From Pseudobythopirellula maris (lineage in GTDB: Bacteria; Planctomycetota; Planctomycetia; Pirellulales; Lacipirellulaceae): a DNA stretch of 64,000 nucleotides. The stretch lies in assembly GCF_007859945.1 (NCBI RefSeq), contig NZ_SJPQ01000001.1, positions 1,426,001 to 1,490,000 of the forward strand. Direction: 5' to 3'. Numbering within the stretch: the first letter of the stretch is position 1; every line of letters begins with the position of its first letter. The translations under genes were made by a program, and so were the position numbers. The notes beneath the pieces are model-generated. The model was not told the origin of the DNA and did no database searches. It saw only the letters and a program-made list of their open reading frames with translations. This document shows, in pieces, positions 1-64,000 of the stretch.

Positions 1-644
1 CGGTCGCGATCGAAGGAGGGCTCGCCCTGGTGGGGGCCTATCGCGACATTGACGCCGAGGGCGTAAACACCGGCTCCGCCTACCTGTTCGACACCACGAC
101 GGGCGAGCAGGTGTTCCGCTTCGAGCCAGAAGACGGGGCGTTTAGCGACTACTTCGGCGAGTCGGTCGCCCTGTCAGAAGGGCTGGCGATCGTAGGCTCC
201 TGGGGCAATAGCGAGGGCAACCTCTCATCGGGAGCGGCCTACGTGTACGACGTCGCGACGGGTCAGCTGGTCAACAAGCTGACGCCTATCGACGGGCGTA
301 GAGATCAGGGGTTTGGCGGCTCGGTCGCAATAGATGGACGCTACGCACTTATCGGCGCGGTTGGCGACGACGCGAATGGACAACTCGCTGGGGCGGCCTA
401 CCTGTTTGATGCGGTGTCCGGCCAGCAATTGCTGCGAATCACGCCGGACGATTCTTCGGCGTATCAGAACTTTGGTTTCAGCGTTGCCCTCGATGACGGC
501 CTAGCGGTGATCGGAGCGCCCGGTCACTCAAGCTCCAATGGCGCGGCCTACGTCTTTGACGTCGCGATCCCAGAGCCGACCTCGTGGCTCTTGCTCTCTG
601 CGGCCTGCCTCTTCTTGGCGGGGCATCGGTTGCGCGTCGTCTGA
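1..644 (+). CDS. Secreted beta-propeller-like repeat protein with PEP-CTERM tail (5' end missing)
   Basis: This is the C-terminal part of a surface or exported protein. The frame is open to the left edge (codons in frame from base 3), so the start lies outside the window. At least three repeats of about 55-60 residues are visible: SVALSEGLAIVG, SVAIDGRYALIGA and SVALDDGLAVIGAPG alternate with GSAYLFDTTTGEQ, GAAYVYDVATGQ and GAAYLFDAVSGQQ. This pattern is typical of FG-GAP or integrin-alpha-like propeller blades. The C-terminus is a PEP-CTERM sorting signal: IPEP, a hydrophobic stretch of about 15 residues, then a basic end (RLRVV). Such tails are known to be processed by an exosortase system; none is visible here. 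The ligand is unknown. The family call is good and the biological role is not known. Confidence 0.8.
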   Translation, partial: VAIEGGLALVGAYRDIDAEGVNTGSAYLFDTTTGEQVFRFEPEDGAFSDYFGESVALSEGLAIVGSWGNSEGNLSSGAAYVYDVATGQLVNKLTPIDGRRDQGFGGSVAIDGRYALIGAVGDDANGQLAGAAYLFDAVSGQQLLRITPDDSSAYQNFGFSVALDDGLAVIGAPGHSSSNGAAYVFDVAIPEPTSWLLLSAACLFLAGHRLRVV

Positions 645-681
645 GGGCCGCAATACGGGCGACGCGAGCGCGGGGGGCGCG

Positions 682-719
682 CAAAAAAACGGCGCCGCGA
701 GCAGGGGGCTCGCGGCGCC
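682..719 (-). terminator. Rho-independent terminator of rpsA
   Basis: An 11-bp perfect GC stem (691-701 with 709-719, loop of 7) is followed on the minus strand by a run of seven T (complement of the A run at 683-689). It lies 49 bases beyond the rpsA stop, on the same strand. The upstream plus-strand gene ends at 644, but there is no T-run on the plus side, so it acts for rpsA. Confidence 0.9.
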
Positions 720-767
720 GGTGAGGTCGTATCGGTTGTGACGCCCACGATAAGGGCGCCGGTCGTG

Positions 768-2726
<1,959 letters not shown>

Positions 2727-2767
2727 AAATTAAGTACCGTTCGGCGATTCGCGATTCAGAGAGCAAA

Positions 2768-2817
2768 CTCCCCCGCAGGGGGAGCAGGGCCGCCAGAAGG
2801 GCGGTCCCGAAGGGACC
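2768..2817 (-). promoter_or_regulatory. Three stem-loops in the rpsA 5' leader
   Basis: Three consecutive short hairpins lie 42-91 bases before the rpsA start. Stem A pairs 2768-2774 with 2778-2784. Stem B pairs 2790-2794 with 2800-2804. Stem C pairs 2803-2808 with 2812-2817. B and C share two bases, so they compete at the edge. In E. coli the rpsA leader also folds into hairpins and mediates autogenous repression by S1; applying that here is inference. No T-run follows, so this is not a terminator. Confidence 0.5.
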
Positions 2818-2988
2818 AACCGGCGGGGCCAGAAGGGGACGCGAATCGTCCGGGGGGTTAGAGGACTGCTGCACAGACGACCGCCTCCCGACCACCGAGA
2901 GGCTATGGGGCGCCGCGCAAAACGTGATCGTAGCAAAGTACTGAAGGGGCCACAACTTAGAAAAGGCCCCCTAGCGATGGGCCGCCCC

Positions 2989-3672
2989 TCAGCGCCGGTT
3001 CAGATCGACCGCCTGCTCTCGCGCCGCGGCCATGCGCCGCGCCACCTCGGCGAGCAGTTCATCGTCGTCGAGTTCAGCGATTCGCTCCGGCGACAGCGGC
3101 TCGCCCACTACCAGTGCAATCGGCACAAACGGGCGCGGCAGTCGAGCCCCTTTGGGCCAAGCTCGGTACGGGCCGTCAAGTCCCAAGGGCAAGATCGTCG
3201 CTTTGCCGCGGCGCGCCAGGGCGATGAAACCTGGCTTGATTGGCTTCAGTGCGCCGTCGTCGGAGCGGGTCCCCTCGGGAAAGAGCAGCACCGCCCCCCC
3301 CTCCTTGATCCGCTTGAGGGTGTTGCGGATGCCTGCCAACCCGGTCCCGTCGCGGTCGACCGGAATGGCGTCGTAGGAACGGATCAGAGGCCCCAACGGG
3401 CCGCGGAACAGCGTGTCGCGAGCCATGTAACTGAGCTGCCGGCGGAGCGCCCCACCCACCAGAGGTGGATCGAGGTGGCTTTGGTGGTTCGAAAGGAGCA
3501 CCAAAGGGCCCCGCATAGGAACCTCGCTCTGCCCACGGAAGCGCAGCCTGAAAAGCAGCTTTGCCCCCACCCAGAGCATGAACGACGAAAGGGCGTACCA
3601 CCCCCATTTGAGTGACCCGCGGCTGTGGGTGGCAACCTCGCGGCTTGCCCCTTTGCGACGACTAGCGGTCAA
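2989..3672 (-). CDS. plsC: 1-acyl-sn-glycerol-3-phosphate acyltransferase (PlsC family)
   Basis: This enzyme transfers an acyl chain to lysophosphatidic acid in phospholipid synthesis at the inner membrane. The 227-residue product has the HX4D catalytic motif (NHQSHLDP, near residue 62-69), a hydrophobic segment at about 24-45, the FPEGTRS substrate motif near 133-139, and a terminal basic/helical tail. The start is a TTG overlapping the cmk stop as TTGA (3669-3672), which suggests translational coupling. Family length is about 200-250, so it is complete. The exact acyl-acceptor preference cannot be read from the sequence. Confidence 0.92.
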   Translation of the reverse strand: MTASRRKGASREVATHSRGSLKWGWYALSSFMLWVGAKLLFRLRFRGQSEVPMRGPLVLLSNHQSHLDPPLVGGALRRQLSYMARDTLFRGPLGPLIRSYDAIPVDRDGTGLAGIRNTLKRIKEGGAVLLFPEGTRSDDGALKPIKPGFIALARRGKATILPLGLDGPYRAWPKGARLPRPFVPIALVVGEPLSPERIAELDDDELLAEVARRMAAAREQAVDLNRR

Positions 3673-4337
3673 GAACCCACCGCCTTGCGCCTGTCCGCAA
3701 CGATTTCCATGAGCCGCTCGACCACTTCATCGGGCTCCAGGCCGTCGGTGCAAAACTCGATGGCGTCCGTTGCCTTGGTCAGGGCGCCCACAGGTCGACT
3801 GCTGTCGCGATCGTCGCGTTCGCGTTGTTTTTCGAGCACCTCATCGCGCGAAACGTGCTCGCCGCGGTTCACCATGTCGAGGTACCGCCGCTCGGCCCGC
3901 ACCTCCTCGCTGGCGGTGAGGAAGATCTTGCATTCGGCGTGGGGAAAGACGACGGTCGACTGATCGCGGCCCTCAGCCACCACATCGAGCCCATCGGCCA
4001 GTTGCCTCTGGAGGTCGACCAGGGTGCTGCGTACTTCGGGGCAATCGGCGGCGTGGCGGGTGGCCGTAGTGATCTCAAAAGTGCGGATCGCCCGGGTGAT
4101 GTCTTCGTCGGCGAGCAGCACGCTGTCGCCGGTGAGCACCAGTTCGGGGCTGATTTCGCGGGCCACGCGAGCGATGGCCCGAGTGTCTTCGAGGTCCTCG
4201 CCCCGCTTCAGGGCGGCGTAGGTCACGGCGCGATACATCGCGCCGGTGTCGAGAAATCGGAAGCCCAATCGCTGGGCCAACGCCCGGGCGGCGCTGCTTT
4301 TGCCGGCCCCAGCGGGGCCGTCGATGGTCACTATCAT
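3669..4337 (-). CDS. cmk: Cytidylate kinase
   Basis: Phosphorylates CMP and dCMP with ATP. The 222-residue protein has the P-loop GPAGAGKSS at residues 7-15, the RFLDTGAMYRAVT motif near 27-39 and the substrate motif VAEGRDQSTVVFPHA near 120-134 (most family members read GRDIGT at this point). Its C-terminal region reads RDDRDSSRPVGAL. It is first in the order cmk-plsC-rpsA, which is conserved widely in bacteria. Its TGA stop overlaps the TTG start of plsC. The ATG at 4337 is the only sensible start, because the P-loop follows at once. Confidence 0.96.
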   Translation of the reverse strand: MIVTIDGPAGAGKSSAARALAQRLGFRFLDTGAMYRAVTYAALKRGEDLEDTRAIARVAREISPELVLTGDSVLLADEDITRAIRTFEITTATRHAADCPEVRSTLVDLQRQLADGLDVVAEGRDQSTVVFPHAECKIFLTASEEVRAERRYLDMVNRGEHVSRDEVLEKQRERDDRDSSRPVGALTKATDAIEFCTDGLEPDEVVERLMEIVADRRKAVGS

Positions 4338-4953
4338 TCGCTGCTGGGGGTCGCTCGTTCAGGCGGAGGGGAGACGACCATCCCAGGCGGCGGCCGAGCA
4401 AGCCCCGAATTTAACACGACGCCGCGTCTCCGGGCCACCACCCCCATGGCATTCGGCGCCAACGGGATCGCACGATTGGGGCCAAGGGGCCTGGCGTAAC
4501 TCAGCAGCAGTGCGACCGCGTCGTGTGAGCGAACGCCCCAATCGCCCCGGCCGTAGTAAAAACAAGCCGGCCCACGGCGGCTGAACCGCCCTGGGGGCCG
4601 GCCGCACAATGCTCATCACGCGCCGCTGAAGGGGCGCAAATCGGCCCCGAGGCGGTAGAATCGGGATATCCCCTCCGATCGACCGGCACGGTTCGGCGCC
4701 AATCGCTACCCCCGAGCCAAATACTGATTACCATACAAGTTACGGCCCCCGGCACGATGGCCAGGCGCGCTACTCGTTTACCATCGTCTGAGAGACCGCT
4801 CCATCCGCCGCGGAGCCCCTGGGTGATTGCCGGGCGGCGCGTTGCGGACGCTGACTAACGGAACAGGCCCTTACAATTTTCCAATACCGCCGCGATCGGC
4901 CCGTCGGTCGAGCGAGCGGTTTGTAGGGACGCACAAATCGAGGCTTGAGAGAT
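4338..4953. other. Divergent intergenic region between cmk and pilM
   Basis: A 616-base stretch without a convincing protein gene; the short frames in it have no recognisable composition or motif. It should carry the promoters for cmk (leftward) and pilM (rightward). It also holds one strong terminator-like hairpin on the minus strand (listed separately) for which no upstream protein gene is visible. A GC stem-loop lies near 4631-4648. Confidence 0.5.
4558..4602 (-). terminator. Orphan Rho-independent terminator-like hairpin
   Basis: The outer stem pairs 4566-4573 with 4595-4602 and the inner stem pairs 4576-4580 with 4586-4590 around a 5-base loop. On the minus strand it is followed by TTGTTTTTAC. 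No protein gene ends upstream of it on that strand (4603-4944), so it may end a small RNA, or control read-through into cmk. Confidence 0.5.
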
Positions 4954-7164
4954 ATGGCGAAAACCGGCGCCGTTTGGGGAATCGATATCGGCCAGAGCGC
5001 GCTCAAAGCGCTGCGCTGCCGCACGCACGAGAAGGAGTCGAACCGGCTCGTTGTCGAAGCGTTCGATTACATCGAGTACCCGAAGCTCCTGAGCCAACCC
5101 GACGCGGACCGCGAGGAGCTGATCCAAGAAGCGCTCGCGACGTTCGTCTCGCGCAACGAGCTGAAGGGCGACGAGATCGCGATGTCGGTCGCCGGCCAAA
5201 CCGGGCTCGCGCGATTCATCAAGCTGCCGCCTGTCGAGGCGAAGAAGATCCCGGACATCGTCAAGTACGAGGCCCGGCAGCAGATCCCGTTCGCGCTCGA
5301 AGACGTGGTGTGGGACTACCAAGCGCTCAAGGGCGGCAGCCAAGACGAGGGCTTTGCGCTCGAGACCGAGGTCGGGCTGTTCGCGATGAAGCGCGACCAA
5401 GTCGCGCGCTCGATCGAGCCTTACACCAAGGCGGGCATCGGGATCGACACGATCCAGCTCGCCCCGCTGGCGGTTTACAACTGGCTCGCCTTCGACCGCC
5501 TGGGCAACCTCGAGGGCGCCGAGAGCTTCGACCCCGAGAACCCGCCGCCATCGACCGTGGTGCTCTCGATCGGCACCGACACGACCGACTTGGTGATCAC
5601 CAACGGGTTCCGCGTTTGGCAACGCAACATCCCGATCGGCGGCAGCCACTTCACCAAGGCGCTCACCAAGGAGCTGAAGCTCACCTTCTCCAAGGCCGAG
5701 GAGCTCAAACGCAACGCCACCAAGAGCAAGGACCCCAAGGCGGTGTTCCAGGCGATGCGGCCGGTGTTCAGCGACCTGGTGGCCGAGGTGCAACGCTCGA
5801 TCGGCTTCTTCACGAGCAACAACCGCGGCGCCGAGCTCAAGGAAGTCGTGGCCGTGGGCAACGCGATGAAGCTGCCCGGGCTGACCCGCTACCTGGTGCA
5901 GAACCTCGACATCCCCGTCGAGGCGATCGAAGACTTCCCGGCGTTGGCCGGCGGCAGCGTGACCGCGGTCCCCGAGTTCGAGCAGAACCGGCTCAGCTTC
6001 CCGGTGGCGTACGGCTTGTGTGTGCAGGGTCTGGGGCTCAGCCAGATCTCCACGAACTTGCTGCCCCAAGAGATTGTCACCCAACGGCTGATCCGGGCCA
6101 AGAAGCCGTGGGCCGTCGCCGCCGCCGCCCTGATGATGGGGGCGATGACCTTCAGCTACGCGCAGTACGTCTCTGCTTGGCGGACCGTTGATCTCGAAAA
6201 CGATTGGAGTCAACAGATCAATACCGCCCAGGGCGTCGCCAGACAGGCGAACACACTGAGCGGGACCAACGAGACGCTCAAGACTCAGTTCGACGACATC
6301 AACAAGATCTCCGATAGTTTGTTGAGCAACATCGACGGCCGCCTGCTGTGGCTCGAACTGTTGCGAGCGCTCGACGCGGCGATCCCCCGCGACGAGCGCC
6401 CGGTGGAAGAACGCGAGGCGACCGCCGAGGACGTGACCCAACGCGAAGAGATCCTCATCACCTCGATGGATTGCGAGCGGTTTGAGGACCTTGGCGATTG
6501 GTTCAAGCAGGTGCAGAGCCAGTACGAAGACTCCAAACGCTCGCAACGCGAGTGGCAGGAATCGCTTCCCAAGCCCGAACCGGAAGCCCCTGCCGAGGGC
6601 GAGGAAGTCGCCGAAGACGAAACAGCCGCATTCCCCGAGGAAGAGTCGCTCGCCGGCGAAGCAGAGGCCGACTCCGGCCCGACAGGGCCGGGTTGGGTGA
6701 TCCAGCTCGAGGGGCACCACTTCCACAACGACGGCGGGGTGAACGAGGGCGAGCAGTTCGTCATCCGCACGCTGCTCACCAAGCTCGAAGAAGGCGGCTT
6801 CATGCTGCCCGACGGGATCGACGGCGAGCTGGTCGAGGTCTCCTTCAAACAGTTCGGCATCTCGCACCCGGTGGTCGTGACCGAGAACAAGATCGTCACG
6901 GTCCAATACGACCCGAACGCCGTTTCTGAAGAAGACACCCAAGGCCGGGGGTCTTCGAGGTCGTCGCGTGGCGGCTTCCGCTCGCCCAGGGGTGGCAACC
7001 CGCGCGGCAACGATGAGCTTGAGCAGCCCGAAATCTGGACGCTCCGGCGCTACGATTTCATCGTGCAGTTCGCATGGGCCGACACGCCGCGTTACCAGCG
7101 GCTCAAGAACGCCGAAGAAGCCGCTCCGGATGCCGACGATCAATTCGCTGGCGTCAATCCCTGA
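4954..7164 (+). CDS. pilM: Type IV pilus assembly protein PilM fused to a PilN-like region
   Basis: PilM is an actin-like cytoplasmic protein of the pilus inner-membrane platform. The 736-residue product starts with the actin-fold phosphate loop WGIDIGQSALKAL. It has STVVLSIGTDTTDLVI (about 200-215) and VVAVGNAMKLPGL (about 298-310), all typical of PilM. Unlike usual PilM (about 350 residues), it continues into a membrane segment at about 385-405, a coiled region, an acidic low-complexity linker (about 540-580) and a domain ending near 736. This arrangement matches a PilN-like partner joined on. I chose ATG 4954 over the TTG at 4945 because the actin motif begins just after it. It is first gene of the pilus operon. 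Confidence 0.88.
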   Translation: MAKTGAVWGIDIGQSALKALRCRTHEKESNRLVVEAFDYIEYPKLLSQPDADREELIQEALATFVSRNELKGDEIAMSVAGQTGLARFIKLPPVEAKKIPDIVKYEARQQIPFALEDVVWDYQALKGGSQDEGFALETEVGLFAMKRDQVARSIEPYTKAGIGIDTIQLAPLAVYNWLAFDRLGNLEGAESFDPENPPPSTVVLSIGTDTTDLVITNGFRVWQRNIPIGGSHFTKALTKELKLTFSKAEELKRNATKSKDPKAVFQAMRPVFSDLVAEVQRSIGFFTSNNRGAELKEVVAVGNAMKLPGLTRYLVQNLDIPVEAIEDFPALAGGSVTAVPEFEQNRLSFPVAYGLCVQGLGLSQISTNLLPQEIVTQRLIRAKKPWAVAAAALMMGAMTFSYAQYVSAWRTVDLENDWSQQINTAQGVARQANTLSGTNETLKTQFDDINKISDSLLSNIDGRLLWLELLRALDAAIPRDERPVEEREATAEDVTQREEILITSMDCERFEDLGDWFKQVQSQYEDSKRSQREWQESLPKPEPEAPAEGEEVAEDETAAFPEEESLAGEAEADSGPTGPGWVIQLEGHHFHNDGGVNEGEQFVIRTLLTKLEEGGFMLPDGIDGELVEVSFKQFGISHPVVVTENKIVTVQYDPNAVSEEDTQGRGSSRSSRGGFRSPRGGNPRGNDELEQPEIWTLRRYDFIVQFAWADTPRYQRLKNAEEAAPDADDQFAGVNP

Positions 7165-7312
7165 CCACCCCGACCTCACTGTTTAGATAACACCGCCTGA
7201 CGCCCGCCGCAGCGGCGTCGGAACGACCGAGCCGGTAAGAGACCGCAACCAACCCCAACCGCACGACCACCCCGCGGGCCGCCGGGCGGCCCCACACGGA
7301 GACAGCGTTTCC

Positions 7313-8635
7313 ATGGATCAAGTCCGCGTCATTCTTGGATGGATCAAGCAGCACCACTTCTGGCTGCTCTCGGTCGTCGTGCTCGGCGTCTGCGTGGCGA
7401 GCTGGTACACAGCCGCGGGCGCTCTCTCCACCGAGTTCAAGGCGAACCAGAACAAGATCAACAGCGAGTTCCAGTCGCTCAGCAGCCTCCGCAACAAGCC
7501 GTTCAAACCGAGTGATTCGGTCAACGCCCGCCAGGCCCAAGAGATCGTCAATCTCTCGAGCGAGGTGCGCACTCTCTGGTCGAGTCTTTACGAGAGTCAG
7601 AAGGAGCAGGTGCTCAACTGGCCCTCGACACTTGGCGACAGCTTTATCAACTCGGTGCAGGGTCTGGAGTTCGGCGACCGCATGCGTGAGGACATGCGTG
7701 AGCGTTACCTGAACTACATCCAGAAGCGCTTCCCGCAACTGGTCGAGATCATCGACGCACGGCTGATGGCCGCCGACGGGGGCGTTGGCCGACGCGGCGG
7801 CAGACCACTTTCCCCCGGGGGCGTTTCTCGTTTCGGCGAGGGCCGCGATGAAGAAGAAGTCGAAGAAGAATTCATCGTCGAATGGCTCGACCAGGAACTC
7901 CTGCGGGGCAAGCTCGAACTCAACAGCTCCCCCTCATCGTTGCGCATCTGGGTGACGCAAGAGGACCTATGGGTCTACGAGTCGCTGCTGACGGCGATCG
8001 CCAACACCAACAAAGCCGCCGGCGCCACCCGCCAATCCAACGCCGCGGTCCGTATCATCCAGGAGCTCCAGGTTGGGGCCGACGCCGCCGGTCAGAACGA
8101 CTCGAGCGGCCGGCTCTACTCGCCGGATTCCAACGCGAGCGCCGCGGGCGCCTTTGGCGGTGGCGACAGTTTCCCCATGAGCCGCGACAGCGGCATCGGC
8201 AGTTTCACCCCGGGCGCCAGCCGCGACTTCGGCGGCCCCGCTGGGGGCGGCAACGCCGAAGGCGACGAGGCCGCCACCCTGCTCTCCGGCCGCTACCTCG
8301 ACGACGAGGGCGAACCGATCACCAGCATCTCGGCCGGCAACTACGATTTCGGCAGCGAGTACAAGCGGCTGCCCGTTCGCATGTCGCTCGAGATGGACCA
8401 GACCTGGCTCAGCAAGCTGATTGTCGAGTTGGCCAACGCCCCCCTGCAGGTGGAAGTGGAGCAAGTCCGCATCAACCCCGGCGGCGGCAAGCGGCGTATC
8501 GGCGACAACGAGATCGGCGCCTTCGACCGGCAGCCGAACGTCGGCACGGTAATCCTCCAGGGCGCGGTTTATATCTTCAACAAACCGAGCGACGAAAAGC
8601 TTGAAGTCGAAGGGGTCGACGGCGCCGGCGTCTGA
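7313..8635 (+). CDS. PilO-position inner-membrane protein of the pilus operon
   Basis: A 440-residue protein with one N-terminal membrane anchor (about residues 16-34, LLSVVVLGVCVASWYTAAGA) and a coiled region at about 40-130. A Gly/Ser-rich linker covers about 250-320. A C-terminal alpha/beta domain begins near LPVRMSLEMDQTWLSKLIVE, similar in pattern to the ferredoxin-like periplasmic domain of PilO/GspM proteins. It lies 148 bases after pilM and before another single-anchor protein and the secretin, which is the pilMNOPQ order. The assignment rests mainly on position and topology; sequence identity to PilO is not obvious by eye. The ATG has GGAG 12 bases upstream. Confidence 0.6.
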   Translation: MDQVRVILGWIKQHHFWLLSVVVLGVCVASWYTAAGALSTEFKANQNKINSEFQSLSSLRNKPFKPSDSVNARQAQEIVNLSSEVRTLWSSLYESQKEQVLNWPSTLGDSFINSVQGLEFGDRMREDMRERYLNYIQKRFPQLVEIIDARLMAADGGVGRRGGRPLSPGGVSRFGEGRDEEEVEEEFIVEWLDQELLRGKLELNSSPSSLRIWVTQEDLWVYESLLTAIANTNKAAGATRQSNAAVRIIQELQVGADAAGQNDSSGRLYSPDSNASAAGAFGGGDSFPMSRDSGIGSFTPGASRDFGGPAGGGNAEGDEAATLLSGRYLDDEGEPITSISAGNYDFGSEYKRLPVRMSLEMDQTWLSKLIVELANAPLQVEVEQVRINPGGGKRRIGDNEIGAFDRQPNVGTVILQGAVYIFNKPSDEKLEVEGVDGAGV

Positions 8636-8716
8636 CCCGCCGCTCCCGCACACCCCCAATCGCGCCCCCCGCGGGCGCCACACAAAGCCAATCGAACGTC
8701 ACGAAGGCGATCCATT

Positions 8717-10627
8717 ATGAAACACGGTGGTATCAAGAACCTGTTGCTCGCCCACGTCGAGAAGGCGTTGATCCTCGTCATCGCGCTCGTTGCGGGATGG
8801 CTCGCTTACTCTTCGCTGGGAGTCCCCTACGAGGAACGCAATCCGAGCGACTTGGGTGGCCAGGCGGAGCAAACCCGCACGTCGATCAACAATTTCAGTT
8901 GGCCAGACGCATTGCAAGACCGAGAGAACGTGCGGATCTTTGAGGGCATCGACGCGAAGGACGCGGCCGAGCCGATCGATGACGAGAAGTACAGGTCCGG
9001 CGGTCTCAACCGCCCGGTGGTCCCCCCCACCGTCGACCGCGAAGACCCGCCGCTGCTCGCCGCGCGCAAGCTCGAGGGCACGGCGATCACCGGCCTGATG
9101 GCTTTCGCCGACGAGGCGACCCGCCAGCGGCGTGAACTCGAAGAGCTGCGGCGGCAGCAACGCAGAGAGGCCGAGCGAGCAGAAGAGAGAAACCGCGACA
9201 ACGAGCAGGACCTGTTCGACGCGGGCCGTGGCGAAGGCGATCGAGAAGACCCCAACCGCCGGCCCGCGCCGCGCCTGCGCGGCCAGAACCAGGGCGTTCC
9301 GGTCGAGGGATTCGAAAAGATCGAAACCGTCTCGTGTGCGGTCGTGCTCGCCCAGGCGCCCTCGCTCGACCAGTATCAAGCGTACAAGGAAACGCTGGAG
9401 AACGCCCGCGGATACAAAGAAGCCGATGACGTGCCCTCTTACGCCGGCTACGAGGTCGAGCGGGCCGAGTACCGCGCGGGAGCCCTTTCCAAATGGCAAA
9501 GGGTGCCGGTCACCGGCGGCTGGGGATCGGTCCGTCAGCCCTACGTCACGCCGCGGACCATCGAGGAGGCAACCAGTTCTTGGATCGAAGGCCAAGAGCC
9601 CTTGGTCGACGGGAATTATGAGGACTTTGCGTTGACCTTCCCGCTCCCCCCGTTGGTGGGGCGCGCCTGGGGCGCCGAGGTCGTGCACAGCGAGATCCCG
9701 CTCGCCTCGGAAACCGAGATGCTGGAAACGGTCGACGAACCTGAAGAGCCCACCGAGAACGAAAACGGGGGGATTTTCAGCCGGCCGAGTGAACGCGGCG
9801 CCCGAGGAGGAATCGACCGCCCGCTCGAAAGAGGAGGCCCCCGCATGTCACAACGTGGTGGTGGGCTGGGTGAGTTCAACGGTGGCGGAGAGAGAGGCGG
9901 CAGAAGCACGCGCCGTAGCCGGACTTCCTCCGAAGGTTTCTCGACGAGCATCCCCAATTTGATGGTCCGCTTCTTTGACTTCACGGTCGAGCCGGGCAAG
10001 CAATACCGCTACCGCATCCGGTTGATCCTCAACGATGTGAACCAAGGCGTCTCTAAGAAGTACCTCTCTCCACAGGTCCTTCAGCGTCTGGCGGGCCAGA
10101 AGCCTGGCGCGCATCAGGTTGTGTTTACCGAGTACAGCGAGCCCAGCCCGGTGATCTCCGTGCCGATGGCGGGCGACGCCTACGTGGTTAGCGCCAAGCT
10201 CCCCTCGTCCAAGCAAGTCAACGCCGAGCCGAGCGTCAACATGCTCGTGCAGAGCTTCTCGATCGACGAGGAAGGCAAGGCCTTCAAAGCCGAGCTCGAG
10301 GCCGAGTTCAACCGCGGTGACGTGATGAACATGACCGAAGACGCCGAGGTGCTCACGAGCGACGGCCGCTTCATCGTGAAGAAGGACTCGTTCCCCTTCC
10401 GAACCGGGTCGACCCTGATCGACGTCGACGGCGGGGAGGAGATCGTCCGCAACGTGATCGACGCCCCGGTCCGCGTGCTGCTGATGGATCCGGCGGGCAG
10501 GCTCTACTTGCGCGACGAGATGACCGACTCGCAAGAGGTCGAGAACCACCGCGCGATCTTCGATGGCGAAGAACAAGACGGCGGCCGCGACTTCGAGAGC
10601 ATGGGACGCGACATGCGTGAGTTCTAG
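8717..10627 (+). CDS. Large single-anchor membrane protein of the pilus operon (PilP position)
   Basis: A 636-residue protein with an N-terminal membrane segment (ALILVIALVAGWLAY, about 15-29). A strongly charged helix follows at about 134-168 (ELEELRRQQRREAERAEERN). Next is a conserved-looking domain at about 200-310, then an Arg/Gly-rich linker (about 350-405). The C-terminal beta-rich domain begins FDFTVEPGKQYRYRIRL and ends near residue 620. I do not recognise the family from motifs. Its place between the PilO-like gene and the secretin suggests a link between the inner-membrane platform and the secretin, as PilP does, but it is about four times longer than PilP. ATG 8717 is preceded by GAAGG 10 bases upstream. 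Confidence 0.6.
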   Translation: MKHGGIKNLLLAHVEKALILVIALVAGWLAYSSLGVPYEERNPSDLGGQAEQTRTSINNFSWPDALQDRENVRIFEGIDAKDAAEPIDDEKYRSGGLNRPVVPPTVDREDPPLLAARKLEGTAITGLMAFADEATRQRRELEELRRQQRREAERAEERNRDNEQDLFDAGRGEGDREDPNRRPAPRLRGQNQGVPVEGFEKIETVSCAVVLAQAPSLDQYQAYKETLENARGYKEADDVPSYAGYEVERAEYRAGALSKWQRVPVTGGWGSVRQPYVTPRTIEEATSSWIEGQEPLVDGNYEDFALTFPLPPLVGRAWGAEVVHSEIPLASETEMLETVDEPEEPTENENGGIFSRPSERGARGGIDRPLERGGPRMSQRGGGLGEFNGGGERGGRSTRRSRTSSEGFSTSIPNLMVRFFDFTVEPGKQYRYRIRLILNDVNQGVSKKYLSPQVLQRLAGQKPGAHQVVFTEYSEPSPVISVPMAGDAYVVSAKLPSSKQVNAEPSVNMLVQSFSIDEEGKAFKAELEAEFNRGDVMNMTEDAEVLTSDGRFIVKKDSFPFRTGSTLIDVDGGEEIVRNVIDAPVRVLLMDPAGRLYLRDEMTDSQEVENHRAIFDGEEQDGGRDFESMGRDMREF

Positions 10628-11066
10628 TGCGTATCGCACGGATGCGTAGCGTGTGTGGCGGTGTGATTCGACGTCGATATGGCGAAAGCAACGCTACGGC
10701 TAGCGGTAGTGCGATCTAAACGCAACGCGCACGTGCTAGCGGCGATCGCCGCGACAATGCGCCCGGAGGGTGATCCCCATCGGTTTCTTAAAACCTCGTG
10801 GGATTGATCTTGACGCCCTTGGCCCCTCCCCGTAATTAGCTATCCGCTCGTCGGCCCGACCCGACGGAGCCGCCCCGCGCGGCCCCGTCACGCCGACAGC
10901 ACCGATGGCGAGACGTTGAAAGACGCCACGCCCTAAAACGGGACTGAGATAGTAATTACCGACGCCTCCCCACGAGGGATGGCGCCAGTCAGCGCGTCGC
11001 GTTCATGGATGAAGGCGACGCCGGCGGTCCGCACACGACCGAACCAACGCAACAAGGAGAGTTGAG
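10628..11066. other. Leader/intergenic region before the secretin gene
   Basis: A 439-base stretch without a coding frame of note. It contains an imperfect hairpin pairing 10847-10854 with 10861-10869, and a structured-looking segment at about 10887-10966 with a GAAA, a CCCTAAAACGGG stretch and a TTACCG end that partly resembles a c-di-GMP-I riboswitch. It also has a 7-bp stem (about 10996-11024, GCGTCGC paired with GCGACGC) just before the secretin. The ribosome binding site AAGGAGA lies at 11054-11060. Confidence 0.45.
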
Positions 11067-14000
11067 TTGAACGCGACACGGAAGTTCATGACCTGCGGAG
11101 CACTGCTCTTCGCCGCCGCGTCGTGGGGTTTTGAGGGGGCCGCTCAGGCCCAATCAAACGCCCCCACGGCGAGCCTCGATCGCCAAGCGGTTGACTCGCT
11201 CCTCTCTCAGGCGCGTTTAGCGATGAGTGACGGCGACTTCGCCCGCGCGGACAAACTCATTAGCCAAACCGAGCGATCGGGGGTCAGCTATCCCTTGCTG
11301 CACATGGGCGACAAGCCCTCCAAGGCGCGACGCGACTTGGAGTTCGCCAAGCAGAACGCCCCGGCGGGATCGCAAGACCCGTTCCGGGACGCCAACTCCT
11401 TGGCCCGCGAGGGGGCGATCGCCGCTCCCGCCAAGCCGGCCGCGGCGCCGCTCAATGGCTACGCCGCCAGCGACGGCTACACCACCAAGAACGCCGGCGA
11501 TCGCTACGGCGTCGCCCCGATGCCTCTGCCCCCCTCGACGGGAGCGTCACCGCTCGGCGTCGCCAAGCAGCCGAGCAGCGGCGGCGGCTCGAACGCCACG
11601 CCGACCCCCAAGGCCGCCGTTCAGGAGCTGATCGCCGAGGCACGCCGTGCGATGGAACGCGGCGACTTCCAGGCCGCCGAGATCCTCGCCGGCGAAGCCA
11701 GCACCAGGAACGTGCCCGAATCGTCGTTCGGCGAGCAAGAAGACAGCCCGGCCCGGTTGGCCTGGGACCTGCAGCGTCAGCGGTACCAAGTCGACGCGGG
11801 CGCCGTGACGGCGGCCGGCGGCTCGGTTCCGATGGGCGCCGGCGCCTCGCAGGCGATTTACTCGGCCGAGAACGGCGCCTCGAACGTCACGCTCACCGCC
11901 GGTCAGGCGACCCGCCTGCCGAGCCCGATGCTCGGCGCGCCCTCGCTGGACTCCCCGCGTCTCGCCGCGGCGCCGCAGAACCTGCTCCAACAAGGCGAGC
12001 AGGCGTTGCGTGACCGCAACATGAATCGCGCCCGGGAGTACTTCGTCGCCGCTCAGTCGCAGCGTGACGAACTCGACCCGCAGAGCCAGCAGCGGCTGGA
12101 CGATCACCTGCGGATGCTCTCGCCCTCGGGCTTGGAGCAGGTGCCCGGCGTGCCGAGCAGTTCGCTCATCGACACGGCCGACCAGCGTCAGCAGGTGCTC
12201 AGCCGGCAGCTCTCCACGGCCGTGGGTCAGGCGCAAGTCGACGCCCGTGAGATCCGTGAGAGCGAGCCCCGTCGTTCGCTCGAGATGCTCCAGGCCGCCC
12301 GCAAGGAAGTCATGGAATCGGAGCTGAGCGCCGAGCACCGCGACCTGCTGGTCCGACGCATCGACCGATCGCTCGAAGAGACCAAGACCTACATCGAGAA
12401 CAACCGCTCGGAGATCGAACTCGACGAGCAGAACGCCGCCGTGCTGGCCGAGATCGACCGCGAGCGGTCGGCCAAGGCGAAGGTGCGTGAGAAGATCGCC
12501 GAGCTGGTCAACGAGTTCAATGTGCTGCTCGACGAGCAGCGCTACGAGGAGGCCGAGGTCGTGGCCAAGCGGCTGTTCGACCTGGCGCCGACCGAGCCGA
12601 TCGCCCAGCAGGTTTGGCAGAACGCCAAGTTCATCCGTCGCGAGATCATGAACCAAGACCTCCGCGACCGCCGCGACACCGGCAACTGGAACGCGTTTAA
12701 CGACGTCGAAGAATCGGCCATCCCGAACGTGTTTGACAACCGAGAGATGGTTTTCAATGCAAAGACTTGGGGCGACGTAGAGAACCGCTCCAGCTTCTCC
12801 GAGCAGAACGAGCGCCGCTCGCCCCGCGAGTTGGAGATCCAGCAGCGTCTCAAGACCGAGGTGCAGCCGCGCTACACCGAGCGTCCGCTGAGTGAGGTGA
12901 TGCAAAGCCTTTCGCAGATGGCGGGGGTGAACATCCACCTCGACCCGCGCGGCCTGAGCCAAGAGGGGATCTCGACCGACACGCCCGTGTCGCTGAACCT
13001 CAACACGCCGGTGACGCTCAAGAGCGCCCTGAACCTGCTACTCACGCCGCTGCACCTGGGCTACACGATCAAGGACGAGGTGCTGAAGATCACGAGCGAG
13101 ACGCTGCGTGACGGCGACGTCAAGACGCAGACCTATTACGTGGCCGACCTGGTCGTGCCGATCCCGAACTTCGTGCCGAGCAACAACATCGGCCTGCAAG
13201 GGCTGATCAACGACGCTCTCGCGGTGACCGGCTACGGCGCCGGCGGCGTGGGGGCTCCCGGCCCGATCGCCCTGGCGAACAACCGCCAAGGCGGCGCCCC
13301 CGGAGCGGGCGGCGGCGTGGGCGGCCAGGACGTGCTGGCCCAGAACTTCAGCGGCGGCGGCTTCGGCGGCGGCGGGCAATCGACGCCCGTCAGCACCGGC
13401 CCCGGCGGGTTGGGCGGCGCCGCGGCGGCCGACTTCGACTCGCTCATCGACCTGATCGTCTCGACCGTGGCGACCGACACCTGGGCCGAAAACGGCGGCG
13501 GCGAGGCGGAGATCCGCCCCTTCCCCACGAACCTCAGCCTGGTGGTGAGCCAAACCCAAGCGGTCCACGAAGAGATCGCCGATCTCTTGCGTCAGCTACG
13601 CCGCCTGCAAGACCTGCAGGTGACGATCGAGGTCCGCTTCATCCGCCTGAGCGACAGCTTCTTCGAGCGGATCGGCATCGACTTCGACCTGAACATCAAC
13701 GACGGGACCAGCAACCCCGACCTGACGCCCGGCGCCCAGTTCGAAACCCCTCGGGCTAGCGCCACCGTCGGCCTCGAGGCCCCGGTGCTGAACGACTTCC
13801 CCCGCTTCACGGCGGACCTGGATATCCCCTTCAGGCAGGGCAACTTCAACGTGGCGTTGCCCCAGTTTGGCGGCTTCGACCCAACCCAGGCGGCGACGTT
13901 CGGCTTCGCCATCCTGAGCGACATCGAGGCTTACTTCTTGATCAACGCGGCCCAAGGCGACTCGCGCACCAACGTGCTCAACGCCCCGAAGGTGACGTTG

Positions 14001-14615
14001 TTCAACGGCCAGCAGGCGTTCGTCAGCGACACCTCGCAATCGCCCTTCGTGATCAGTGTGATCCCGGTGGTCGGCGAGTTCGCGGCTGCCCAGCAGCCGG
14101 TGATCGTGGTTCTCTCGGAGGGCACGCTCATGTCGATCCAGGCGGTGGTGTCCGACGACCGGCGGTACGTCCGGCTCACGGTGGTGCCGTTCTTCAGCGA
14201 GATCGGCGACGTCGACACCTTCACGTTCGAGGGCTCCTCGTCCACGAGCGCGTCGAGCGCCAGCACGGAGGTCGACCAGGACGGCGACGGTGAAAACGAG
14301 AACGCCACCAACAACGCGAGCAACGACACGGTGATCGCTGGCACCACGGTGCAGCTGCCCACCTTCCAGTTCGTCTCGGTCACCACCACGGTGAGCGTGC
14401 CGGACGGCGGCACGGTGCTGCTGGGCGGCATCAAACGCCTGAGCGAGGGACGCCGCGAGTTCGGTGTGCCGTTGCTCTCGAAAGTGCCTTACATCAACCG
14501 CCTCTTCAAGAACGTCGGCATCGGTCGTGAGACCGACAGCCTGATGATGATGGTCACGCCGCGGATCATCATCCAAGAAGAGGAAGAAGAGCGTCTCGGC
14601 ATCGCGGGAAATTGA
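11067..14615 (+). CDS. pilQ: Secretin (PilQ/GspD family) with long TPR-like N-terminal extension
   Basis: Forms the outer-membrane gated channel for pilus fibres or secreted proteins. The 1,182-residue product begins with a signal peptide ending near AQAQS. About 600 residues of TPR-like helical repeats follow (for example LLSQARLAMSDGDFARADKL and LLDEQRYEEAEVVAKRLFDL). An STN/N0-like domain lies at about 615-690 (RPLSEVMQSLSQMAGVNIHL), with a Gly-rich insert at about 725-790. The secretin core runs from about 850 to 1170, with VTIEVRFIRLSDSFFERIGI and the C-terminal signature VPDGGTVLLGGIKRL and GVPLLSKVPYINRLF. The TTG start is decided by AAGGAGA with 6-base spacing. It is last in the operon, and a strong terminator follows. 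PilQ is favoured over GspD by the upstream pilM. Confidence 0.9.
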   Translation: MNATRKFMTCGALLFAAASWGFEGAAQAQSNAPTASLDRQAVDSLLSQARLAMSDGDFARADKLISQTERSGVSYPLLHMGDKPSKARRDLEFAKQNAPAGSQDPFRDANSLAREGAIAAPAKPAAAPLNGYAASDGYTTKNAGDRYGVAPMPLPPSTGASPLGVAKQPSSGGGSNATPTPKAAVQELIAEARRAMERGDFQAAEILAGEASTRNVPESSFGEQEDSPARLAWDLQRQRYQVDAGAVTAAGGSVPMGAGASQAIYSAENGASNVTLTAGQATRLPSPMLGAPSLDSPRLAAAPQNLLQQGEQALRDRNMNRAREYFVAAQSQRDELDPQSQQRLDDHLRMLSPSGLEQVPGVPSSSLIDTADQRQQVLSRQLSTAVGQAQVDAREIRESEPRRSLEMLQAARKEVMESELSAEHRDLLVRRIDRSLEETKTYIENNRSEIELDEQNAAVLAEIDRERSAKAKVREKIAELVNEFNVLLDEQRYEEAEVVAKRLFDLAPTEPIAQQVWQNAKFIRREIMNQDLRDRRDTGNWNAFNDVEESAIPNVFDNREMVFNAKTWGDVENRSSFSEQNERRSPRELEIQQRLKTEVQPRYTERPLSEVMQSLSQMAGVNIHLDPRGLSQEGISTDTPVSLNLNTPVTLKSALNLLLTPLHLGYTIKDEVLKITSETLRDGDVKTQTYYVADLVVPIPNFVPSNNIGLQGLINDALAVTGYGAGGVGAPGPIALANNRQGGAPGAGGGVGGQDVLAQNFSGGGFGGGGQSTPVSTGPGGLGGAAAADFDSLIDLIVSTVATDTWAENGGGEAEIRPFPTNLSLVVSQTQAVHEEIADLLRQLRRLQDLQVTIEVRFIRLSDSFFERIGIDFDLNINDGTSNPDLTPGAQFETPRASATVGLEAPVLNDFPRFTADLDIPFRQGNFNVALPQFGGFDPTQAATFGFAILSDIEAYFLINAAQGDSRTNVLNAPKVTLFNGQQAFVSDTSQSPFVISVIPVVGEFAAAQQPVIVVLSEGTLMSIQAVVSDDRRYVRLTVVPFFSEIGDVDTFTFEGSSSTSASSASTEVDQDGDGENENATNNASNDTVIAGTTVQLPTFQFVSVTTTVSVPDGGTVLLGGIKRLSEGRREFGVPLLSKVPYINRLFKNVGIGRETDSLMMMVTPRIIIQEEEEERLGIAGN

Positions 14616-14650
14616 TCCCGCGATAAGCCGGCGTCTTGCTTGAGAATCCA

Positions 14651-14686
14651 CGCCGCCGCTTCCCCGGGAAGCGGCGGCGTTTTTTT
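14651..14686 (+). terminator. Rho-independent terminator of the pilus operon
   Basis: A 13-bp perfect GC stem (14651-14663 with 14667-14679) is followed by seven T (14680-14686), 36 bases after the secretin stop. Confidence 0.93.
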
Positions 14687-14779
14687 GCGCACCCTTCGCC
14701 CCTAGCCGGCGGGAGCAGCGGGCGGTTGAATGGGAGAAAATGATCTCACCGATACCCACGCCCCCCAGCACTACCGCCG

Positions 14780-15208
14780 ATGCCACCGCGTCTCACATTG
14801 ATAGCTGCTTCTCTGCTCGGCTCGCTGGGCATCGCGTTCGGCGCCTACGCGGCCCACGGCTTGACGGACACACTGGCCGCCCGGGGCTTCGAAGCCGAGG
14901 AGCTCGCCAAGCGTATCGCGAATTTTGAGACCGGCGTGCGCTACCAGATGCTCGCGGCTCTCTTCCTGTTGGCCCTCGGCCTGCGCTCACAGCGTGGCGG
15001 CTGGCCGCTGCGAGCGGCGGGCTGTGCTATCACCGTCGGCGCCCTGCTCTTTAGCACGCCGCTGTACGCTTTAGCGTTCGTGGGTGAAGGTTGGCGATGG
15101 CTCGGCGCCATCGTGCCGCTGGGAGGCCTGACGATGATTATCGCCTGGGGATTGATAGCGGCCGCCGCCTTCAATAATCCGGAGCCCTCGCAGGAAACGC
15201 ACGCATGA
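14780..15208 (+). CDS. DUF423 family small membrane protein
   Basis: A 142-residue integral membrane protein of the DUF423 (YgdD-like) family. It has an N-terminal helix with the family motif GSLGIAFGAYAAHGL, then the loop FETGVRYQMLAALFLLALGL and further membrane segments at about 76-95 and 105-130 (GAIVPLGGLTMIIAWGLIAA), four in all. Function of the family is unknown. The stop overlaps the start of the next gene as ATGA, so the two are probably translated together. Confidence 0.88.
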   Translation: MPPRLTLIAASLLGSLGIAFGAYAAHGLTDTLAARGFEAEELAKRIANFETGVRYQMLAALFLLALGLRSQRGGWPLRAAGCAITVGALLFSTPLYALAFVGEGWRWLGAIVPLGGLTMIIAWGLIAAAAFNNPEPSQETHA

Positions 15209-15444
15209 AACCGCAAGAAGTACCGCCGCACGACCCAACCGATTCTCGCCTCGCCAAGCTCGAGGAAGAGGTCGCCCATCAACAGCGTTTGCTCGACGAG
15301 TTGAATGAGGTGATCACGGGCCTGCGAATGGAGGTCGATCGGCACGCCTTGAAGCAAACCCAAATCGAAACGGCGATACGTAACGTGTCGGATTCGCTCG
15401 AGGGAGCCGAGGGTCCCGTGGACGAGAAGCCTCCGCACTATTGA
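15205..15444 (+). CDS. slyX: SlyX-like small coiled-coil protein
   Basis: A 79-residue soluble protein. Residues 14-65 form a heptad-rich coiled coil (RLAKLEEEVAHQQRLLDELN) and the chain ends in PPHY, the characteristic C-terminus of SlyX proteins. The role of SlyX is not well defined. The ATG overlaps the DUF423 stop by 4 bases. No terminator is seen before the convergent gene at 15542. Confidence 0.85.
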   Translation: MKPQEVPPHDPTDSRLAKLEEEVAHQQRLLDELNEVITGLRMEVDRHALKQTQIETAIRNVSDSLEGAEGPVDEKPPHY

Positions 15445-15541
15445 GAAGCGTTTGGCTGCGTTGTGATCCGTCGCCTTAGCGCCAAAGCCCACGCCGAATC
15501 CATGCTCTCTCGCACGGGCAGCCTTTCGCGCACGGCCAACA

Positions 15542-16153
15542 TCACTCAACCGTCAATTGCAGCCCATCGAGACGGGTCGCCAATTCGCCCGCGCAGAACG
15601 ACAGCATCAGCGACCCGCTGATCTCGCTCTGCGCCACTTCGAAAACGGCGTCGGACACCATGCAGAAACGACTGCAGGTTGCCTGCAGCGGACACTTGAG
15701 GGCCATCATATCGTAGGCGTGCGCCGCGGTCCGAATGCAGGGCGTTTGGTACGCGAACCCGATTTCGAACAGATTGGCGATCGAGCCAAGCACGCCGTTG
15801 AGCACGACGTTTCCGATCTCCTCCAGAATGGCCGACTGGTCGATACCGGGACCACTGTCTCGCTGCACCTGATTGCCGAAGATGCGGGCCAGTTCGGCGC
15901 CGCTCTGCTGAGAGAAGGCGAGCATCGCCCGACCATTGATCTCCCCAGCGAATTCCAACACGACCGCGGTGTCGTAAGGACCGCCGTCGCTGTCGAGTGC
16001 GTCACACAAGCCGCCGGGATTACATACCGAGAGGCTTGGCGTGTGAAGATGAACCCAGCGATCGATCATGTCGCTAAGCGAGCAGGCCGAACGCCCCACG
16101 CCGATGCTCACCGCCTCGGTGAGTGCGTCGATCTGGCTCGGGCTGAGACTCAA
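15542..16153 (-). CDS. CheC/CheX-like chemotaxis phosphatase-family protein
   Basis: A protein of about 203 residues with the CheC-type helix AILEEIGNVVLNGVLGSIANL in its middle (Glu and Asn are the residues used for CheY-P hydrolysis in this family) and a second half ending in a beta-rich segment (SGSLMLSFCAGE). Only one clear copy of the E-x2-N motif is visible. I chose the TTG at 16153, which overlaps the stop of the receiver gene as TTGA. A longer frame reaching 16258 would overlap that gene by 109 bases and adds only basic low-complexity sequence. Paired with a stand-alone receiver, it probably adjusts the lifetime of that receiver's phosphoryl group. Start confidence is moderate. Confidence 0.78.
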   Translation of the reverse strand: MSLSPSQIDALTEAVSIGVGRSACSLSDMIDRWVHLHTPSLSVCNPGGLCDALDSDGGPYDTAVVLEFAGEINGRAMLAFSQQSGAELARIFGNQVQRDSGPGIDQSAILEEIGNVVLNGVLGSIANLFEIGFAYQTPCIRTAAHAYDMMALKCPLQATCSRFCMVSDAVFEVAQSEISGSLMLSFCAGELATRLDGLQLTVE

Positions 16154-16527
16154 GACTCCACCGTTTGACGGTCCATGATTGCCTTGTCCACCGCCCCGAC
16201 GATCTGTTTTCTGCTGAGCGGTTTGTTCAGCACGAGCGTCACGCCGATCTCCTTGCACCGCTGACGCGAGTGCTCCTGGATGTCGGCCGTGGCCACCAGC
16301 AAGGGTATGCGAGAATCCACCGCACGGATCTTTTCGGCCAAGGCAAACCCATCGAGCACCGGCATCAGCAGGTCGCTGATCACGCAGTCGAATTCTTGCT
16401 CTTGGAAGAGCGCGAAGCCTTGCTCGCCATCGCCGGCCTGCACGACCTCGTGACCGGCGGCGGTCAGCACGCCGATAATCACACGTCGGGTAAGCCGGGA
16501 ATCGTCAACAACGAGAATGCGTGGCAC
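16150..16527 (-). CDS. Stand-alone response regulator receiver protein
   Basis: A 125-residue single-domain receiver. Acidic pocket LVVDDSRLTRR begins at residue 5, the phosphoacceptor Asp is in CVISDLLMPVLDGF, the Thr switch is in LLVATAD and the Lys is in LVLNKPLSRKQ. The GTG start is fixed by an AAGGAA box (16534-16539) 6 bases upstream. The longer frame upstream has no domain. It is coupled to the CheC-like gene by a TTGA overlap. No DNA-binding domain is present, so it acts through protein contacts, CheY-fashion. Confidence 0.93.
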   Translation of the reverse strand: MPRILVVDDSRLTRRVIIGVLTAAGHEVVQAGDGEQGFALFQEQEFDCVISDLLMPVLDGFALAEKIRAVDSRIPLLVATADIQEHSRQRCKEIGVTLVLNKPLSRKQIVGAVDKAIMDRQTVES

Positions 16528-16808
16528 GGCTGGTTCCTTGGTAACACTCGTTGGCGAGAGAGCACACGGCGGTGGGTCGTGTGCTCTGCCTCTGCGCCAA
16601 GAGAAAAGTAGCGTCACTAAAAAAGTAGCACGCAGGGCCGCACAGGAATGCTGTGGGAGCCAGGCAGGCGAGAAAGCGGATATCCACAAAGCCACGGTTT
16701 GCAGCCGCCCCCCCTCTTTTAGCAAACTACAGCGCCAAGACGCCGTAATTTAGCTGGGACAGACGCCCCTTAGAGACCCACGCGTAGAGAAGCTAGCGAG
16801 CGAATCGC

Positions 16809-19235
16809 TCAGCTGGCCGAAGCGCGGTGACCCGCCGTGGAGCCATCGCCCCGAAGCTTCACGCCCGCCTTGCGGTCGGATGCGTGCTGCCCACCCGGTT
16901 CGGCGGCGCCCTCTAGAGGCAGGGGCTCCTGCACCCGCGCCAGCAGAGCAAAGAAGCTCGGCACGACCACGGTGCGGACGAAGAACGTGTCGAGGACCAC
17001 GCCGAGGGCGAGAGCGAACCCGAGTTCGGCCATGCCACGCAATGTGCCGGTGGCCATCGAGAAGAAGGTGCCGGCCATGATCACGCCACAGCTGGTGATG
17101 ATGCCGCCCGTCGTGACAATCGCACGCCGCAGACCCCGCCTGGCGCCGAGTCGGGCCTGTTCTTCGAACACGCGGGTGGCCAGATAGATGTTGTAGTCCT
17201 GCCCCACCGCAATCAGGATCACGAACAGGAAGATCGGCACCTTCCAGTCGAGCCCACGGAACGTGTCGCCGTAGAGCCACTCGAAGAAGATCTCGGTCAT
17301 GCCGAGCGTCGCCCAGTAGCTCAAGAGCACCGTGAGGATCATGTAAGCGCAGACAAACGGCTTACGCAGCAGGAAGATCAGAACCAAGTAGACGGCGATT
17401 ACGGTGAGGATCTGGATCCGCCAGCGGTCGGAGTTCGTCACGACCTCCAGGTCACGCATGCCGGGCGTGGTGCCGACAAGCTCGAAGCGGGCGCCGTGCC
17501 ACGGGTTGGGCTCGCCGTCGATCGTCTGCTCTTTGGCGAACTCCTTGAGCGAGGCGTGCAGCCCCGGCATCGCGTCGCGGGCCGCCTTGGAGAATGGATT
17601 GAGGTTGAGCAACACGCTCACCTGGGTCACCTTGCCGGCGTAAGGCTCGGTTTGCGAGACAAACGCCTCGGCCGTGATCGGGCTGCCCGCCGCCGTGAGG
17701 TCCTGCAGGCCGCCGCCGCCGAGGGTGCGGCGATGCCTCGGGTCGCCGCCCGTGGGTAGATAGACGCTGCGGACGTCGTCCACCGCCTCTTGATCCAGCA
17801 GCCGCGTGTGCAGCCTGGCAATCGTGTAACGGCCGTCGCTGCTGCCAAGATCAACTTCCGAGTCTTCGGGAAGTTCGGCGACAACGGTCATCGGCGCGAT
17901 GACCCCCTGGCTGAAATACTCCCGGAGCTTCTCGGCGCCCACGACCGAGGTGCGGTCGGGCGCCAGATCGGCCATGAAGTCGTGAGTCACCCCCACCCGC
18001 AAGCCGATGAAGATGAACGGCGCCACGAGCCATGCGCTGAGCAGCAAGATCGTTGTGGGGCGGCGCATCACCTGGTCGCTGACCCAGGCCCAGAAGCCGT
18101 TCTCGGCGGGCGTTTCGCCCACATGTTCTGTCTCGAGCAGCTTCAGCCCGAAGGGCCAAAACACTTGCTTGCCGAACGCCCGCAGCAGAGCCGGCGCGAA
18201 CGACATGCACGCCAGCAGGGCGAAAAACAAGCAGACCGCGATGATCGGCCCGCTGCTGACGAACTTGCCGTACTGAGCGAAGGCCATCGTTGAGAGGCCG
18301 AGGATCGTGGTGAACGCGCTGCCCGCCAACGCGCCGCTGACGTTGAGCAACGCCCGTCCGGGCGCCTCGCCCGGCTCGGCGCCCTCGACGAGCTCTTCCT
18401 TGAAGCGTGAGATCAGGAACAGGCAGAAGTCGGTGCCGGCGCCGAACAGGATGACCACCACGAAGATCTTGGTCGTCGTGAATATCTTGAAGTCCGACCA
18501 GGCGTAGTCGTCCGGCCCAAAATTGTCCGCCAGCAGGGCGACCACGTCGTTCGCCACCGACATCGAGACGGCGATCGTCGCAAGCGGCACGAGCACCAGC
18601 AGCGGCGCCCGGTAGATGGCAACCAGGCAAACGAGCACCAGCAGCACGGTGGTCCGCTCGGTGTTGGACAGGCTCTCCTCGATCGAGGAACGCATGTCGC
18701 CGCCGATCATCGCCGAGCCGGAGATGCTCACCTCCAGCCCGTCGGGCCTTTCACTCTCCATGCCGTCAACGACACCGTGCACGATCTCCAGCAATCGCAC
18801 GTTGTCGACATCCATCAGGCCGTTGGTCAGACGCACCACGACCATCACCGCCTTGTTCTGCGGCGCGACAAGCATGCCGCCCACCACCTGGGTCTTCTCG
18901 TCCCACACATCGACCAGCGGCAACGTGTCCGTATTGGCCAGGGTTTTCGATAGCTTCAGACCGAAGGCGCGGTCCTCGGGTTGCAGTTCCCCGCCATTGC
19001 GTGAGAGCGCCAGCACCGCCTGGCTTTTGGCCTTCTCGTTGGGGAACGCCTCACGGAGCAGTTCCTGGCCCTGCAGGCTAGTGACTTCCTTCGGCAGGTA
19101 ATCGAGGTCGCCATCTTTGGCGATCGAATCCCACGAGGGAGCCACGAGTTTCAACACGACCACCATCACCACCCAGGCGATCAGCACGAGCGCCCAGTGA
19201 CGGTTGATCAGATTGGCTAGCCATTTCAGAGACAT
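16809..19235 (-). CDS. MMPL/RND-superfamily membrane transporter
   Basis: An 808-residue inner-membrane protein with two repeated halves, each made of one leading helix, a large periplasmic domain and about five helices. The first helix is WALVLIAWVVMVVVLKLV (residues 14-31). The first helix bundle runs at about 195-385 and the second at about 610-780. The region near AVGQDYNIYLATRV in the second bundle is typical of MMPL proteins, which export lipids or hydrophobic compounds using the proton gradient. No membrane-fusion or outer-membrane partner gene is adjacent. The substrate cannot be inferred. The ATG start is followed at once by the first helix. Confidence 0.9.
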   Translation of the reverse strand: MSLKWLANLINRHWALVLIAWVVMVVVLKLVAPSWDSIAKDGDLDYLPKEVTSLQGQELLREAFPNEKAKSQAVLALSRNGGELQPEDRAFGLKLSKTLANTDTLPLVDVWDEKTQVVGGMLVAPQNKAVMVVVRLTNGLMDVDNVRLLEIVHGVVDGMESERPDGLEVSISGSAMIGGDMRSSIEESLSNTERTTVLLVLVCLVAIYRAPLLVLVPLATIAVSMSVANDVVALLADNFGPDDYAWSDFKIFTTTKIFVVVILFGAGTDFCLFLISRFKEELVEGAEPGEAPGRALLNVSGALAGSAFTTILGLSTMAFAQYGKFVSSGPIIAVCLFFALLACMSFAPALLRAFGKQVFWPFGLKLLETEHVGETPAENGFWAWVSDQVMRRPTTILLLSAWLVAPFIFIGLRVGVTHDFMADLAPDRTSVVGAEKLREYFSQGVIAPMTVVAELPEDSEVDLGSSDGRYTIARLHTRLLDQEAVDDVRSVYLPTGGDPRHRRTLGGGGLQDLTAAGSPITAEAFVSQTEPYAGKVTQVSVLLNLNPFSKAARDAMPGLHASLKEFAKEQTIDGEPNPWHGARFELVGTTPGMRDLEVVTNSDRWRIQILTVIAVYLVLIFLLRKPFVCAYMILTVLLSYWATLGMTEIFFEWLYGDTFRGLDWKVPIFLFVILIAVGQDYNIYLATRVFEEQARLGARRGLRRAIVTTGGIITSCGVIMAGTFFSMATGTLRGMAELGFALALGVVLDTFFVRTVVVPSFFALLARVQEPLPLEGAAEPGGQHASDRKAGVKLRGDGSTAGHRASAS

Positions 19236-19485
19236 GGCGGGGCGGGAGGTCGCTGAGGGAACGGGCGGCGCAATGACGCGGCGATCCGCTCGGGGCCGTC
19301 CTTGATTCTTTGCGTGTGCCGGGGCCTGTAGGGGACAACCATCGTGGCTATCGGGCCGCTCGGCGAATGGGGTCGGGCGCCTAAACCTCGGAGCGCCAAA
19401 GGCTTAAGCGTATCGCCACCACGGCGTGCTGCCAAGAGACAACCCGTCAAAGCGGCCGTGCAGGAGGGGTTCAGTTCCATGAGTA

Positions 19486-20139
19486 TCAGGCCTCGGCCGC
19501 GTCGAGTGGCAGCGCTAAACGGCGTCGGATCTCGTTCTGGACGTCGGGGATTGGTCGATCGCCGTCCACATCGAACACCAGCTCCTTACGCCGGAATAGA
19601 TCGATCACAGGCTCCGTGTGGGTGTGGTAGTCGGCGATCCGCTTGCAAATCGTCTCCTCCACATCGTCCGCCCGCGACACCAACTCGCCGCCGCAGACGT
19701 CGCAGCGGTCGGGCTGTGCCGGGCGGTGGTGCATCAGGTTGTAATCGATGCCGCACGAGCCGCAGAGCCTCCGGGCTAGCACCCGCTGGATCACCACCTC
19801 GTCTGGCACGAGGATCCGGATCACGGCGTCGATGTCGTAGCTCTCGAGAAAGAACTCGGTCTGGGCCCGGTTGCGGGGAAAACCATCGAGCACGAAACCG
19901 TAGTTCCAGTCGTGCTCGTCCATGCGTTTTCGCACGACCTCGTCGACGATCTCGTCGGGGACCAGATGGCCGGCATCCATGATCCGCTTGATGCGGGCCG
20001 CCAGCTTGGTGTGGCGTTGGATGTTCGAGCGGAAGATGTCACCAACGCTGATGTGCGTCAGGTTGAACCGCTCGGCCAGCAGGTTGGCCTGCGTTCCCTT
20101 GCCGCAGCCCTGGACCCCGATGATGACGTACTTGTGCAT
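19486..20139 (-). CDS. adk: Adenylate kinase
   Basis: Interconverts AMP + ATP with 2 ADP. The 217-residue protein has the P-loop GVQGCGKGTQ (residues 8-17; usually GPPGAGKGTQ), the AMP-binding segment ISVGDIFRS, and FVLDGFPRNRAQTEFF. Its long LID domain carries two Cys pairs (CGSCG and CDVCG) that would bind zinc. The Val-Gln-Gly-Cys variation in the P-loop is unusual but keeps the essential GKGT. It is downstream of the HATPase and STAS genes on the same strand with 124 bases between. Confidence 0.94.
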   Translation of the reverse strand: MHKYVIIGVQGCGKGTQANLLAERFNLTHISVGDIFRSNIQRHTKLAARIKRIMDAGHLVPDEIVDEVVRKRMDEHDWNYGFVLDGFPRNRAQTEFFLESYDIDAVIRILVPDEVVIQRVLARRLCGSCGIDYNLMHHRPAQPDRCDVCGGELVSRADDVEETICKRIADYHTHTEPVIDLFRRKELVFDVDGDRPIPDVQNEIRRRLALPLDAAEA

Positions 20140-20263
20140 CGCGGTATGGTAGCAACCCGGGGCGGCCCGGTCAGGCCGCTACCGCATGCTTCTGCGCGAT
20201 CGGCCTCCCGCAACGCGACGCCAATCCTCACAAGCGTTTCATCCTCCCACGCCGCCGCGCCGG

Positions 20264-20701
20264 TCAAATGTCGCTGGGGCCCTCGTAGCCGCGGTGGGTC
20301 TGAACCGTGATCACGTTGCCGCAATCGTTCAGGTGGACCTCTTCCATGTAAGCGTGGATGAGCAGCATGCCGCGGCCGCCCAGGCGTTCGAGGCGGCTCT
20401 CTTCACGGCAGTCGGGCACGTCCTCTTCGTTGAACCCCTCCCCTTCGTCCTCGACCCGCAGCCAGAAACGCTCCGGAGAAGCCTTGCAAGAAACCCGCAC
20501 CGTCTTCGAAGGATCCGCTTCGTTGCCGTGGCGGATGGCGTTCGTGAGCGACTCCTCGAGGGTCATCTGCACGCCAAAGTAGTCGCGGCCCTCCCAGCCG
20601 AGGTCGGCGATGCGTCGCAAAACCTCTTCGAGCACAGGCAGGTGGGCGCCCAGGGTGCTCGGGAATTCCGACTCGATGCTCCAGGTCCACTCTTCGCTCA
20701 C
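20264..20701 (-). CDS. Anti-sigma/serine kinase-type ATPase (RsbW/SpoIIAB-like HATPase)
   Basis: A 145-residue GHKL-fold protein. The N-box is LEESLTNAIRHGN (about 48-60), the G1 box is RVEDEGEGFNEED and the G2 box is RLGGRGMLLIHAYM. In RsbW-type proteins this domain binds a sigma factor or phosphorylates a STAS antagonist on Ser. A STAS protein is encoded 60 bases upstream on the same strand, so the two form a partner-switching pair. No sigma factor or PP2C phosphatase is in the window, so the output is unknown. Confidence 0.88.
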   Translation of the reverse strand: MSEEWTWSIESEFPSTLGAHLPVLEEVLRRIADLGWEGRDYFGVQMTLEESLTNAIRHGNEADPSKTVRVSCKASPERFWLRVEDEGEGFNEEDVPDCREESRLERLGGRGMLLIHAYMEEVHLNDCGNVITVQTHRGYEGPSDI

Positions 20702-20761
20702 CGGGCCGCCTCGGGTTGGGGTCGGGCGCCGAGCGGCAGCAGCCGGCTCTCGCCCCCTGGC

Positions 20762-21115
20762 TCAGAGCACCGCTAGCGCGTCGGCCTCGTCGTCTTTGAT
20801 CTTGAAGAGCTTCGTGAGCTTCGTGATCGCGAACACCTCGTAGATCTCCGGTCGGATGTTCGTCAGGATCAGCTGAGCCTGCTGGTTCCGCGCCTTCTTC
20901 TCGAAACTGATCAGCTTGCCCAGGGCCGCACTAGAGAGAAATTCCACGCGGGCGAAATTCAGCACGATCTTCTTCAGACCGTCACGCTCGACCAGGTCGA
21001 ACAGCTCCTGGCCCAATTCCTGGATCTCACCCTCGTGGATGATCTTCGAGTCGGTGAACGTGACCACGGTCACGTCTCCCGACGGATTCAAGTGCAGGCG
21101 TTTCGGCGAGCTCAT
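20762..21115 (-). CDS. STAS-domain anti-anti-sigma factor-like protein
   Basis: A 117-residue STAS domain. It has the expected core KIVLNFARVEFLSSAALGKL, where the SSAALG serine aligns with the phosphorylated Ser of SpoIIAA/RsbV, followed by QAQLILTNIRPEIYEVFAIT. It lies directly upstream of the RsbW-like ATPase and would be its substrate or partner. ATG 21115 is the only plausible start. Confidence 0.9.
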   Translation of the reverse strand: MSSPKRLHLNPSGDVTVVTFTDSKIIHEGEIQELGQELFDLVERDGLKKIVLNFARVEFLSSAALGKLISFEKKARNQQAQLILTNIRPEIYEVFAITKLTKLFKIKDDEADALAVL

Positions 21116-21247
21116 GGCGGCGATTGGCGTGGGTGGGGAACTGGCTTCCGATCGGGAGCGGCGGCGCTCCTAATCTGCCGAGCTTATCCCCCCACACCTA
21201 GCTGTCAACCCAACCCTACCCCCACGGGTGCAATCGAGGCGAGGCGA

Positions 21248-21505
21248 CTAGTCGGGCTTCTTCATCGCCAGGCTGTGGAAGAACAACACCGCCCCGACCG
21301 ACATCAGGCACCAGCCGAGCCATGGCGGCGGCTGCAGCACCTTTTTCATACCGGTGGCCGACACCGCCGCGCCGCGCTGGAGACGCTCGGCGAGGAACTG
21401 TGTGGTATCCGACGTGAGCACGTAAGCGTCTACCGCACGGAACTGCAGCCCGACCAGAACCAATATGATGGCCAGGAAGAAGTACTGGTTTCGGTTCATC
21501 TCCAT
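21248..21505 (-). CDS. Small membrane protein of unknown function
   Basis: An 85-residue protein. The start at 21505 is decided by AGGAGG (complement at 21511-21516) 5 bases upstream; the longer frame adds 45 residues without support. It has two hydrophobic segments (YFFLAIILVLVGLQF at 8-22, and LGWCLMSVGAVLFFHSLA near 62-79) joined by a short charged loop. I do not recognise the family. It lies between the STAS gene and the giant surface protein, both on the same strand, but the strong terminator at 21669-21715 separates it from the latter. Confidence 0.65.
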   Translation of the reverse strand: MEMNRNQYFFLAIILVLVGLQFRAVDAYVLTSDTTQFLAERLQRGAAVSATGMKKVLQPPPWLGWCLMSVGAVLFFHSLAMKKPD

Positions 21506-21668
21506 GGCGCCCTCCTGATGGCTAGATTCCCCGGCTAGGCAGGGACTTAGGGATTCCTCCTTCTTACCATCGGCGGGCAACAGCGTTGGGATCGAGACCT
21601 GCGTCGTGTCTGCCGGTTGTATCAATTCCTCCGTCCCCAACGGCCATCCCCCCGTGCCACAGCCGCCA

Positions 21669-21715
21669 AAATCAATAAAACGGGGGCGGGGCGGGAAATT
21701 CCCGCCCCGCCCCCG
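21669..21715 (-). terminator. Rho-independent terminator of the giant surface-protein gene
   Basis: A 15-bp perfect GC stem (21681-21695 with 21701-21715, loop AAATT) is followed on the minus strand by GTTTTATTGATTTT. It lies 31 bases after the stop of the 2,299-codon gene. Confidence 0.93.
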
Positions 21716-21745
21716 GCGGATTCATCAGCTGAAATTGAGCAGCGA

Positions 21746-24700
21746 TCAGAAGAGCGAGTCTTCTTCGTCACCCAGTGCGAGCGCCAAGGCCGACTCGGTC
21801 AGCTCTTCGCCCTCGGACTCGTCGAACGTGGCGGCCGAGTCGTCTTCGTCTTCCTCGCCGTCGGCGTCGATCGACCACTCGAGCAAGGCCGAGTCGAGCA
21901 ATTCGGCATCGGGAGTTGTTTCGACCGCCGCTCCGCCGCCCGCGAACGTCGAGGCCTGCGGGTCGTTGTGGTAGTAGACACCCGGGCCAAAGACCGCAGC
22001 GGCGACAACCGGCTCGTCGTCTGCGAATTCTTCGATCGGGCCCGAATCAACGACCGTGACTATCGGCTCGACCACAGGAGCCGAAACCGATTCGGCGGCC
22101 ATCGGCTCCGGAGCGACGGCGTTCGCAGCGGCGAGCGCCGCAGCCGCCTGCTGGGCGTCGTAAACCTCCTTGGCGTCACGCCAGACCGTGAAGTCGGCGC
22201 CGTTGACCTCGCCGTCCAGGTTGCCGTCGGCCTGCAGTTGGGTAGCCGAGCCGTAGGTGCTAACCCACTCGTCGTAGTCGGCCCTGTCGACGGCGCCGTC
22301 GCCGTTGTAGTCGCCCCGGATCGGACCGGCGCTGCCCATGGTGCTCAGGTCGGTGTCGAAGTAGTAGTCCTCGACTTCACCGGCAGTAGCGCTGCCGGTG
22401 TAACTCAGGCCGAAGTTGCCCCAGCGGAAGCGAGCGGCGATCATCGCGTCGGCGGCCACCGATCCAACACCGCTCGGCGTGGCGAACACGTAGGTGTGGG
22501 TGCCGTTGAGCAGCGACATGTCGTCGGCGATCTGCTCGCCCGGATCATCCCAGTCGCCGTCGTTGTTGAAGTCGATCCACGCGTTGAGCGAAGAGCTGGC
22601 CGCCCCGGTCGCGGTGATCTGGATGTCGATCGTCGAATTGCGGACGACCGAATCACTGAGCAGGGTGACGCCGTCCTCGTCGTCCGTGCCGGCGATGTCG
22701 TCGGCCGTGGCGTCCGTTGACGTGAGCGTGCCGCTGTCCGTGTCGACCCCGCCTCCCAGGTAGATGCCGGGCACCACGGTGTGACGGGCGCCGTTATTGG
22801 CGGGCAGCGTGGGGTAGTTGTGGGTCGCGTCGACGAACAGGTCGCCGTAATCCTGCGTGCCCACGGCGCCGCCGCCGGTGGGAGCGTCGTCAACACCGAA
22901 CAGGCCGACCGTCGTGGTCGTGCCGTCCTGTACCACCACCGTACGCGCCCCGATCGGAGAGCTTTGGATCAGCGTGGTCTCGCTGAGATTCAGCGCCACC
23001 TGGTACGTGTTGTTCTGGGTCGGGTTGAACGTGTAGTTGCCGTCGGCGTCGGTGATGGCGGTGAGCTTCAGGTCGTTGTAAAGACCGTCCGCATCGTCGG
23101 CGCCGTACAGTTGCACGGCCACGCCCGAACGCCCGAGCTCGCCCGGGTCCTGCAAGCCATCGCCGTCGATGTCGTAGAAGACCGTGCCCGTCAGACTTCC
23201 CGGCAGGCCGCCGGTCGGGCGGATCAAGAATCGGCCGCCGACCGTGGAGCCCGGCAGCACGGTCGACTCGAACATGCCGCTGCTGGGCGACTTGTAAGTG
23301 TAGTCGCCCGGCAGGGTGCTCTCGTCGATCCGGATCCGGGCGTTCGTGCTCGTGCCCGTGGGCGTGATCGAGAACACGTACTGGCCGTTCGCGTTCGTGG
23401 TGTCGCTCCGCTCACCGAAGTCGAACTGCCCGTTGTTGTTCGCGTCGTGGTAAACGCGGACGTTCGTGAACGGCGAATCGGTCGCCGCGTCGTAGGCCGA
23501 GTTGTTGTTGAAATCGAGGTTCACGTGGCCGCTGACCGTCACCACCTGGCTGGTGGCCAGCATGTAGTCCTCGACTTCGCCGGTGCTCGCGGCCCCGGTG
23601 TAACCCAGGCCGAAGTTGCCCCAACGGAAGCGAGCGGCCAAGTGCGAGGCCGAAATATTCACGCTGGAGGGCGTGGCGAACGAGACGCGGTTGGTCTCGC
23701 CCGAGACCAAGAACATGTCGTCGGCGATCCGTTCGCCCGGGTCGTCCCAGTCGCCGTCGTTGTTGAAGTCGATCCACGCGTTGAGCGACGCGCTCAGGCC
23801 GGTGGCCGTGATGTCAAACGTGACGGTCGAGTTCGGCAAGATGCGGGGGCTGACCAGCACCACGCCATCCTCGTCGTTGGCCCCGTTGAGGTTGTCGCCC
23901 GTGGCGTCGGTGCTCTGGATGCCATCGACCTCGGTGTCGACGCCCGAGCCCAAGAAAATGCCGGGCACCACCGTGTGGCGGGCGCCGTTGTTGGCCAGAG
24001 TTGTCGGGTATCGCTTGCCCGAGGCGGGATCGTAGATCAGGTCGCCGAAGTCCTGGGTCCGTTGGTCGAACAACCCGAAGGTCACGCCGTCGGTCGCCTC
24101 GCCGGCGTTGATCGTCACCGCGACCCCCGCCCCGTTGTCGGGCGTCGTCTGACGGTACTCGGCGCCGGAGAGATCGACACGCACCGTGTAGGTCGACCCG
24201 CCGGCCGGGTTCAACCGGAACTGGCCGTTGGCGTCGGTCATCGTCGACACCTCGCCGGCGTCGTAGCTCTGGTTGCCGTTCGCGTCGATGTAAACCCGGA
24301 AGCTGAGGCCGGGCGCGGTCTCGTTGCTGTCCTGCGTTTGGTTGTCGTTCACGTCCTCGTAAATCGAGCCGTCGATGATCGCCCCGACGCCCGAGTCCGG
24401 CTGCACGTAGAAGCTGGCCGAGATCGCGTCGCCTTGGTCGGTGAGCGTGGTCACGGCTCCGCTGAGCGGGGCGACGTAAGAGAACGACTCGCCTAGGGCC
24501 GACTCCACGTCGGCTTCGACCACGCGGATCGTCACGTCCTGCTCGCCGGGGATCGAGAGCGACAAGGTGTAGGCGCCGTTCTCGTCGGTGACGCCGGTCG
24601 ACTCGCCCACGTCGAGCACGCCGTTCTCGTTGGCGTCGTAGTAAACCGTCACGCCCTCGAGCGCGGTATCGAAGCTGTTGGCGGCCCCGTTGCCGTCGAA

Positions 24701-27700
24701 GTCGCTGATCACCACGCCCGACACGTCGACCAACGTGGCGGCCGGGTCGATCTCGAGCAGGAAGTTGAGTTCCTTAACCACTGACGTGAAGCCCAGGCTG
24801 GCCGGGTCACCACCGAACAGTTGCGCGTCTCCTGAGAACACCGACACCGAGTACTGCTTCTGCAAGCTGTCGTACTCGAAACTGCTGAACCCACTCTCCA
24901 AGACATCCTGTGTAGATGCGTAAGAACGGGCGATGATGCGATCCTCGAGCGACGCATCCTGAGACGTGTCGATCGAGATCTCGTACTCGAGCGTCTTGCC
25001 AAAATCGCTGAACCACTCCCAGTAGGCGCCGGGCTGATCGACCGGATCGGGAGGCAAGGGCGTGGACTCGACGTCGAAGTAGTAGTTGCCGTCGGCCCCG
25101 GTCGTGAAGTACTGAACCTTGCCGGTCGGGGTCCGTGAAATGGCGTTGCCCGTCGCGTCGTACTCCACCTCGAACTGCGTGGCAGCCACCGTGACGTTCG
25201 ACGCGAAGCTCTCTTGGCTGTAATCGAAGTTCTGATAGGTGATCGATTCGCCGTTCGTGGTCAGCAGCGAGACGTCCACCGCGGTGATCGAGGTCGGAAG
25301 GCCCGTCGTCTCTTGGATGAAGGTCTGCACCGAGCCGATCATGGCCGCCGAATCTTGGTTCATGTACGCGTCTCGGTCGACCACCGGGTACGCGAACTCT
25401 TCTCCCGTGTCGGGGAGGCGGCTCTGGTAGATGCCGCTGTCGTAGTGCACCGAATCGAACGCGTCGTCGAGCACCACGGTCTGCGTAATCGTGGTCCCGA
25501 TGTCGGTCGTCACCAGGACTTCGCCGAGCTCGATGTGGCGCTCGAAGTTGAAGTTCTCGTCGTTGTCGACGCCGGCGCCAATCATCGCGAGGTGATCACT
25601 ACCCTCGATCCCTTGCGCGTTGTCATCAACACCCACCTTGCCCTGGATGCGGGTTCCGGAGACCTCGGTGCCATGGATCTTCACCTGAAGATTGGACTCG
25701 AAAGTAACGGCGCCGTCGCCCCAGTTCTCGAAGACGAGCTGCCAGTTTGCGGCCTGCTCGGTGGCGAACAACTCCGCAAAGTGACGGTTGGTGGTGAAAG
25801 TCCAGAACTCACCGCCTGCCACGGGAGTAGCTCCGCCGAAATCGATGCCGCCAACTTGCTGGAAAGGCGATTGGCCCGTCGGATCATTCAGGAAACCTAG
25901 GCCTTCTCCTGTGACGATAAAATCGTCGATCACATCATCGCCGGGGATGGCCGCGCCTTCGTCCCCCTGCGGAGTCTGGAACACGAAGGGCGCGCCGCCG
26001 TCTCCGGGCTGCAAACGGTAAGGGCTCAGCACGCTTTGCGTGCCGTCCGGAGAGACCAGGGAGATATTCAGGTGCTCGATATCACCACTAGCGATTTGCA
26101 GCGTGACTTCAACCCACTCGACCGAAAGGAAATCGGTGGTGATGCTCGGATCGAACTCGAGCGGCAAACTGGGGAGCCCACGGCCGCTATTCAGATTGAC
26201 ATCGCCGTTGGGATTATAGAACGGCGCCCCCGTGATCACCGATCCGATCTCGTTGCCGTCGTTGTCCTCAATGATCTCAAACGCGTAAGGCTCGGAGAAC
26301 TGATTGTAAAAACCCGTATTAATATTACCGCCGTTCAGACCGCCAGGGATGATCATCTGGATTTCGCCATCCGGGTCGAGATCGGCGAACGCCCGCGGCT
26401 GGACCCTAAAAACGGAGCCGTTCCCGCCGAGCACGCCTGAGGTGAGCGTCTTTGTGTCGTCGACGTACTGATCGAAAACATCCCACGCCAAAGCGAGTTC
26501 GACGGCAAGGTTGACGTCCAAAACGCCGTGCGCGTAGCCGGTCTCTTCGAGCTGCTGCCCGTAGCCGTAGCTCACCGTGAACCCGGCGCCGTTCTCAAAA
26601 TTCAGCGGGACGCTGAGCTCATTCTCGGGGAACGTGAGAAAGAAGCCGCCCCCCGAGTCCACGTCGTCATCGAACAACCCCTGGAAGACAAAGAGCGGAT
26701 CAACCGGGATCGTTACAGCGGACGAGCCCGAGGAGCTCAAGATCGTCGGGAAGATCGGCACTGGCGGGTCCCCTTCGCCTTCACCCGTCTGGATCGCAGA
26801 GATATCGATGTATGGGAAGACGTAGTAAGAGGTCCCCGGAACTCCCGCGTTTCCATCGGGGTCTATGAATTCGCCATCCTCATCAACCACGATGGTGGGC
26901 GACAGAACCGCCGGCAGATCGAAGTCGGGAATGTTGGCGAAGATCGCCTTGTAGGCGGGCAAGAACGGGTAATTGGTGTCGTCCCCATCGACGGGCAACG
27001 CCACATCACCTTCGGGCGTTGTGTACAAGTCGTCGACATCGCCCTCGAAGAACGGATCGAAACCTTCGAGGTTCGGCAGAACGGCGTCCTCGATGTCGGC
27101 TTCGCCGTCACCATCGAGGTCGATGTCGTAGTAGTGGTACAGCGGGATGTCGAAATCGGGGTCGACGAACGCCCGGAACGGGTTGGTGACCCAGGTCGTG
27201 CTGAATTGGTCGTTCTGACGCGCCGACATCAGCAAGATCTTCTCGACATCGCGGCGGCTGAGGTTCGGGTTCGCGTCGAGCATCAGCGCGATGGCGCCGG
27301 CCACCTGGGCGGCGGCGGCGGTCGTCGAACTGTAGTTCGACATGTAATCGGTATCGATGAAGTAGTCGTTGTCGTACTCGTCGTTCACGAACGGCAACAC
27401 GTTGCTGCCATCCTCGCCCGGCAAGTCGGTCGTGACCAAACCGCTGCCTTGGCCGATCTCTCCCTCAACGTTGAGGGTCGATCGGGAGCCAACCGGCGCC
27501 ACCAGCAGCACGTTCGAACCGGTCTCCCAGACCGGACTGATCGAGCCCGACTCGGGGTTCTCGTAGTCACCGCCGTGATCGACGCCGCCGACCGTGATGG
27601 TGTAGATCGAGTTGGCGAGCTGGTCGTATTGAGAGGACTCGAAGTTGCCGAGACTCTCAAACGCATCGACATAGTCCGGGCCGTTGTTGTCGCCGGAGCC

Positions 27701-28645
27701 AACGACATGGATCGATCCGAGGCTGCGGTACTCTCCCTCGTCGACAAAGCCGTCTCCGTCCACGTCGAGCCAGACCGATCGGCCCAGCCGCGCGGTCTCG
27801 CGGATCGCCTCGATGAGTTCGGGGTCCATGCGATCGGCAGACCCGTCAAAATTGCCCGAGACGTCTTCTATCAAGTAACCGTGGAGATAGATGTCCGTCA
27901 TGTCTTGCGCGACGATCGCATCGATCACCTGGTCGCCGTCGGTGTCGAGCGGAATGCCAGCCAGATAGCGGTAGGCGTCGTTGGCGACCGTCACGTTGTC
28001 GGGCGACGTGAAGTCGAACGCCACCCCATCGAGTTGTCCGGGGATCATGCGGATCGGGATGATGTCTGCGCCGAAAGCTACGCCGACGCCGCCAATACCG
28101 TTGTTGCCGACCGCGGCCGCCAAGCCAGCCAGGGCCGTGCCGTTCACGTCGGTCGGGTCGGAGTAAGCCGGCGTGCCGCCAGCGAGCAGGTCGATCTGCA
28201 GGTCGGTGCGGATGTTCGCGGCTATGTCTTCGTGGCTGAGAGCAAAGCCACCCGAGATGATCGCGATCTGGATACCGGAGCCGTCGACCCCTTGGCCCCA
28301 AGCCCCGGTCACGTTGATGTCTTCCCCCGGGACCGCGAAGGTATCGAGGTAGACATCAGAGTCCGGCTGGAGCACCAGCTGACCGTCGGCGCGCAGGTGC
28401 CATTGGTCACTGAAGTAAGGATCGTTGGGAATGAAATCGGCGGCGAGCATCTGCCGCTCTTCGAGCCGCTCGACGTTGCGGCTCTTCGCACGCCGGCGCG
28501 GCGCCTTGCGAGCTTGTGTGGTCTTGCCGCCCAACAAGGGGCTGAAACGGCTGGCTCCCGAACGGCTCTTGCGGTTCTTGCTCACGGTCTTTTTCGATCC
28601 TTGGCTTCGCTGGTCGTCGTGCGGCGGCCTGTCAGGAAAGGTCAC
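21746..28645 (-). CDS. Giant secreted subtilase-like pseudoprotease with P-domain, SdrD-B-like, GEVED and dockerin modules
   Basis: A 2,299-residue extracellular protein. A basic N-terminus is followed by the planctomycete LEPR-XLL-like motif VERLEERQMLAAD (58-70). A peptidase S8 fold spans about 75-725, ending in the typical YAHGVLDVNLAVELA. A proprotein-convertase P domain lies at about 835-992 and an unassigned region at about 1000-1320. Then come SdrD-B/Cna-B-like repeats with Asp-rich loops, two GEVED domains (each ending GEVEDY), a dockerin-like pair of calcium loops (GDYNGDGAVDRADYDEW and GNLDGEVNGADFTVWRD) and an acidic tail. All three S8 catalytic positions are changed (Ser131, Asn168 and Thr442 in place of Asp, His and Ser), so proteolysis is unlikely. 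The start could also be a GTG about 20 codons inside. A role in adhesion or surface architecture is inferred. Confidence 0.88.
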   Translation of the reverse strand: MTFPDRPPHDDQRSQGSKKTVSKNRKSRSGASRFSPLLGGKTTQARKAPRRRAKSRNVERLEERQMLAADFIPNDPYFSDQWHLRADGQLVLQPDSDVYLDTFAVPGEDINVTGAWGQGVDGSGIQIAIISGGFALSHEDIAANIRTDLQIDLLAGGTPAYSDPTDVNGTALAGLAAAVGNNGIGGVGVAFGADIIPIRMIPGQLDGVAFDFTSPDNVTVANDAYRYLAGIPLDTDGDQVIDAIVAQDMTDIYLHGYLIEDVSGNFDGSADRMDPELIEAIRETARLGRSVWLDVDGDGFVDEGEYRSLGSIHVVGSGDNNGPDYVDAFESLGNFESSQYDQLANSIYTITVGGVDHGGDYENPESGSISPVWETGSNVLLVAPVGSRSTLNVEGEIGQGSGLVTTDLPGEDGSNVLPFVNDEYDNDYFIDTDYMSNYSSTTAAAAQVAGAIALMLDANPNLSRRDVEKILLMSARQNDQFSTTWVTNPFRAFVDPDFDIPLYHYYDIDLDGDGEADIEDAVLPNLEGFDPFFEGDVDDLYTTPEGDVALPVDGDDTNYPFLPAYKAIFANIPDFDLPAVLSPTIVVDEDGEFIDPDGNAGVPGTSYYVFPYIDISAIQTGEGEGDPPVPIFPTILSSSGSSAVTIPVDPLFVFQGLFDDDVDSGGGFFLTFPENELSVPLNFENGAGFTVSYGYGQQLEETGYAHGVLDVNLAVELALAWDVFDQYVDDTKTLTSGVLGGNGSVFRVQPRAFADLDPDGEIQMIIPGGLNGGNINTGFYNQFSEPYAFEIIEDNDGNEIGSVITGAPFYNPNGDVNLNSGRGLPSLPLEFDPSITTDFLSVEWVEVTLQIASGDIEHLNISLVSPDGTQSVLSPYRLQPGDGGAPFVFQTPQGDEGAAIPGDDVIDDFIVTGEGLGFLNDPTGQSPFQQVGGIDFGGATPVAGGEFWTFTTNRHFAELFATEQAANWQLVFENWGDGAVTFESNLQVKIHGTEVSGTRIQGKVGVDDNAQGIEGSDHLAMIGAGVDNDENFNFERHIELGEVLVTTDIGTTITQTVVLDDAFDSVHYDSGIYQSRLPDTGEEFAYPVVDRDAYMNQDSAAMIGSVQTFIQETTGLPTSITAVDVSLLTTNGESITYQNFDYSQESFASNVTVAATQFEVEYDATGNAISRTPTGKVQYFTTGADGNYYFDVESTPLPPDPVDQPGAYWEWFSDFGKTLEYEISIDTSQDASLEDRIIARSYASTQDVLESGFSSFEYDSLQKQYSVSVFSGDAQLFGGDPASLGFTSVVKELNFLLEIDPAATLVDVSGVVISDFDGNGAANSFDTALEGVTVYYDANENGVLDVGESTGVTDENGAYTLSLSIPGEQDVTIRVVEADVESALGESFSYVAPLSGAVTTLTDQGDAISASFYVQPDSGVGAIIDGSIYEDVNDNQTQDSNETAPGLSFRVYIDANGNQSYDAGEVSTMTDANGQFRLNPAGGSTYTVRVDLSGAEYRQTTPDNGAGVAVTINAGEATDGVTFGLFDQRTQDFGDLIYDPASGKRYPTTLANNGARHTVVPGIFLGSGVDTEVDGIQSTDATGDNLNGANDEDGVVLVSPRILPNSTVTFDITATGLSASLNAWIDFNNDGDWDDPGERIADDMFLVSGETNRVSFATPSSVNISASHLAARFRWGNFGLGYTGAASTGEVEDYMLATSQVVTVSGHVNLDFNNNSAYDAATDSPFTNVRVYHDANNNGQFDFGERSDTTNANGQYVFSITPTGTSTNARIRIDESTLPGDYTYKSPSSGMFESTVLPGSTVGGRFLIRPTGGLPGSLTGTVFYDIDGDGLQDPGELGRSGVAVQLYGADDADGLYNDLKLTAITDADGNYTFNPTQNNTYQVALNLSETTLIQSSPIGARTVVVQDGTTTTVGLFGVDDAPTGGGAVGTQDYGDLFVDATHNYPTLPANNGARHTVVPGIYLGGGVDTDSGTLTSTDATADDIAGTDDEDGVTLLSDSVVRNSTIDIQITATGAASSSLNAWIDFNNDGDWDDPGEQIADDMSLLNGTHTYVFATPSGVGSVAADAMIAARFRWGNFGLSYTGSATAGEVEDYYFDTDLSTMGSAGPIRGDYNGDGAVDRADYDEWVSTYGSATQLQADGNLDGEVNGADFTVWRDAKEVYDAQQAAAALAAANAVAPEPMAAESVSAPVVEPIVTVVDSGPIEEFADDEPVVAAAVFGPGVYYHNDPQASTFAGGGAAVETTPDAELLDSALLEWSIDADGEEDEDDSAATFDESEGEELTESALALALGDEEDSLF
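22516..22591. repeat. Intragenic repeat, copy 1 (GEVED domain 2)
   Basis: A 76-base segment matches 23713-23788 at all but four positions (by eye). It encodes the NAWIDFNNDGDWDDPGE core of the second GEVED domain. The nucleotide identity is higher than in the surrounding parts of the two domains, which suggests a recent duplication or gene conversion. Confidence 0.85.
23713..23788. repeat. Intragenic repeat, copy 2 (GEVED domain 1)
   Basis: Partner of the 76-base repeat at 22516-22591. It lies in the first GEVED domain of the same giant gene. Confidence 0.85.
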
Positions 28646-29488
28646 TGAGGACCTAAGGACTCGGCGCCGCGTGAACGGTTCTTCTGTTCCGGAATAGGGA
28701 GAGACTGGCGTGTCTTCAGCGGGTCGTCAGGCGGATCCGCAACACGGGTAGGTTCGCAGGTTCGTTGCTAGCACTGTTTTCCCTGTGCAACTCAAGCAGT
28801 CGATTGCCTAGGGAAACCGGTTGTCTCGCCGTGGCGAAACGTCTGGCGTACATGCCAATCAAGCCATCCCTGAGCAGACCTTTCCCAAGCCAAATCGCTA
28901 GGTACTGGGGAATCTTTTGGGTTGCTGGCCCGACGACGCCTCATAAGAGAGGCAAATTGGGCAGCTTCTTCGATCCTTGCAGATTAATTGGCGTCGTAAA
29001 TCGCGTCAATGAAACGGATTCAGTCGACGCCCCGCTTTCTGTTGAGTTCTTACGCGGCAACGTGGGCTCCGCTTGGGGTGTCGCGTTACCTCATGCGTAC
29101 GGCCCCCCGCGACGCTCCAGTAGTGAGCCCGATTCGGGGACAAGGCCTGTAACGAAAGGCCCAAAGCCGAGCTGAACGTCACGCAATCCCCCCATTTTCA
29201 CATCGCGGATGCGAGCGGAATCGCTGCTTCCCCCTGGGTTCGCCGTTGCCGGCTAAAACTAGTCCCGAAAAGTTTGACGACTGTGACGAATCAACTGGTT
29301 CCCTGGGTCGTAGCGGTCCGATGAAGAGCCACGGAGATACAGGTCGTACCGCTTATGCACCCTGAAAAGTGCTGGGAGAACGACCGAGATTAACCTATTC
29401 GGGTTAACTCAGGGCGGCTGCTGCCTTGGATTCAGACCCTTTTCAGTACTGTCAGGCGGTCACGCCGCACCGAAGCGGGGGAACGGAC
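28646..29488. other. Long divergent intergenic region before the BBP7-like gene
   Basis: An 843-base stretch between the giant surface protein (leftward) and the BBP7-like gene (rightward). A frame at 28765-29175 has no recognisable motif and is not called. The right part looks structured: AGCGGT (about 29311) can pair with ACCGCT (about 29348), GCAC/GTGC form a small hairpin near 29357-29372, and TTAACC (29390-29395) pairs with GGTTAA (29402-29407) around a 6-base loop. The last could be an operator or leader hairpin. Promoters for both flanking genes should be here; I see no convincing consensus. Confidence 0.45.
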
Positions 29489-30883
29489 ATGAAAAAAGCG
29501 ATCTCAATCGGCTTGTTCGCTTGGGGAACAGCCATGGCGTGTGGGGTCATGCTCAGCGCCCACAAAGCGCTCGCACAGCAGGGCTACGTGCCGCCCACCT
29601 TTTACGGCGCCCAAGTCGCCGGCGGCCCGATGGCTGCTGGCCCCATGAACAACGGGCAATGGACGAACGCCCACGGCGACTCGGTCACGCCAGCGAGCTT
29701 CAGCCAGGCATACGGCTGCGGAAGTGGTTGCGGCCCAATGGGTTGTGGTCCGATGGGCGGCGGCGGGCCGATGGGCGGCGGCATGATGGCCGCCATGATG
29801 GGGACACCTTCCGGCTACGACGCTGGCTACGGCGCCGTTGGCCCGAGCGAGCAGTGCGGCCCCCATTACTTCGATTTCTCTACCGAGTACCTGTTTTACA
29901 CTCGCGATACCGATGCGTTTGGCGGCGACACGGTCCTCTCGACCTTTGGCTTCGCCAACAACCCGAACGATCAGGCGGAACTGGATCAGAACTCGGCGAT
30001 CCGGTCGAGCGACATCGAGTCCAACGACATGAACGGCTGGCGGATCGTGGGACGGATTGATGTCGGCGCCCTCTCGGTGATGGAATTTGGCTACAGCGCG
30101 CTGTACAGCGATGAGAGCTCGGTGTTCAACGTGCCGGCGAACGATCCCAACCCAGGCGCCGGGCCCGGCAGGCAGCTGTTCAGCATTTTCAGCGCCTACG
30201 GCACGGCAAACCCGGGCGGCCCGACGCCTGCGACCGTGGACGACGTGTTCGCCCAGATCGACCAGGCTTCGATCCACCGCTACACGTTCGACCACGAATT
30301 GGAGTCGGTCGAGGCGAACTTCCGTCGCTACTGGGTCGGCCACAGCCCCAGAATCACAGGCACCTACCTGGCCGGCTTTCGCTACACGAGCCTCGACGAG
30401 GCGCTAGGCTTCTTCTCGCAGTCGAGCCAAGCGGGGCAAGGCTCGATCTCGATCGAGACGGAGGTTGAGAACCGGCTGGTCGGCGCCCAAGTGGGCGGCG
30501 ACGGCTGGATCACCGTGTGGCAGGGCATCCGCGTTGGCGGCGAAGTGAAAGCGGGCATCTTCGGCAACAACTACGACGAGAAAACCAATATCTCGCCATC
30601 GACGACCGATTCCACCGCGGTTGGTTCGTCGCGGCGATCCGACAGCCTGGTGTCGTTCCTTGGCGAAGCGAAGCTCTCGGTCGTCGCCAACGTCACGCCG
30701 AGCATCTCGCTCAAGGGCGGGTACGAGATCCTGTACCTGAACAACGTCGCGTTGGCCGGCGACAACTTCCTGGGCGCCGAGCCTTACGGCGAGGTCCCTG
30801 GTGCACCGGCGGCCGCGCCGGTGTCCGACAATGGCGAAGCCCTGTACCACGGCTTCCACGCGGGTCTGGAATGCACCTACTGA
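29489..30883 (+). CDS. BBP7-like outer-membrane beta-barrel protein
   Basis: A 464-residue exported protein. Start ATG 29489 is chosen because a clear signal peptide follows (MKKAISIGLFAWGTAMACG, cleavage near ALAQQG); the frame upstream is not signal-like. Residues 75-110 form an odd Gly/Met/Cys/Pro-rich stretch (CGSGCGPMGCGPMGGG). The remainder alternates short amphipathic strands, ends in an aromatic residue (LECTY) as outer-membrane barrels do, and has FSTEYLFYTRDTDAF and YHGFHAGLECTY, patterns seen in planctomycete BBP7 proteins. The function is unknown; a porin or surface barrel is likely. A terminator follows 36 bases after the stop. Confidence 0.78.
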   Translation: MKKAISIGLFAWGTAMACGVMLSAHKALAQQGYVPPTFYGAQVAGGPMAAGPMNNGQWTNAHGDSVTPASFSQAYGCGSGCGPMGCGPMGGGGPMGGGMMAAMMGTPSGYDAGYGAVGPSEQCGPHYFDFSTEYLFYTRDTDAFGGDTVLSTFGFANNPNDQAELDQNSAIRSSDIESNDMNGWRIVGRIDVGALSVMEFGYSALYSDESSVFNVPANDPNPGAGPGRQLFSIFSAYGTANPGGPTPATVDDVFAQIDQASIHRYTFDHELESVEANFRRYWVGHSPRITGTYLAGFRYTSLDEALGFFSQSSQAGQGSISIETEVENRLVGAQVGGDGWITVWQGIRVGGEVKAGIFGNNYDEKTNISPSTTDSTAVGSSRRSDSLVSFLGEAKLSVVANVTPSISLKGGYEILYLNNVALAGDNFLGAEPYGEVPGAPAAAPVSDNGEALYHGFHAGLECTY

Positions 30884-30919
30884 TCCGAACCATTTCGGCA
30901 CTCAGAGCGTCATAACCAA

Positions 30920-30953
30920 CGCCCCGACGGCGCCAGCCGTCGGGGCGTTTTTT
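30920..30953 (+). terminator. Rho-independent terminator of the BBP7-like gene
   Basis: A 12-bp stem (30920-30931 with 30936-30947, loop GCCA) is followed by six T (30948-30953). Confidence 0.93.
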
Positions 30954-31102
30954 CGTGGTTCCGCATAAAAAACGGCGTCTTGAGCGTTTCTCCCCTTCGT
31001 TTTATCGTGTCCCCCACGAGGAACTCCGGGGTACAATTAAATAGATAGGCCCGGTGATCAGATTACGACCGGGATCATTCTTAGGAGGATAAGCACCACT
31101 TA

Positions 31103-32479
31103 ATGGAAATCGACCGCAAGAAGGGTGTTCACAGCGAGTCGGCCGTGCTGGTCGGCGTCCAGCTGCCCGATTCTCATGAAGAGTCTGAACCGCTGACCGA
31201 GCTCGCCGGCTTGGTCGAATCGGCGGGGGCCGAGATCGTCGGTCGATTGCACCAGCGCCGCGAGGCGCCCGACCCGGCCGCCTACTTAGGCAAGGGCAAG
31301 CTCGAAAGCCTCCAGCAGATGGTCGCCGCGGCCGAGGCCGACGTGATCGTCTTCGACAACGACCTCTCGCCGGCCCAAGTTCGCAATCTTGAGCAAGCCA
31401 CCAAGGTCAAGGTGCTCGACCGCACCGAGCTGATCCTCGATATCTTCTCGACCCGCGCGCAAACGCACGAGGCCCGCTTGGCGGTCGAGCTTGCGCAGCT
31501 CGAATACTCCCTGCCGCGTCTGAAGCGGATGTGGACCCACCTCTCGCGTTTGAAGATGGGCGTCGGCATGCGTGGCCCGGGCGAGAAGCAGCTCGAAACC
31601 GACCGCCGGCTGGTCGAGCGCCGCATCGTCGACCTGAAACGCGACCTCGAGAAGGTGCTCCGACGCAAAGAACGCGAGGTCGCCGCGCGCAGCGACCGCA
31701 TGACGGTCTCGCTGGTGGGCTACACGAACGCCGGCAAGAGCACGCTGCTCAATCGACTCACCGCCGGCGAGGTTTACGCCAAGGACCAGCTCTTCGCCAC
31801 GCTCGACACGCGCACCCGCCGCTGGCGGCTGCCGAGCTGGGGGCCGGTGCTGCTGAGCGACACGGTCGGATTCATCCGCGACCTGCCTCACCGCTTGATC
31901 GCGAGCTTCAAGGCGACGCTCGAAGAGGCGCGCCAGGCCGACCTGCTGCTGCATGTAGCCGACGCCAGCAACCCGGCCGTGTTCGATCAGATCAAGGCGG
32001 TTCACTCGGTGCTCGCCGAGATCGGCATCGACCAAAAGGACACCCTGCTGGTGCTCAACAAGGCCGACAACGCCGACGACAAGCAGCTGGCGGTGATCGA
32101 GAGCCGTTACCCCGGATCGGTGCGAGTGAGCGCCCACACCGGCGACGGGCTCGACCGCCTCGAGTCGGCAGTGAGCGAGGCCCTCAGCCAAGGCTTTGTC
32201 GAAGCCGATGTCGTGACAGCCGTCGGCAACGGCAAGCTTTTCGCTTACCTGGCCAAGCACGGCGAGATTCTCAGCCGCACTTTCAACGAAGACCGCGTGG
32301 CGATCCATTGCCGCGTGCCGAAGAAATACCTCGGTCGTATCGCCGCCGGAGACGCAGAAGTCGTCGTCCGCACGGCGAGCGATTCGGGCGTGCTGGGCGG
32401 CGGCAATGTTGACGGCGGCATTGTCTTGCCTGCTAGTGACAATGCCCTGTCGGACAGCGCGATGGACGACGTGGCTTGA
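31103..32479 (+). CDS. hflX: Ribosome-associated GTPase HflX
   Basis: HflX binds 50S/70S ribosomes and splits stalled ribosomes. The 458-residue product has the N-terminal HflX domain (YLGKGKLESLQQMV, FDNDLSPAQVRNLE and VKVLDRTELILDIF), the glycine-rich linker GVGMRGPGEKQLETDRR, and a G domain with G1 GYTNAGKST, G3 DTVGFIRDLP and G4 NKAD. An extra C-terminal domain is present. AGGAGG at 31083-31088 lies 14 bases before the ATG, an unusually long spacing with no nearer start, and a CCCGGT/ACCGGG hairpin (31050-31073) precedes it. The TGA stop overlaps the start of the SDR gene as TTGA, so the two are coupled. Confidence 0.95.
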   Translation: MEIDRKKGVHSESAVLVGVQLPDSHEESEPLTELAGLVESAGAEIVGRLHQRREAPDPAAYLGKGKLESLQQMVAAAEADVIVFDNDLSPAQVRNLEQATKVKVLDRTELILDIFSTRAQTHEARLAVELAQLEYSLPRLKRMWTHLSRLKMGVGMRGPGEKQLETDRRLVERRIVDLKRDLEKVLRRKEREVAARSDRMTVSLVGYTNAGKSTLLNRLTAGEVYAKDQLFATLDTRTRRWRLPSWGPVLLSDTVGFIRDLPHRLIASFKATLEEARQADLLLHVADASNPAVFDQIKAVHSVLAEIGIDQKDTLLVLNKADNADDKQLAVIESRYPGSVRVSAHTGDGLDRLESAVSEALSQGFVEADVVTAVGNGKLFAYLAKHGEILSRTFNEDRVAIHCRVPKKYLGRIAAGDAEVVVRTASDSGVLGGGNVDGGIVLPASDNALSDSAMDDVA

Positions 32480-33258
32480 GACGCTCGCTCCGCGACAAAC
32501 GTGTGGTTCTGACCGGCGCCTCGACGGGCATTGGCCGTGTCCTCGCTTTGCGGCTCGCCCGGGAGGGCGCCCGCTTGGTTCTCGTCGCCCGCAACCAGGA
32601 AAAGCTGGCCGGCGTCGCCGAAGAGGCGCGACGCCTCGGGGGCGAGGCGGTCGTTTGCGCGGGCGACGTCACCGATCCGATCGTGCGTACTGCGGCGCTG
32701 CAGACCGCCAAGGCCGAGTTCGGCGGCCTCGACCTGTTGATCAACAACGCCGGGGTCAGCGCCTTGGGGCGTTTTGTCGGTTCCGATCCCGACCGGCTGC
32801 GCTCCGTGATGGAGCTGAACCTGTTCGCCGCGGCTGAGCTGATACGCGGGGCGGCGCCGATGCTCGCCGATGGCGACGACCCGTTGGTCGTGAACATGGG
32901 CTCGGTCCTGGGCCATGTCGGGGCGCCCCACAACAGCGAGTATTGCGCAAGCAAGTTCGCCCTCCGCGGCCTGTCCGAGGCGATCCGCCCGGAGTTACGC
33001 CGTTCGGGCATCGGCCTTCTGTTGGTCTCTCCCGGCACGGTGGCGACCGAGTTCTTCGACCACGTGGTCGACAAGCGGAACGATCCGCCGTGGGGCAAAC
33101 CTCGCGGCGTGACGCCGGAGCGGGTGGCCCGGCGCACCGTGAGAGCGATGAAATGGCGGCGGCGTGAGATCGTCGTTGGTTGCGCGGCCCACGCGATGGT
33201 GCTGGCGAACCGCCTGTTCCCCAGGCTGGTGAGATGCGCGTTGCGGCGTTACGGTTGA
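32476..33258 (+). CDS. Short-chain dehydrogenase/reductase (SDR) family oxidoreductase
   Basis: A 260-residue classical SDR with the NAD(P) motif TGASTGIG (about 14-21), the NNAG motif (about 89-92), catalytic Ser in VNMGSVLG and the YCASK active-site motif. The Arg after the cofactor-binding strand (ARNQEK) favours NADPH. The substrate is unknown. The TTG start overlaps the hflX stop. Tandem palindromes follow the gene. Confidence 0.9.
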   Translation: MRRSLRDKRVVLTGASTGIGRVLALRLAREGARLVLVARNQEKLAGVAEEARRLGGEAVVCAGDVTDPIVRTAALQTAKAEFGGLDLLINNAGVSALGRFVGSDPDRLRSVMELNLFAAAELIRGAAPMLADGDDPLVVNMGSVLGHVGAPHNSEYCASKFALRGLSEAIRPELRRSGIGLLLVSPGTVATEFFDHVVDKRNDPPWGKPRGVTPERVARRTVRAMKWRRREIVVGCAAHAMVLANRLFPRLVRCALRRYG

Positions 33259-33282
33259 GCGGTTCTTGCCGAAGACCATAAG

Positions 33283-33342
33283 CCGACGAGCCACGCTCGT
33301 CGGACTTCTACCCAAACGCCTCCGACGAATGTAGCTCGTTGG
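33283..33342. repeat. Two tandem REP-like palindromes
   Basis: Two related hairpins: 33283-33290 with 33296-33303 (CCGACGAG/CTCGTCGG), and 33322-33328 with 33336-33342 (CCGACGA/TCGTTGG). A third CCGACG/CGTCGG palindrome lies after the next gene at 34132-34148. There is no T-run, so they are not classical terminators. They could stabilise or pause transcripts between the SDR and pseudouridine synthase genes. Confidence 0.55.
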
Positions 33343-33363
33343 CTATTGCCCAAGTGTTGCACG

Positions 33364-34083
33364 ATGCCAAACTCGCCCCACTCCGCGCTCGACGTGCTTT
33401 ACGACGACGGCCCCTGCCTGGTGATCAACAAGCCCGCGGGATTGCTGACCCAGGCTCCTGTGGGCATCGACAGCCTGGAGCTGCACGTCCGCGAGTTTTA
33501 CAAGCAGCGTGAGAACACCACCGGCAAGATTTACCTGGGCATTGTTCACCGCATCGACAGGCCGGTGACCGGCTGCATCGCCTTCGGCCGCCACGTGCGG
33601 GCCGCCAGCCGCATGGCGGCGCAGTTCCAACAGCGCACGGTCGACAAGACCTATTGGGCGTTTGTCGAGGGCCGGGTGTCTCCCGACCAAGGGACCTGGA
33701 CCGACCACCTGCACAAGCGGCACGGCATGAGCCAGTCGATTGTCGTGCCGGAAGACGACCCACGCGGCAAGCTCGCCGTGCTGCACTACCGCGTGCTGCA
33801 CGCCACCGAGGAAGGCACGTGGCTCGAGATCCAACTCGAGACCGGCCGCACGCACCAGATCCGTGTGCAAGCCGCCTCGCGTGGACACGCCATCTGGGGC
33901 GACTCGCAATACGGCTCGCAGCGTCTGTTCGGCGACCAAGCGGTTGACCTGCGTGAACGGGGCATCGCGTTGCACGCCCGCTTCCTTGGCTTGCGTCATC
34001 CGATGCGCGACGAGCGGGTCGAGGTCACAGCGCCGCTGCCGGCTAGCTGGGAGGCGTTGCAACTCCCTGCCGCTGCGGGCTAA
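33364..34083 (+). CDS. RluA-family pseudouridine synthase
   Basis: Isomerises uridines in rRNA or tRNA. The 239-residue product contains the RluA signature GIVHRIDRPVTGCIAF (catalytic Asp in HRID, near residue 60), the motif TGRTHQIRVQAASRGHAIWGD and a C-terminal strand with HARFLGLRHP. It lacks the N-terminal S4 domain of RluD/RluC, as RluA-type short enzymes do. I chose ATG 33364, just before the first core strand. The target site cannot be inferred. Confidence 0.9.
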   Translation: MPNSPHSALDVLYDDGPCLVINKPAGLLTQAPVGIDSLELHVREFYKQRENTTGKIYLGIVHRIDRPVTGCIAFGRHVRAASRMAAQFQQRTVDKTYWAFVEGRVSPDQGTWTDHLHKRHGMSQSIVVPEDDPRGKLAVLHYRVLHATEEGTWLEIQLETGRTHQIRVQAASRGHAIWGDSQYGSQRLFGDQAVDLRERGIALHARFLGLRHPMRDERVEVTAPLPASWEALQLPAAAG

Positions 34084-34183
34084 GCCACATTCGCCTACAG
34101 GAGTCGGTGGTTGAACCTGCCATGGCGTTAACCGACGACTTCCGTCGGCGGCTGTGGAGAACTTCGCTACGCCTATAAAAGGA

Positions 34184-34215
34184 GAGAGGGCGTTTCGCAT
34201 GCGAAACGCCCTCTC
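34184..34215. terminator. Bidirectional terminator (32-bp perfect palindrome)
   Basis: A perfect palindrome of 16 bases per arm lies between two convergent genes. Reading rightward it is followed by GTTGCTTT; reading leftward by CTCCTTTTATAGG, the better T-run. It serves the PDZ gene at 34248-35066 and probably the pseudouridine synthase. Confidence 0.8.
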
Positions 34216-34247
34216 GTTGCTTTAAGACGCTGACGCCCGGTTGGCTC

Positions 34248-35066
34248 TCAGAGCCCGGTGCTCTGGCGGACTTGCGTCTGGATGTCTTGCGGCAGCTTGT
34301 TGAGCTCTCGCTCAACCTCCTGCCGGTCGCCTTCAAGATGGACCCGCTGCGGACCGCTGGCGGTCGACACCGTCACGTCGATGGCGTACTGACCGTTCGC
34401 CACGGCAACCGAAGCGGAAGGAGCCGAAGGGCTCGCAACCGAGTAGCTCGACGCCATGCCGCTGGCCGAGTAGCTGCGGGCGGAAGTCGTCTGGGGCGTT
34501 CCGCTGTAGGCCCTCGATTGTGTGAAGCCGAGCAGCGAGCTAAGTGTCCCTCCAGCCTGTGGCAGGGCGGCGAACGCGGGGCTGGGTTGCACCTCGACCT
34601 GCTGCACGCCCTCGGAGGTGAGGATCTCGATCGATCGCGGGCGGTCGAGCGTTGGCAGCGAGGCGAGGTCCATCACCGGATGGCCATCGACCGACAACAG
34701 CACGAGGCCTTGGACCAAGCGGGCTTGTTGGGCGGAGCCCATCGGGTCGATCTTCGTGATCAGCATGCCGCGTCCGTCGGAAAGCGATTCGTGGCACTGT
34801 TTGAGCGTGGTCGGCAACGGCGCCAGCTCCAGGCCCCAGCTCGCCAGCGAGAGCATCTCAAGGCCTTGGTTCGCCTCCGGCAATGGCGTCAGCGGCATGC
34901 CGGGCAGGGCGCGAGCGAGTGTCTGGTCGCGGAGGCGGTCGATGTCGATCGAGCCATCCGCCTTGGTGGCCAGGGGCGTTTGGGTGGCGGCGGGCTGTTG
35001 GCCGATGCCGATGGCGGCGAGCGTGAGGGTCAGCATCAGGCCGAGGGAGGTGCGGTGGAGAGACAT
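34248..35066 (-). CDS. Secreted PDZ-domain protein of unknown function
   Basis: A 272-residue exported protein. A signal peptide (TSLGLMLTLTLAAIGIGQQ) is followed by a short helical region. A PDZ-like domain lies at about 92-165 (GMLITKIDPMGSAQQARLVQ and VLLSVDGHPVMDL). A Ser/Ala/Tyr-rich linker and a C-terminal segment (YAIDVTVSTASGPQRVHLEG) complete the chain. No protease domain accompanies the PDZ fold. AAGGAA lies 8 bases before the ATG. It has its own terminator region and is next to another secreted protein gene on the same strand. Confidence 0.75.
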   Translation of the reverse strand: MSLHRTSLGLMLTLTLAAIGIGQQPAATQTPLATKADGSIDIDRLRDQTLARALPGMPLTPLPEANQGLEMLSLASWGLELAPLPTTLKQCHESLSDGRGMLITKIDPMGSAQQARLVQGLVLLSVDGHPVMDLASLPTLDRPRSIEILTSEGVQQVEVQPSPAFAALPQAGGTLSSLLGFTQSRAYSGTPQTTSARSYSASGMASSYSVASPSAPSASVAVANGQYAIDVTVSTASGPQRVHLEGDRQEVERELNKLPQDIQTQVRQSTGL

Positions 35067-35162
35067 GATTTGGTTTCCTTAAGGGAGGGCCCTGTTGCGG
35101 GCCGTTGGACTCGGGAGGGGGGAGGCTAATCAGCTGAGCGGTCGTCGAGTCGCGGGGGGGAC

Positions 35163-35196
35163 AAATAAAACCGCGGGGGCCGGTAGGCCCCCGCGG
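35163..35196 (-). terminator. Rho-independent terminator of the Gly/Asn-rich secreted protein gene
   Basis: An 11-bp stem (35171-35181 with 35186-35196, loop of 4) is followed on the minus strand by TTTTATTT (complement of 35163-35170). It lies 19 bases after the stop of the gene that ends at 35216. Confidence 0.92.
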
Positions 35197-35215
35197 CGGT
35201 TCGGCTCGCTCCGGT

Positions 35216-35848
35216 TCACCAAGGCATCACGGCGGGGCGGAAGCCCGTGCGGCCGCGGTTGCTGCGGTTGCCACGGTTGCTGTTGCTCGACTGCGACCGC
35301 CAGTTGTTGGGCATGACGGCGGGCTGGATGACGTTGTTGCCGCCGCCGTTCACCGGCATGGTCGAGTAGCCGCCGCCGCGGCGGTTGGTCTTGCTCTTGG
35401 TCCAGGCGTTGGTGCGGTTGCCGAACCCGCCGACGCGGCTGCCGCCGCCCAGCATCGATCCGCCCTGCGTCGAGCCGCCGGCGATCACCCGGCCGTTGCC
35501 GCCCTGGGTCGAAACGCCGCCCTGCGAGACGTGCGTGCCGTTGCGGCCGATGGTCATGTTGAAGTTGTGACCGACGCCGGAGTTGCCGTTGCTGGCTCCC
35601 AGCGAGTGTGAGAGCGAGATGCCGTCCTTGTCGGCGCCGACGGCGAAGGCCGATCCGAAGCTGCCGCCGGGGCCCACATGGGTCTTGGTCTTGGCGTGGG
35701 TCCAGTCGCCATCGGCTCCGGCCGAGGCGCCGGCCCCGCCGGGACCGACATCGACGCTCGTATCGGCCGAGGCGGCCAGGGCGGCTTGGGGAAGGATGAG
35801 CAGGCAGGCGGCGATCAGCGAGGCGGCCAGGGGGGTGGAGCGGGTCAT
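35216..35848 (-). CDS. Secreted Gly/Asn/Ser-rich protein
   Basis: A 210-residue exported low-complexity protein. The signal peptide (LAASLIAACLLILPQAALAA) is followed by Gly-rich segments with repeated short units (VGPGGAG, VGPGGSFG, VSQGG, VSTQGG and GGSTQGG). The C-terminal third is rich in Asn, Arg and Ser and contains the motif PAVMP twice, the second at the very end (RPAVMPW). No enzyme motif is seen. A GGAG box lies 8 bases upstream of the ATG. It might be a matrix or cell-surface structural protein; this is inference. Confidence 0.7.
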   Translation of the reverse strand: MTRSTPLAASLIAACLLILPQAALAASADTSVDVGPGGAGASAGADGDWTHAKTKTHVGPGGSFGSAFAVGADKDGISLSHSLGASNGNSGVGHNFNMTIGRNGTHVSQGGVSTQGGNGRVIAGGSTQGGSMLGGGSRVGGFGNRTNAWTKSKTNRRGGGYSTMPVNGGGNNVIQPAVMPNNWRSQSSNSNRGNRSNRGRTGFRPAVMPW

Positions 35849-36025
35849 GGCGGGGTCTCCGAGTGAAGCGTTTTAGGCGGGAGGGGAGTCGACCGCGTGT
35901 CGGTCGTTACCCAACCAAGCGGGCGGCGCCAGCTGCTAGGGACTCGGAAATCCGGAAAAGTTCGCCCTCGGCTCAAGAACCTTGTTTTCCAGGGGCATTC
36001 GCCCCTCCAGCCGCGTGAGCGCAAC

Positions 36026-37105
36026 CTAATTGAGCCGCTCGCCCGCCTCATCGGCGGCGAAGAGATGGCAACGACCCGCACGGATCGCCAGTCGGACCGA
36101 TCCAACCCAACCTCCGGCGTCGCCCGGCAATCGCACGACACAGTCGCCCGCTCCCGCTTCGAGACAGCAATGGAGGAGCGTCTCGTGCCCCAGACGCTCG
36201 ACTGTGCGCAGTTGAGCCCGAGCGAATGCAGCCGCGTTCTCGTCGGTGACGAGCAACAGATCCTCGGCGCGCACGCCGAGAACCGCTGGCCCCGCCAAGC
36301 CGGCGAGTGCGGGGGCGGGATCGAGGGGCCACTCCCCTGCCCCGCCGCGGAAGACTCCCGCTTGGACGACCCCCTCGAAAAGATTCATCGCCGGGCTGCC
36401 GACGAACGTCGCGGCAAACCGATTCGCGGGCCGGAGATAAACCTCGATCGGTGGGCCGGTCTGGCGGACCTCTCCATCGTCGAGCAGCACGAGTCGCTGG
36501 CCGAGGGTCATCGCCTCGATCTGATCGTGGGTCACGTAGAGCATCGTGGCGCCAAGGCGCCGGTGCAGTGCGGCGATTTCCGAGCGCATCTCGCCGCGGA
36601 GCTTCGCGTCGAGGCTCGAGAGCGGCTCGTCGAACAAGAAGGCCCGCGGCTGGCGTACGATCGACCGCCCCAGAGCAACGCGCTGACGCTGGCCGCCCGA
36701 GAGTTCCTGCGGGCGGCGATCGAGCAGCGACTGAAGTCCGAGGATCTCTGCGGCAGACGCCACACGCTGGGACCGCTCGGCCTCGGGCGTGCGGCGCAGC
36801 CCCAGCCCGAACTCCAGGTTCCGCCGCACCGTCAGGTGGGGGTAGAGGGCGTGGTCTTGGAACACCATCGCCACACTGCGTTTGGCGGGCGGGGCGTCGT
36901 TCATCCTTCTGCCATCGAAGGCTATCTCGCCGCCGCTTGGAGAATCGAGCCCCGCCACGAGCCTCAGTGCGGTCGTTTTGCCGCAACCGCTAGGGCCCGC
37001 TAAGACCACGAGTTCGCCGTCGGCCACGTCGAGGTCGACGCGGCGCAAGGCTTGGGCGCCGCCGGGGTAAGTCTTGCTAACTCGGCTTAAGGTGATTCGC
37101 GCCAA
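36026..37105 (-). CDS. ABC transporter ATP-binding protein (UgpC/MalK type)
   Basis: A 359-residue ATPase subunit. Walker A is GPSGCGKTT (about 38-46), the Q-loop is VFQDHALYPHLTV, the signature is LSGGQRQR, Walker B is AFLFDEPLSSLD and the H-loop is YVTHDQIEAM. A TOBE-like regulatory domain follows from about 235, as in carbohydrate importers. No permease or binding-protein gene is adjacent, so it may serve several importers, as MsiK-type ATPases do (inference). The start is a TTG at 37105 without a visible ribosome binding site, but the first beta-strand follows directly. Confidence 0.93.
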   Translation of the reverse strand: MARITLSRVSKTYPGGAQALRRVDLDVADGELVVLAGPSGCGKTTALRLVAGLDSPSGGEIAFDGRRMNDAPPAKRSVAMVFQDHALYPHLTVRRNLEFGLGLRRTPEAERSQRVASAAEILGLQSLLDRRPQELSGGQRQRVALGRSIVRQPRAFLFDEPLSSLDAKLRGEMRSEIAALHRRLGATMLYVTHDQIEAMTLGQRLVLLDDGEVRQTGPPIEVYLRPANRFAATFVGSPAMNLFEGVVQAGVFRGGAGEWPLDPAPALAGLAGPAVLGVRAEDLLLVTDENAAAFARAQLRTVERLGHETLLHCCLEAGAGDCVVRLPGDAGGWVGSVRLAIRAGRCHLFAADEAGERLN

Positions 37106-37271
37106 GGCGGCGTACCCATCTATTGAGGTGAATTCAAAGCCCAGGCGACGGGCAACTTTCAGGGTGGTCTAGATTAGCCCAAATCGGAGAGACTATCACA
37201 ACACGACAGGCAGCCCGGTGGCCGCCTGGCTCTTCCCACGATAGCTGCTCGGCTCAGGAAGCATCGCCCCG

Positions 37272-38888
37272 ATGACGCAGACCGATTACCACCTGCCCGC
37301 CCTCTCGCCCCCTCGCGCCATGCTCCGCGCCTGCAAGCGGGCGATTTTCCGCTGGAAGACCGTCGACACGGCCGGCGCCAAGCTCACCGGCGGGCAACTG
37401 CTGATGCGTTCGCTCGTGGTGCGTCGCATGCTCGCTCGCGAGTTGCTGGGCGCCGACGAGAAGCAGATCGGCGTGTTGCTGCCCCCTTCCAACGGCGCGG
37501 TGGTGGTCAACGCGGCCTTGGCGCTCGACCGCCGCGTGGCGGTGAACCTCAACTACTCCGTGACCGAAGCGGTGATGAACGCCTGTGTGCGTAAGGCGGG
37601 CATACGCCACGTGCTCACCAGCCGCAAGGTGGTCGACAAGCTCGACATGAAGATCGACGCCGAGGTGGTTTGCCTCGAGGACTTGCGTGACAAAGCGACG
37701 TTGGCCGACAAAGCGCTCGGCGCATTGGGCGCCTACGCCACGCCTTCGGCGCTGCTCGAACGGCGTCTCGGCTTGCACACCACGTCGATGGACGACTTGC
37801 TGACGGTTATCTTCACGTCCGGCTCGACGGGCGAGCCGAAGGGGGTGATGCTCACGCACGCCAACATCGCCTCGAACATCGACGCGATGCACCGCGGGAT
37901 CGACCTGAGCAAAGAGGACGTGATCCTCGGCATCCTGCCGTTCTTCCACTCGTTCGGCTACACGGTGACGCTGTGGACGCCGCTCGCCCTCGACCTGTCG
38001 GCCGTGTACCACTTCAGCCCGCTCGACGCGCGTCAGATCGGCAAACTCTCCCGCGAGCACGGGGCGACGATCCTGCTGAGCACCCCCACGTTCTTGCGGA
38101 GTTACATGAAGCGATGCAACCCGGAAGACTTCGCCTCGCTCGAAGTCGTCGTGGTCGGCGCCGAGAAATTGCCGATCTCCCTGAGCGACTCGTTCGAGAA
38201 GAAGTTCGGGGTGCGTCCGGTCGAGGGTTACGGCGCCACCGAGCTCTCGCCGCTGGTCTCGGTCAACGTGCCCGCCTGTCGGTCGCACACCGAGGGGGTC
38301 GACTCGCGTGAGGGCAGCGTCGGACAGCCGGTTTGCGGCGTGCGAGCGCGGGTGGTCGACCCCGAGAGCCGCGAGCCGCTCGCCCAAGGCGAGGAGGGGA
38401 TGCTCGAGATCACGGGCCCCAACCTGATGCTCGGCTATTTCGACGACGCGGAAAAAACCGCCGCGGTGGTGCACGACGGGTGGTACGTGACGGGCGACAT
38501 CTCGGTGATCGACCCCGAGGGCTTCATCCACATCACGGGGCGGCTGAGTCGGTTCTCGAAGATCGGCGGCGAGATGGTTCCCCACGTCCGCGTGGAGGAA
38601 GAGATCCAGCGGTTCCTCGGCGACGAAGAAGCGGAAGCCGTCAGTGCGGTCGTTACGGCAGTGCCCGACGCCAGGAAAGGCGAACGCCTCATCGTGGTGC
38701 ACAAGGCGATCGACAAGTCCCCGGACGAGATCGCCGCCCACCTCAAGGCGGTCGGTGTGCCGAACCTCTGGATCCCCGGCAACGACAGCTACCTGCTGGT
38801 CGACGAATTGCCTTTGCTCGGCTCGGGCAAGCTCGACCTCAAACGCCTGGCCGAAGTCGCCCGCGAGCATTTCGCCGCCGGTGCTTAG
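37272..38888 (+). CDS. AMP-dependent acyl-CoA/acyl-ACP synthetase
   Basis: Activates fatty acids through acyl-AMP. The 538-residue protein has the P-loop TSGSTGEPKGVMLTH (about 178-192), GYGATE (about 320), YVTGD, GRLSRFSKIGGEMV, and the C-terminal catalytic Lys in GSGKLDLKRL. The order and the start (VLLPPSNGAVVVNAALAL) resemble the ligase half of bifunctional Aas proteins, which recycle lysophospholipid. The acyltransferase half is absent here; a separate PlsC is encoded at 2989-3672. A role as acyl-ACP ligase is inferred; substrate chain length is unknown. It is divergent from the ABC ATPase. Confidence 0.88.
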   Translation: MTQTDYHLPALSPPRAMLRACKRAIFRWKTVDTAGAKLTGGQLLMRSLVVRRMLARELLGADEKQIGVLLPPSNGAVVVNAALALDRRVAVNLNYSVTEAVMNACVRKAGIRHVLTSRKVVDKLDMKIDAEVVCLEDLRDKATLADKALGALGAYATPSALLERRLGLHTTSMDDLLTVIFTSGSTGEPKGVMLTHANIASNIDAMHRGIDLSKEDVILGILPFFHSFGYTVTLWTPLALDLSAVYHFSPLDARQIGKLSREHGATILLSTPTFLRSYMKRCNPEDFASLEVVVVGAEKLPISLSDSFEKKFGVRPVEGYGATELSPLVSVNVPACRSHTEGVDSREGSVGQPVCGVRARVVDPESREPLAQGEEGMLEITGPNLMLGYFDDAEKTAAVVHDGWYVTGDISVIDPEGFIHITGRLSRFSKIGGEMVPHVRVEEEIQRFLGDEEAEAVSAVVTAVPDARKGERLIVVHKAIDKSPDEIAAHLKAVGVPNLWIPGNDSYLLVDELPLLGSGKLDLKRLAEVAREHFAAGA

Positions 38889-38923
38889 GGCAGGTCGCTT
38901 GCGTCCATGCGCCCCCCGCGGCT

Positions 38924-39874
38924 TTACTGGGTCAGAGGCTGCCGCAAGCCGCCATCGGACGCTTCGTGCCGGCGTGCGACCGAGGCGACCCGCGCCGTGC
39001 GCCAGTCGTTCTCACGCTGTGCCGCTCGGCGGCAGATGCGCACAAGCTCTTCACGCGGCTGGGGGTCGATCCCGTCGAGGCGGCCGGCCAAGCCCTCAAT
39101 CGCGTCGGGGTTGCGTGTCGCCGCTCGGGAGAACGTCGCCATGAACTTCATCGTCTCGACGAAGTTGTGGTCGGCGGTGCGATTGATCAGCGGCCCTAAG
39201 GTCTTGGCCACGATCTCCATCGCCAGATCGTCGAAGTCAACGAAGCTGTCGAGCCGCCCCGTGATGTAGGTCCGCCCGTTCTCCTCCCGGAAAGACGTCG
39301 AGCGGAACAGCAGCACGCAACGGGCTCGGATCGACTGCGGCATCGGCGGGGCGTCGTACACTCCCTCGGCGTAGGCGAGGATCGTCACATCGCCGGTGGC
39401 GTCGTCCTCGCCGCCGCGGCCCTTGCCGTAATCGGCGAAAAGTACCCGAACGCCCCCCTTGGTGCCGGCTCCGTCGCTGGTGTGGTAGGTCGTGTCGCTC
39501 CTGCGCTGAAGATTGAGTTGCGTCACGCCCATCTGCCGCCACACACCTACTACTAGCTCGGGGTTTTGGGCGAGGTGCGTAAAGATCTCTGCGTCGCAGT
39601 CGATCACCTGCGAAGGCAGACGCCGGTAGAGATCGGCTTCACGCACAATGCCCTCCACGCCACGGCGGCGGCTGGCGGAAAGCTGGCGCCAAGGAATCGC
39701 TCGCAAAGCCTGTTGCTTCGCCTCGGAAGAGCTGCTGGCGTCGTCGTAGACACGCATCGCGTCCTCGCCCTGCGAGGCTCTAACTGGCGCGCCGCTCGAC
39801 AAAGCGGCAGCCGCGATTGCGGCTGCAAGCAATGCGCGCAGCTTGGGTTGCGACGATGGATGGCGGCGCGCCAT
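38924..39874 (-). CDS. Exported protein of unknown function
   Basis: A 316-residue protein with a signal peptide (KLRALLAAAIAAAALSSGA). I chose the ATG at 39874, which follows a G-run, over the GTG at 39907 that adds 11 residues. A region of about 200 residues has IPWRQLSASRRRGVEGIVRE, DCDAEIFTHLAQNPELVVGV and TILAYAEGVYDAPPMPQSIR, and no enzyme motif. It looks like one compact domain. It is convergent with the acyl-ACP synthetase gene, with 35 bases between. I do not recognise the family. Confidence 0.72.
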   Translation of the reverse strand: MARRHPSSQPKLRALLAAAIAAAALSSGAPVRASQGEDAMRVYDDASSSSEAKQQALRAIPWRQLSASRRRGVEGIVREADLYRRLPSQVIDCDAEIFTHLAQNPELVVGVWRQMGVTQLNLQRRSDTTYHTSDGAGTKGGVRVLFADYGKGRGGEDDATGDVTILAYAEGVYDAPPMPQSIRARCVLLFRSTSFREENGRTYITGRLDSFVDFDDLAMEIVAKTLGPLINRTADHNFVETMKFMATFSRAATRNPDAIEGLAGRLDGIDPQPREELVRICRRAAQRENDWRTARVASVARRHEASDGGLRQPLTQ

Positions 39875-40075
39875 AGAGCCCCCCCCGGGTGGCGCCATAA
39901 AAAGCACGCGTGGCGGTCACCACGCGTGAAGATATACCGATTCAGCTGATTAAATCGGCGCCCGATTGCGATCGGCGTGAGACTATCTCGCCGCCGAATC
40001 GATCCTGTCGGTCGCCGCGGGACGAACGCTTGGCGCCTTGCGTTGCTATTGCGAAGCCGGGGCAGCCTTTGAAGA

Positions 40076-41410
40076 ATGCCCGCGCAGCCGTTCTCTGCCG
40101 CTAAAGCCCCCTCGAAAGCCCCCCGTATGAAACCCTGGCGACGTGCAGCCCTCGGCTTAGTCATCGCTTTTTTGGGGGCGTCTTACGCCGTATGGGGTGT
40201 GGTCCGCTGGTCGAACGGCTATCTGACGGATCGGCTCGCGTCGCACGCCGTCGCCGCGCCTGGTTCAAGCCATGAAGCCTCGCTGATGATTGATCGGATG
40301 GGGGGCGACACGCTGGCGCCGCTGGTCGACCTGGCGTCGGACGCCGACGAGCGAGTTGCAGCCCCAGCAAGGCTGCGTCTCGAGGAACGGCTGGCCGGCT
40401 GGGTCTCCGCCCCGTCGGGTGGGCCCGTGCCCGACCTGAACGTACGCGTTCTGCGTTTGCTGGCGATGCTGTCGGACCACGCCGACCTGTTCACCTCCAA
40501 GGGCCAGGTCTGGGTGACCGATTTCACCGAGCGGCTGCTCACGTCGAGCCTCGAGCATAGCCCGGGCGATTCGGGGCGGCTGATCGCCGCCGCTGACAAC
40601 CTGCTTGAGCGTATCGACGAGAGCACCCCTCGCAATGAAACCACGCCAGCGTTCGCCGCCGCCCCCGCAGCGACGCTCAAGCCTGCACGGTCGCAATCGG
40701 CGCCTGTGCCGCTGCCGAGGGAGCCTTCGCCGCTTCCCTCACCGACCACAACTCCTCCTCGCGCCCTGGCGCAAGAAAATACCGCGGCCGACCCATTGGA
40801 GCCGCTTCCGTTCAGCAACGAAACGTCCGCCCATGGGCCCCAGCCTGAGGCTTTCGCCGAGCAGGCCCCCCGATTCCGGGCGCCCGCAATTGGCCGCGGC
40901 ACACCAAACGACTGGTCGCCTGATTGGGGTGGAGACGACGATGCCTCGCCTCTTGCCCAGCGGCCAATCGCTCCATCCGAGCCGGAACGGTACTCCGAAC
41001 GGAGCGACCTCGAGCTGCTACGCGAATGGCTAAGCCTGGGACCGCTGCCGCAAGCCGATTTTGAGAGCGGCGAGCCACTCGACGCCCGCCGCAAGGCGCT
41101 TGCCGCCGAGTTGTCCGGCCGCGGCTACACAGGCATGTCAGTCGCCCATCTCGAGGCATTGTTCGCTAGCGAGGCCCGCGAGCGCTTGCAGTTGGTCGAA
41201 AGGCTGATGACCGAACCGGCGGGCGATGCGGCCCGGCTCCTGCTGCTGCTCGCCAAGGATGACTCGCCCTTGGTCCGCCGCGCGGCGATCTCCGCGTTGG
41301 CGAGCACCAACGACCCCACACTCATGCGCGCCGCGCTGGCCCTGGCGATGCACGACCGCGATCCGGCGGTCGCCGAATTCGCTCAACGGGTCCGCGAACG
41401 GCTGCGTTGA
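40076..41410 (+). CDS. Membrane-anchored protein with HEAT-like C-terminus
   Basis: A 444-residue protein with one membrane segment (AALGLVIAFLGASYAVWGVV, about 25-44). Helical repeats resembling HEAT units appear at about 72-105 (LAPLVDLASDADERVAAPAR) and again at the C-terminus (LLAKDDSPLVRRAAISALAS, about 385-440). A Pro/Ser-rich disordered linker lies at about 190-300. Start is uncertain: ATG 40127 (residue 18) would leave a shorter basic tail before the membrane segment. Function is unknown; protein-protein contact at the membrane is inferred. Confidence 0.68.
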   Translation: MPAQPFSAAKAPSKAPRMKPWRRAALGLVIAFLGASYAVWGVVRWSNGYLTDRLASHAVAAPGSSHEASLMIDRMGGDTLAPLVDLASDADERVAAPARLRLEERLAGWVSAPSGGPVPDLNVRVLRLLAMLSDHADLFTSKGQVWVTDFTERLLTSSLEHSPGDSGRLIAAADNLLERIDESTPRNETTPAFAAAPAATLKPARSQSAPVPLPREPSPLPSPTTTPPRALAQENTAADPLEPLPFSNETSAHGPQPEAFAEQAPRFRAPAIGRGTPNDWSPDWGGDDDASPLAQRPIAPSEPERYSERSDLELLREWLSLGPLPQADFESGEPLDARRKALAAELSGRGYTGMSVAHLEALFASEARERLQLVERLMTEPAGDAARLLLLLAKDDSPLVRRAAISALASTNDPTLMRAALALAMHDRDPAVAEFAQRVRERLR

Positions 41411-41446
41411 TCCCACTCGGCGGGCGCCTCTGACGGGGCCGGTTCC

Positions 41447-42754
41447 TCAACGCAACTTCGTGTCGATCGCGTTGATGCGGTTGGCGGTGAGGTGCGGCTG
41501 CTGGTACTCGGTCAAGAATCCCTTTGCACCCCGCACTCCGATCCGCTTGCCGAGCATCGGCTGCAAGTTCATGTCGGGGCTGGGCGTCAGGAAAGTGACA
41601 ACCTTGCCGCGGTCGTCAACGAGGGCGAACTTCGGGGCGTCGGCACGCTGCGACACCACCGGTCGCAAACGCCCCACCGCGTCGTAGCCGCTGGCGTTGG
41701 AGCCGATCGTCTCGGCCGTGCTGGCCAGCGTCGTGGGCGGCGAGGCGGAACCGGCGGCGGTAGCGGCGGGGTCCGGCCGCGTTGCTGGGGCCACGCCGCC
41801 GTCGCGCATCTGGCGGTATCGGCCAGCGATCGCCGCAAAGCGATCGATGCGGCCGGCGATCGCGCGGACCGTCTGTCGATCGGCCTCGGTAGGTGCGGAG
41901 GTGAGCAGGCTCGCCGCTTCCGCTTCCAGGGGCTCGAACCGCCACAGGTTGGGCCGTTCGGCGACGATGGTCGACAGCGCAACTTCGAGGGCGTCGACCT
42001 GCTGCGAGAAACTCGCGTCGATCGGCTCTTGGTCGGCTTGAGGTTTCCGAGCCGCTGTCTGGTCGATTTCCGCCGCGCCGTAGCGTGGCTGCGCGTCGGA
42101 GACGAGCACGATCGCGTCGGCTTCGGCCGCTGCTCCGCCTTCCGGATCGGCGAGCTGCGCTGTTTCGCCGGCCGCCTCCGTATGCGTCAGAGCGCTCGAT
42201 TCAACGGAACGCCAGGCATCCTCGGGTTCGGTTGCGAGTTGGCCCTCATCGCCGTTCACGCCGAGGGGCTCTAGATCACCGAGCCAAACCCAGCGGAACT
42301 CCCCCGCCGGCGGCGCGATCGCGACCCAGCCGTCGGGTGGTGTGGCGGCCCCGCCCGTGGCCAGTGCGACCAGTTCGCCCGCCTCGAGCCGGATATGCAC
42401 CGCGTCGCCCTCGCCTTGGGCGCCCGCCACTCGCACCGGCGTGTCGCTGCGTTTCACGCGCGCCACCCCGGGGCCGGCGGACTCGAGGTCGCTGCGTCGC
42501 ACCCAGCTGACGCACGACTCGGGCGGGCGGACCGCAACGTACCCATTGGCCTCGTGCCGGTAGACCTCCACGCGGTCTCCCACCGTCAGTTGGGATGAGA
42601 CGTAGTGCGACTCCCCCGGGCCACTTAGGACCGCGACGGTCGGCGCGGCGACGATCGCCTTGTAAGGCGTCGCCGGAGCCTCGTAGGAACCGGCGGAGGC
42701 AAAGTTCGCGGCGATCATTGTCGCTATGCCGCAGAAAGCGAATCGGCTGTTCAT
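41447..42754 (-). CDS. Exported protein with bacterial SH3-like domains
   Basis: A 435-residue protein. The start at 42754 is decided by a signal peptide (RFAFCGIATMIAANFASAG); the much longer open frame upstream runs across the divergent kinase gene and is spurious. Two SH3-like regions follow (TVAVLSGPGESHYVSSQLTV and VRVAGAQGEGDAVHIRLEAG, each ending in a W-bearing strand such as CVSWVRRSDLE). A disordered Ala/Glu-rich stretch and a helical segment at about 225-300 come next. The C-terminal small domain (KFALVDDRGKVVTFLTPSPD) looks like another beta-barrel. SH3-like domains of this type often bind peptidoglycan. It is divergent from the membrane kinase gene. Confidence 0.75.
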   Translation of the reverse strand: MNSRFAFCGIATMIAANFASAGSYEAPATPYKAIVAAPTVAVLSGPGESHYVSSQLTVGDRVEVYRHEANGYVAVRPPESCVSWVRRSDLESAGPGVARVKRSDTPVRVAGAQGEGDAVHIRLEAGELVALATGGAATPPDGWVAIAPPAGEFRWVWLGDLEPLGVNGDEGQLATEPEDAWRSVESSALTHTEAAGETAQLADPEGGAAAEADAIVLVSDAQPRYGAAEIDQTAARKPQADQEPIDASFSQQVDALEVALSTIVAERPNLWRFEPLEAEAASLLTSAPTEADRQTVRAIAGRIDRFAAIAGRYRQMRDGGVAPATRPDPAATAAGSASPPTTLASTAETIGSNASGYDAVGRLRPVVSQRADAPKFALVDDRGKVVTFLTPSPDMNLQPMLGKRIGVRGAKGFLTEYQQPHLTANRINAIDTKLR

Positions 42755-42979
42755 CCTGGCGATCCGTGCCGGGTGAAGGGGAAAACGTAGATGGTTTCGC
42801 GGTCGGCTTGTAGGCGATCCTCTGCCCCGGCTCAAGCCGAATGGCGTTGTCGCCTGGGTGCTAGCTGGCGCCTCGCTGTTGAGCGCGTCGCGTGGCGAGT
42901 AGAATAGTGATAGCAAGACCGCCTCTGCGACGGTCGGCTGCTTCCCCCCTCCGGCCCCCATCCTGCTCGGCCTGTCGCC

Positions 42980-44770
42980 ATGTCCGCTCCCGAACGCCTT
43001 GGCCCCTACAAGATCGGCCGCCAACGGGGCAAAGGGGGCATGGGGGCGGTTTACGAAGCCGAATCGGCTGAGACCGGCGAGCGGGTGGCCGTGAAGATGC
43101 TCTCGCCTCAGCTGGCGGTCTCCGCGGGTTTTCGCAGCCGGTTCGATTCGGAGATCGAATCGCTCCGAACGCTCAGCCACGCCAACATCGTTCGCCTGCT
43201 CGGCTACGGTGAAGAGGGCGACACGATCTATTACTCGATGGAGCTCATCGACGGCCCTAGCCTCGAGGAGCAGCTGGCCGAAGGCAAGCGTTTCAGCTGG
43301 CGTGAGACCGCCCAGATCGCCGCCCAGGTCTGCCGCGCCCTGAAGCACGCCCACGACCACGGCGTGGTGCACCGCGACCTGAAGCCGGCCAACATCTTGA
43401 TGGATGGCGAGCGGGTCAAACTCGCCGACTTCGGCATCGCCCGTCTTTTTGGCGGGGCGTCGATCACCATGGCGGGCGGCGTGCTCGGCACGGCCGACTA
43501 CATGTCGCCCGAGCAGGCCGAAGGCAAACCCGTGAGCGAGCGGTGCGACCAATACAGCCTCGGAGCGGTGATGTACGCCCTGCTCGCCGGCCGCCCGCCG
43601 TTCCGAGCTAGCAGCATGCCGGAGATGCTCCAGCTGCAGCGATTCGCCGAGCCCGAGCCGGTGCGGCGTTACGCGCCCGACACGCCTGAGCAGCTCGAAC
43701 TGGTGATCTGCCAATTGCTGGAGAAGGACCCCACCGACAGGTTTCCTAACACGGTGGTCTTGGCCAAGCACTTGGAGGCGATGCTGCGGGCCCTCGCCCA
43801 TCCGGCCGAAGACGATTTCGAGTACTCCCAAACGTTGGCCTCCGACGCCGATCGCAACGACGGGGACTTGGCCGAAACCCTCATGGAGGCCCGGCGAACG
43901 AGCGGACCCTCGCCCACCAGCGCTCCCACCCCGGCCGAGCGAACCATGCAACTAGGGGGGCCAACCGGCCTGATGCCGGACTCGGGCGAGGAGTTGGCGC
44001 CAGTCCCCAGGAAGACTTTCACCGCCGTCTCCACCGCCGACAGTGCCGCAGAGCTGGGCGGGTGGCGGGCCGCGTTGGGACCACTCGTGCTGCTGCTGCT
44101 GGTCATCGGCGCCACGGCGATAGGCTACCACTACTGGACACGTCCCACGCCGCGCGAGTGGCTCTATCAACGGATCGCCCACGACGCCCGGAGCGACGAG
44201 GGAGGGCCCTCCACGCTCGCCTCGATCGACGAGTTCCTCGAACGCTTCCCCCAAGACCCGCGTCGCGATCAACTTGGTGAGTGGCGCCGAGAAATCAGCC
44301 TCAACCGACTCGAGCGTCGATTGGCGATCGCCCGACTGGGCCAACCGACCGAAACGCCCTTGGAGAGCAGCGCGGCGCGGCTGCTGTACCAACGCGCCGA
44401 AACGATCGCCCAACGCGACCCCGCGGCGGGGATCGCCGCGTTCGAAGGCGCCGCCGCCTTGCTGTCGGTTGACGCCGCCGCCGATCCGGCGGAGGCCGAA
44501 GAAGGGGGCGAGGCGGCCGGCTACGCCGAGCTCGCCGAACGCGAAGCGCAAGCCCTCCGCGAGCGACTCCGCGCCGAAGGAGCCGTGCTCCGCGAGCTGG
44601 CCCACCGCCGGCTGACCCACGCCCGCTCGATTGTCGATTCGGACCCCAACGAGGCGAAGCGGATCGCCGAGGGCCTCGTTGCACTGTACGGCGACGACCC
44701 CGACGCACAGTCGCTCGTCAACGATGCTCGGCGTCTGCGTCAATCGCTGAGCGACAACGCCGCAGAGTAG
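42980..44770 (+). CDS. Membrane-anchored serine/threonine protein kinase
   Basis: A 596-residue PknB-type kinase. The glycine loop is GKGGMGAVYEAE (about 18-29), the catalytic Lys is in ERVAVKML, the catalytic loop is HRDLKPANILMD, DFGIAR begins the activation segment, and GTADYMSPEQ ends it. The kinase domain runs to about residue 275. A Thr/Pro-rich juxtamembrane stretch follows, and one membrane helix at about 369-386 (LVLLLLVIGATAIGYHYW). About 200 residues outside the membrane are helical with tetratrico-like composition, not PASTA repeats. The sensed signal is unknown. The divergent neighbour encodes an exported SH3-like protein. Confidence 0.93.
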   Translation: MSAPERLGPYKIGRQRGKGGMGAVYEAESAETGERVAVKMLSPQLAVSAGFRSRFDSEIESLRTLSHANIVRLLGYGEEGDTIYYSMELIDGPSLEEQLAEGKRFSWRETAQIAAQVCRALKHAHDHGVVHRDLKPANILMDGERVKLADFGIARLFGGASITMAGGVLGTADYMSPEQAEGKPVSERCDQYSLGAVMYALLAGRPPFRASSMPEMLQLQRFAEPEPVRRYAPDTPEQLELVICQLLEKDPTDRFPNTVVLAKHLEAMLRALAHPAEDDFEYSQTLASDADRNDGDLAETLMEARRTSGPSPTSAPTPAERTMQLGGPTGLMPDSGEELAPVPRKTFTAVSTADSAAELGGWRAALGPLVLLLLVIGATAIGYHYWTRPTPREWLYQRIAHDARSDEGGPSTLASIDEFLERFPQDPRRDQLGEWRREISLNRLERRLAIARLGQPTETPLESSAARLLYQRAETIAQRDPAAGIAAFEGAAALLSVDAAADPAEAEEGGEAAGYAELAEREAQALRERLRAEGAVLRELAHRRLTHARSIVDSDPNEAKRIAEGLVALYGDDPDAQSLVNDARRLRQSLSDNAAE

Positions 44771-44880
44771 CTCCATTTCCACTGGCGCCGTGGCGAGCGT
44801 TCGGCGGATGGGTTAGGAAAGAGGGAGACGCCGGCCCGATTCCCCCCAAGTCCAAACGCAAGCAAGTCCAAGCGCAAGCG

Positions 44881-46188
44881 ATGACGCAACCTTTCTCGAA
44901 GAACTCTCGTCCCAACAGCGCCAAGGCCTACGCCCGAGCCCAACCGTTGATGCCGGGCGGCGTGAACAGCCCCGCCAGGGCTTTTGGAGCGGTCGGTGGC
45001 GAACCGCTGTTCATCGACCGGGCCGATGGGGCGTACCTGTGGGACGTCGACGGCCATCGTTACGTCGATTACATCGGCTCCTGGGGGCCGATGATCCTCG
45101 GGCACCGCTTCCCGCCGGTTGTCGCCGCCCTCGAAGAGGCGATCTCACGCGGCACGAGCTTCGGCGCCCCCACCGAGGCCGAGAGCGAGCTCGCCGAGCT
45201 GATCATCGAGTGCGTGCCGAGCGTCGAGCGGGTGCGGCTGGTGAACTCCGGAACCGAGGCGACGATGAGCGCCGTGCGGCTGGCGCGCGGCTTCACGGGA
45301 CGCGACCAAGTGATCAAGTTCGCCGGCAACTACCACGGGCACGTCGACAGCCTGCTCGTGGCCGCCGGCAGTTCGGCCGCCACGCTCGGCCAACCGAATT
45401 CGCCCGGCGTGACGGCGGGCGCCGCCAAGGACACAATCGTGCTCCCTTACAACGACCCCGAGGCGCTCGCCGCCGCAGTGGCGGAGCACGGCGACCGGCT
45501 CGCGGCGGTGATCTTCGAACCGGTCTGCGGCAACATGGGCGTGGTGGCGCCGACCGACGAGTTCCTCACCGCCCTGCGCAGCGAGACCCGCCGCTGCGGG
45601 GCTTTGCTCATCGCCGACGAAGTGATGACCGGCTTCCGTCTCTCGCTGGGCGGCGCGCAAGAGCGGCTCGGCGTGGAGCCCGATCTTACGACGCTCGGCA
45701 AGATCGTCGGAGGCGGCCTGCCCGTGGGAGCTTACGGAGGTCGATCGGACGTGATGGCCCACGTCCTTCCCGAAGGCCCCGTTTTTCAAGCCGGCACGCT
45801 GAGCGGCAATCCTCTCGCCACGGCCGCCGGCACGGCGACGCTCCGCGCGTTGCGTGACCAGCCGCCTTACGCGCGACTCGAAACGCTCGCCGGACGGCTT
45901 GAGTTTGGCCTACGCAGCGCGGCGGAGGCGGCGGGCGTGCCGTTCACACTCAAACGCGTCGGCAGCATGCTCACGCTGTTCTTCAGCAAAGACGCGGTGA
46001 CCGACTGGGAGTCCGCAAGCCGCTGCGACACCGAGCGTTTCGGTCGCTACTTCTGGGCGATGCTCGACCGCGGCGTTTACTTGCCATGCAGCCAGTACGA
46101 AGCGTTGTTCGTCTCGGCGTCGCACACCGAAGAGGACATCGACGCGACGATCGCCGCGGCGGAAGAATCTCTCAAGAGCGTTGCTTAG
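44881..46188 (+). CDS. hemL: Glutamate-1-semialdehyde 2,1-aminomutase
   Basis: Converts glutamate-1-semialdehyde to 5-aminolevulinate in the C5 tetrapyrrole route. The 435-residue protein has the family start LMPGGVNSPARAF, the PLP contact NSGTEATMSAVRLAR, ADEVMTGFR (Asp pairing with PLP) and the Schiff-base Lys in TTLGKIVGGGLPVGAYGG (about 275-292). Length and motifs are canonical. The 3' end overlaps the 3' end of convergent tsaB by 17 bases. Confidence 0.96.
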   Translation: MTQPFSKNSRPNSAKAYARAQPLMPGGVNSPARAFGAVGGEPLFIDRADGAYLWDVDGHRYVDYIGSWGPMILGHRFPPVVAALEEAISRGTSFGAPTEAESELAELIIECVPSVERVRLVNSGTEATMSAVRLARGFTGRDQVIKFAGNYHGHVDSLLVAAGSSAATLGQPNSPGVTAGAAKDTIVLPYNDPEALAAAVAEHGDRLAAVIFEPVCGNMGVVAPTDEFLTALRSETRRCGALLIADEVMTGFRLSLGGAQERLGVEPDLTTLGKIVGGGLPVGAYGGRSDVMAHVLPEGPVFQAGTLSGNPLATAAGTATLRALRDQPPYARLETLAGRLEFGLRSAAEAAGVPFTLKRVGSMLTLFFSKDAVTDWESASRCDTERFGRYFWAMLDRGVYLPCSQYEALFVSASHTEEDIDATIAAAEESLKSVA

Positions 46189-46885
46189 CCCAATTGTCTT
46201 CGGCCGCGCTGCGACGAAAGTAATTCGGCGTCAGTTCGAAGGGGTTGAGCGTTTCGCCACGCGCCGCTAGCGCCGCAGCGACCCTACCAACCTCTTCGGC
46301 GCGGGGGGCCCATCGTTCCTTGTCGGCCGCCTCGGCGCCCACGGGCAAAGCCCCTGTGAGCTTGGCGACGCCGGGGCCTGTCAGCAGGTCTCCCGCTTGA
46401 ACCATTTCTTCCAGCCCTTCGGGGCCAAGGATGCGTGTGGCCGCATCCCCCAGCGGCTCGACCGCCTCGTAGCGAGCGGCGAACAGCTCGCCACGCTGGG
46501 CGTCGAGCAGGGCGACGACCGGCCGGCCGAGGTCGGCTCGCCGAAGTGCGATCGCGTCGAGCGTGTTGATCGCCACAACCTTGGCGCCAACGGCGTAGGC
46601 AAACGCCTTGGCAGTCGCCACACCAACCCGCAGGCCGGTGAACGAGCCGGGGCCGGTGGTCACGGCGACCAGGCCGATCTGGTTGGGCGAGGCCCCAGCC
46701 AGGCTGAGCAACCGATCGATCGCCGGCGCCAAGGCGACAGCCCCGCGTTGCCCCGGCGTGGGCAACACGCTCTGAACAAGCCGGGGAGCGTGCTCAAAGG
46801 GGCCGCCGGGACCTTCGTCGACGGTTTCGAACAACGCCATCGAGGCGTTGCGTCCGGAGCTCTCGATCGCGAGTAGGAGGGTCAC
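46172..46885 (-). CDS. tsaB: tRNA threonylcarbamoyladenosine biosynthesis protein TsaB
   Basis: TsaB partners TsaD in N6-threonylcarbamoylation of A37 in tRNA. The 237-residue product begins LLLAIESSGRNASMAL and has the signature VTTGPGSFTGLRVGVATAKA (about 75-94), then the INTLDAIA motif. The C-terminal half is variable, as usual, and ends with FELTPNYFRRSAAEDNW, close to the family's Pro-x-Tyr-x-Arg tail. The start is a GTG at 46885. It is convergent with hemL. Confidence 0.93.
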   Translation of the reverse strand: MTLLLAIESSGRNASMALFETVDEGPGGPFEHAPRLVQSVLPTPGQRGAVALAPAIDRLLSLAGASPNQIGLVAVTTGPGSFTGLRVGVATAKAFAYAVGAKVVAINTLDAIALRRADLGRPVVALLDAQRGELFAARYEAVEPLGDAATRILGPEGLEEMVQAGDLLTGPGVAKLTGALPVGAEAADKERWAPRAEEVGRVAAALAARGETLNPFELTPNYFRRSAAEDNWAKQRS

Positions 46886-47204
46886 TTACGAAGTCTCGGC
46901 TCGACGGGGAATCGGGGGACTGGGAGTCCGGAGAAATGCAGGGTTTTGACGCTAGTCTTGCGCACGGGCCGGGTTGACCGCCGGGGCAAGGCCATTTAGG
47001 CTTTCTCGATTGGCCGCGAGACCGCCGTACACACGGATGCTCGGCGTTTTCTGGCCACGCCCAATCGGCTGGCGGGCGAGCGTCAATGAACGGGGCGGCG
47101 CCTTGCGGCCCACCCGGTTCTCCCCACCACGAACATCCAATTTGCGATCGGCCGCCGACACCACGATCTTCTCAGATCGCAGGCCGGCCGGGAAGGCGTC
47201 GGCC
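46886..47204. other. Divergent intergenic region between tsaB and the phosphoesterase gene
   Basis: A 319-base stretch. The phosphoesterase frame is open upstream to 46974, but that extension has no domain features and is not part of the gene. It must hold divergent promoters; I see no strong consensus and no structured RNA. Confidence 0.45.
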
Positions 47205-47957
47205 TTGAGACGGGCTATCATCAGCGACATCCACGGCAACTACATCGCTCTTAAGGCGGTGCTTGCGCACATCGCCGACCAGCAGGTCGACGAAGTCTTC
47301 TGCCTGGGCGACATCATCGGCTACGGACCGCAGCCGTGTGAGTGCCTCGACGGCGTGATCGACAACTGCAAGGTCACACTCCTGGGCAACCACGACCAGG
47401 GCGCCATGTTCGACCCCGAGGGGTTCAATAGCTCGGCCGAGCGGGCCATCTTTTGGACACGCGACCAGTTGGAAAACTCGCGCGTCAGCCGCGACCGCAC
47501 CGACGAGCGGTGGGATTTCCTCGGCGCCATGCCGCGGGTTCACCGCGACGGCGACTGGCTGTACGTGCACGGTTCGGCACGCAACCCGGTGAACGAGTAC
47601 GTCTTCCCGGAAGACATCTACAACCAGAAGAAGATGGAGAAGTTGTTCAGCCTGATCCCCAAGGGTTGCTTCCAAGGACACACCCACGTGCCGGGCGTGT
47701 TCAGCGAGTCGCGCAACTTCCTCACGCCCGAAGAAACGGCTTACGAGTACGCCGTTAGCGGGGAGAAGTTCATGATCAACGTCGGCTCGGTCGGCCAGCC
47801 GCGCGACGGCGACCCACGTGCTTGCTACGTCATCCAGGAGGACAACAAGATCACGTTCAACCGTGTCGAGTACGACTGCAACGCAACGGCCGATCTGATC
47901 TACGGTGTGCCCGACCTCGACAACTTCCTCGGCGACCGCATCAAGCAGGGGCGGTGA
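47205..47957 (+). CDS. Calcineurin-like metallophosphoesterase
   Basis: A 250-residue cytosolic phosphoesterase. Metal-binding motifs in order: SDIHGNY (near residue 5), LGDIIGYGP, LLGNHDQ, YVHGSAR and GHTHVPG. TTG 47205 is the chosen start: the first beta-strand and the Asp-x-His motif follow immediately, and GGAAGG lies 8 bases upstream. An upstream extension of 77 residues has no family support. The set of motifs matches YfcE-like or Ser/Thr phosphatase-like enzymes; substrate unknown. Confidence 0.88.
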   Translation: MRRAIISDIHGNYIALKAVLAHIADQQVDEVFCLGDIIGYGPQPCECLDGVIDNCKVTLLGNHDQGAMFDPEGFNSSAERAIFWTRDQLENSRVSRDRTDERWDFLGAMPRVHRDGDWLYVHGSARNPVNEYVFPEDIYNQKKMEKLFSLIPKGCFQGHTHVPGVFSESRNFLTPEETAYEYAVSGEKFMINVGSVGQPRDGDPRACYVIQEDNKITFNRVEYDCNATADLIYGVPDLDNFLGDRIKQGR

Positions 47958-48176
47958 TGCAAAGCGTCTCGCGGTGAACGGGCCCCGTGACGCCCCACGC
48001 ATCGCAACACCGTCGCCCCGTCTCCCCCGCCCGCCTCTCTCGACGGCTCAAGCGACTCGGCGCCTGACTCGTCACGGCGCCTGATTACCGTGCAAACCGG
48101 TGGACCTCTGCTCCACTGCCCTCTCGGCCCGCTGGCAAACGCCCATCCCTCCTCCCCGTAAGCCTTCCCCGTACTT

Positions 48177-50561
48177 ATGCCCGCCCCTTCGAAAGACTCG
48201 AAGCAGCCGCTCGACCAGCGATTCTTCGTTTTCATGCTGCTGTCGATGTCGATCCTGCTGTTCTTCAACGGGTTCATGGCGCCCCCGGTGGACCCCGCCG
48301 ACGAGCAGGCCGCTCAGCAAGAAGCGGAGGACGCGGGCCTCGACCTCGCCGCCAAGCCCGCCGCACCAGTCGCTGCCGCCGACGCCGACGCCGACGGCCC
48401 CTCCGAAGCCGCGCCGATTGGCGACGATCCCACGGCCGAGCCGGAACTCTTCACGCTTGGCTCTGTGGCGCCCGAGGCCGAGTACCGGCTGCTGACGACG
48501 ATCGACAATATCGGCGCCGCCGTGAGGCGGGTCGCGATCGCGTCACCCGAGTACCAAGACCTCGACGACCGCAGCGGCTTCCTGGGGCACCTCGAACTGT
48601 CCGACAGCCCCACCGGCGGGGCGTTGGTAGGCGTCGTGGAGCCCGGCTCGCCCGCCGAGGAGGCGGGTCTCGCTCCGGGTGATGTGATCACATCGGCCGG
48701 CGTGAAGAAGCAAGAAGACACGCCCGACGCCGCCTCGCTCCACGCGTTGCTCGACGGGACCGAGCCGCGGGAGACGATCAATCTGATTGGCGCACGCGCC
48801 GATGGCGAGGCGTTTACGACCACCGCCACCCTGCGCCGGCAACCGCTTTGCGTTCTCCGTCCCGAAGCGGAAAACATCGCCTTGCACGGCGAGGCGCCCC
48901 CCGGCGGTGTGGTCTCGGAGCCTTCGTACGTGTTGCGGCTGAAGTCGGTCGGCGGTCGGACCACAGCCGACCCGGTGGTCGTCGCGGCGAACGCCAAGTT
49001 GACCGGCGAGCCGTGGACGCAAGTCGAAGACGACGAAGCGCAGGCCGACGACGCCCAAGTGGTCGCGTTTCGCAAGCGGCTGCCCGAGTTGGGGATCGAG
49101 ATTGTCAAACGCTTCACGATGAGTGAAGTCCCCGCCGAGCACCTCGACGACAAGGCCTACCCCGGATTCCATTTCGACCTGGGGGTCGAGGTTCGCAACC
49201 TCGGGGCCGAATCGACCGAGGTTTCCTACGAGTTGACCGGCCCGAACGGCCTGCCGATCGAGGGTTGGTGGTACTCGATGAAGATCGGCCGCGGCTGGGG
49301 CGGCTACGGCATGCGCGACGTGCTGGTGCGTTACGCCGGCGGTCGCTACACGCAGATCGCCTGCAAGACCGTGGCGGACGGCAAGGCGGAGCCGATGGGC
49401 CAGGGAGCGCCGCTGGCGTACATCGGCGTCGACTCGCAGTACTTCGCCTCGGTGTTGATGCCGCAGAAAGAGTCGCTGGGCAACGTGTGGATGAACGCCG
49501 CCCGGGCGGAGCTGGCCACGCCCGAACTCGACGACAAGGCCCAGAAGACTTGGAACAATCCCACCGTGGTGCTCGAGCGCAAGCCGCTGCTCCTGAGCCC
49601 CGCCGGCGCCGAGGGCTTCACCCACACCGACGGCTACCGCGTGTTCGCCGGTCCCAAGCTGCCCGACCTGCTGGCCGCCTACCACGCCTCGGGCGACGAT
49701 CAGCACGGCCTCGACGGCATGCTGTACTACGGTTGGTTCGGCCCGGTGGCGTGGGTGATGCTCGGCATCCTGCACGGGTTCTACGCGATCGTCGGCAACT
49801 ACGGTGTAGCGATCATTCTGCTGACCGTGCTCGTGCGGGCCTCGATGTACCCGATCAGCCGCAAGCAAGCGCAGAGCATGGTCAAGATGCAGGCGCTCAA
49901 GCCCGAGATGGACCGCATCGCCGAGAAGTACAAGAACGACATGGAGAAGCGTTCTCGCGCCCAGCAAGACCTTTTCCGCAAACACAAGGTGAACCCGGCC
50001 GCCGGTTGCCTCCCGCTTTTCTTGCAGTTGCCCGTGTTCGCCGGTTTGTACCGGGCGCTAGGGGTCGATGTCGAGCTGCGGCAGGCGCCGCTGTTCAGCG
50101 AATCGATCCGGTTCTGCTCGAACCTGGCGGCGCCCGACATGGCGTTCGACTGGTCGGGCTTCATGCCCGACTGGGTGAACAACGGCCAAGGGATGTTCGG
50201 CCTGGGGCCGTACTTCAACGTGCTGCCGATCGTGGCGGTCTGTCTGTTCCTCGTGCAGCAGAAGCTGTTCATGCCCGAGGCGACCACCGAGCAGGCCCGC
50301 ATGCAGCAAAGCATGATGAAGTACATGATGCTTTTCATGGGCTTCCTGTTCTTCAAGTGGCCGAGCGGATTGGCGATCTACCTGATCACGTCCACGCTGT
50401 GGGGCATCACCGAACGCAAGCTGCTTCCCAAGCCGACGATCGCCGACGCGCCGGCGATCACCGCCTCGGCGGCCAAGCCTTCGAAACCGGCGCCCAAGGC
50501 TTCGTCCAATGGCGCCTCGAAAGCGACCGCCAAGCGCAACAAAAAGAAACGCAAGCGCTGA
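48177..50561 (+). CDS. yidC: Membrane protein insertase YidC with an embedded PDZ domain
   Basis: YidC inserts proteins into the inner membrane. The 794-residue product has an N-terminal helix (FFVFMLLSMSILLFFNGFM, about 16-34) and a large periplasmic region. The conserved five-helix core runs from about 520 to 750 and includes the hydrophilic groove Arg in LLTVLVRASMYPISRKQ and the cytoplasmic loop with AGCLPLFLQLPVFAGLYRAL. It ends in a Lys-rich tail. Residues about 134-221 form a PDZ-like domain (GALVGVVEPGSPAEEAGLAP and GDVITSAG) placed inside the periplasmic region, which E. coli YidC lacks. Length is about 240 above E. coli YidC. It is followed by a repeat element rather than the usual neighbours jag and mnmE. 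Confidence 0.93.
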   Translation: MPAPSKDSKQPLDQRFFVFMLLSMSILLFFNGFMAPPVDPADEQAAQQEAEDAGLDLAAKPAAPVAAADADADGPSEAAPIGDDPTAEPELFTLGSVAPEAEYRLLTTIDNIGAAVRRVAIASPEYQDLDDRSGFLGHLELSDSPTGGALVGVVEPGSPAEEAGLAPGDVITSAGVKKQEDTPDAASLHALLDGTEPRETINLIGARADGEAFTTTATLRRQPLCVLRPEAENIALHGEAPPGGVVSEPSYVLRLKSVGGRTTADPVVVAANAKLTGEPWTQVEDDEAQADDAQVVAFRKRLPELGIEIVKRFTMSEVPAEHLDDKAYPGFHFDLGVEVRNLGAESTEVSYELTGPNGLPIEGWWYSMKIGRGWGGYGMRDVLVRYAGGRYTQIACKTVADGKAEPMGQGAPLAYIGVDSQYFASVLMPQKESLGNVWMNAARAELATPELDDKAQKTWNNPTVVLERKPLLLSPAGAEGFTHTDGYRVFAGPKLPDLLAAYHASGDDQHGLDGMLYYGWFGPVAWVMLGILHGFYAIVGNYGVAIILLTVLVRASMYPISRKQAQSMVKMQALKPEMDRIAEKYKNDMEKRSRAQQDLFRKHKVNPAAGCLPLFLQLPVFAGLYRALGVDVELRQAPLFSESIRFCSNLAAPDMAFDWSGFMPDWVNNGQGMFGLGPYFNVLPIVAVCLFLVQQKLFMPEATTEQARMQQSMMKYMMLFMGFLFFKWPSGLAIYLITSTLWGITERKLLPKPTIADAPAITASAAKPSKPAPKASSNGASKATAKRNKKKRKR

Positions 50562-50602
50562 GTGGGCAGAACCATGGAGTTCACGGACGGGCGTGATTGA
50601 GG

Positions 50603-50795
50603 ATAGCCACGAAAAGGCACTAGAGCGGTATTCGAATTGGTGTGGACGAGCGGGGAAGCGATTGGGGGCGTGGCGAGGAAGCCGAAGCAGGCAATGCGGT
50701 GCATTGTCGATGCAGGCTGACGAAGCCATGACGCCGATCGCGAGCCGAGCGTCTACACCTATGAGCAAACCGCTCTAGTGCCTTTTCGTGGCTAT
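50603..50795. mobile_element. Short non-autonomous element with terminal inverted repeats, copy 1
   Basis: A 193-base element. A perfect 27-base terminal inverted repeat (50603-50629 with 50769-50795) flanks a core that is nearly identical to 56963-57119. Inside, GGTGTGGACG and CGTCTACACC are also inverted, so the whole unit can fold into one long hairpin. It encodes no transposase. It looks like a MITE or large REP-type unit. The stop codon of the gene at 50792-51937 lies in its right end. Confidence 0.8.
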
Positions 50796-51937
50796 GATTG
50801 CGTCTGCTCACGGACCGCGGTCGACGACTGATCGTAGCGGAACTCGCTCTCCTGCACGGCGTCGCAGATAGCCCGCAAGGCGGGCGGCAGCCTGAGGTCG
50901 TCGGCGCCGACGAAGCTCCCGTCAGCCGTTCGGCCGAACGCCAAGAATCGGCAGCCGACGCTATCGATCTCGGCGATCGCACGATCGCGGCCCTCCTTGC
51001 CATCAGTGTAGAAGCGAGGTTGGGCGATCCGCTCGAGCGTGTCGGCGCCCACGAGCAGCACGGCGCCTGGCGTCAGGCGGGCCTTCTCGACAAACGTGGG
51101 GGCGTTGGTCAGCAGCATTGGGGCGTCGACGAGTGCGACCCGCTTTTCCAACTCGAGAAAATCGAGCGGCGGCTTCTCGGCGTTCGTGACCGAGAGTTCG
51201 TACAGCGGCGCCGCGCCGAGCCGCCGCCGGGCGAGGTCGGCCATGCCACGATGTCCCTGGTGGGGCGGGTTGAACGACCCGGGGAACAGCGCCGCTGGTT
51301 TCTTGCAGCTGGCGCCGATCGTCACGCAATCGCTTCGTCCCGAGATCAGGTCGCCCCAATCGGGGTGCTCACCGCTGCGTTCGACCTTCACCTCGACGCC
51401 CGGGGGGGTCTTCGCGATATCGATCGCCGCCAAGCCTACCGCATCGGCCAGCAGGGCGACGATGGCGTGCGAAGCGACCGCTTCCTCCTCGTCGCGGTTG
51501 CGGGCGCCCTTCTCCAAGTCGAGCCGCATCGCGACGGTTTGCTTGAGAGTCTGCACAGCAATGCAAACCCGGTGCTCGCCCCGTTTCGGTCGGCCCGTGG
51601 TCAGGCTCGCTGTGGCGCCAAGGCCGAACAAGTGCTCCGTAGCGTCCTCCGTTAATGCGATCGCCCGCTGCAGCGAGCGCATCGCCATCGCGCGGGCCGT
51701 GGTGTCGTTCGACGCCTGGGGGGGAGCCGCGCCGAGCCATTCGGCGAGCGAGCGCTCGGCGTAGGGCACGACGGCCTCGATCACGGTGGCCGAAGCCCCC
51801 GGAACGGCGAGCAGCCTGCCTAGAGCCGTCGCCCCGCCGCCGGTCACCGAGAGCACCCCGCACCAAGGCGAGGCGTGCAGCCGTTCGATCGCGGACCTTT
51901 GTAGGTCGGCGGCGTGCTGTGGGGCAGGTTCGCTCAT
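50792..51937 (-). CDS. CinA/PncC-like domain fused to an NMN/NaMN adenylyltransferase domain
   Basis: A 381-residue protein; the start at 51937 replaces a longer frame that crosses the intergenic region. Residues about 15-165 resemble the CinA C-terminal (PncC, NMN deamidase) domain: LSVTGGG aligns with ESCTGG, followed by LLAVPGASATVIEAVVPYAE. Residues about 195-381 form a nucleotidyltransferase: LFPGSFNPPHQGHRGMADLA carries the HxGH nucleotide motif, and SSTAVRE near the end matches the ISSTxIR motif of NadD/NMNAT. Both activities would act on successive steps of NAD salvage. The Glu of ESCTGG is replaced by Leu, so deamidase activity needs testing. The final residues and the TAG stop come from the adjacent repeat element. 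Confidence 0.78.
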   Translation of the reverse strand: MSEPAPQHAADLQRSAIERLHASPWCGVLSVTGGGATALGRLLAVPGASATVIEAVVPYAERSLAEWLGAAPPQASNDTTARAMAMRSLQRAIALTEDATEHLFGLGATASLTTGRPKRGEHRVCIAVQTLKQTVAMRLDLEKGARNRDEEEAVASHAIVALLADAVGLAAIDIAKTPPGVEVKVERSGEHPDWGDLISGRSDCVTIGASCKKPAALFPGSFNPPHQGHRGMADLARRRLGAAPLYELSVTNAEKPPLDFLELEKRVALVDAPMLLTNAPTFVEKARLTPGAVLLVGADTLERIAQPRFYTDGKEGRDRAIAEIDSVGCRFLAFGRTADGSFVGADDLRLPPALRAICDAVQESEFRYDQSSTAVREQTQS

Positions 51938-52217
51938 GGCATTAGTAGTAAGAGAGGGAGCTGTTTCGGCAGCACGATCTTTCTCGGCTGCTCCCAACGA
52001 GACTATTGCCGGGCGGCTACTCACGCCACCCTTCGCGCCTGGTGTTGTGCTGGCGCAACACGTGGCGATTCCGCCACAGGCGTGTTGCGTGGGGGCCGTC
52101 GCGTGGCGCAGGTTGTGCGGCCTCGGCGGGCGGATATGGCTTGTCACGGCCCTCGGCATGGGGGTTGCTCCTTGTGGCTACCACCAAGCCCGCCGCCCAC
52201 CCCGACGATCCGACCCT

Positions 52218-53339
52218 ATGGCCGATGTCCTCGAAATCAACGACATCAACGAGCTTAGCTCCTATCAGCTGGCGTGGAACTCGATGCTGAGCGAGACGCC
52301 TCGCGCCTCGTTCCTGCACACACTCGATTGGCTCCAGACCTACTGGAGGCATTTCGGCGAGGGCCAGAAGCTGCGGGCGCTCGTTGTCCGCTCCCAAGGT
52401 TCGCCGATCAGTATCGTGCCGCTGTGTGTGCGTACCGAGCGACGCCGCTACGGCGACGTGCGGGTGCTGACCTACCCGCTCGACAACTGGGGCTTGTGGT
52501 ACGGCCCTATCGGACGCTGCCAAGCGGCGGCTCTGACGATGGCGATGCGGCACATCGCCCGAACGCCGCGTGACTGGGATCAATTCGAGCCCCGCTGGAT
52601 GGCGCACGACACCACCGACCGCGGCCGCACCGAACGGGCGATGCGGGGCGCCGGCTTGCCCGCCGAAACGACGCCCTACCAAGCGAGCTCGGTCATCGAC
52701 ATGACCCAATTCGACGGTTGGGAGTCGTACCTCCAGTCACGCACATCCAAGACCCGTCACGAGTTGCGTCGTATCCCGCGCCGGCTGGCGAAGATCGGCG
52801 AGGTGGAGGTCACGCACCACCGCCCCGAGCCATTCGCCCACGGCGACGGCGACCCCGCTTGGTCGCTCTACAACGAGTGCGAGAGGGTGTCGGCCGCCAG
52901 TTGGCAGGCTTCCAAGAACGCCGGCAACACGCTGGCCGACGAGCGTTACCGCGGCTTCTATCGCGACACGCACGCCGCGGCCGCTCGGCTCGGCATGGTC
53001 GACATGAACGTGCTGAGGATCGACGGCGAACCGCTCGCCTACCTTTACAACTACAGCTGCCAAGGCCGCGTGTTTGGCCTAAGAATGGGCTACCGTCAAG
53101 ACGCCCCCAGCGGCGTGGGGATCGGGCTGATGGCGGCGGCGCTGCAGGAGAGCTTTGCCCGCGGCGACGTGGCTTACGACCTCGGCATCGGCGGCGAGGC
53201 CTTCAAGCGGCGGATGCGAACCCACGTAGAAACCAACTACCGGATCACCCACACACCGCTGACGGGATGGAAACCGCAGCTGCTGCGCGCCGCCCGGTGG
53301 TGGCGAGGCCGCCGGCAAATCGCGACAAAGAGCGCCTAG
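52218..53339 (+). CDS. CelD/BcsL-like GNAT acetyltransferase
   Basis: A 373-residue protein of the acetyltransferase-6 (CelD-like) GNAT type. It has an N-terminal half (SFLHTLDWLQTYWRHFGEGQ and LRALVVRSQGSPISIVPLCV) and a second half with the GNAT core (MVDMNVLRIDGEPLAYLYNY and VFGLRMGYRQDAPSGVGIGL, where Gly-x-Gly lies in the CoA site). It ends YDLGIGGEAFKRRM, typical of this family. Members often act in polysaccharide modification; the substrate here is not known. ATG 52218 is chosen; the upstream in-frame extension overlaps the 5' end of the divergent NAD-salvage gene. Confidence 0.85.
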   Translation: MADVLEINDINELSSYQLAWNSMLSETPRASFLHTLDWLQTYWRHFGEGQKLRALVVRSQGSPISIVPLCVRTERRRYGDVRVLTYPLDNWGLWYGPIGRCQAAALTMAMRHIARTPRDWDQFEPRWMAHDTTDRGRTERAMRGAGLPAETTPYQASSVIDMTQFDGWESYLQSRTSKTRHELRRIPRRLAKIGEVEVTHHRPEPFAHGDGDPAWSLYNECERVSAASWQASKNAGNTLADERYRGFYRDTHAAAARLGMVDMNVLRIDGEPLAYLYNYSCQGRVFGLRMGYRQDAPSGVGIGLMAAALQESFARGDVAYDLGIGGEAFKRRMRTHVETNYRITHTPLTGWKPQLLRAARWWRGRRQIATKSA

Positions 53340-53372
53340 CGGCTGTGCACAAGCAGCCCGCGTGGCGCTCGA

Positions 53373-53609
53373 TCAGCGTCCCTGATGGTCGCTAGCTATC
53401 GCCTCGGACTGTTCCTTCAAGGCCGCCGCTTCTTTGGCGAGCTTGAACTCGGGGCCCGGGGCGTAGTACTGCACGTCGTCCGTCAGGTAGTACGGGCTCG
53501 GGAGCGTTTGGCCGGCGTAGTCGACCTGGCAGCCGGTAAGCCCCAGGCAAGCGGCCGAGAGTCCCAGAGCCGCCAAGGCGGTGCGAAGCGTTTGCGTCTG
53601 TTTGTCCAT
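53373..53609 (-). CDS. Small lipoprotein
   Basis: A 78-residue lipoprotein. The start at 53609 is decided by the lipoprotein signal that follows: a charged N-terminus, hydrophobic ALAALGLSAACLGLTGC with lipobox LTGC, and GGAGA upstream. The mature part (about 52 residues) contains QTLPSPYYLTDDVQYYAPGP and a short charged helix. The longer open frame upstream is spurious. It is convergent with the acetyltransferase gene, 33 bases away. Function unknown; similar Tyr/Pro-bearing small lipoproteins occur in planctomycetes as surface-associated proteins (inference). Confidence 0.72.
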   Translation of the reverse strand: MDKQTQTLRTALAALGLSAACLGLTGCQVDYAGQTLPSPYYLTDDVQYYAPGPEFKLAKEAAALKEQSEAIASDHQGR

Positions 53610-53932
53610 GCCGAACTTCTCCGTGAGGCGTGCTGTCGCGCCGTGAACGAATCTTGTGGCCGAATGCGCCGTGCGACCTGGGAAGGCGGCAGGGCCGTGG
53701 CTGGCCATTGGTTTGAACGTCATAATCGTCATCGGCGGCGTGACCAGCAGACTTTGACAATTCGTCAAGAAACCCGGAACAGGCCGAACGCCCGAGGACA
53801 GCCGGGCAAAGCGGGTAGACTGCGGCGTGAAAATTAGCCCCGTTGACCCCGAACGGCTAAGATCGAATTGAAGGCGCCGCTGGCGCCGCACGGCGTGCCG
53901 AACACTCTCCACCTGCCGACCGTAAGCCCCGC

Positions 53933-56900
53933 ATGCCACCAAGCCGCTCCCCAAGTTCGTTGATCCAACGCGTCCTGCTAGCAGCGATGCTGCTGGGGCT
54001 CTCGCCCGCTCTGGCCCGCGCCCAAGGGAGATCGTCGGTCCCGCCGCCGGCGCACCAGGCGGCGATCGAGCAGCTCTACCGAGGCGATTATTCGCGCGCG
54101 GAGCGGGCCTTCAACAACCTGCTCCGTGGGGGGATCAAGACGGTCCAGGCGCGCTGGATCGATTCGATTTGCTACCACGCGATGCTCGGCGAAACCTACT
54201 ACTTGGCCGGGGACAACCCCTCGGCCATGCGACAGTTCGACCTCGCGCTCGAGCTGTACCTGGCGAACCGCACCTGGCTGACAACGATCGAGTTCCGCCA
54301 GGACCCACGCCCCGATCAGAGCGGCCCGACCCACATCGCCCCATGGGGAGCCTCGACACGCCGGCCGGTGGCCAGCCGCATCACGGGCGGTTTCCTGGCC
54401 TCGATCGGGCGGATCGACAACAACACCCAAGCCCAGCAAGGCGGCGTCGTTCAAGCGGCCCAGTTTTGGCCGATCGATGCGGTCGAGGTCGTCCGCACGA
54501 CCGCTTGGGCCGTCCGCCGACGGGCCCAGCTTCTCGGGCCGCTCGCCGCCCACGACCCGCTTCACAAGGACGTGCTCGAATCGTACTCACGCGGGGGCGT
54601 TGGCCCACGCGGCCACTGGTCGCAGGCTTGGGTCGAGCTCCAATGGGGCGTCGCGCTGGCGGGCTCTGGCCGCGACGACGACGCCCTGCCCCACCTGCAA
54701 CGGGCCGTGCTCCTGGGCGGCAAGTTCGACCACGCGCTGACGGGGCTCGCCCTGCTGGCTCAGGGCGAGATCGTGATGGCGAAGGGAGACCACGCCGCGG
54801 CCGCCGCCCTGCTGGGCGAGGCGAGCATCGCGGCCTACGCCTACGACGACGTGTCGGTGATCGACGAGGCGTTGCGTCTGGGTTACGTCAACCACCGCTT
54901 GTCGGGCGGCGGCGGGCCGTTCCCGCCGCTCGAAGAGGCCGGCATGTGGGCCGAGCGGCAGCAGCTCGATCACGTCGCCGCCCGCGCCCGAGTTTGCCGT
55001 GCGGACGAACTGCTGGCCATCCGCGACCTCGGCGTCGCCACGAAGACACTCGGCCGGGTTGGCACGGGCCGCAACGACATCGCCGGCAGCCCGCTCGGCG
55101 CCCAAGCCGCCCGACTGCGGGCGATGGGCCGATTCCTCACGGGTGACACCGACGGCGGCTACGCCCTGCTCGCCGACACGCTCGACGCCCAAAGACGTTT
55201 CTCGTCGCGCAACCTGCAAATCGCGCTGACGACCCAACGGTTCGACACCGGCGGGCTGTCGCCGCGGGTGGCGTCGCTCGTTTACCCCGAGTTGCTGGCC
55301 GACCCCACTCCCGACGAGTGGGGCGCCGACCCGCTCGATGCGATCGCCGTGCTCACCACCGATCACCGCGGCGCCCTCGACCGAGCGATCGCCACGGCGA
55401 TCGGGCGTCGCAAGATCGACGAAGCGATCGAGCTGGTCGAGCTCGCCAAACGACGCCGCTTCTTCCGGTCGCTGCCGCTTGGCGGGCGTGGCGCCGCCGT
55501 CAGACGAACGCTCGGCGCCCCGCCCGAGCGGCTCACCTCGGACGAGCGGCTCGAGCGCCAAGGGATGCGTCTCGGTCACCCCGAGCTGGCCGAAGCCTCG
55601 ACTTCGATCCGCGAGCTGGCCGAGGGTCTGCGGGACGAAAAAACATTGTTCACCGCCGATGGGCTGGAGAGCGACCTGCTCAAACGCATCAAGCAGCTTG
55701 GCGCGGCGGTCGAGCGTCGCGAGTCGCTGCTGCCTGTCGCCGCCCTGGCGAGGGAACAATCGACACTCGGATTCCCTCCGCATGCGCCGCTTGAAGTGCT
55801 CCGCGAACGGCTCGCCGACGGCCAAGTCGCCGTTGTCTACCACGCGTTGGGCGACGAGTACTACGGCTTCTTGCTCTCAAAAGACGACGAGCACGCTTGG
55901 CGTGTGGGCACGGGAGCGGAACTCAGTCCCGAGCTGAGCGACCTGCTCGAGGCGATCGCCGGTGGTGGGCAGCAGAAGACATGGACCTACGAAGAACTCG
56001 GCAGCGACGCTTGGCTTGAACCGGCGGAGCGCCTCTCCCAACGGTTGCTGGAGGGATCGCGTCTCGATTTCTCGCAAGTCACAAGCCTGGTGGTCGTGCC
56101 CGATGGATTGGTGTGGCACGCACCCTTCGAGCTACTGCCGGTGGCTGATTCGCAAGAGACGCGATTGCTAATTGACGAGACCACGGTTCAATCGGCGCCA
56201 ACACTGGGGCTTTCGTTGTCCGATCCACGGCGCGGTCGGCAGGTGCGTCGCACCGGCGTCGCGACGCGCGGCGTAAGTCGTGAAGACGAAGTCGACGTCG
56301 CCTGGGAAGCGTACGCCGACCGGGCGCCCTCGCCCGAGCCAATCGTGTCGGGCGCGCCCGTCTCGCCAACGCTCTTGGCTTCGCTCGTCGATCAGTTGAT
56401 CGTCGCGATACCGTCGGACCTCATGCCAGGTTCGACCGGCGATTGGCGTCCCCTCCCGCTTGCTCAGAGCAAAGGGGGCGAGCTGGCGGACTGGATCCGC
56501 ATGCCCTTCGGCGGGCCGGAGCGGCTCGTGCTTGGCGGCGTTCACACCGCTGCCCAGAGCATGCTGAAACCCTCACGCCGCCGCGGCCGCTCGGCCAATG
56601 CCGCGACTCGTCCCGGCGACGAGCTGTTCTTTGCAACGTGCGGGCTGATGGCTTCCGGCGCCCGCACGGCGATGCTCACCCGCTGGCCCACCGAGGGAGA
56701 ATTCGACGACGAACTGTCGGCTCAGTTCCTGCTGGGCACGGACCGGCTGCCAGCAGCCGAGGCGTGGCGACGCAGCGTGCTGATCTCGCGAGACGCGCGG
56801 CTCAACCCCAGGTCGGAGCCGCGCATCGATGCGGGCGATGCGGACGAGGAACTCCCCGAGGCCAGGCACCCGTTCTTCTGGGCGGGACGCCTGCTGATCG

Positions 56901-56965
56901 ATGACGGCGGCTTCCTCGACGCTGAAGATGCGGAGACCGAAGCGTCGAAAGCCGAATCGCCTTAG
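53933..56965 (+). CDS. Exported TPR-containing CHAT-like protein lacking the catalytic residues
   Basis: A 1,010-residue protein. The signal peptide (LIQRVLLAAMLLGLSPALAR) is followed by TPR-like helices over about 35-520 (AIEQLYRGDYSRAERAFNNL, WIDSICYHAMLGETYYLAG and more). The C-terminal half from about 610 has the CHAT (caspase-HetF) pattern: GQVAVVYHALGDEYYGFLLS, VTSLVVVPDGLVWHAPFELL, and ASGARTAMLTRWPTEGEFDD, which matches the last helix-strand segment. At the His position (usually HIATHG) it reads LIVAIPSD, and at the Cys position (usually LSACET) it reads LGGVHT. Proteolysis is therefore unlikely. The TAG stop is the first codon inside the repeat element at 56963. Confidence 0.8.
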   Translation: MPPSRSPSSLIQRVLLAAMLLGLSPALARAQGRSSVPPPAHQAAIEQLYRGDYSRAERAFNNLLRGGIKTVQARWIDSICYHAMLGETYYLAGDNPSAMRQFDLALELYLANRTWLTTIEFRQDPRPDQSGPTHIAPWGASTRRPVASRITGGFLASIGRIDNNTQAQQGGVVQAAQFWPIDAVEVVRTTAWAVRRRAQLLGPLAAHDPLHKDVLESYSRGGVGPRGHWSQAWVELQWGVALAGSGRDDDALPHLQRAVLLGGKFDHALTGLALLAQGEIVMAKGDHAAAAALLGEASIAAYAYDDVSVIDEALRLGYVNHRLSGGGGPFPPLEEAGMWAERQQLDHVAARARVCRADELLAIRDLGVATKTLGRVGTGRNDIAGSPLGAQAARLRAMGRFLTGDTDGGYALLADTLDAQRRFSSRNLQIALTTQRFDTGGLSPRVASLVYPELLADPTPDEWGADPLDAIAVLTTDHRGALDRAIATAIGRRKIDEAIELVELAKRRRFFRSLPLGGRGAAVRRTLGAPPERLTSDERLERQGMRLGHPELAEASTSIRELAEGLRDEKTLFTADGLESDLLKRIKQLGAAVERRESLLPVAALAREQSTLGFPPHAPLEVLRERLADGQVAVVYHALGDEYYGFLLSKDDEHAWRVGTGAELSPELSDLLEAIAGGGQQKTWTYEELGSDAWLEPAERLSQRLLEGSRLDFSQVTSLVVVPDGLVWHAPFELLPVADSQETRLLIDETTVQSAPTLGLSLSDPRRGRQVRRTGVATRGVSREDEVDVAWEAYADRAPSPEPIVSGAPVSPTLLASLVDQLIVAIPSDLMPGSTGDWRPLPLAQSKGGELADWIRMPFGGPERLVLGGVHTAAQSMLKPSRRRGRSANAATRPGDELFFATCGLMASGARTAMLTRWPTEGEFDDELSAQFLLGTDRLPAAEAWRRSVLISRDARLNPRSEPRIDAGDADEELPEARHPFFWAGRLLIDDGGFLDAEDAETEASKAESP

Positions 56966-57119
56966 AGCGTTTTTCGAATTGGTGTGGACGAGGGGGGAAG
57001 CGATTGGCGGCGTGGCGAGGAAGCCGAAGCAGGCAATGCGGTGCATTGTCGATGCAGGCTGACGAAGCCATGACGCCGATCGCGAGCCGAGCGTCTACAC
57101 CTATGAGCAAACCGCTCTA
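56963..57119. mobile_element. Short non-autonomous element, copy 2
   Basis: A 157-base element. Its core is nearly identical to 50621-50777. The ends are TAGAGCG and the inverse CGCTCTA, but the outer 19 bases of the terminal repeat of copy 1 are missing. It lies between two convergent genes and provides the TAG stop codon of both: 56963-56965 for the CHAT-like gene and 57117-57119 for the endonuclease gene. Confidence 0.82.
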
Positions 57120-58916
57120 GCCACGCCCGCGTCGGCCCGCCAGCACGCCGAGAACGGCCACCGCCAGCAAAGCGGCGGCGGGCTCGGGGACCGTTTGGCT
57201 TAGACCGGTCTCGATCGTCGCACCGAAGTTGTTGACCCAGTCGTCGTACTGCTCGGGCGAGTAAGTCACGCCGAGCCCGTCTCGCCACACGGTGAAGTCG
57301 GCGGCGTCGACTGTGCCGTTGCCGTTGAAGTCGCCCGCCAAGCCCCCGACCACCTCGCCCACGAGTTGGAGCGTCAAGCTTTGCTGCTGCTCGCCGGGCA
57401 GGTCCTCATCGCTGAGCGACAAAGTGTATTCGGCCGAAAACTCGCCTAGCGTGTCGGTGAGCAGCGAGGCGCTGAAAGAACTCGCCGAGCCGTGTGATAG
57501 GCCGGTGAACGCAGCCAAGTCGGTATCGAAAGCGAGCGTGTCGCCCACGCCCAGGACCGAATCGAAATCGAGGTCCGCCGCGAACCCGGGGCCGCCCGCG
57601 CCCATGAAATTCACAAGGTCAAACATCTCCAGAAGCGGGGTCGAGCCGAACGAGACTTCGCCAAAGTCGATCGTCAGCTCTTCGATCAGATCACTGGAAT
57701 CGAACGACGCGACGGCGTGCTCCAGGACCGTGAAGCCGACGTCGATCACGTCGTCGCCATCCTGAGCGCCACGGCCGGCACCGGCGCCGGTGGTGATGTC
57801 GAGGTTGTCGATGGTCACCTCGCCGGCGTAGTGTCCAGCGACGGCGGTCGAAACGTCGAGGCCGACCTCGATCGAACGCGAGCCGGAGCCCCCCAAGCCG
57901 AAGGCATTGAGCCGCCCGCTGACCGAGCTCGTCGCGTCTCCCGACGTGGCGACTTCATAGTACACGCCGTCGTCGCCCGACTTGTTGAGCGTCACGCTCT
58001 GTGTGCCGGGCCCCGCACCGCCAACGAATGCCCGGCCGAGGTCGACATCGAGCGAGGTGGCCCCGGCCCCGCCGCTTACTCCGCCAGCGATCGCTAGTTG
58101 ACTGTCATTCGTTTGGTTGATGATCGCCGCCCACACCCATTCGGGGTGGTCGATGAACGGGTTGCGGTTGTGCTGGTAGTCGTCGTAGATGACTTGATTG
58201 CGGCGCCGTTCGAATTCATCGGGAACCGCCTCGTAGTGCCACTCGATGAGCCTCGAGAGCCTGCCGAGTGTGGTTCCACCGGTCCCGGGCGTGTTGTTGA
58301 CGAGGGAGAGGTCCGTGGTGCTCGAACCATCGCCTGGGCCGCCCTCGTAGCGGGTGTCCATGTAAAACATCTGCCGGGCGACCATGCCGGCGTCCTCGTC
58401 GCCCGGGTACCAGACCGTGCCGCCGTCCGACAGCGGGCCGTACCCCTGCTCACCATACTCGCCGCCGAAGTTCAGGTTGCCGCGCTGCGAGTTGATGTTG
58501 TTGCGCGAGGGCCGCAGGTTGTGCAGGTCGCTGTTGTCCGCGCCAGAAGAGCCAACCCCCAAGCTTCGTGGCCAAGTGTGCTCACGGTTCCAACTCACGC
58601 CGCTGTCCCACCCCGGGATGCCGCCGTTCGGATTGATCGCCGACACGTCGAGCGACTCGCGGTTGTAAATCAGGATCATGCGGTCCGGGTCGTTGGGATC
58701 GACGTCGGTGACCTGCAAGATCGATCGCGCGTCGTTGTAAGAGCGCACCGTGTGGCCATCAATCAGGTCGTTGAGCTCCGACTTGAGAGTGGCGCCATTG
58801 AGCGACAAGCCGTCGTAGTAGTTGCCGGGGGCGTACGGATCGGCTTGTAAGCCGGTGGCTAGCCCGACGAGCAACACGACAAGAGCAAGAAAACTTGGCC
58901 GTTGAGCAAATATCAT
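57117..58916 (-). CDS. Extracellular endonuclease I with dockerin-like module and PEP-CTERM tail
   Basis: A 599-residue secreted nuclease. A signal peptide ends near GLQADPY. The endonuclease I domain (about 30-265) has the catalytic motif WNREHTWPRSLG, then SDLHNLRPSRNNINSQRGN, as in EndA-type non-specific nucleases that use a metal-bound His/Asn pair. A beta-rich region with anchor-like repeats follows (about 280-520). A dockerin-like EF-loop comes next (GDFNGNGTVDAADFTVWRDG), and the chain ends in a PEP-CTERM signal (VPEPAAALLAVAVLGVLAGR). It is probably tethered by exosortase sorting and used to degrade external DNA. The TAG stop is provided by the element at 56963-57119. Confidence 0.9.
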   Translation of the reverse strand: MIFAQRPSFLALVVLLVGLATGLQADPYAPGNYYDGLSLNGATLKSELNDLIDGHTVRSYNDARSILQVTDVDPNDPDRMILIYNRESLDVSAINPNGGIPGWDSGVSWNREHTWPRSLGVGSSGADNSDLHNLRPSRNNINSQRGNLNFGGEYGEQGYGPLSDGGTVWYPGDEDAGMVARQMFYMDTRYEGGPGDGSSTTDLSLVNNTPGTGGTTLGRLSRLIEWHYEAVPDEFERRRNQVIYDDYQHNRNPFIDHPEWVWAAIINQTNDSQLAIAGGVSGGAGATSLDVDLGRAFVGGAGPGTQSVTLNKSGDDGVYYEVATSGDATSSVSGRLNAFGLGGSGSRSIEVGLDVSTAVAGHYAGEVTIDNLDITTGAGAGRGAQDGDDVIDVGFTVLEHAVASFDSSDLIEELTIDFGEVSFGSTPLLEMFDLVNFMGAGGPGFAADLDFDSVLGVGDTLAFDTDLAAFTGLSHGSASSFSASLLTDTLGEFSAEYTLSLSDEDLPGEQQQSLTLQLVGEVVGGLAGDFNGNGTVDAADFTVWRDGLGVTYSPEQYDDWVNNFGATIETGLSQTVPEPAAALLAVAVLGVLAGRRGRG

Positions 58917-59135
58917 GGGCGTGCCGCGAGGCGTTGCGGCGAGACTGAGGGGGATAGCAAGGCGGGAGCGTTGGGGAGAGAACTACCAATCTAGCCAGTC
59001 ATCGCCGACGTTGCGAGCGAATGGCCGCTACAGGCGTGTTGCCAGCCCGCGGGCCTGAGGCTCTGATGAAGGCTCAGCCGTTTCGCCGCGGGCACGCGAA
59101 TCCCCCTGTGAATCAAGTACTCAGGACCCCTGCCG

Positions 59136-59966
59136 ATGAAGATCGTTCGATTCCTCGACCCCCAGGGCGCGGTTCAGTACGGTCTGCGGGAACCCGATGG
59201 CGGGGTAACCCTGGCCGAGGGTGACCCATACTCCGGTCTGCGCGACACACGGCAATCCGCGGAAGTCGCTTCGCCGCTGCCGCCGATCGCGCCGGCAGCG
59301 ATTCTGTGCATCGGTCTGAACTACGCCAAACACGCCGAAGAAACCGGCGCCAAGCGGCCAGAGTTTCCGGTCGTGTTCATGAAGACCCCCTCCGCCGCCA
59401 CCGCGACGGGAGCCCCAATCGAGCTGCCGCGCCGGCTCCGCAGCAACGAGGTCGATTATGAGGCGGAGCTGGCGGTGGTGATCGGCAAGCCGTGCAAGAA
59501 CGCCTCGCGTGACAACGCGCTCGACTACGTGCTCGGCTACACCTGCGGCAACGACGTGTCGGCCCGCGACTGGCAGAAGCGAGGCGGCGGCGGGCAGTGG
59601 TGCCGCGGCAAGACGTTCGACACGTTCGCCCCACTCGGTCCGTGGATCGTGACGACCGACGAGATCCCCAACCCGAACAACCTGAGCATCGCCTCCCGAC
59701 TCAACGGCGAGACGGTGCAAGACGCGCACACGTCAGACATGATCTTCGATGTGCCGACGCTCATCGAGTTTCTCTCGGCCAGCGTCACCCTGGCGCCGGG
59801 CACGGTGATCCTAACGGGCACCCCCTCGGGTGTTGGCATGGCCCGCGACCCACAGCTGTGGCTCAAGCCCTCAGACGAGATCGTGGTAGAGATCGAGCGG
59901 ATCGGCCGTCTCTCGAACCCGGTAGTCGAGGAGCGAGCGGAGCAGCTCGACCACCGCGACCTTTGA
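59136..59966 (+). CDS. Fumarylacetoacetate hydrolase (FAH) family protein
   Basis: A 276-residue FAH-fold enzyme. It has the conserved ILCIGLNYAKHAEETG (about 56-71), the metal-ligand segment VDYEAELAVVIGKP (two Glu), GYTCGNDVSARDWQ (Asp ligand), and LAPGTVILTGTPSGVG near 225-240. Family members cleave C-C bonds or decarboxylate acylpyruvates such as oxaloacetate. The specific substrate is not readable. ATG 59136 has a short spacer to the first strand and no strong ribosome binding site. Confidence 0.92.
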   Translation: MKIVRFLDPQGAVQYGLREPDGGVTLAEGDPYSGLRDTRQSAEVASPLPPIAPAAILCIGLNYAKHAEETGAKRPEFPVVFMKTPSAATATGAPIELPRRLRSNEVDYEAELAVVIGKPCKNASRDNALDYVLGYTCGNDVSARDWQKRGGGGQWCRGKTFDTFAPLGPWIVTTDEIPNPNNLSIASRLNGETVQDAHTSDMIFDVPTLIEFLSASVTLAPGTVILTGTPSGVGMARDPQLWLKPSDEIVVEIERIGRLSNPVVEERAEQLDHRDL

Positions 59967-60054
59967 GCTGCTAGGGGACTTTCGCCGAGGCTTGCGTGAT
60001 GGTGAGCAGGCTCGCAACGCACCACACCGCATTCCGTGCTCTGCGTCAGAGCTT

Positions 60055-60068
60055 AGAAAAACGCTCTA
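60055..60068 (-). repeat. Decayed end of the stop-codon element
   Basis: On the minus strand, 14 bases (TTAGAGCGTTTTTC) are identical to the left end of element copy 2 (56962-56975). The next bases fold as a small hairpin (60038-60043 with 60047-60052) and contain GGAATGCGGTG, but the rest of the core is not recognisable. The TAG of this end is the stop codon of the phosphoesterase gene at 60066. Confidence 0.5.
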
Positions 60069-61211
60069 ACTCGACTTGGGAGATCGCAGAGTCAGCAACG
60101 TCAGCTCGGGCGGGCAGTTCCACCGCACAGGGAACAAGCCGCCCGTGCCACGGCTCACATGCATCACCGTCCGCCCGCGACGGAAAGTGCCACTGGCGTA
60201 GCGCACGCCGTGGCGGCTGGGGCAGAGCACGGCGCCGATGAGCGGGAAGCGGATCTGACCGCCGTGGCAATGACCGGCCAGCACGAGGTCCACCCCGCTA
60301 TCCGCCGCCTCGTGGAAGCGGTCGGGCGTGTGGACCAGACCGATCGTGAAGCCGGGATCGGTGGGCAAGCTGGGCCCTTGGCCAAACCAAGGCCGCTCGT
60401 CGCCGAAGAGGGTCACCGCGGCGTGCGCGCCTCCAGCGCCTCGGAGCGACACCTCGATGGTCTTGTCCGCCAGGCAGAAGAAGCCGCGTTGGTCGAGCTC
60501 CGCCCGCAGCCGATCGTGGTCCATCTTTTTGTCGTGGTTGCCAAGCAAGTAGTACCGGCCTTGCGGCGCCACGAGCCCCTGGAGCACCGCAACCGTTTCA
60601 TCGATCCGTGGCGTGTGCTCGACAAGGTCTCCCGTGAGCACCACCACGTCGGGCGCCCAGGCGTTGGTCGCCTCGACGATGTGGCGATAGTACTCGACTG
60701 TCACGCGGCCCGAAGCGTGCAGGTCGGTCAGGTGGGCGATCTTCAGCCCGTCGAGCTCGGCCGGCAGCCGCTCCAACTCAAACTCGAGTTCCTCGATCTG
60801 GGGGCGGAGGATTTCGTTGCCCGGGATCGCAGCGAGCCGCCTCGGCAGGCCCTTGGCAACGGCCTCGGGGCCGAGCGTTTCACGCAGATCAAGTTCGCGC
60901 ACGTCGCGGCGCACCTTTGGCATCTTGAGTCGGTCGACGGCGTTGACCATCGCGTGCCTGAGCAAGGCCCACAGGGCCATGAGAACACAAAAGGTGGTGT
61001 AGATCGCCAACGCGTCTCCGCGGTAGCGGGTTTCTCCCACGATGCCGCGCCAAACCGCCAGCGGGGGAATCCCCGCCAGTAGGATTCCTGAAAGCAACGT
61101 CAACGCGTCGACCAACCGATGGGGCCATCCGTAAGCGTGGATCCGGTTAACGACCCCAACCCAGATCGCCGTGTGGCCAACCAGAGCGACGAGCAGCAAC
61201 AACCAATCCAT
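60066..61211 (-). CDS. Membrane-associated metallophosphoesterase
   Basis: A 381-residue protein. The start at 61211 is chosen because the upstream open stretch (68 codons) is Ser/Arg-rich and lacks support. There are three membrane helices at about 2-20, 30-48 and 65-85 (LLLLVALVGHTAIWVGVV and the following). The phosphoesterase domain has motifs KIAHLTDLHASG, VVLTGDLVEHTP, YYLLGNHDKK, LVLAGHCHGGQIRFP, in the order of YkuE/UDP-diacylglucosamine-type enzymes. The HCHGG ending is typical. Substrate unknown. Its stop codon TAG lies in the decayed element end. Confidence 0.88.
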   Translation of the reverse strand: MDWLLLLVALVGHTAIWVGVVNRIHAYGWPHRLVDALTLLSGILLAGIPPLAVWRGIVGETRYRGDALAIYTTFCVLMALWALLRHAMVNAVDRLKMPKVRRDVRELDLRETLGPEAVAKGLPRRLAAIPGNEILRPQIEELEFELERLPAELDGLKIAHLTDLHASGRVTVEYYRHIVEATNAWAPDVVVLTGDLVEHTPRIDETVAVLQGLVAPQGRYYLLGNHDKKMDHDRLRAELDQRGFFCLADKTIEVSLRGAGGAHAAVTLFGDERPWFGQGPSLPTDPGFTIGLVHTPDRFHEAADSGVDLVLAGHCHGGQIRFPLIGAVLCPSRHGVRYASGTFRRGRTVMHVSRGTGGLFPVRWNCPPELTLLTLRSPKSS

Positions 61212-61305
61212 GCGCGTCGAGACCGAAGAACAGCAGGGGGCAGAGAACGATTCCCCAAAACGGTAACAGATCGAGCTCGGGCTTGTCAGGCCGAACGACC
61301 GCCGC

Positions 61306-63171
61306 TCAGGCCGTGACCTTCGATCCAACGACCTGTTCCACGGTCTCGATGAGCTGGTCGAGGCGGAATGGCTTGTAGAGCACCGCCTGCAGGCCGGCCT
61401 GGCGAGCTTTGACAATCGAGTGACCCGGATCGTAGCCGAAGCCGGTCATCAGGATCAGCGGCACGTGATTGAGTCGCTCCTTGAGGTTGAGCAGCAACTC
61501 GTAGCCCGACATGTCGGGCAGACGTATGTCGGCGATGATGGCGTCGTACGCCTCGCCGGGGCCGAGGTTGCGGCACATGTACATCGCCTCTTTGCCGTCG
61601 TGGGCCGTCTCCACCACACAGTGGTAACGCTCCAACAGGTCGTGGGCCGCGACACGCACGGCGTCGTCGTCGTCGGCCACCAACAGCCGCTTGCCCGCCA
61701 AGAGCGGACGCTGCTCGACGCGAGCGCTCAGCGGGCGGGCCTCCACGGGCGCCAGGTTCTGGCCGATCTTCTGGATCACCTGCTTGATGTCGCGGGCGTT
61801 GCGTAAGATGCGTTGCAACCGCTCGACCACGTCCGGCTCGTGGCCGATGTAACGCTCCATCACGTTGACGGCGTCGTTGAGGATGTCGTCCACCGGCAGG
61901 GCGACCGCCGAGTGGATCGCCTCGACGCTGGCCGCTGCGGTCGACGCCTTCTCGGCGGCCAGCAGCTCCAGCGTGTTGAGCGCCATCGCCACATCGCGCG
62001 AGAAGATCTCCAGGAACTGTCGATCGCTCTCGGTGAAGCGGCCCGGAGAGGGGCTCTCGACGTTGAACGTGCCGATCACCTGGTCGTGCAACGACAACGG
62101 GACGGTGAGCGAGCTGCGGGCGTCTTGGGCGCCTTCGAGGTAAAGCGGGTCCTCGCTCGTGTCCTCGCACAAATAGCTCTTGCCCGTGGCCGCCACAAAA
62201 CCGGTCACGCCGTTGCCAGACGTCTCGGACCGCAGGGTGCGGCGTTCGGCCTCGGGCTTGATGCCCACGGCCAGCAGCGGGTCGAGCACGCCGGTGTTCT
62301 GGTCCAGCATGCGGATCTCGACCACGTCGAACTGCAGCACGTCCTGCGTGTAGTGCAAGATGTTCGACTTGAGGAGCTCGATCCGCTCCTCGAATCCCAT
62401 GCTGGCCACCTCCTCGGGCGTGAGGTCGGCGAGCTCGATGCCCGCTTGGTGGATCGCCGCAAGCTTCTGCTGTTGCTGCTGCTCATCGGTCACGTCGCGG
62501 AGCGTGACGACTAACTGCTCAGCGGGCGATCCGTCGAAGTTCGGCAGCGGCGCCGCACTCACCATGAAATAGCGGCCCTCTTCGCAGCGGAGCGTCGTGG
62601 TGGCCGGCTTGCCCGTGGCGAGGGCCGTGTGGAATGGGCAGAACTCGGGGCCGAGGATCTCGGGGCCGCCAAGCAACTGATAGAAGTTGACGCCCACAAC
62701 GCCGTCGCGCGTCGTCCAGCCGCAGAGCGTGCCGTTGGCCCACAGCACCCGGTTGTCCGCATCGAGGAGCGCCACCCCGTCGGGCATGCCGCGCAGGATC
62801 TGCTCGTTCTGAATGATGCGTCCCGCTTCGGCCGAGGGGAGCATGAGAGCGGCGTCGGCGTAGACCCCCTGGTAGTCGCCGTTGGCGAGCTTGGCGATCG
62901 CTCGCAGAGGGGAGCTCACCGTATCGACGTCGACCCCGTCGGCGAACCGCTGATTGAGCGCTTGCGATTCGGCGTCGCCACGCGACAGGCAGAGGATCTT
63001 GGGCTTATCACCCTGCGGTGCGGGCGAGGGGCCGGTCTCCGATTGACCTGTCGCAGATTGACCAGACGCGGGGCGATCGGCCGCCCCCTGGCCCTGGGCC
63101 GTCGGCCCACACTCGCCCTCGGGGAGCGAAGCGTCCGGGCCGTCAACATTGGTTGTGTCTTGGTGCGACAC
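61306..63171 (-). CDS. PAS-GAF-receiver signalling protein without a kinase domain
   Basis: About 621 residues. An N-terminal Gln/Ser/Pro-rich linker is followed by a degenerate receiver-like fold (PKILCLSRGDAESQALNQRF), a PAS domain (about 120-230) and a GAF domain (about 270-410, GNGVTGFVAATGKSYLCEDT). A helical linker with no catalytic His comes next, and a C-terminal receiver (LLVADDDDAVRV, IIADIRLPDMSGYEL and VLYKPFRL). No HATPase domain is present, so it must work with a separate kinase. The start is placed at GTG 63171: the promoter at 63262-63290 predicts a transcript start near 63255, exactly at the GTG of the longer frame, so that start cannot be used. Confidence 0.82.
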   Translation of the reverse strand: MSHQDTTNVDGPDASLPEGECGPTAQGQGAADRPASGQSATGQSETGPSPAPQGDKPKILCLSRGDAESQALNQRFADGVDVDTVSSPLRAIAKLANGDYQGVYADAALMLPSAEAGRIIQNEQILRGMPDGVALLDADNRVLWANGTLCGWTTRDGVVGVNFYQLLGGPEILGPEFCPFHTALATGKPATTTLRCEEGRYFMVSAAPLPNFDGSPAEQLVVTLRDVTDEQQQQQKLAAIHQAGIELADLTPEEVASMGFEERIELLKSNILHYTQDVLQFDVVEIRMLDQNTGVLDPLLAVGIKPEAERRTLRSETSGNGVTGFVAATGKSYLCEDTSEDPLYLEGAQDARSSLTVPLSLHDQVIGTFNVESPSPGRFTESDRQFLEIFSRDVAMALNTLELLAAEKASTAAASVEAIHSAVALPVDDILNDAVNVMERYIGHEPDVVERLQRILRNARDIKQVIQKIGQNLAPVEARPLSARVEQRPLLAGKRLLVADDDDAVRVAAHDLLERYHCVVETAHDGKEAMYMCRNLGPGEAYDAIIADIRLPDMSGYELLLNLKERLNHVPLILMTGFGYDPGHSIVKARQAGLQAVLYKPFRLDQLIETVEQVVGSKVTA

Positions 63172-63261
63172 CAACGCTCTCGCTGGCGAGACGGCGCCCG
63201 CTCGCAGCGGGCCTCTCTGTTCAGGGTGGGAACGCCATGCGATCCCCCCACACACTAACCG

Positions 63262-63290
63262 ATTATAGGTACGTCCCGAAAGCGGAACAA
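63262..63290 (-). promoter_or_regulatory. Sigma-70-type promoter for the PAS-GAF-receiver gene
   Basis: On the minus strand TTGTTC (63285-63290) is separated by 17 bases from TATAAT (63262-63267). The -10 matches consensus exactly and the -35 matches at four of six. The expected start is near 63255. Confidence 0.75.
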
Positions 63291-63453
63291 CCAGTCTGGC
63301 GCTAGGTTATGGACCTAGGCTGCTAGTTTCTACCCACTGTTGAGCATCGATCGCCCGATGAAGCGGTCTCCATAAACTTTAGGGCCTACGGCTTCTTTGC
63401 GGCGTCCTGCTCTCCTGCAACCGGCGCCGCCGCTACAGGCCTCCCCCACAGGT

Positions 63454-63519
63454 GGTTTGTCGCCGAGCGACGGCAAACCGAGGCAACTGCCCCAATAGCC
63501 CGGAGTTGACGGTTTGCCG
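63454..63519 (+). promoter_or_regulatory. Competing hairpins in the typA leader
   Basis: Segment B (63471-63479) can pair with segment A upstream (63454-63462) or with segment C downstream (63510-63519; its pairing with 63471-63480 is 10 bases and extends through AGGCAACT/AGTTG). A-B and B-C are mutually exclusive. No T-run follows, so transcription attenuation is unlikely. A translational or stability switch is possible. It lies about 165 bases before the typA ATG. Confidence 0.4.
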
Positions 63520-63684
63520 GTGACGATCACCCCCCGCATGCCTAGAATAGCGGGTCTGTCGCCTCCCGGGCGGCCGACACGATGCGACCCCCACCCGGCG
63601 TGGATACCACACCGCCCCCCCCGCCACACGCCGCCCCCCCACTCCCCACCCTCCCCGTCCAGCCGCAAGGCTGCCCCCCTCTCG

Positions 63685-64000
63685 ATGTCGAATAACGCCG
63701 CTACCAGCACCGAAGAGCAGATCCGCAACGTCGCGATCATCGCCCACGTCGACCACGGCAAAACGACGCTGGTGGATCAGCTGATGTACCAATCGGGCCG
63801 CTACCGCAACGAGCAGCTCGACAAGATGGCCGGCGGACAGCACGGACTGGTGTTCGACTCGAACGACCTGGAGCGGGAACGTGGGATCACGATTTTCAGC
63901 AAGAACTGCGCGATCGACTACCTGTCGGACGCCGGATCCAATTGCCGCATCAACCTGATCGACACTCCGGGCCACGCCGACTTCGGCGGCGAGGTCGAGC
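63685..64000 (+). CDS. typA: Translational GTPase TypA/BipA (3' end missing)
   Basis: The first 105 codons of a translational GTPase; the gene runs off the right edge. G1 is [14 protein letters not shown] (about 20-33), switch I has [15 protein letters not shown], and G3 is [16 protein letters not shown]. The string RGITIFSKN rather than the EF-G type RGITI-x-AA identifies TypA/BipA, a ribosome-binding GTPase used in stress and cold adaptation. The start is ATG 63685 after a G/C-rich leader. Confidence 0.94.

Follow-up and report, generated by a model that had tools for sequence, protein, structure and literature searches.

In the genome of Pseudobythopirellula maris, two convergent genes are parted by a short repeat, and the stop codon of each gene lies at one end of that repeat. 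This arrangement raised the question of how a single insertion could come to provide stop codons to both of its neighbours, and whether either protein was altered by it. The window, meaning the whole stretch of 64,000 nucleotides that was analysed, is C1:1426001-1490000 of a genome of 5.07 Mb in 6 contigs. The focal site contains the following features.

53933 to 56965, + strand: gene for a TPR/CHAT-domain protein (PF12770, 2.7e-11)
56963 to 56965, + strand: TAG stop codon of the CHAT gene, with TA from the target and G as the first base of the element
56963 to 57119, + strand: 157-bp element (family A), copy 2, TA-GAGCG...CGCTC-TA, an imperfect hairpin along its full length
57117 to 57119, - strand: TAG stop codon of the endonuclease gene, reading CTA on the + strand
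57117 to 58916, - strand: gene for an Endonuclease I protein (PF04231, 1e-31)

Both stop codons were found where the preliminary description had placed them: the TAG at the left end of the element closes the open reading frame of the CHAT gene, and the CTA at its right end closes that of the endonuclease gene on the other strand.

The core of the element was matched 85 times in the genome (up to 3 mismatches), and 84 near-full copies were extracted with their flanks from the fetched sequence. Identity among the copies listed was 97-100%. The family A element measures 157 bp from TA to TA, has no long coding content, and carries perfect 7-bp ends (TAGAGCG/CGCTCTA) on inverted arms that are otherwise imperfect. 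The DNA fold of the focal element was a full-length hairpin (-38.7 kcal/mol, z -4.4). Family A shows several of the properties by which bacterial MITEs are recognized: it is short, lacks a transposase gene, is dispersed in many near-identical copies, and has terminal inverted repeats that form a hairpin.

TA was present at both ends of nearly all copies, preceded on the left by a pyrimidine and followed on the right by a purine. When the copies were removed, the restored target was YTAR in 80 of 84 sites, compared with 27% of non-coding TA sites. Three family A insertions (C1:42242, C1:1169290, C3:734754) were found at the one TA bounding a different repeat, family B, with one TA left on each side. 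These nested insertions support TA duplication, and from them and the symmetry of the target we infer that TA is duplicated when the element inserts. It was also seen from the nested insertions at the terminal TA of family B that elements which rebuild YTAR provide new targets in turn.

With one TA kept, the restored empty focal site was CC-TTAG-CC, in the context ...TCG CCT TAG CC.... This site contains the stop of the CHAT gene (TAG) on one strand and the stop of the endonuclease gene on the other, where it is TAA; the endonuclease stop is TAG now. The C-terminus of the endonuclease, read directly, was intact and PEP-CTERM-like (VPEPAAALLAVAVLGVLAGRRGRG). The CHAT protein has 25 residues after HPFFWAG, and its relatives have HPFFW[AG]G followed by a variable tail of 26-120 aa, so the focal tail is at the short end of this range, without loss of a conserved part.

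These features are very probably those of a non-autonomous MITE that targets YTAR, duplicates TA and leaves the host gene with a TAG stop rebuilt in place and its native C-terminus kept. YTAR corresponds to a TAA or TAG stop together with a preceding pyrimidine, and since the motif is symmetric, it equals the 4-nt overlap of two convergent TAA/TAG stops as well. With inner ends GAGCG...CGCTC, each flank would read Y-TA-G into the element. Where the target TA is part of a stop, that stop would become or remain TAG without a shift in position or frame; the TA would come from the host, through target and duplication, and only the G from the element. At the focal site, one insertion would have split an overlapping pair, with each gene keeping its own stop and its native C-terminus.

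The preliminary description had counted four flanking genes that use TAG codons borne by the element. Two of the four stand, both at the focal copy. The other two were located at the following features.

50603 to 50620, + strand: left arm of a host palindrome, with copy 1 inserted in the palindrome centre
50621 to 50777, + strand: family A element, copy 1, 97% identical to the copy at 56963-57119
50778 to 50795, + strand: right arm of the host palindrome, containing the stop of the right-hand gene (50792-50794)
50792 to 52159, - strand: right-hand gene at copy 1, whose C-terminal half is cytidylyltransferase-like, with its stop outside the element
60056 to 60068, - strand: 13-nt exact match to the left end of the element, covering the stop of a metallophosphoesterase gene; an old fragment or chance

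The right-hand gene of copy 1 had been described as stopping inside the element; its stop is in fact 15 nt beyond the end of the copy, in the right arm of an 18-nt inverted repeat of the host (ATAGCCACGAAAAGGCAC / GTGCCTTTTCGTGGCTAT) lying on either side of the copy. Copy 1 lies in the exact centre of this perfect 18+18-nt palindrome, and the restored host site is palindromic both with and without TA. Motifs similar to CCACGAAAAGGCAC recur at other places in the genome. The phosphoesterase stop (60066-60068) does fall within a match to the element end, as claimed, but a decayed end was not established, because no element similarity extended past the 13 nt. Matches as good as this were rare in the shuffled window (mean 0.04, up to 1 mismatch), but the reversed control of a looser end pattern, YTAGAGCGKTWTK, gave 3 matches across the genome, which is roughly what chance would yield at that scale, so that the match could be due to chance. 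An orphan end at C2:680007 likewise showed no extension past its terminal bases.

To count stops over the genomic copies, genes were called by a home-made hexamer model in 975 kb of fetched sequence, from which each copy had first been cut out so as to leave a single TA. On empty sites restored in this way, which presuppose TA duplication and come from 19-25% of the genome in stretches centred on copies, 19 of the 84 copies lay exactly on the stop codon of a neighbour, 64 were intergenic and 1 was ambiguous. Stops accounted for 131 of 1651 background non-coding YTAR sites (7.9%), giving an odds ratio of 3.4 (P 4e-5). Two copies, the focal one and C1:307602, each lay on the stops of both genes in a convergent pair overlapping by 4 nt. 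In the unmodified sequence, all 22 coding frames that enter a copy ended on its terminal TAG, and neither of the remaining frames was used (P 3e-11 under an expectation of one in three). The frames entered from the left end in 13 cases and from the right end in 9, showing that either end can serve. The tabulation over genomic copies proposed in the preliminary description therefore found enrichment of stops and left the pattern unrefuted; the suggestion that flanking stops are more frequent than chance holds genome-wide.

These counts also bear on the simplest explanation, in which one frame of three happens to be closed by the terminal TAG and genes merely run into it by coincidence. The loss of half of the cited cases at the scale of a single window is what such a coincidence would look like, but the genome-wide enrichment and the restriction to one frame, together with the repeat of the pattern in family B (below), make this explanation scarcely credible.

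It had also been suggested that the element may replace original C-termini. Such truncation would occur when an element landed near the 3ʹ end of a gene and its TAG made a new stop, with loss of the original C-terminus. In keeping with this, genes do terminate at the TAG that marks the element boundary, and two codons may have been lost at the copy C4:583866, provided that the TA on its right changed to TG. Random truncation is, however, expected to use all three frames, and the entering frames used one in 22 of 22 cases, which indicates insertion into an existing TAG or TAA stop. After removal of the element, the frames still ended at that TA, with one ambiguous exception. Several proteins also fitted their family models to the last residue: residues 1-872 of a polynucleotide kinase-phosphatase covered positions 1-851 of 851, residues 2-114 of a hydroxyisourate hydrolase, ending YRGS, covered positions 2-113 of 113, and the models were reached to 327 of 327 in an ACR3 protein and to 390 of 390 in a DUF1501 protein. 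Because the protein was complete wherever the family model reaches the C-terminus, replacement of C-termini was rejected, and truncation as a general explanation is very improbable.

Rebuilding of a stop in place does not by itself say why stops are enriched, and the preliminary description had left open whether the element targets gene ends or is tolerated there. Insertions per available YTAR site numbered 0.145 at stops, 0.110 at 1-40 nt downstream, about 0.06 at 41-160 nt, and 0.023 where no gene 3ʹ end was adjacent. Among the 80 copies for which a gap was defined, 31 lay in convergent gaps, which contain 179 of 1369 background sites over three gap types (OR 4.2, P 3e-8), leaving 49 copies on 1190 background sites in the other gaps. 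For families A and B pooled, stops exceeded other non-coding sites with an odds ratio of 4.1 (P 1e-8), in a run that counted 17 family A stop copies instead of 19 because two nested copies were dropped as stops. An active preference of the transposition machinery for stop codons, through for example the context of translation end or transcription termination, would add to the effects of YTAR and of 3ʹ ends. Such a preference is hinted at by random reassignment of each copy to a YTAR within its own gap, which predicts 14.1 at stops against the 18 seen (P 0.03), and by the odds ratio of 1.5 for stops over sites 1-40 nt downstream in the pooled families. The latter comparison was, however, not significant for family A (19/131 vs 16/145, P 0.48), for the pooled families (P 0.18) or for convergent gaps alone (P 0.56), and active preference is unlikely. 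Together with the gradient of rates and the convergent excess, the lack of difference between stops and sites just downstream indicates that the enrichment, apart from a possible mild preference for stops, is mostly an effect of 3ʹ ends and convergent gaps. An association with gene ends was thus supported, since rates were highest at stops and 1-40 nt downstream, while the stop itself was indistinguishable from YTAR just downstream of it. We infer that tolerance at gene 3ʹ ends, not active targeting, accounts for the stop enrichment. Copies would persist at gene 3ʹ ends, chiefly between convergent genes, because they do the least harm there.

Family B is a second TA-bounded repeat, unrelated to family A, and one of its copies is in the window.

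10625 to 10718, + strand: family B repeat copy, 94-bp, whose terminal TAG (10625-10627) stops the gene to its left

The core of family B was matched 39 times, and 38 near-full copies were present in the fetched stretches. Its target is YTAR, and its ends are TAGTGCG...CGATCTA or CGCTCTA. Among coding frames entering family B copies, 14 of 16 ended on the terminal TAG, and the insertions lean toward stops (14/165 vs 6/180, P 0.07). The right end CGCTCTA is common to many family B copies and the 157-bp element, and one transposase may therefore move both families.

Sister elements that share the TAGAGCG/CGCTCTA ends and the core of family A were found in Botrimarina colliarenosi, which belongs to the same GTDB family as the genome of the window (Lacipirellulaceae, Pirellulales at NCBI), and in more divergent form in a further relative (G015). 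At L113 (B. colliarenosi) and L110 (G015), open and putatively coding frames reach the terminal TAG from either side and stop on it. The core hairpin was kept across sister elements of different genera (L107, L113, L119 and L110; alignment A1), with stem bases changed yet paired (GCAATGC-GGT-GCATTGT vs GCGAAGC-GGT-GCTTCGT), which is unusual for the interior of a MITE.

Conservation of the hairpin core despite change of the stem sequence is one of three observations that would fit retention of the element between convergent genes for some useful function, such as that of a two-way terminator or a hairpin at the 3ʹ end of mRNA; the others are the full-length hairpin of the focal copy and the strong excess between convergent genes. 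Harmless parasites, however, are expected to be distributed likewise, as has been reported of repeats in pneumococcus and of IS elements (PMC3049150), and half of the copies are outside convergent gaps. We consider a useful role improbable as the reason for the distribution, and retain the reading of a tolerated MITE that rebuilds the stop.

Short repeats of this kind are known from other bacteria. RUP, Correia (NEMIS) and ERIC are MITE-like repeats of 100-200 bp with inverted ends and a terminal TA with target duplication, which give hairpin transcripts, have no coding capacity and occur in many intergenic copies (PMC2229807). RUP is over-represented between convergent genes (PMC3049150). Family A resembles these repeats in size, inverted ends, terminal TA, lack of coding content and many intergenic copies, and differs in its unrelated, GC-rich sequence, its strict YTAR target and its planctomycete host. 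By contrast, REP/REPIN sequences, which are associated with RAYT and have a tetranucleotide-tagged palindrome of 20-40 nt at each end, were rejected as relatives; family A is a single long hairpin whose ends pair together.

Supply of stop codons by mobile sequences has precedents too. In Streptococcus pneumoniae, BOX supplies the stop of 36 annotated genes at their extreme 3ʹ end, with no strong evidence of truncation (PMC3049150); BOX is modular and unrelated in sequence, and the passages cited give no YTAR or TA mechanism for the supplied stop. TnRErm46, a transposon of the IS481 family in Rhodococcus equi, inserts at CTAG, in which TAG is the stop of some target genes that are left uninterrupted (PMC6794481). 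TnRErm46 is autonomous, carries several genes and has a 6-bp NCTAGN repeat, whereas family A is 157 bp, non-coding, and has a 2-bp TA. Rfam gave no match at the gathering threshold in 49000-62000, the exact element core was absent from GTDB 220 contigs, a set from which records of this or very near genomes were possibly left out, and the core pattern was absent from viral contigs. The literature search found these precedents and no description of the family A repeat.

Mobilisation would depend on a transposase acting in trans. To judge by the title of a 1991 report by Tenzen and Ohtsubo, IS630 reportedly prefers the TA in CTAG. The YTAR preference of family A is similar to this, and its putative TA duplication is similar to that of the IS630/Tc1/mariner family, which duplicates TA (PMC2170065). 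A search of the same genome for DDE_3 transposases (IS630-type, PF13358) gave no matches, which is not proof of absence because the assembly is about 96.5% complete, and no autonomous partner with family A ends was seen in this genome.

Transposases of the IS5 family (IS427-like, DUF4096 + DDE_Tnp_1) were present in the genome. An IS5-family element at C2:818.5-819.4 kb (L077) has ends GAG[GC]TTGTCCAATAA adjoining TTA. Its ends start with GAG, as do those of family A, but the apparent duplication is the 3-bp TTA and the inverted repeats diverge after GAG/GAGC. An origin of family A from such elements was not supported by the ends of the one resident IS examined, GAGGTTGTCCAATAA / GAGCTTGTCCAATAA by TTA, compared with GAGCGGTTT by TA in family A.

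More broadly, family A might represent a class of stop-safe MITEs, which duplicate TA and have G (or A) as their first inner base. In this rather doubtful extension of our result, the choice of YTAR and G-initial ends would perhaps be favoured because elements could then enter the safe sites that are densest in GC-rich genomes, including overlapping convergent stops, where pairs are parted with both proteins unchanged. For elements found on stop codons, the results suggest a simple and testable rule: with G beside the duplicated TA, TAG would be rebuilt on both sides, and the YTAR target is itself the motif of a stop codon. For annotation, genes with their end in a repeat of this kind would be read as intact, not truncated. 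In evolution, an insertion of 155 bp may part an overlapping pair of convergent genes and leave both proteins untouched.
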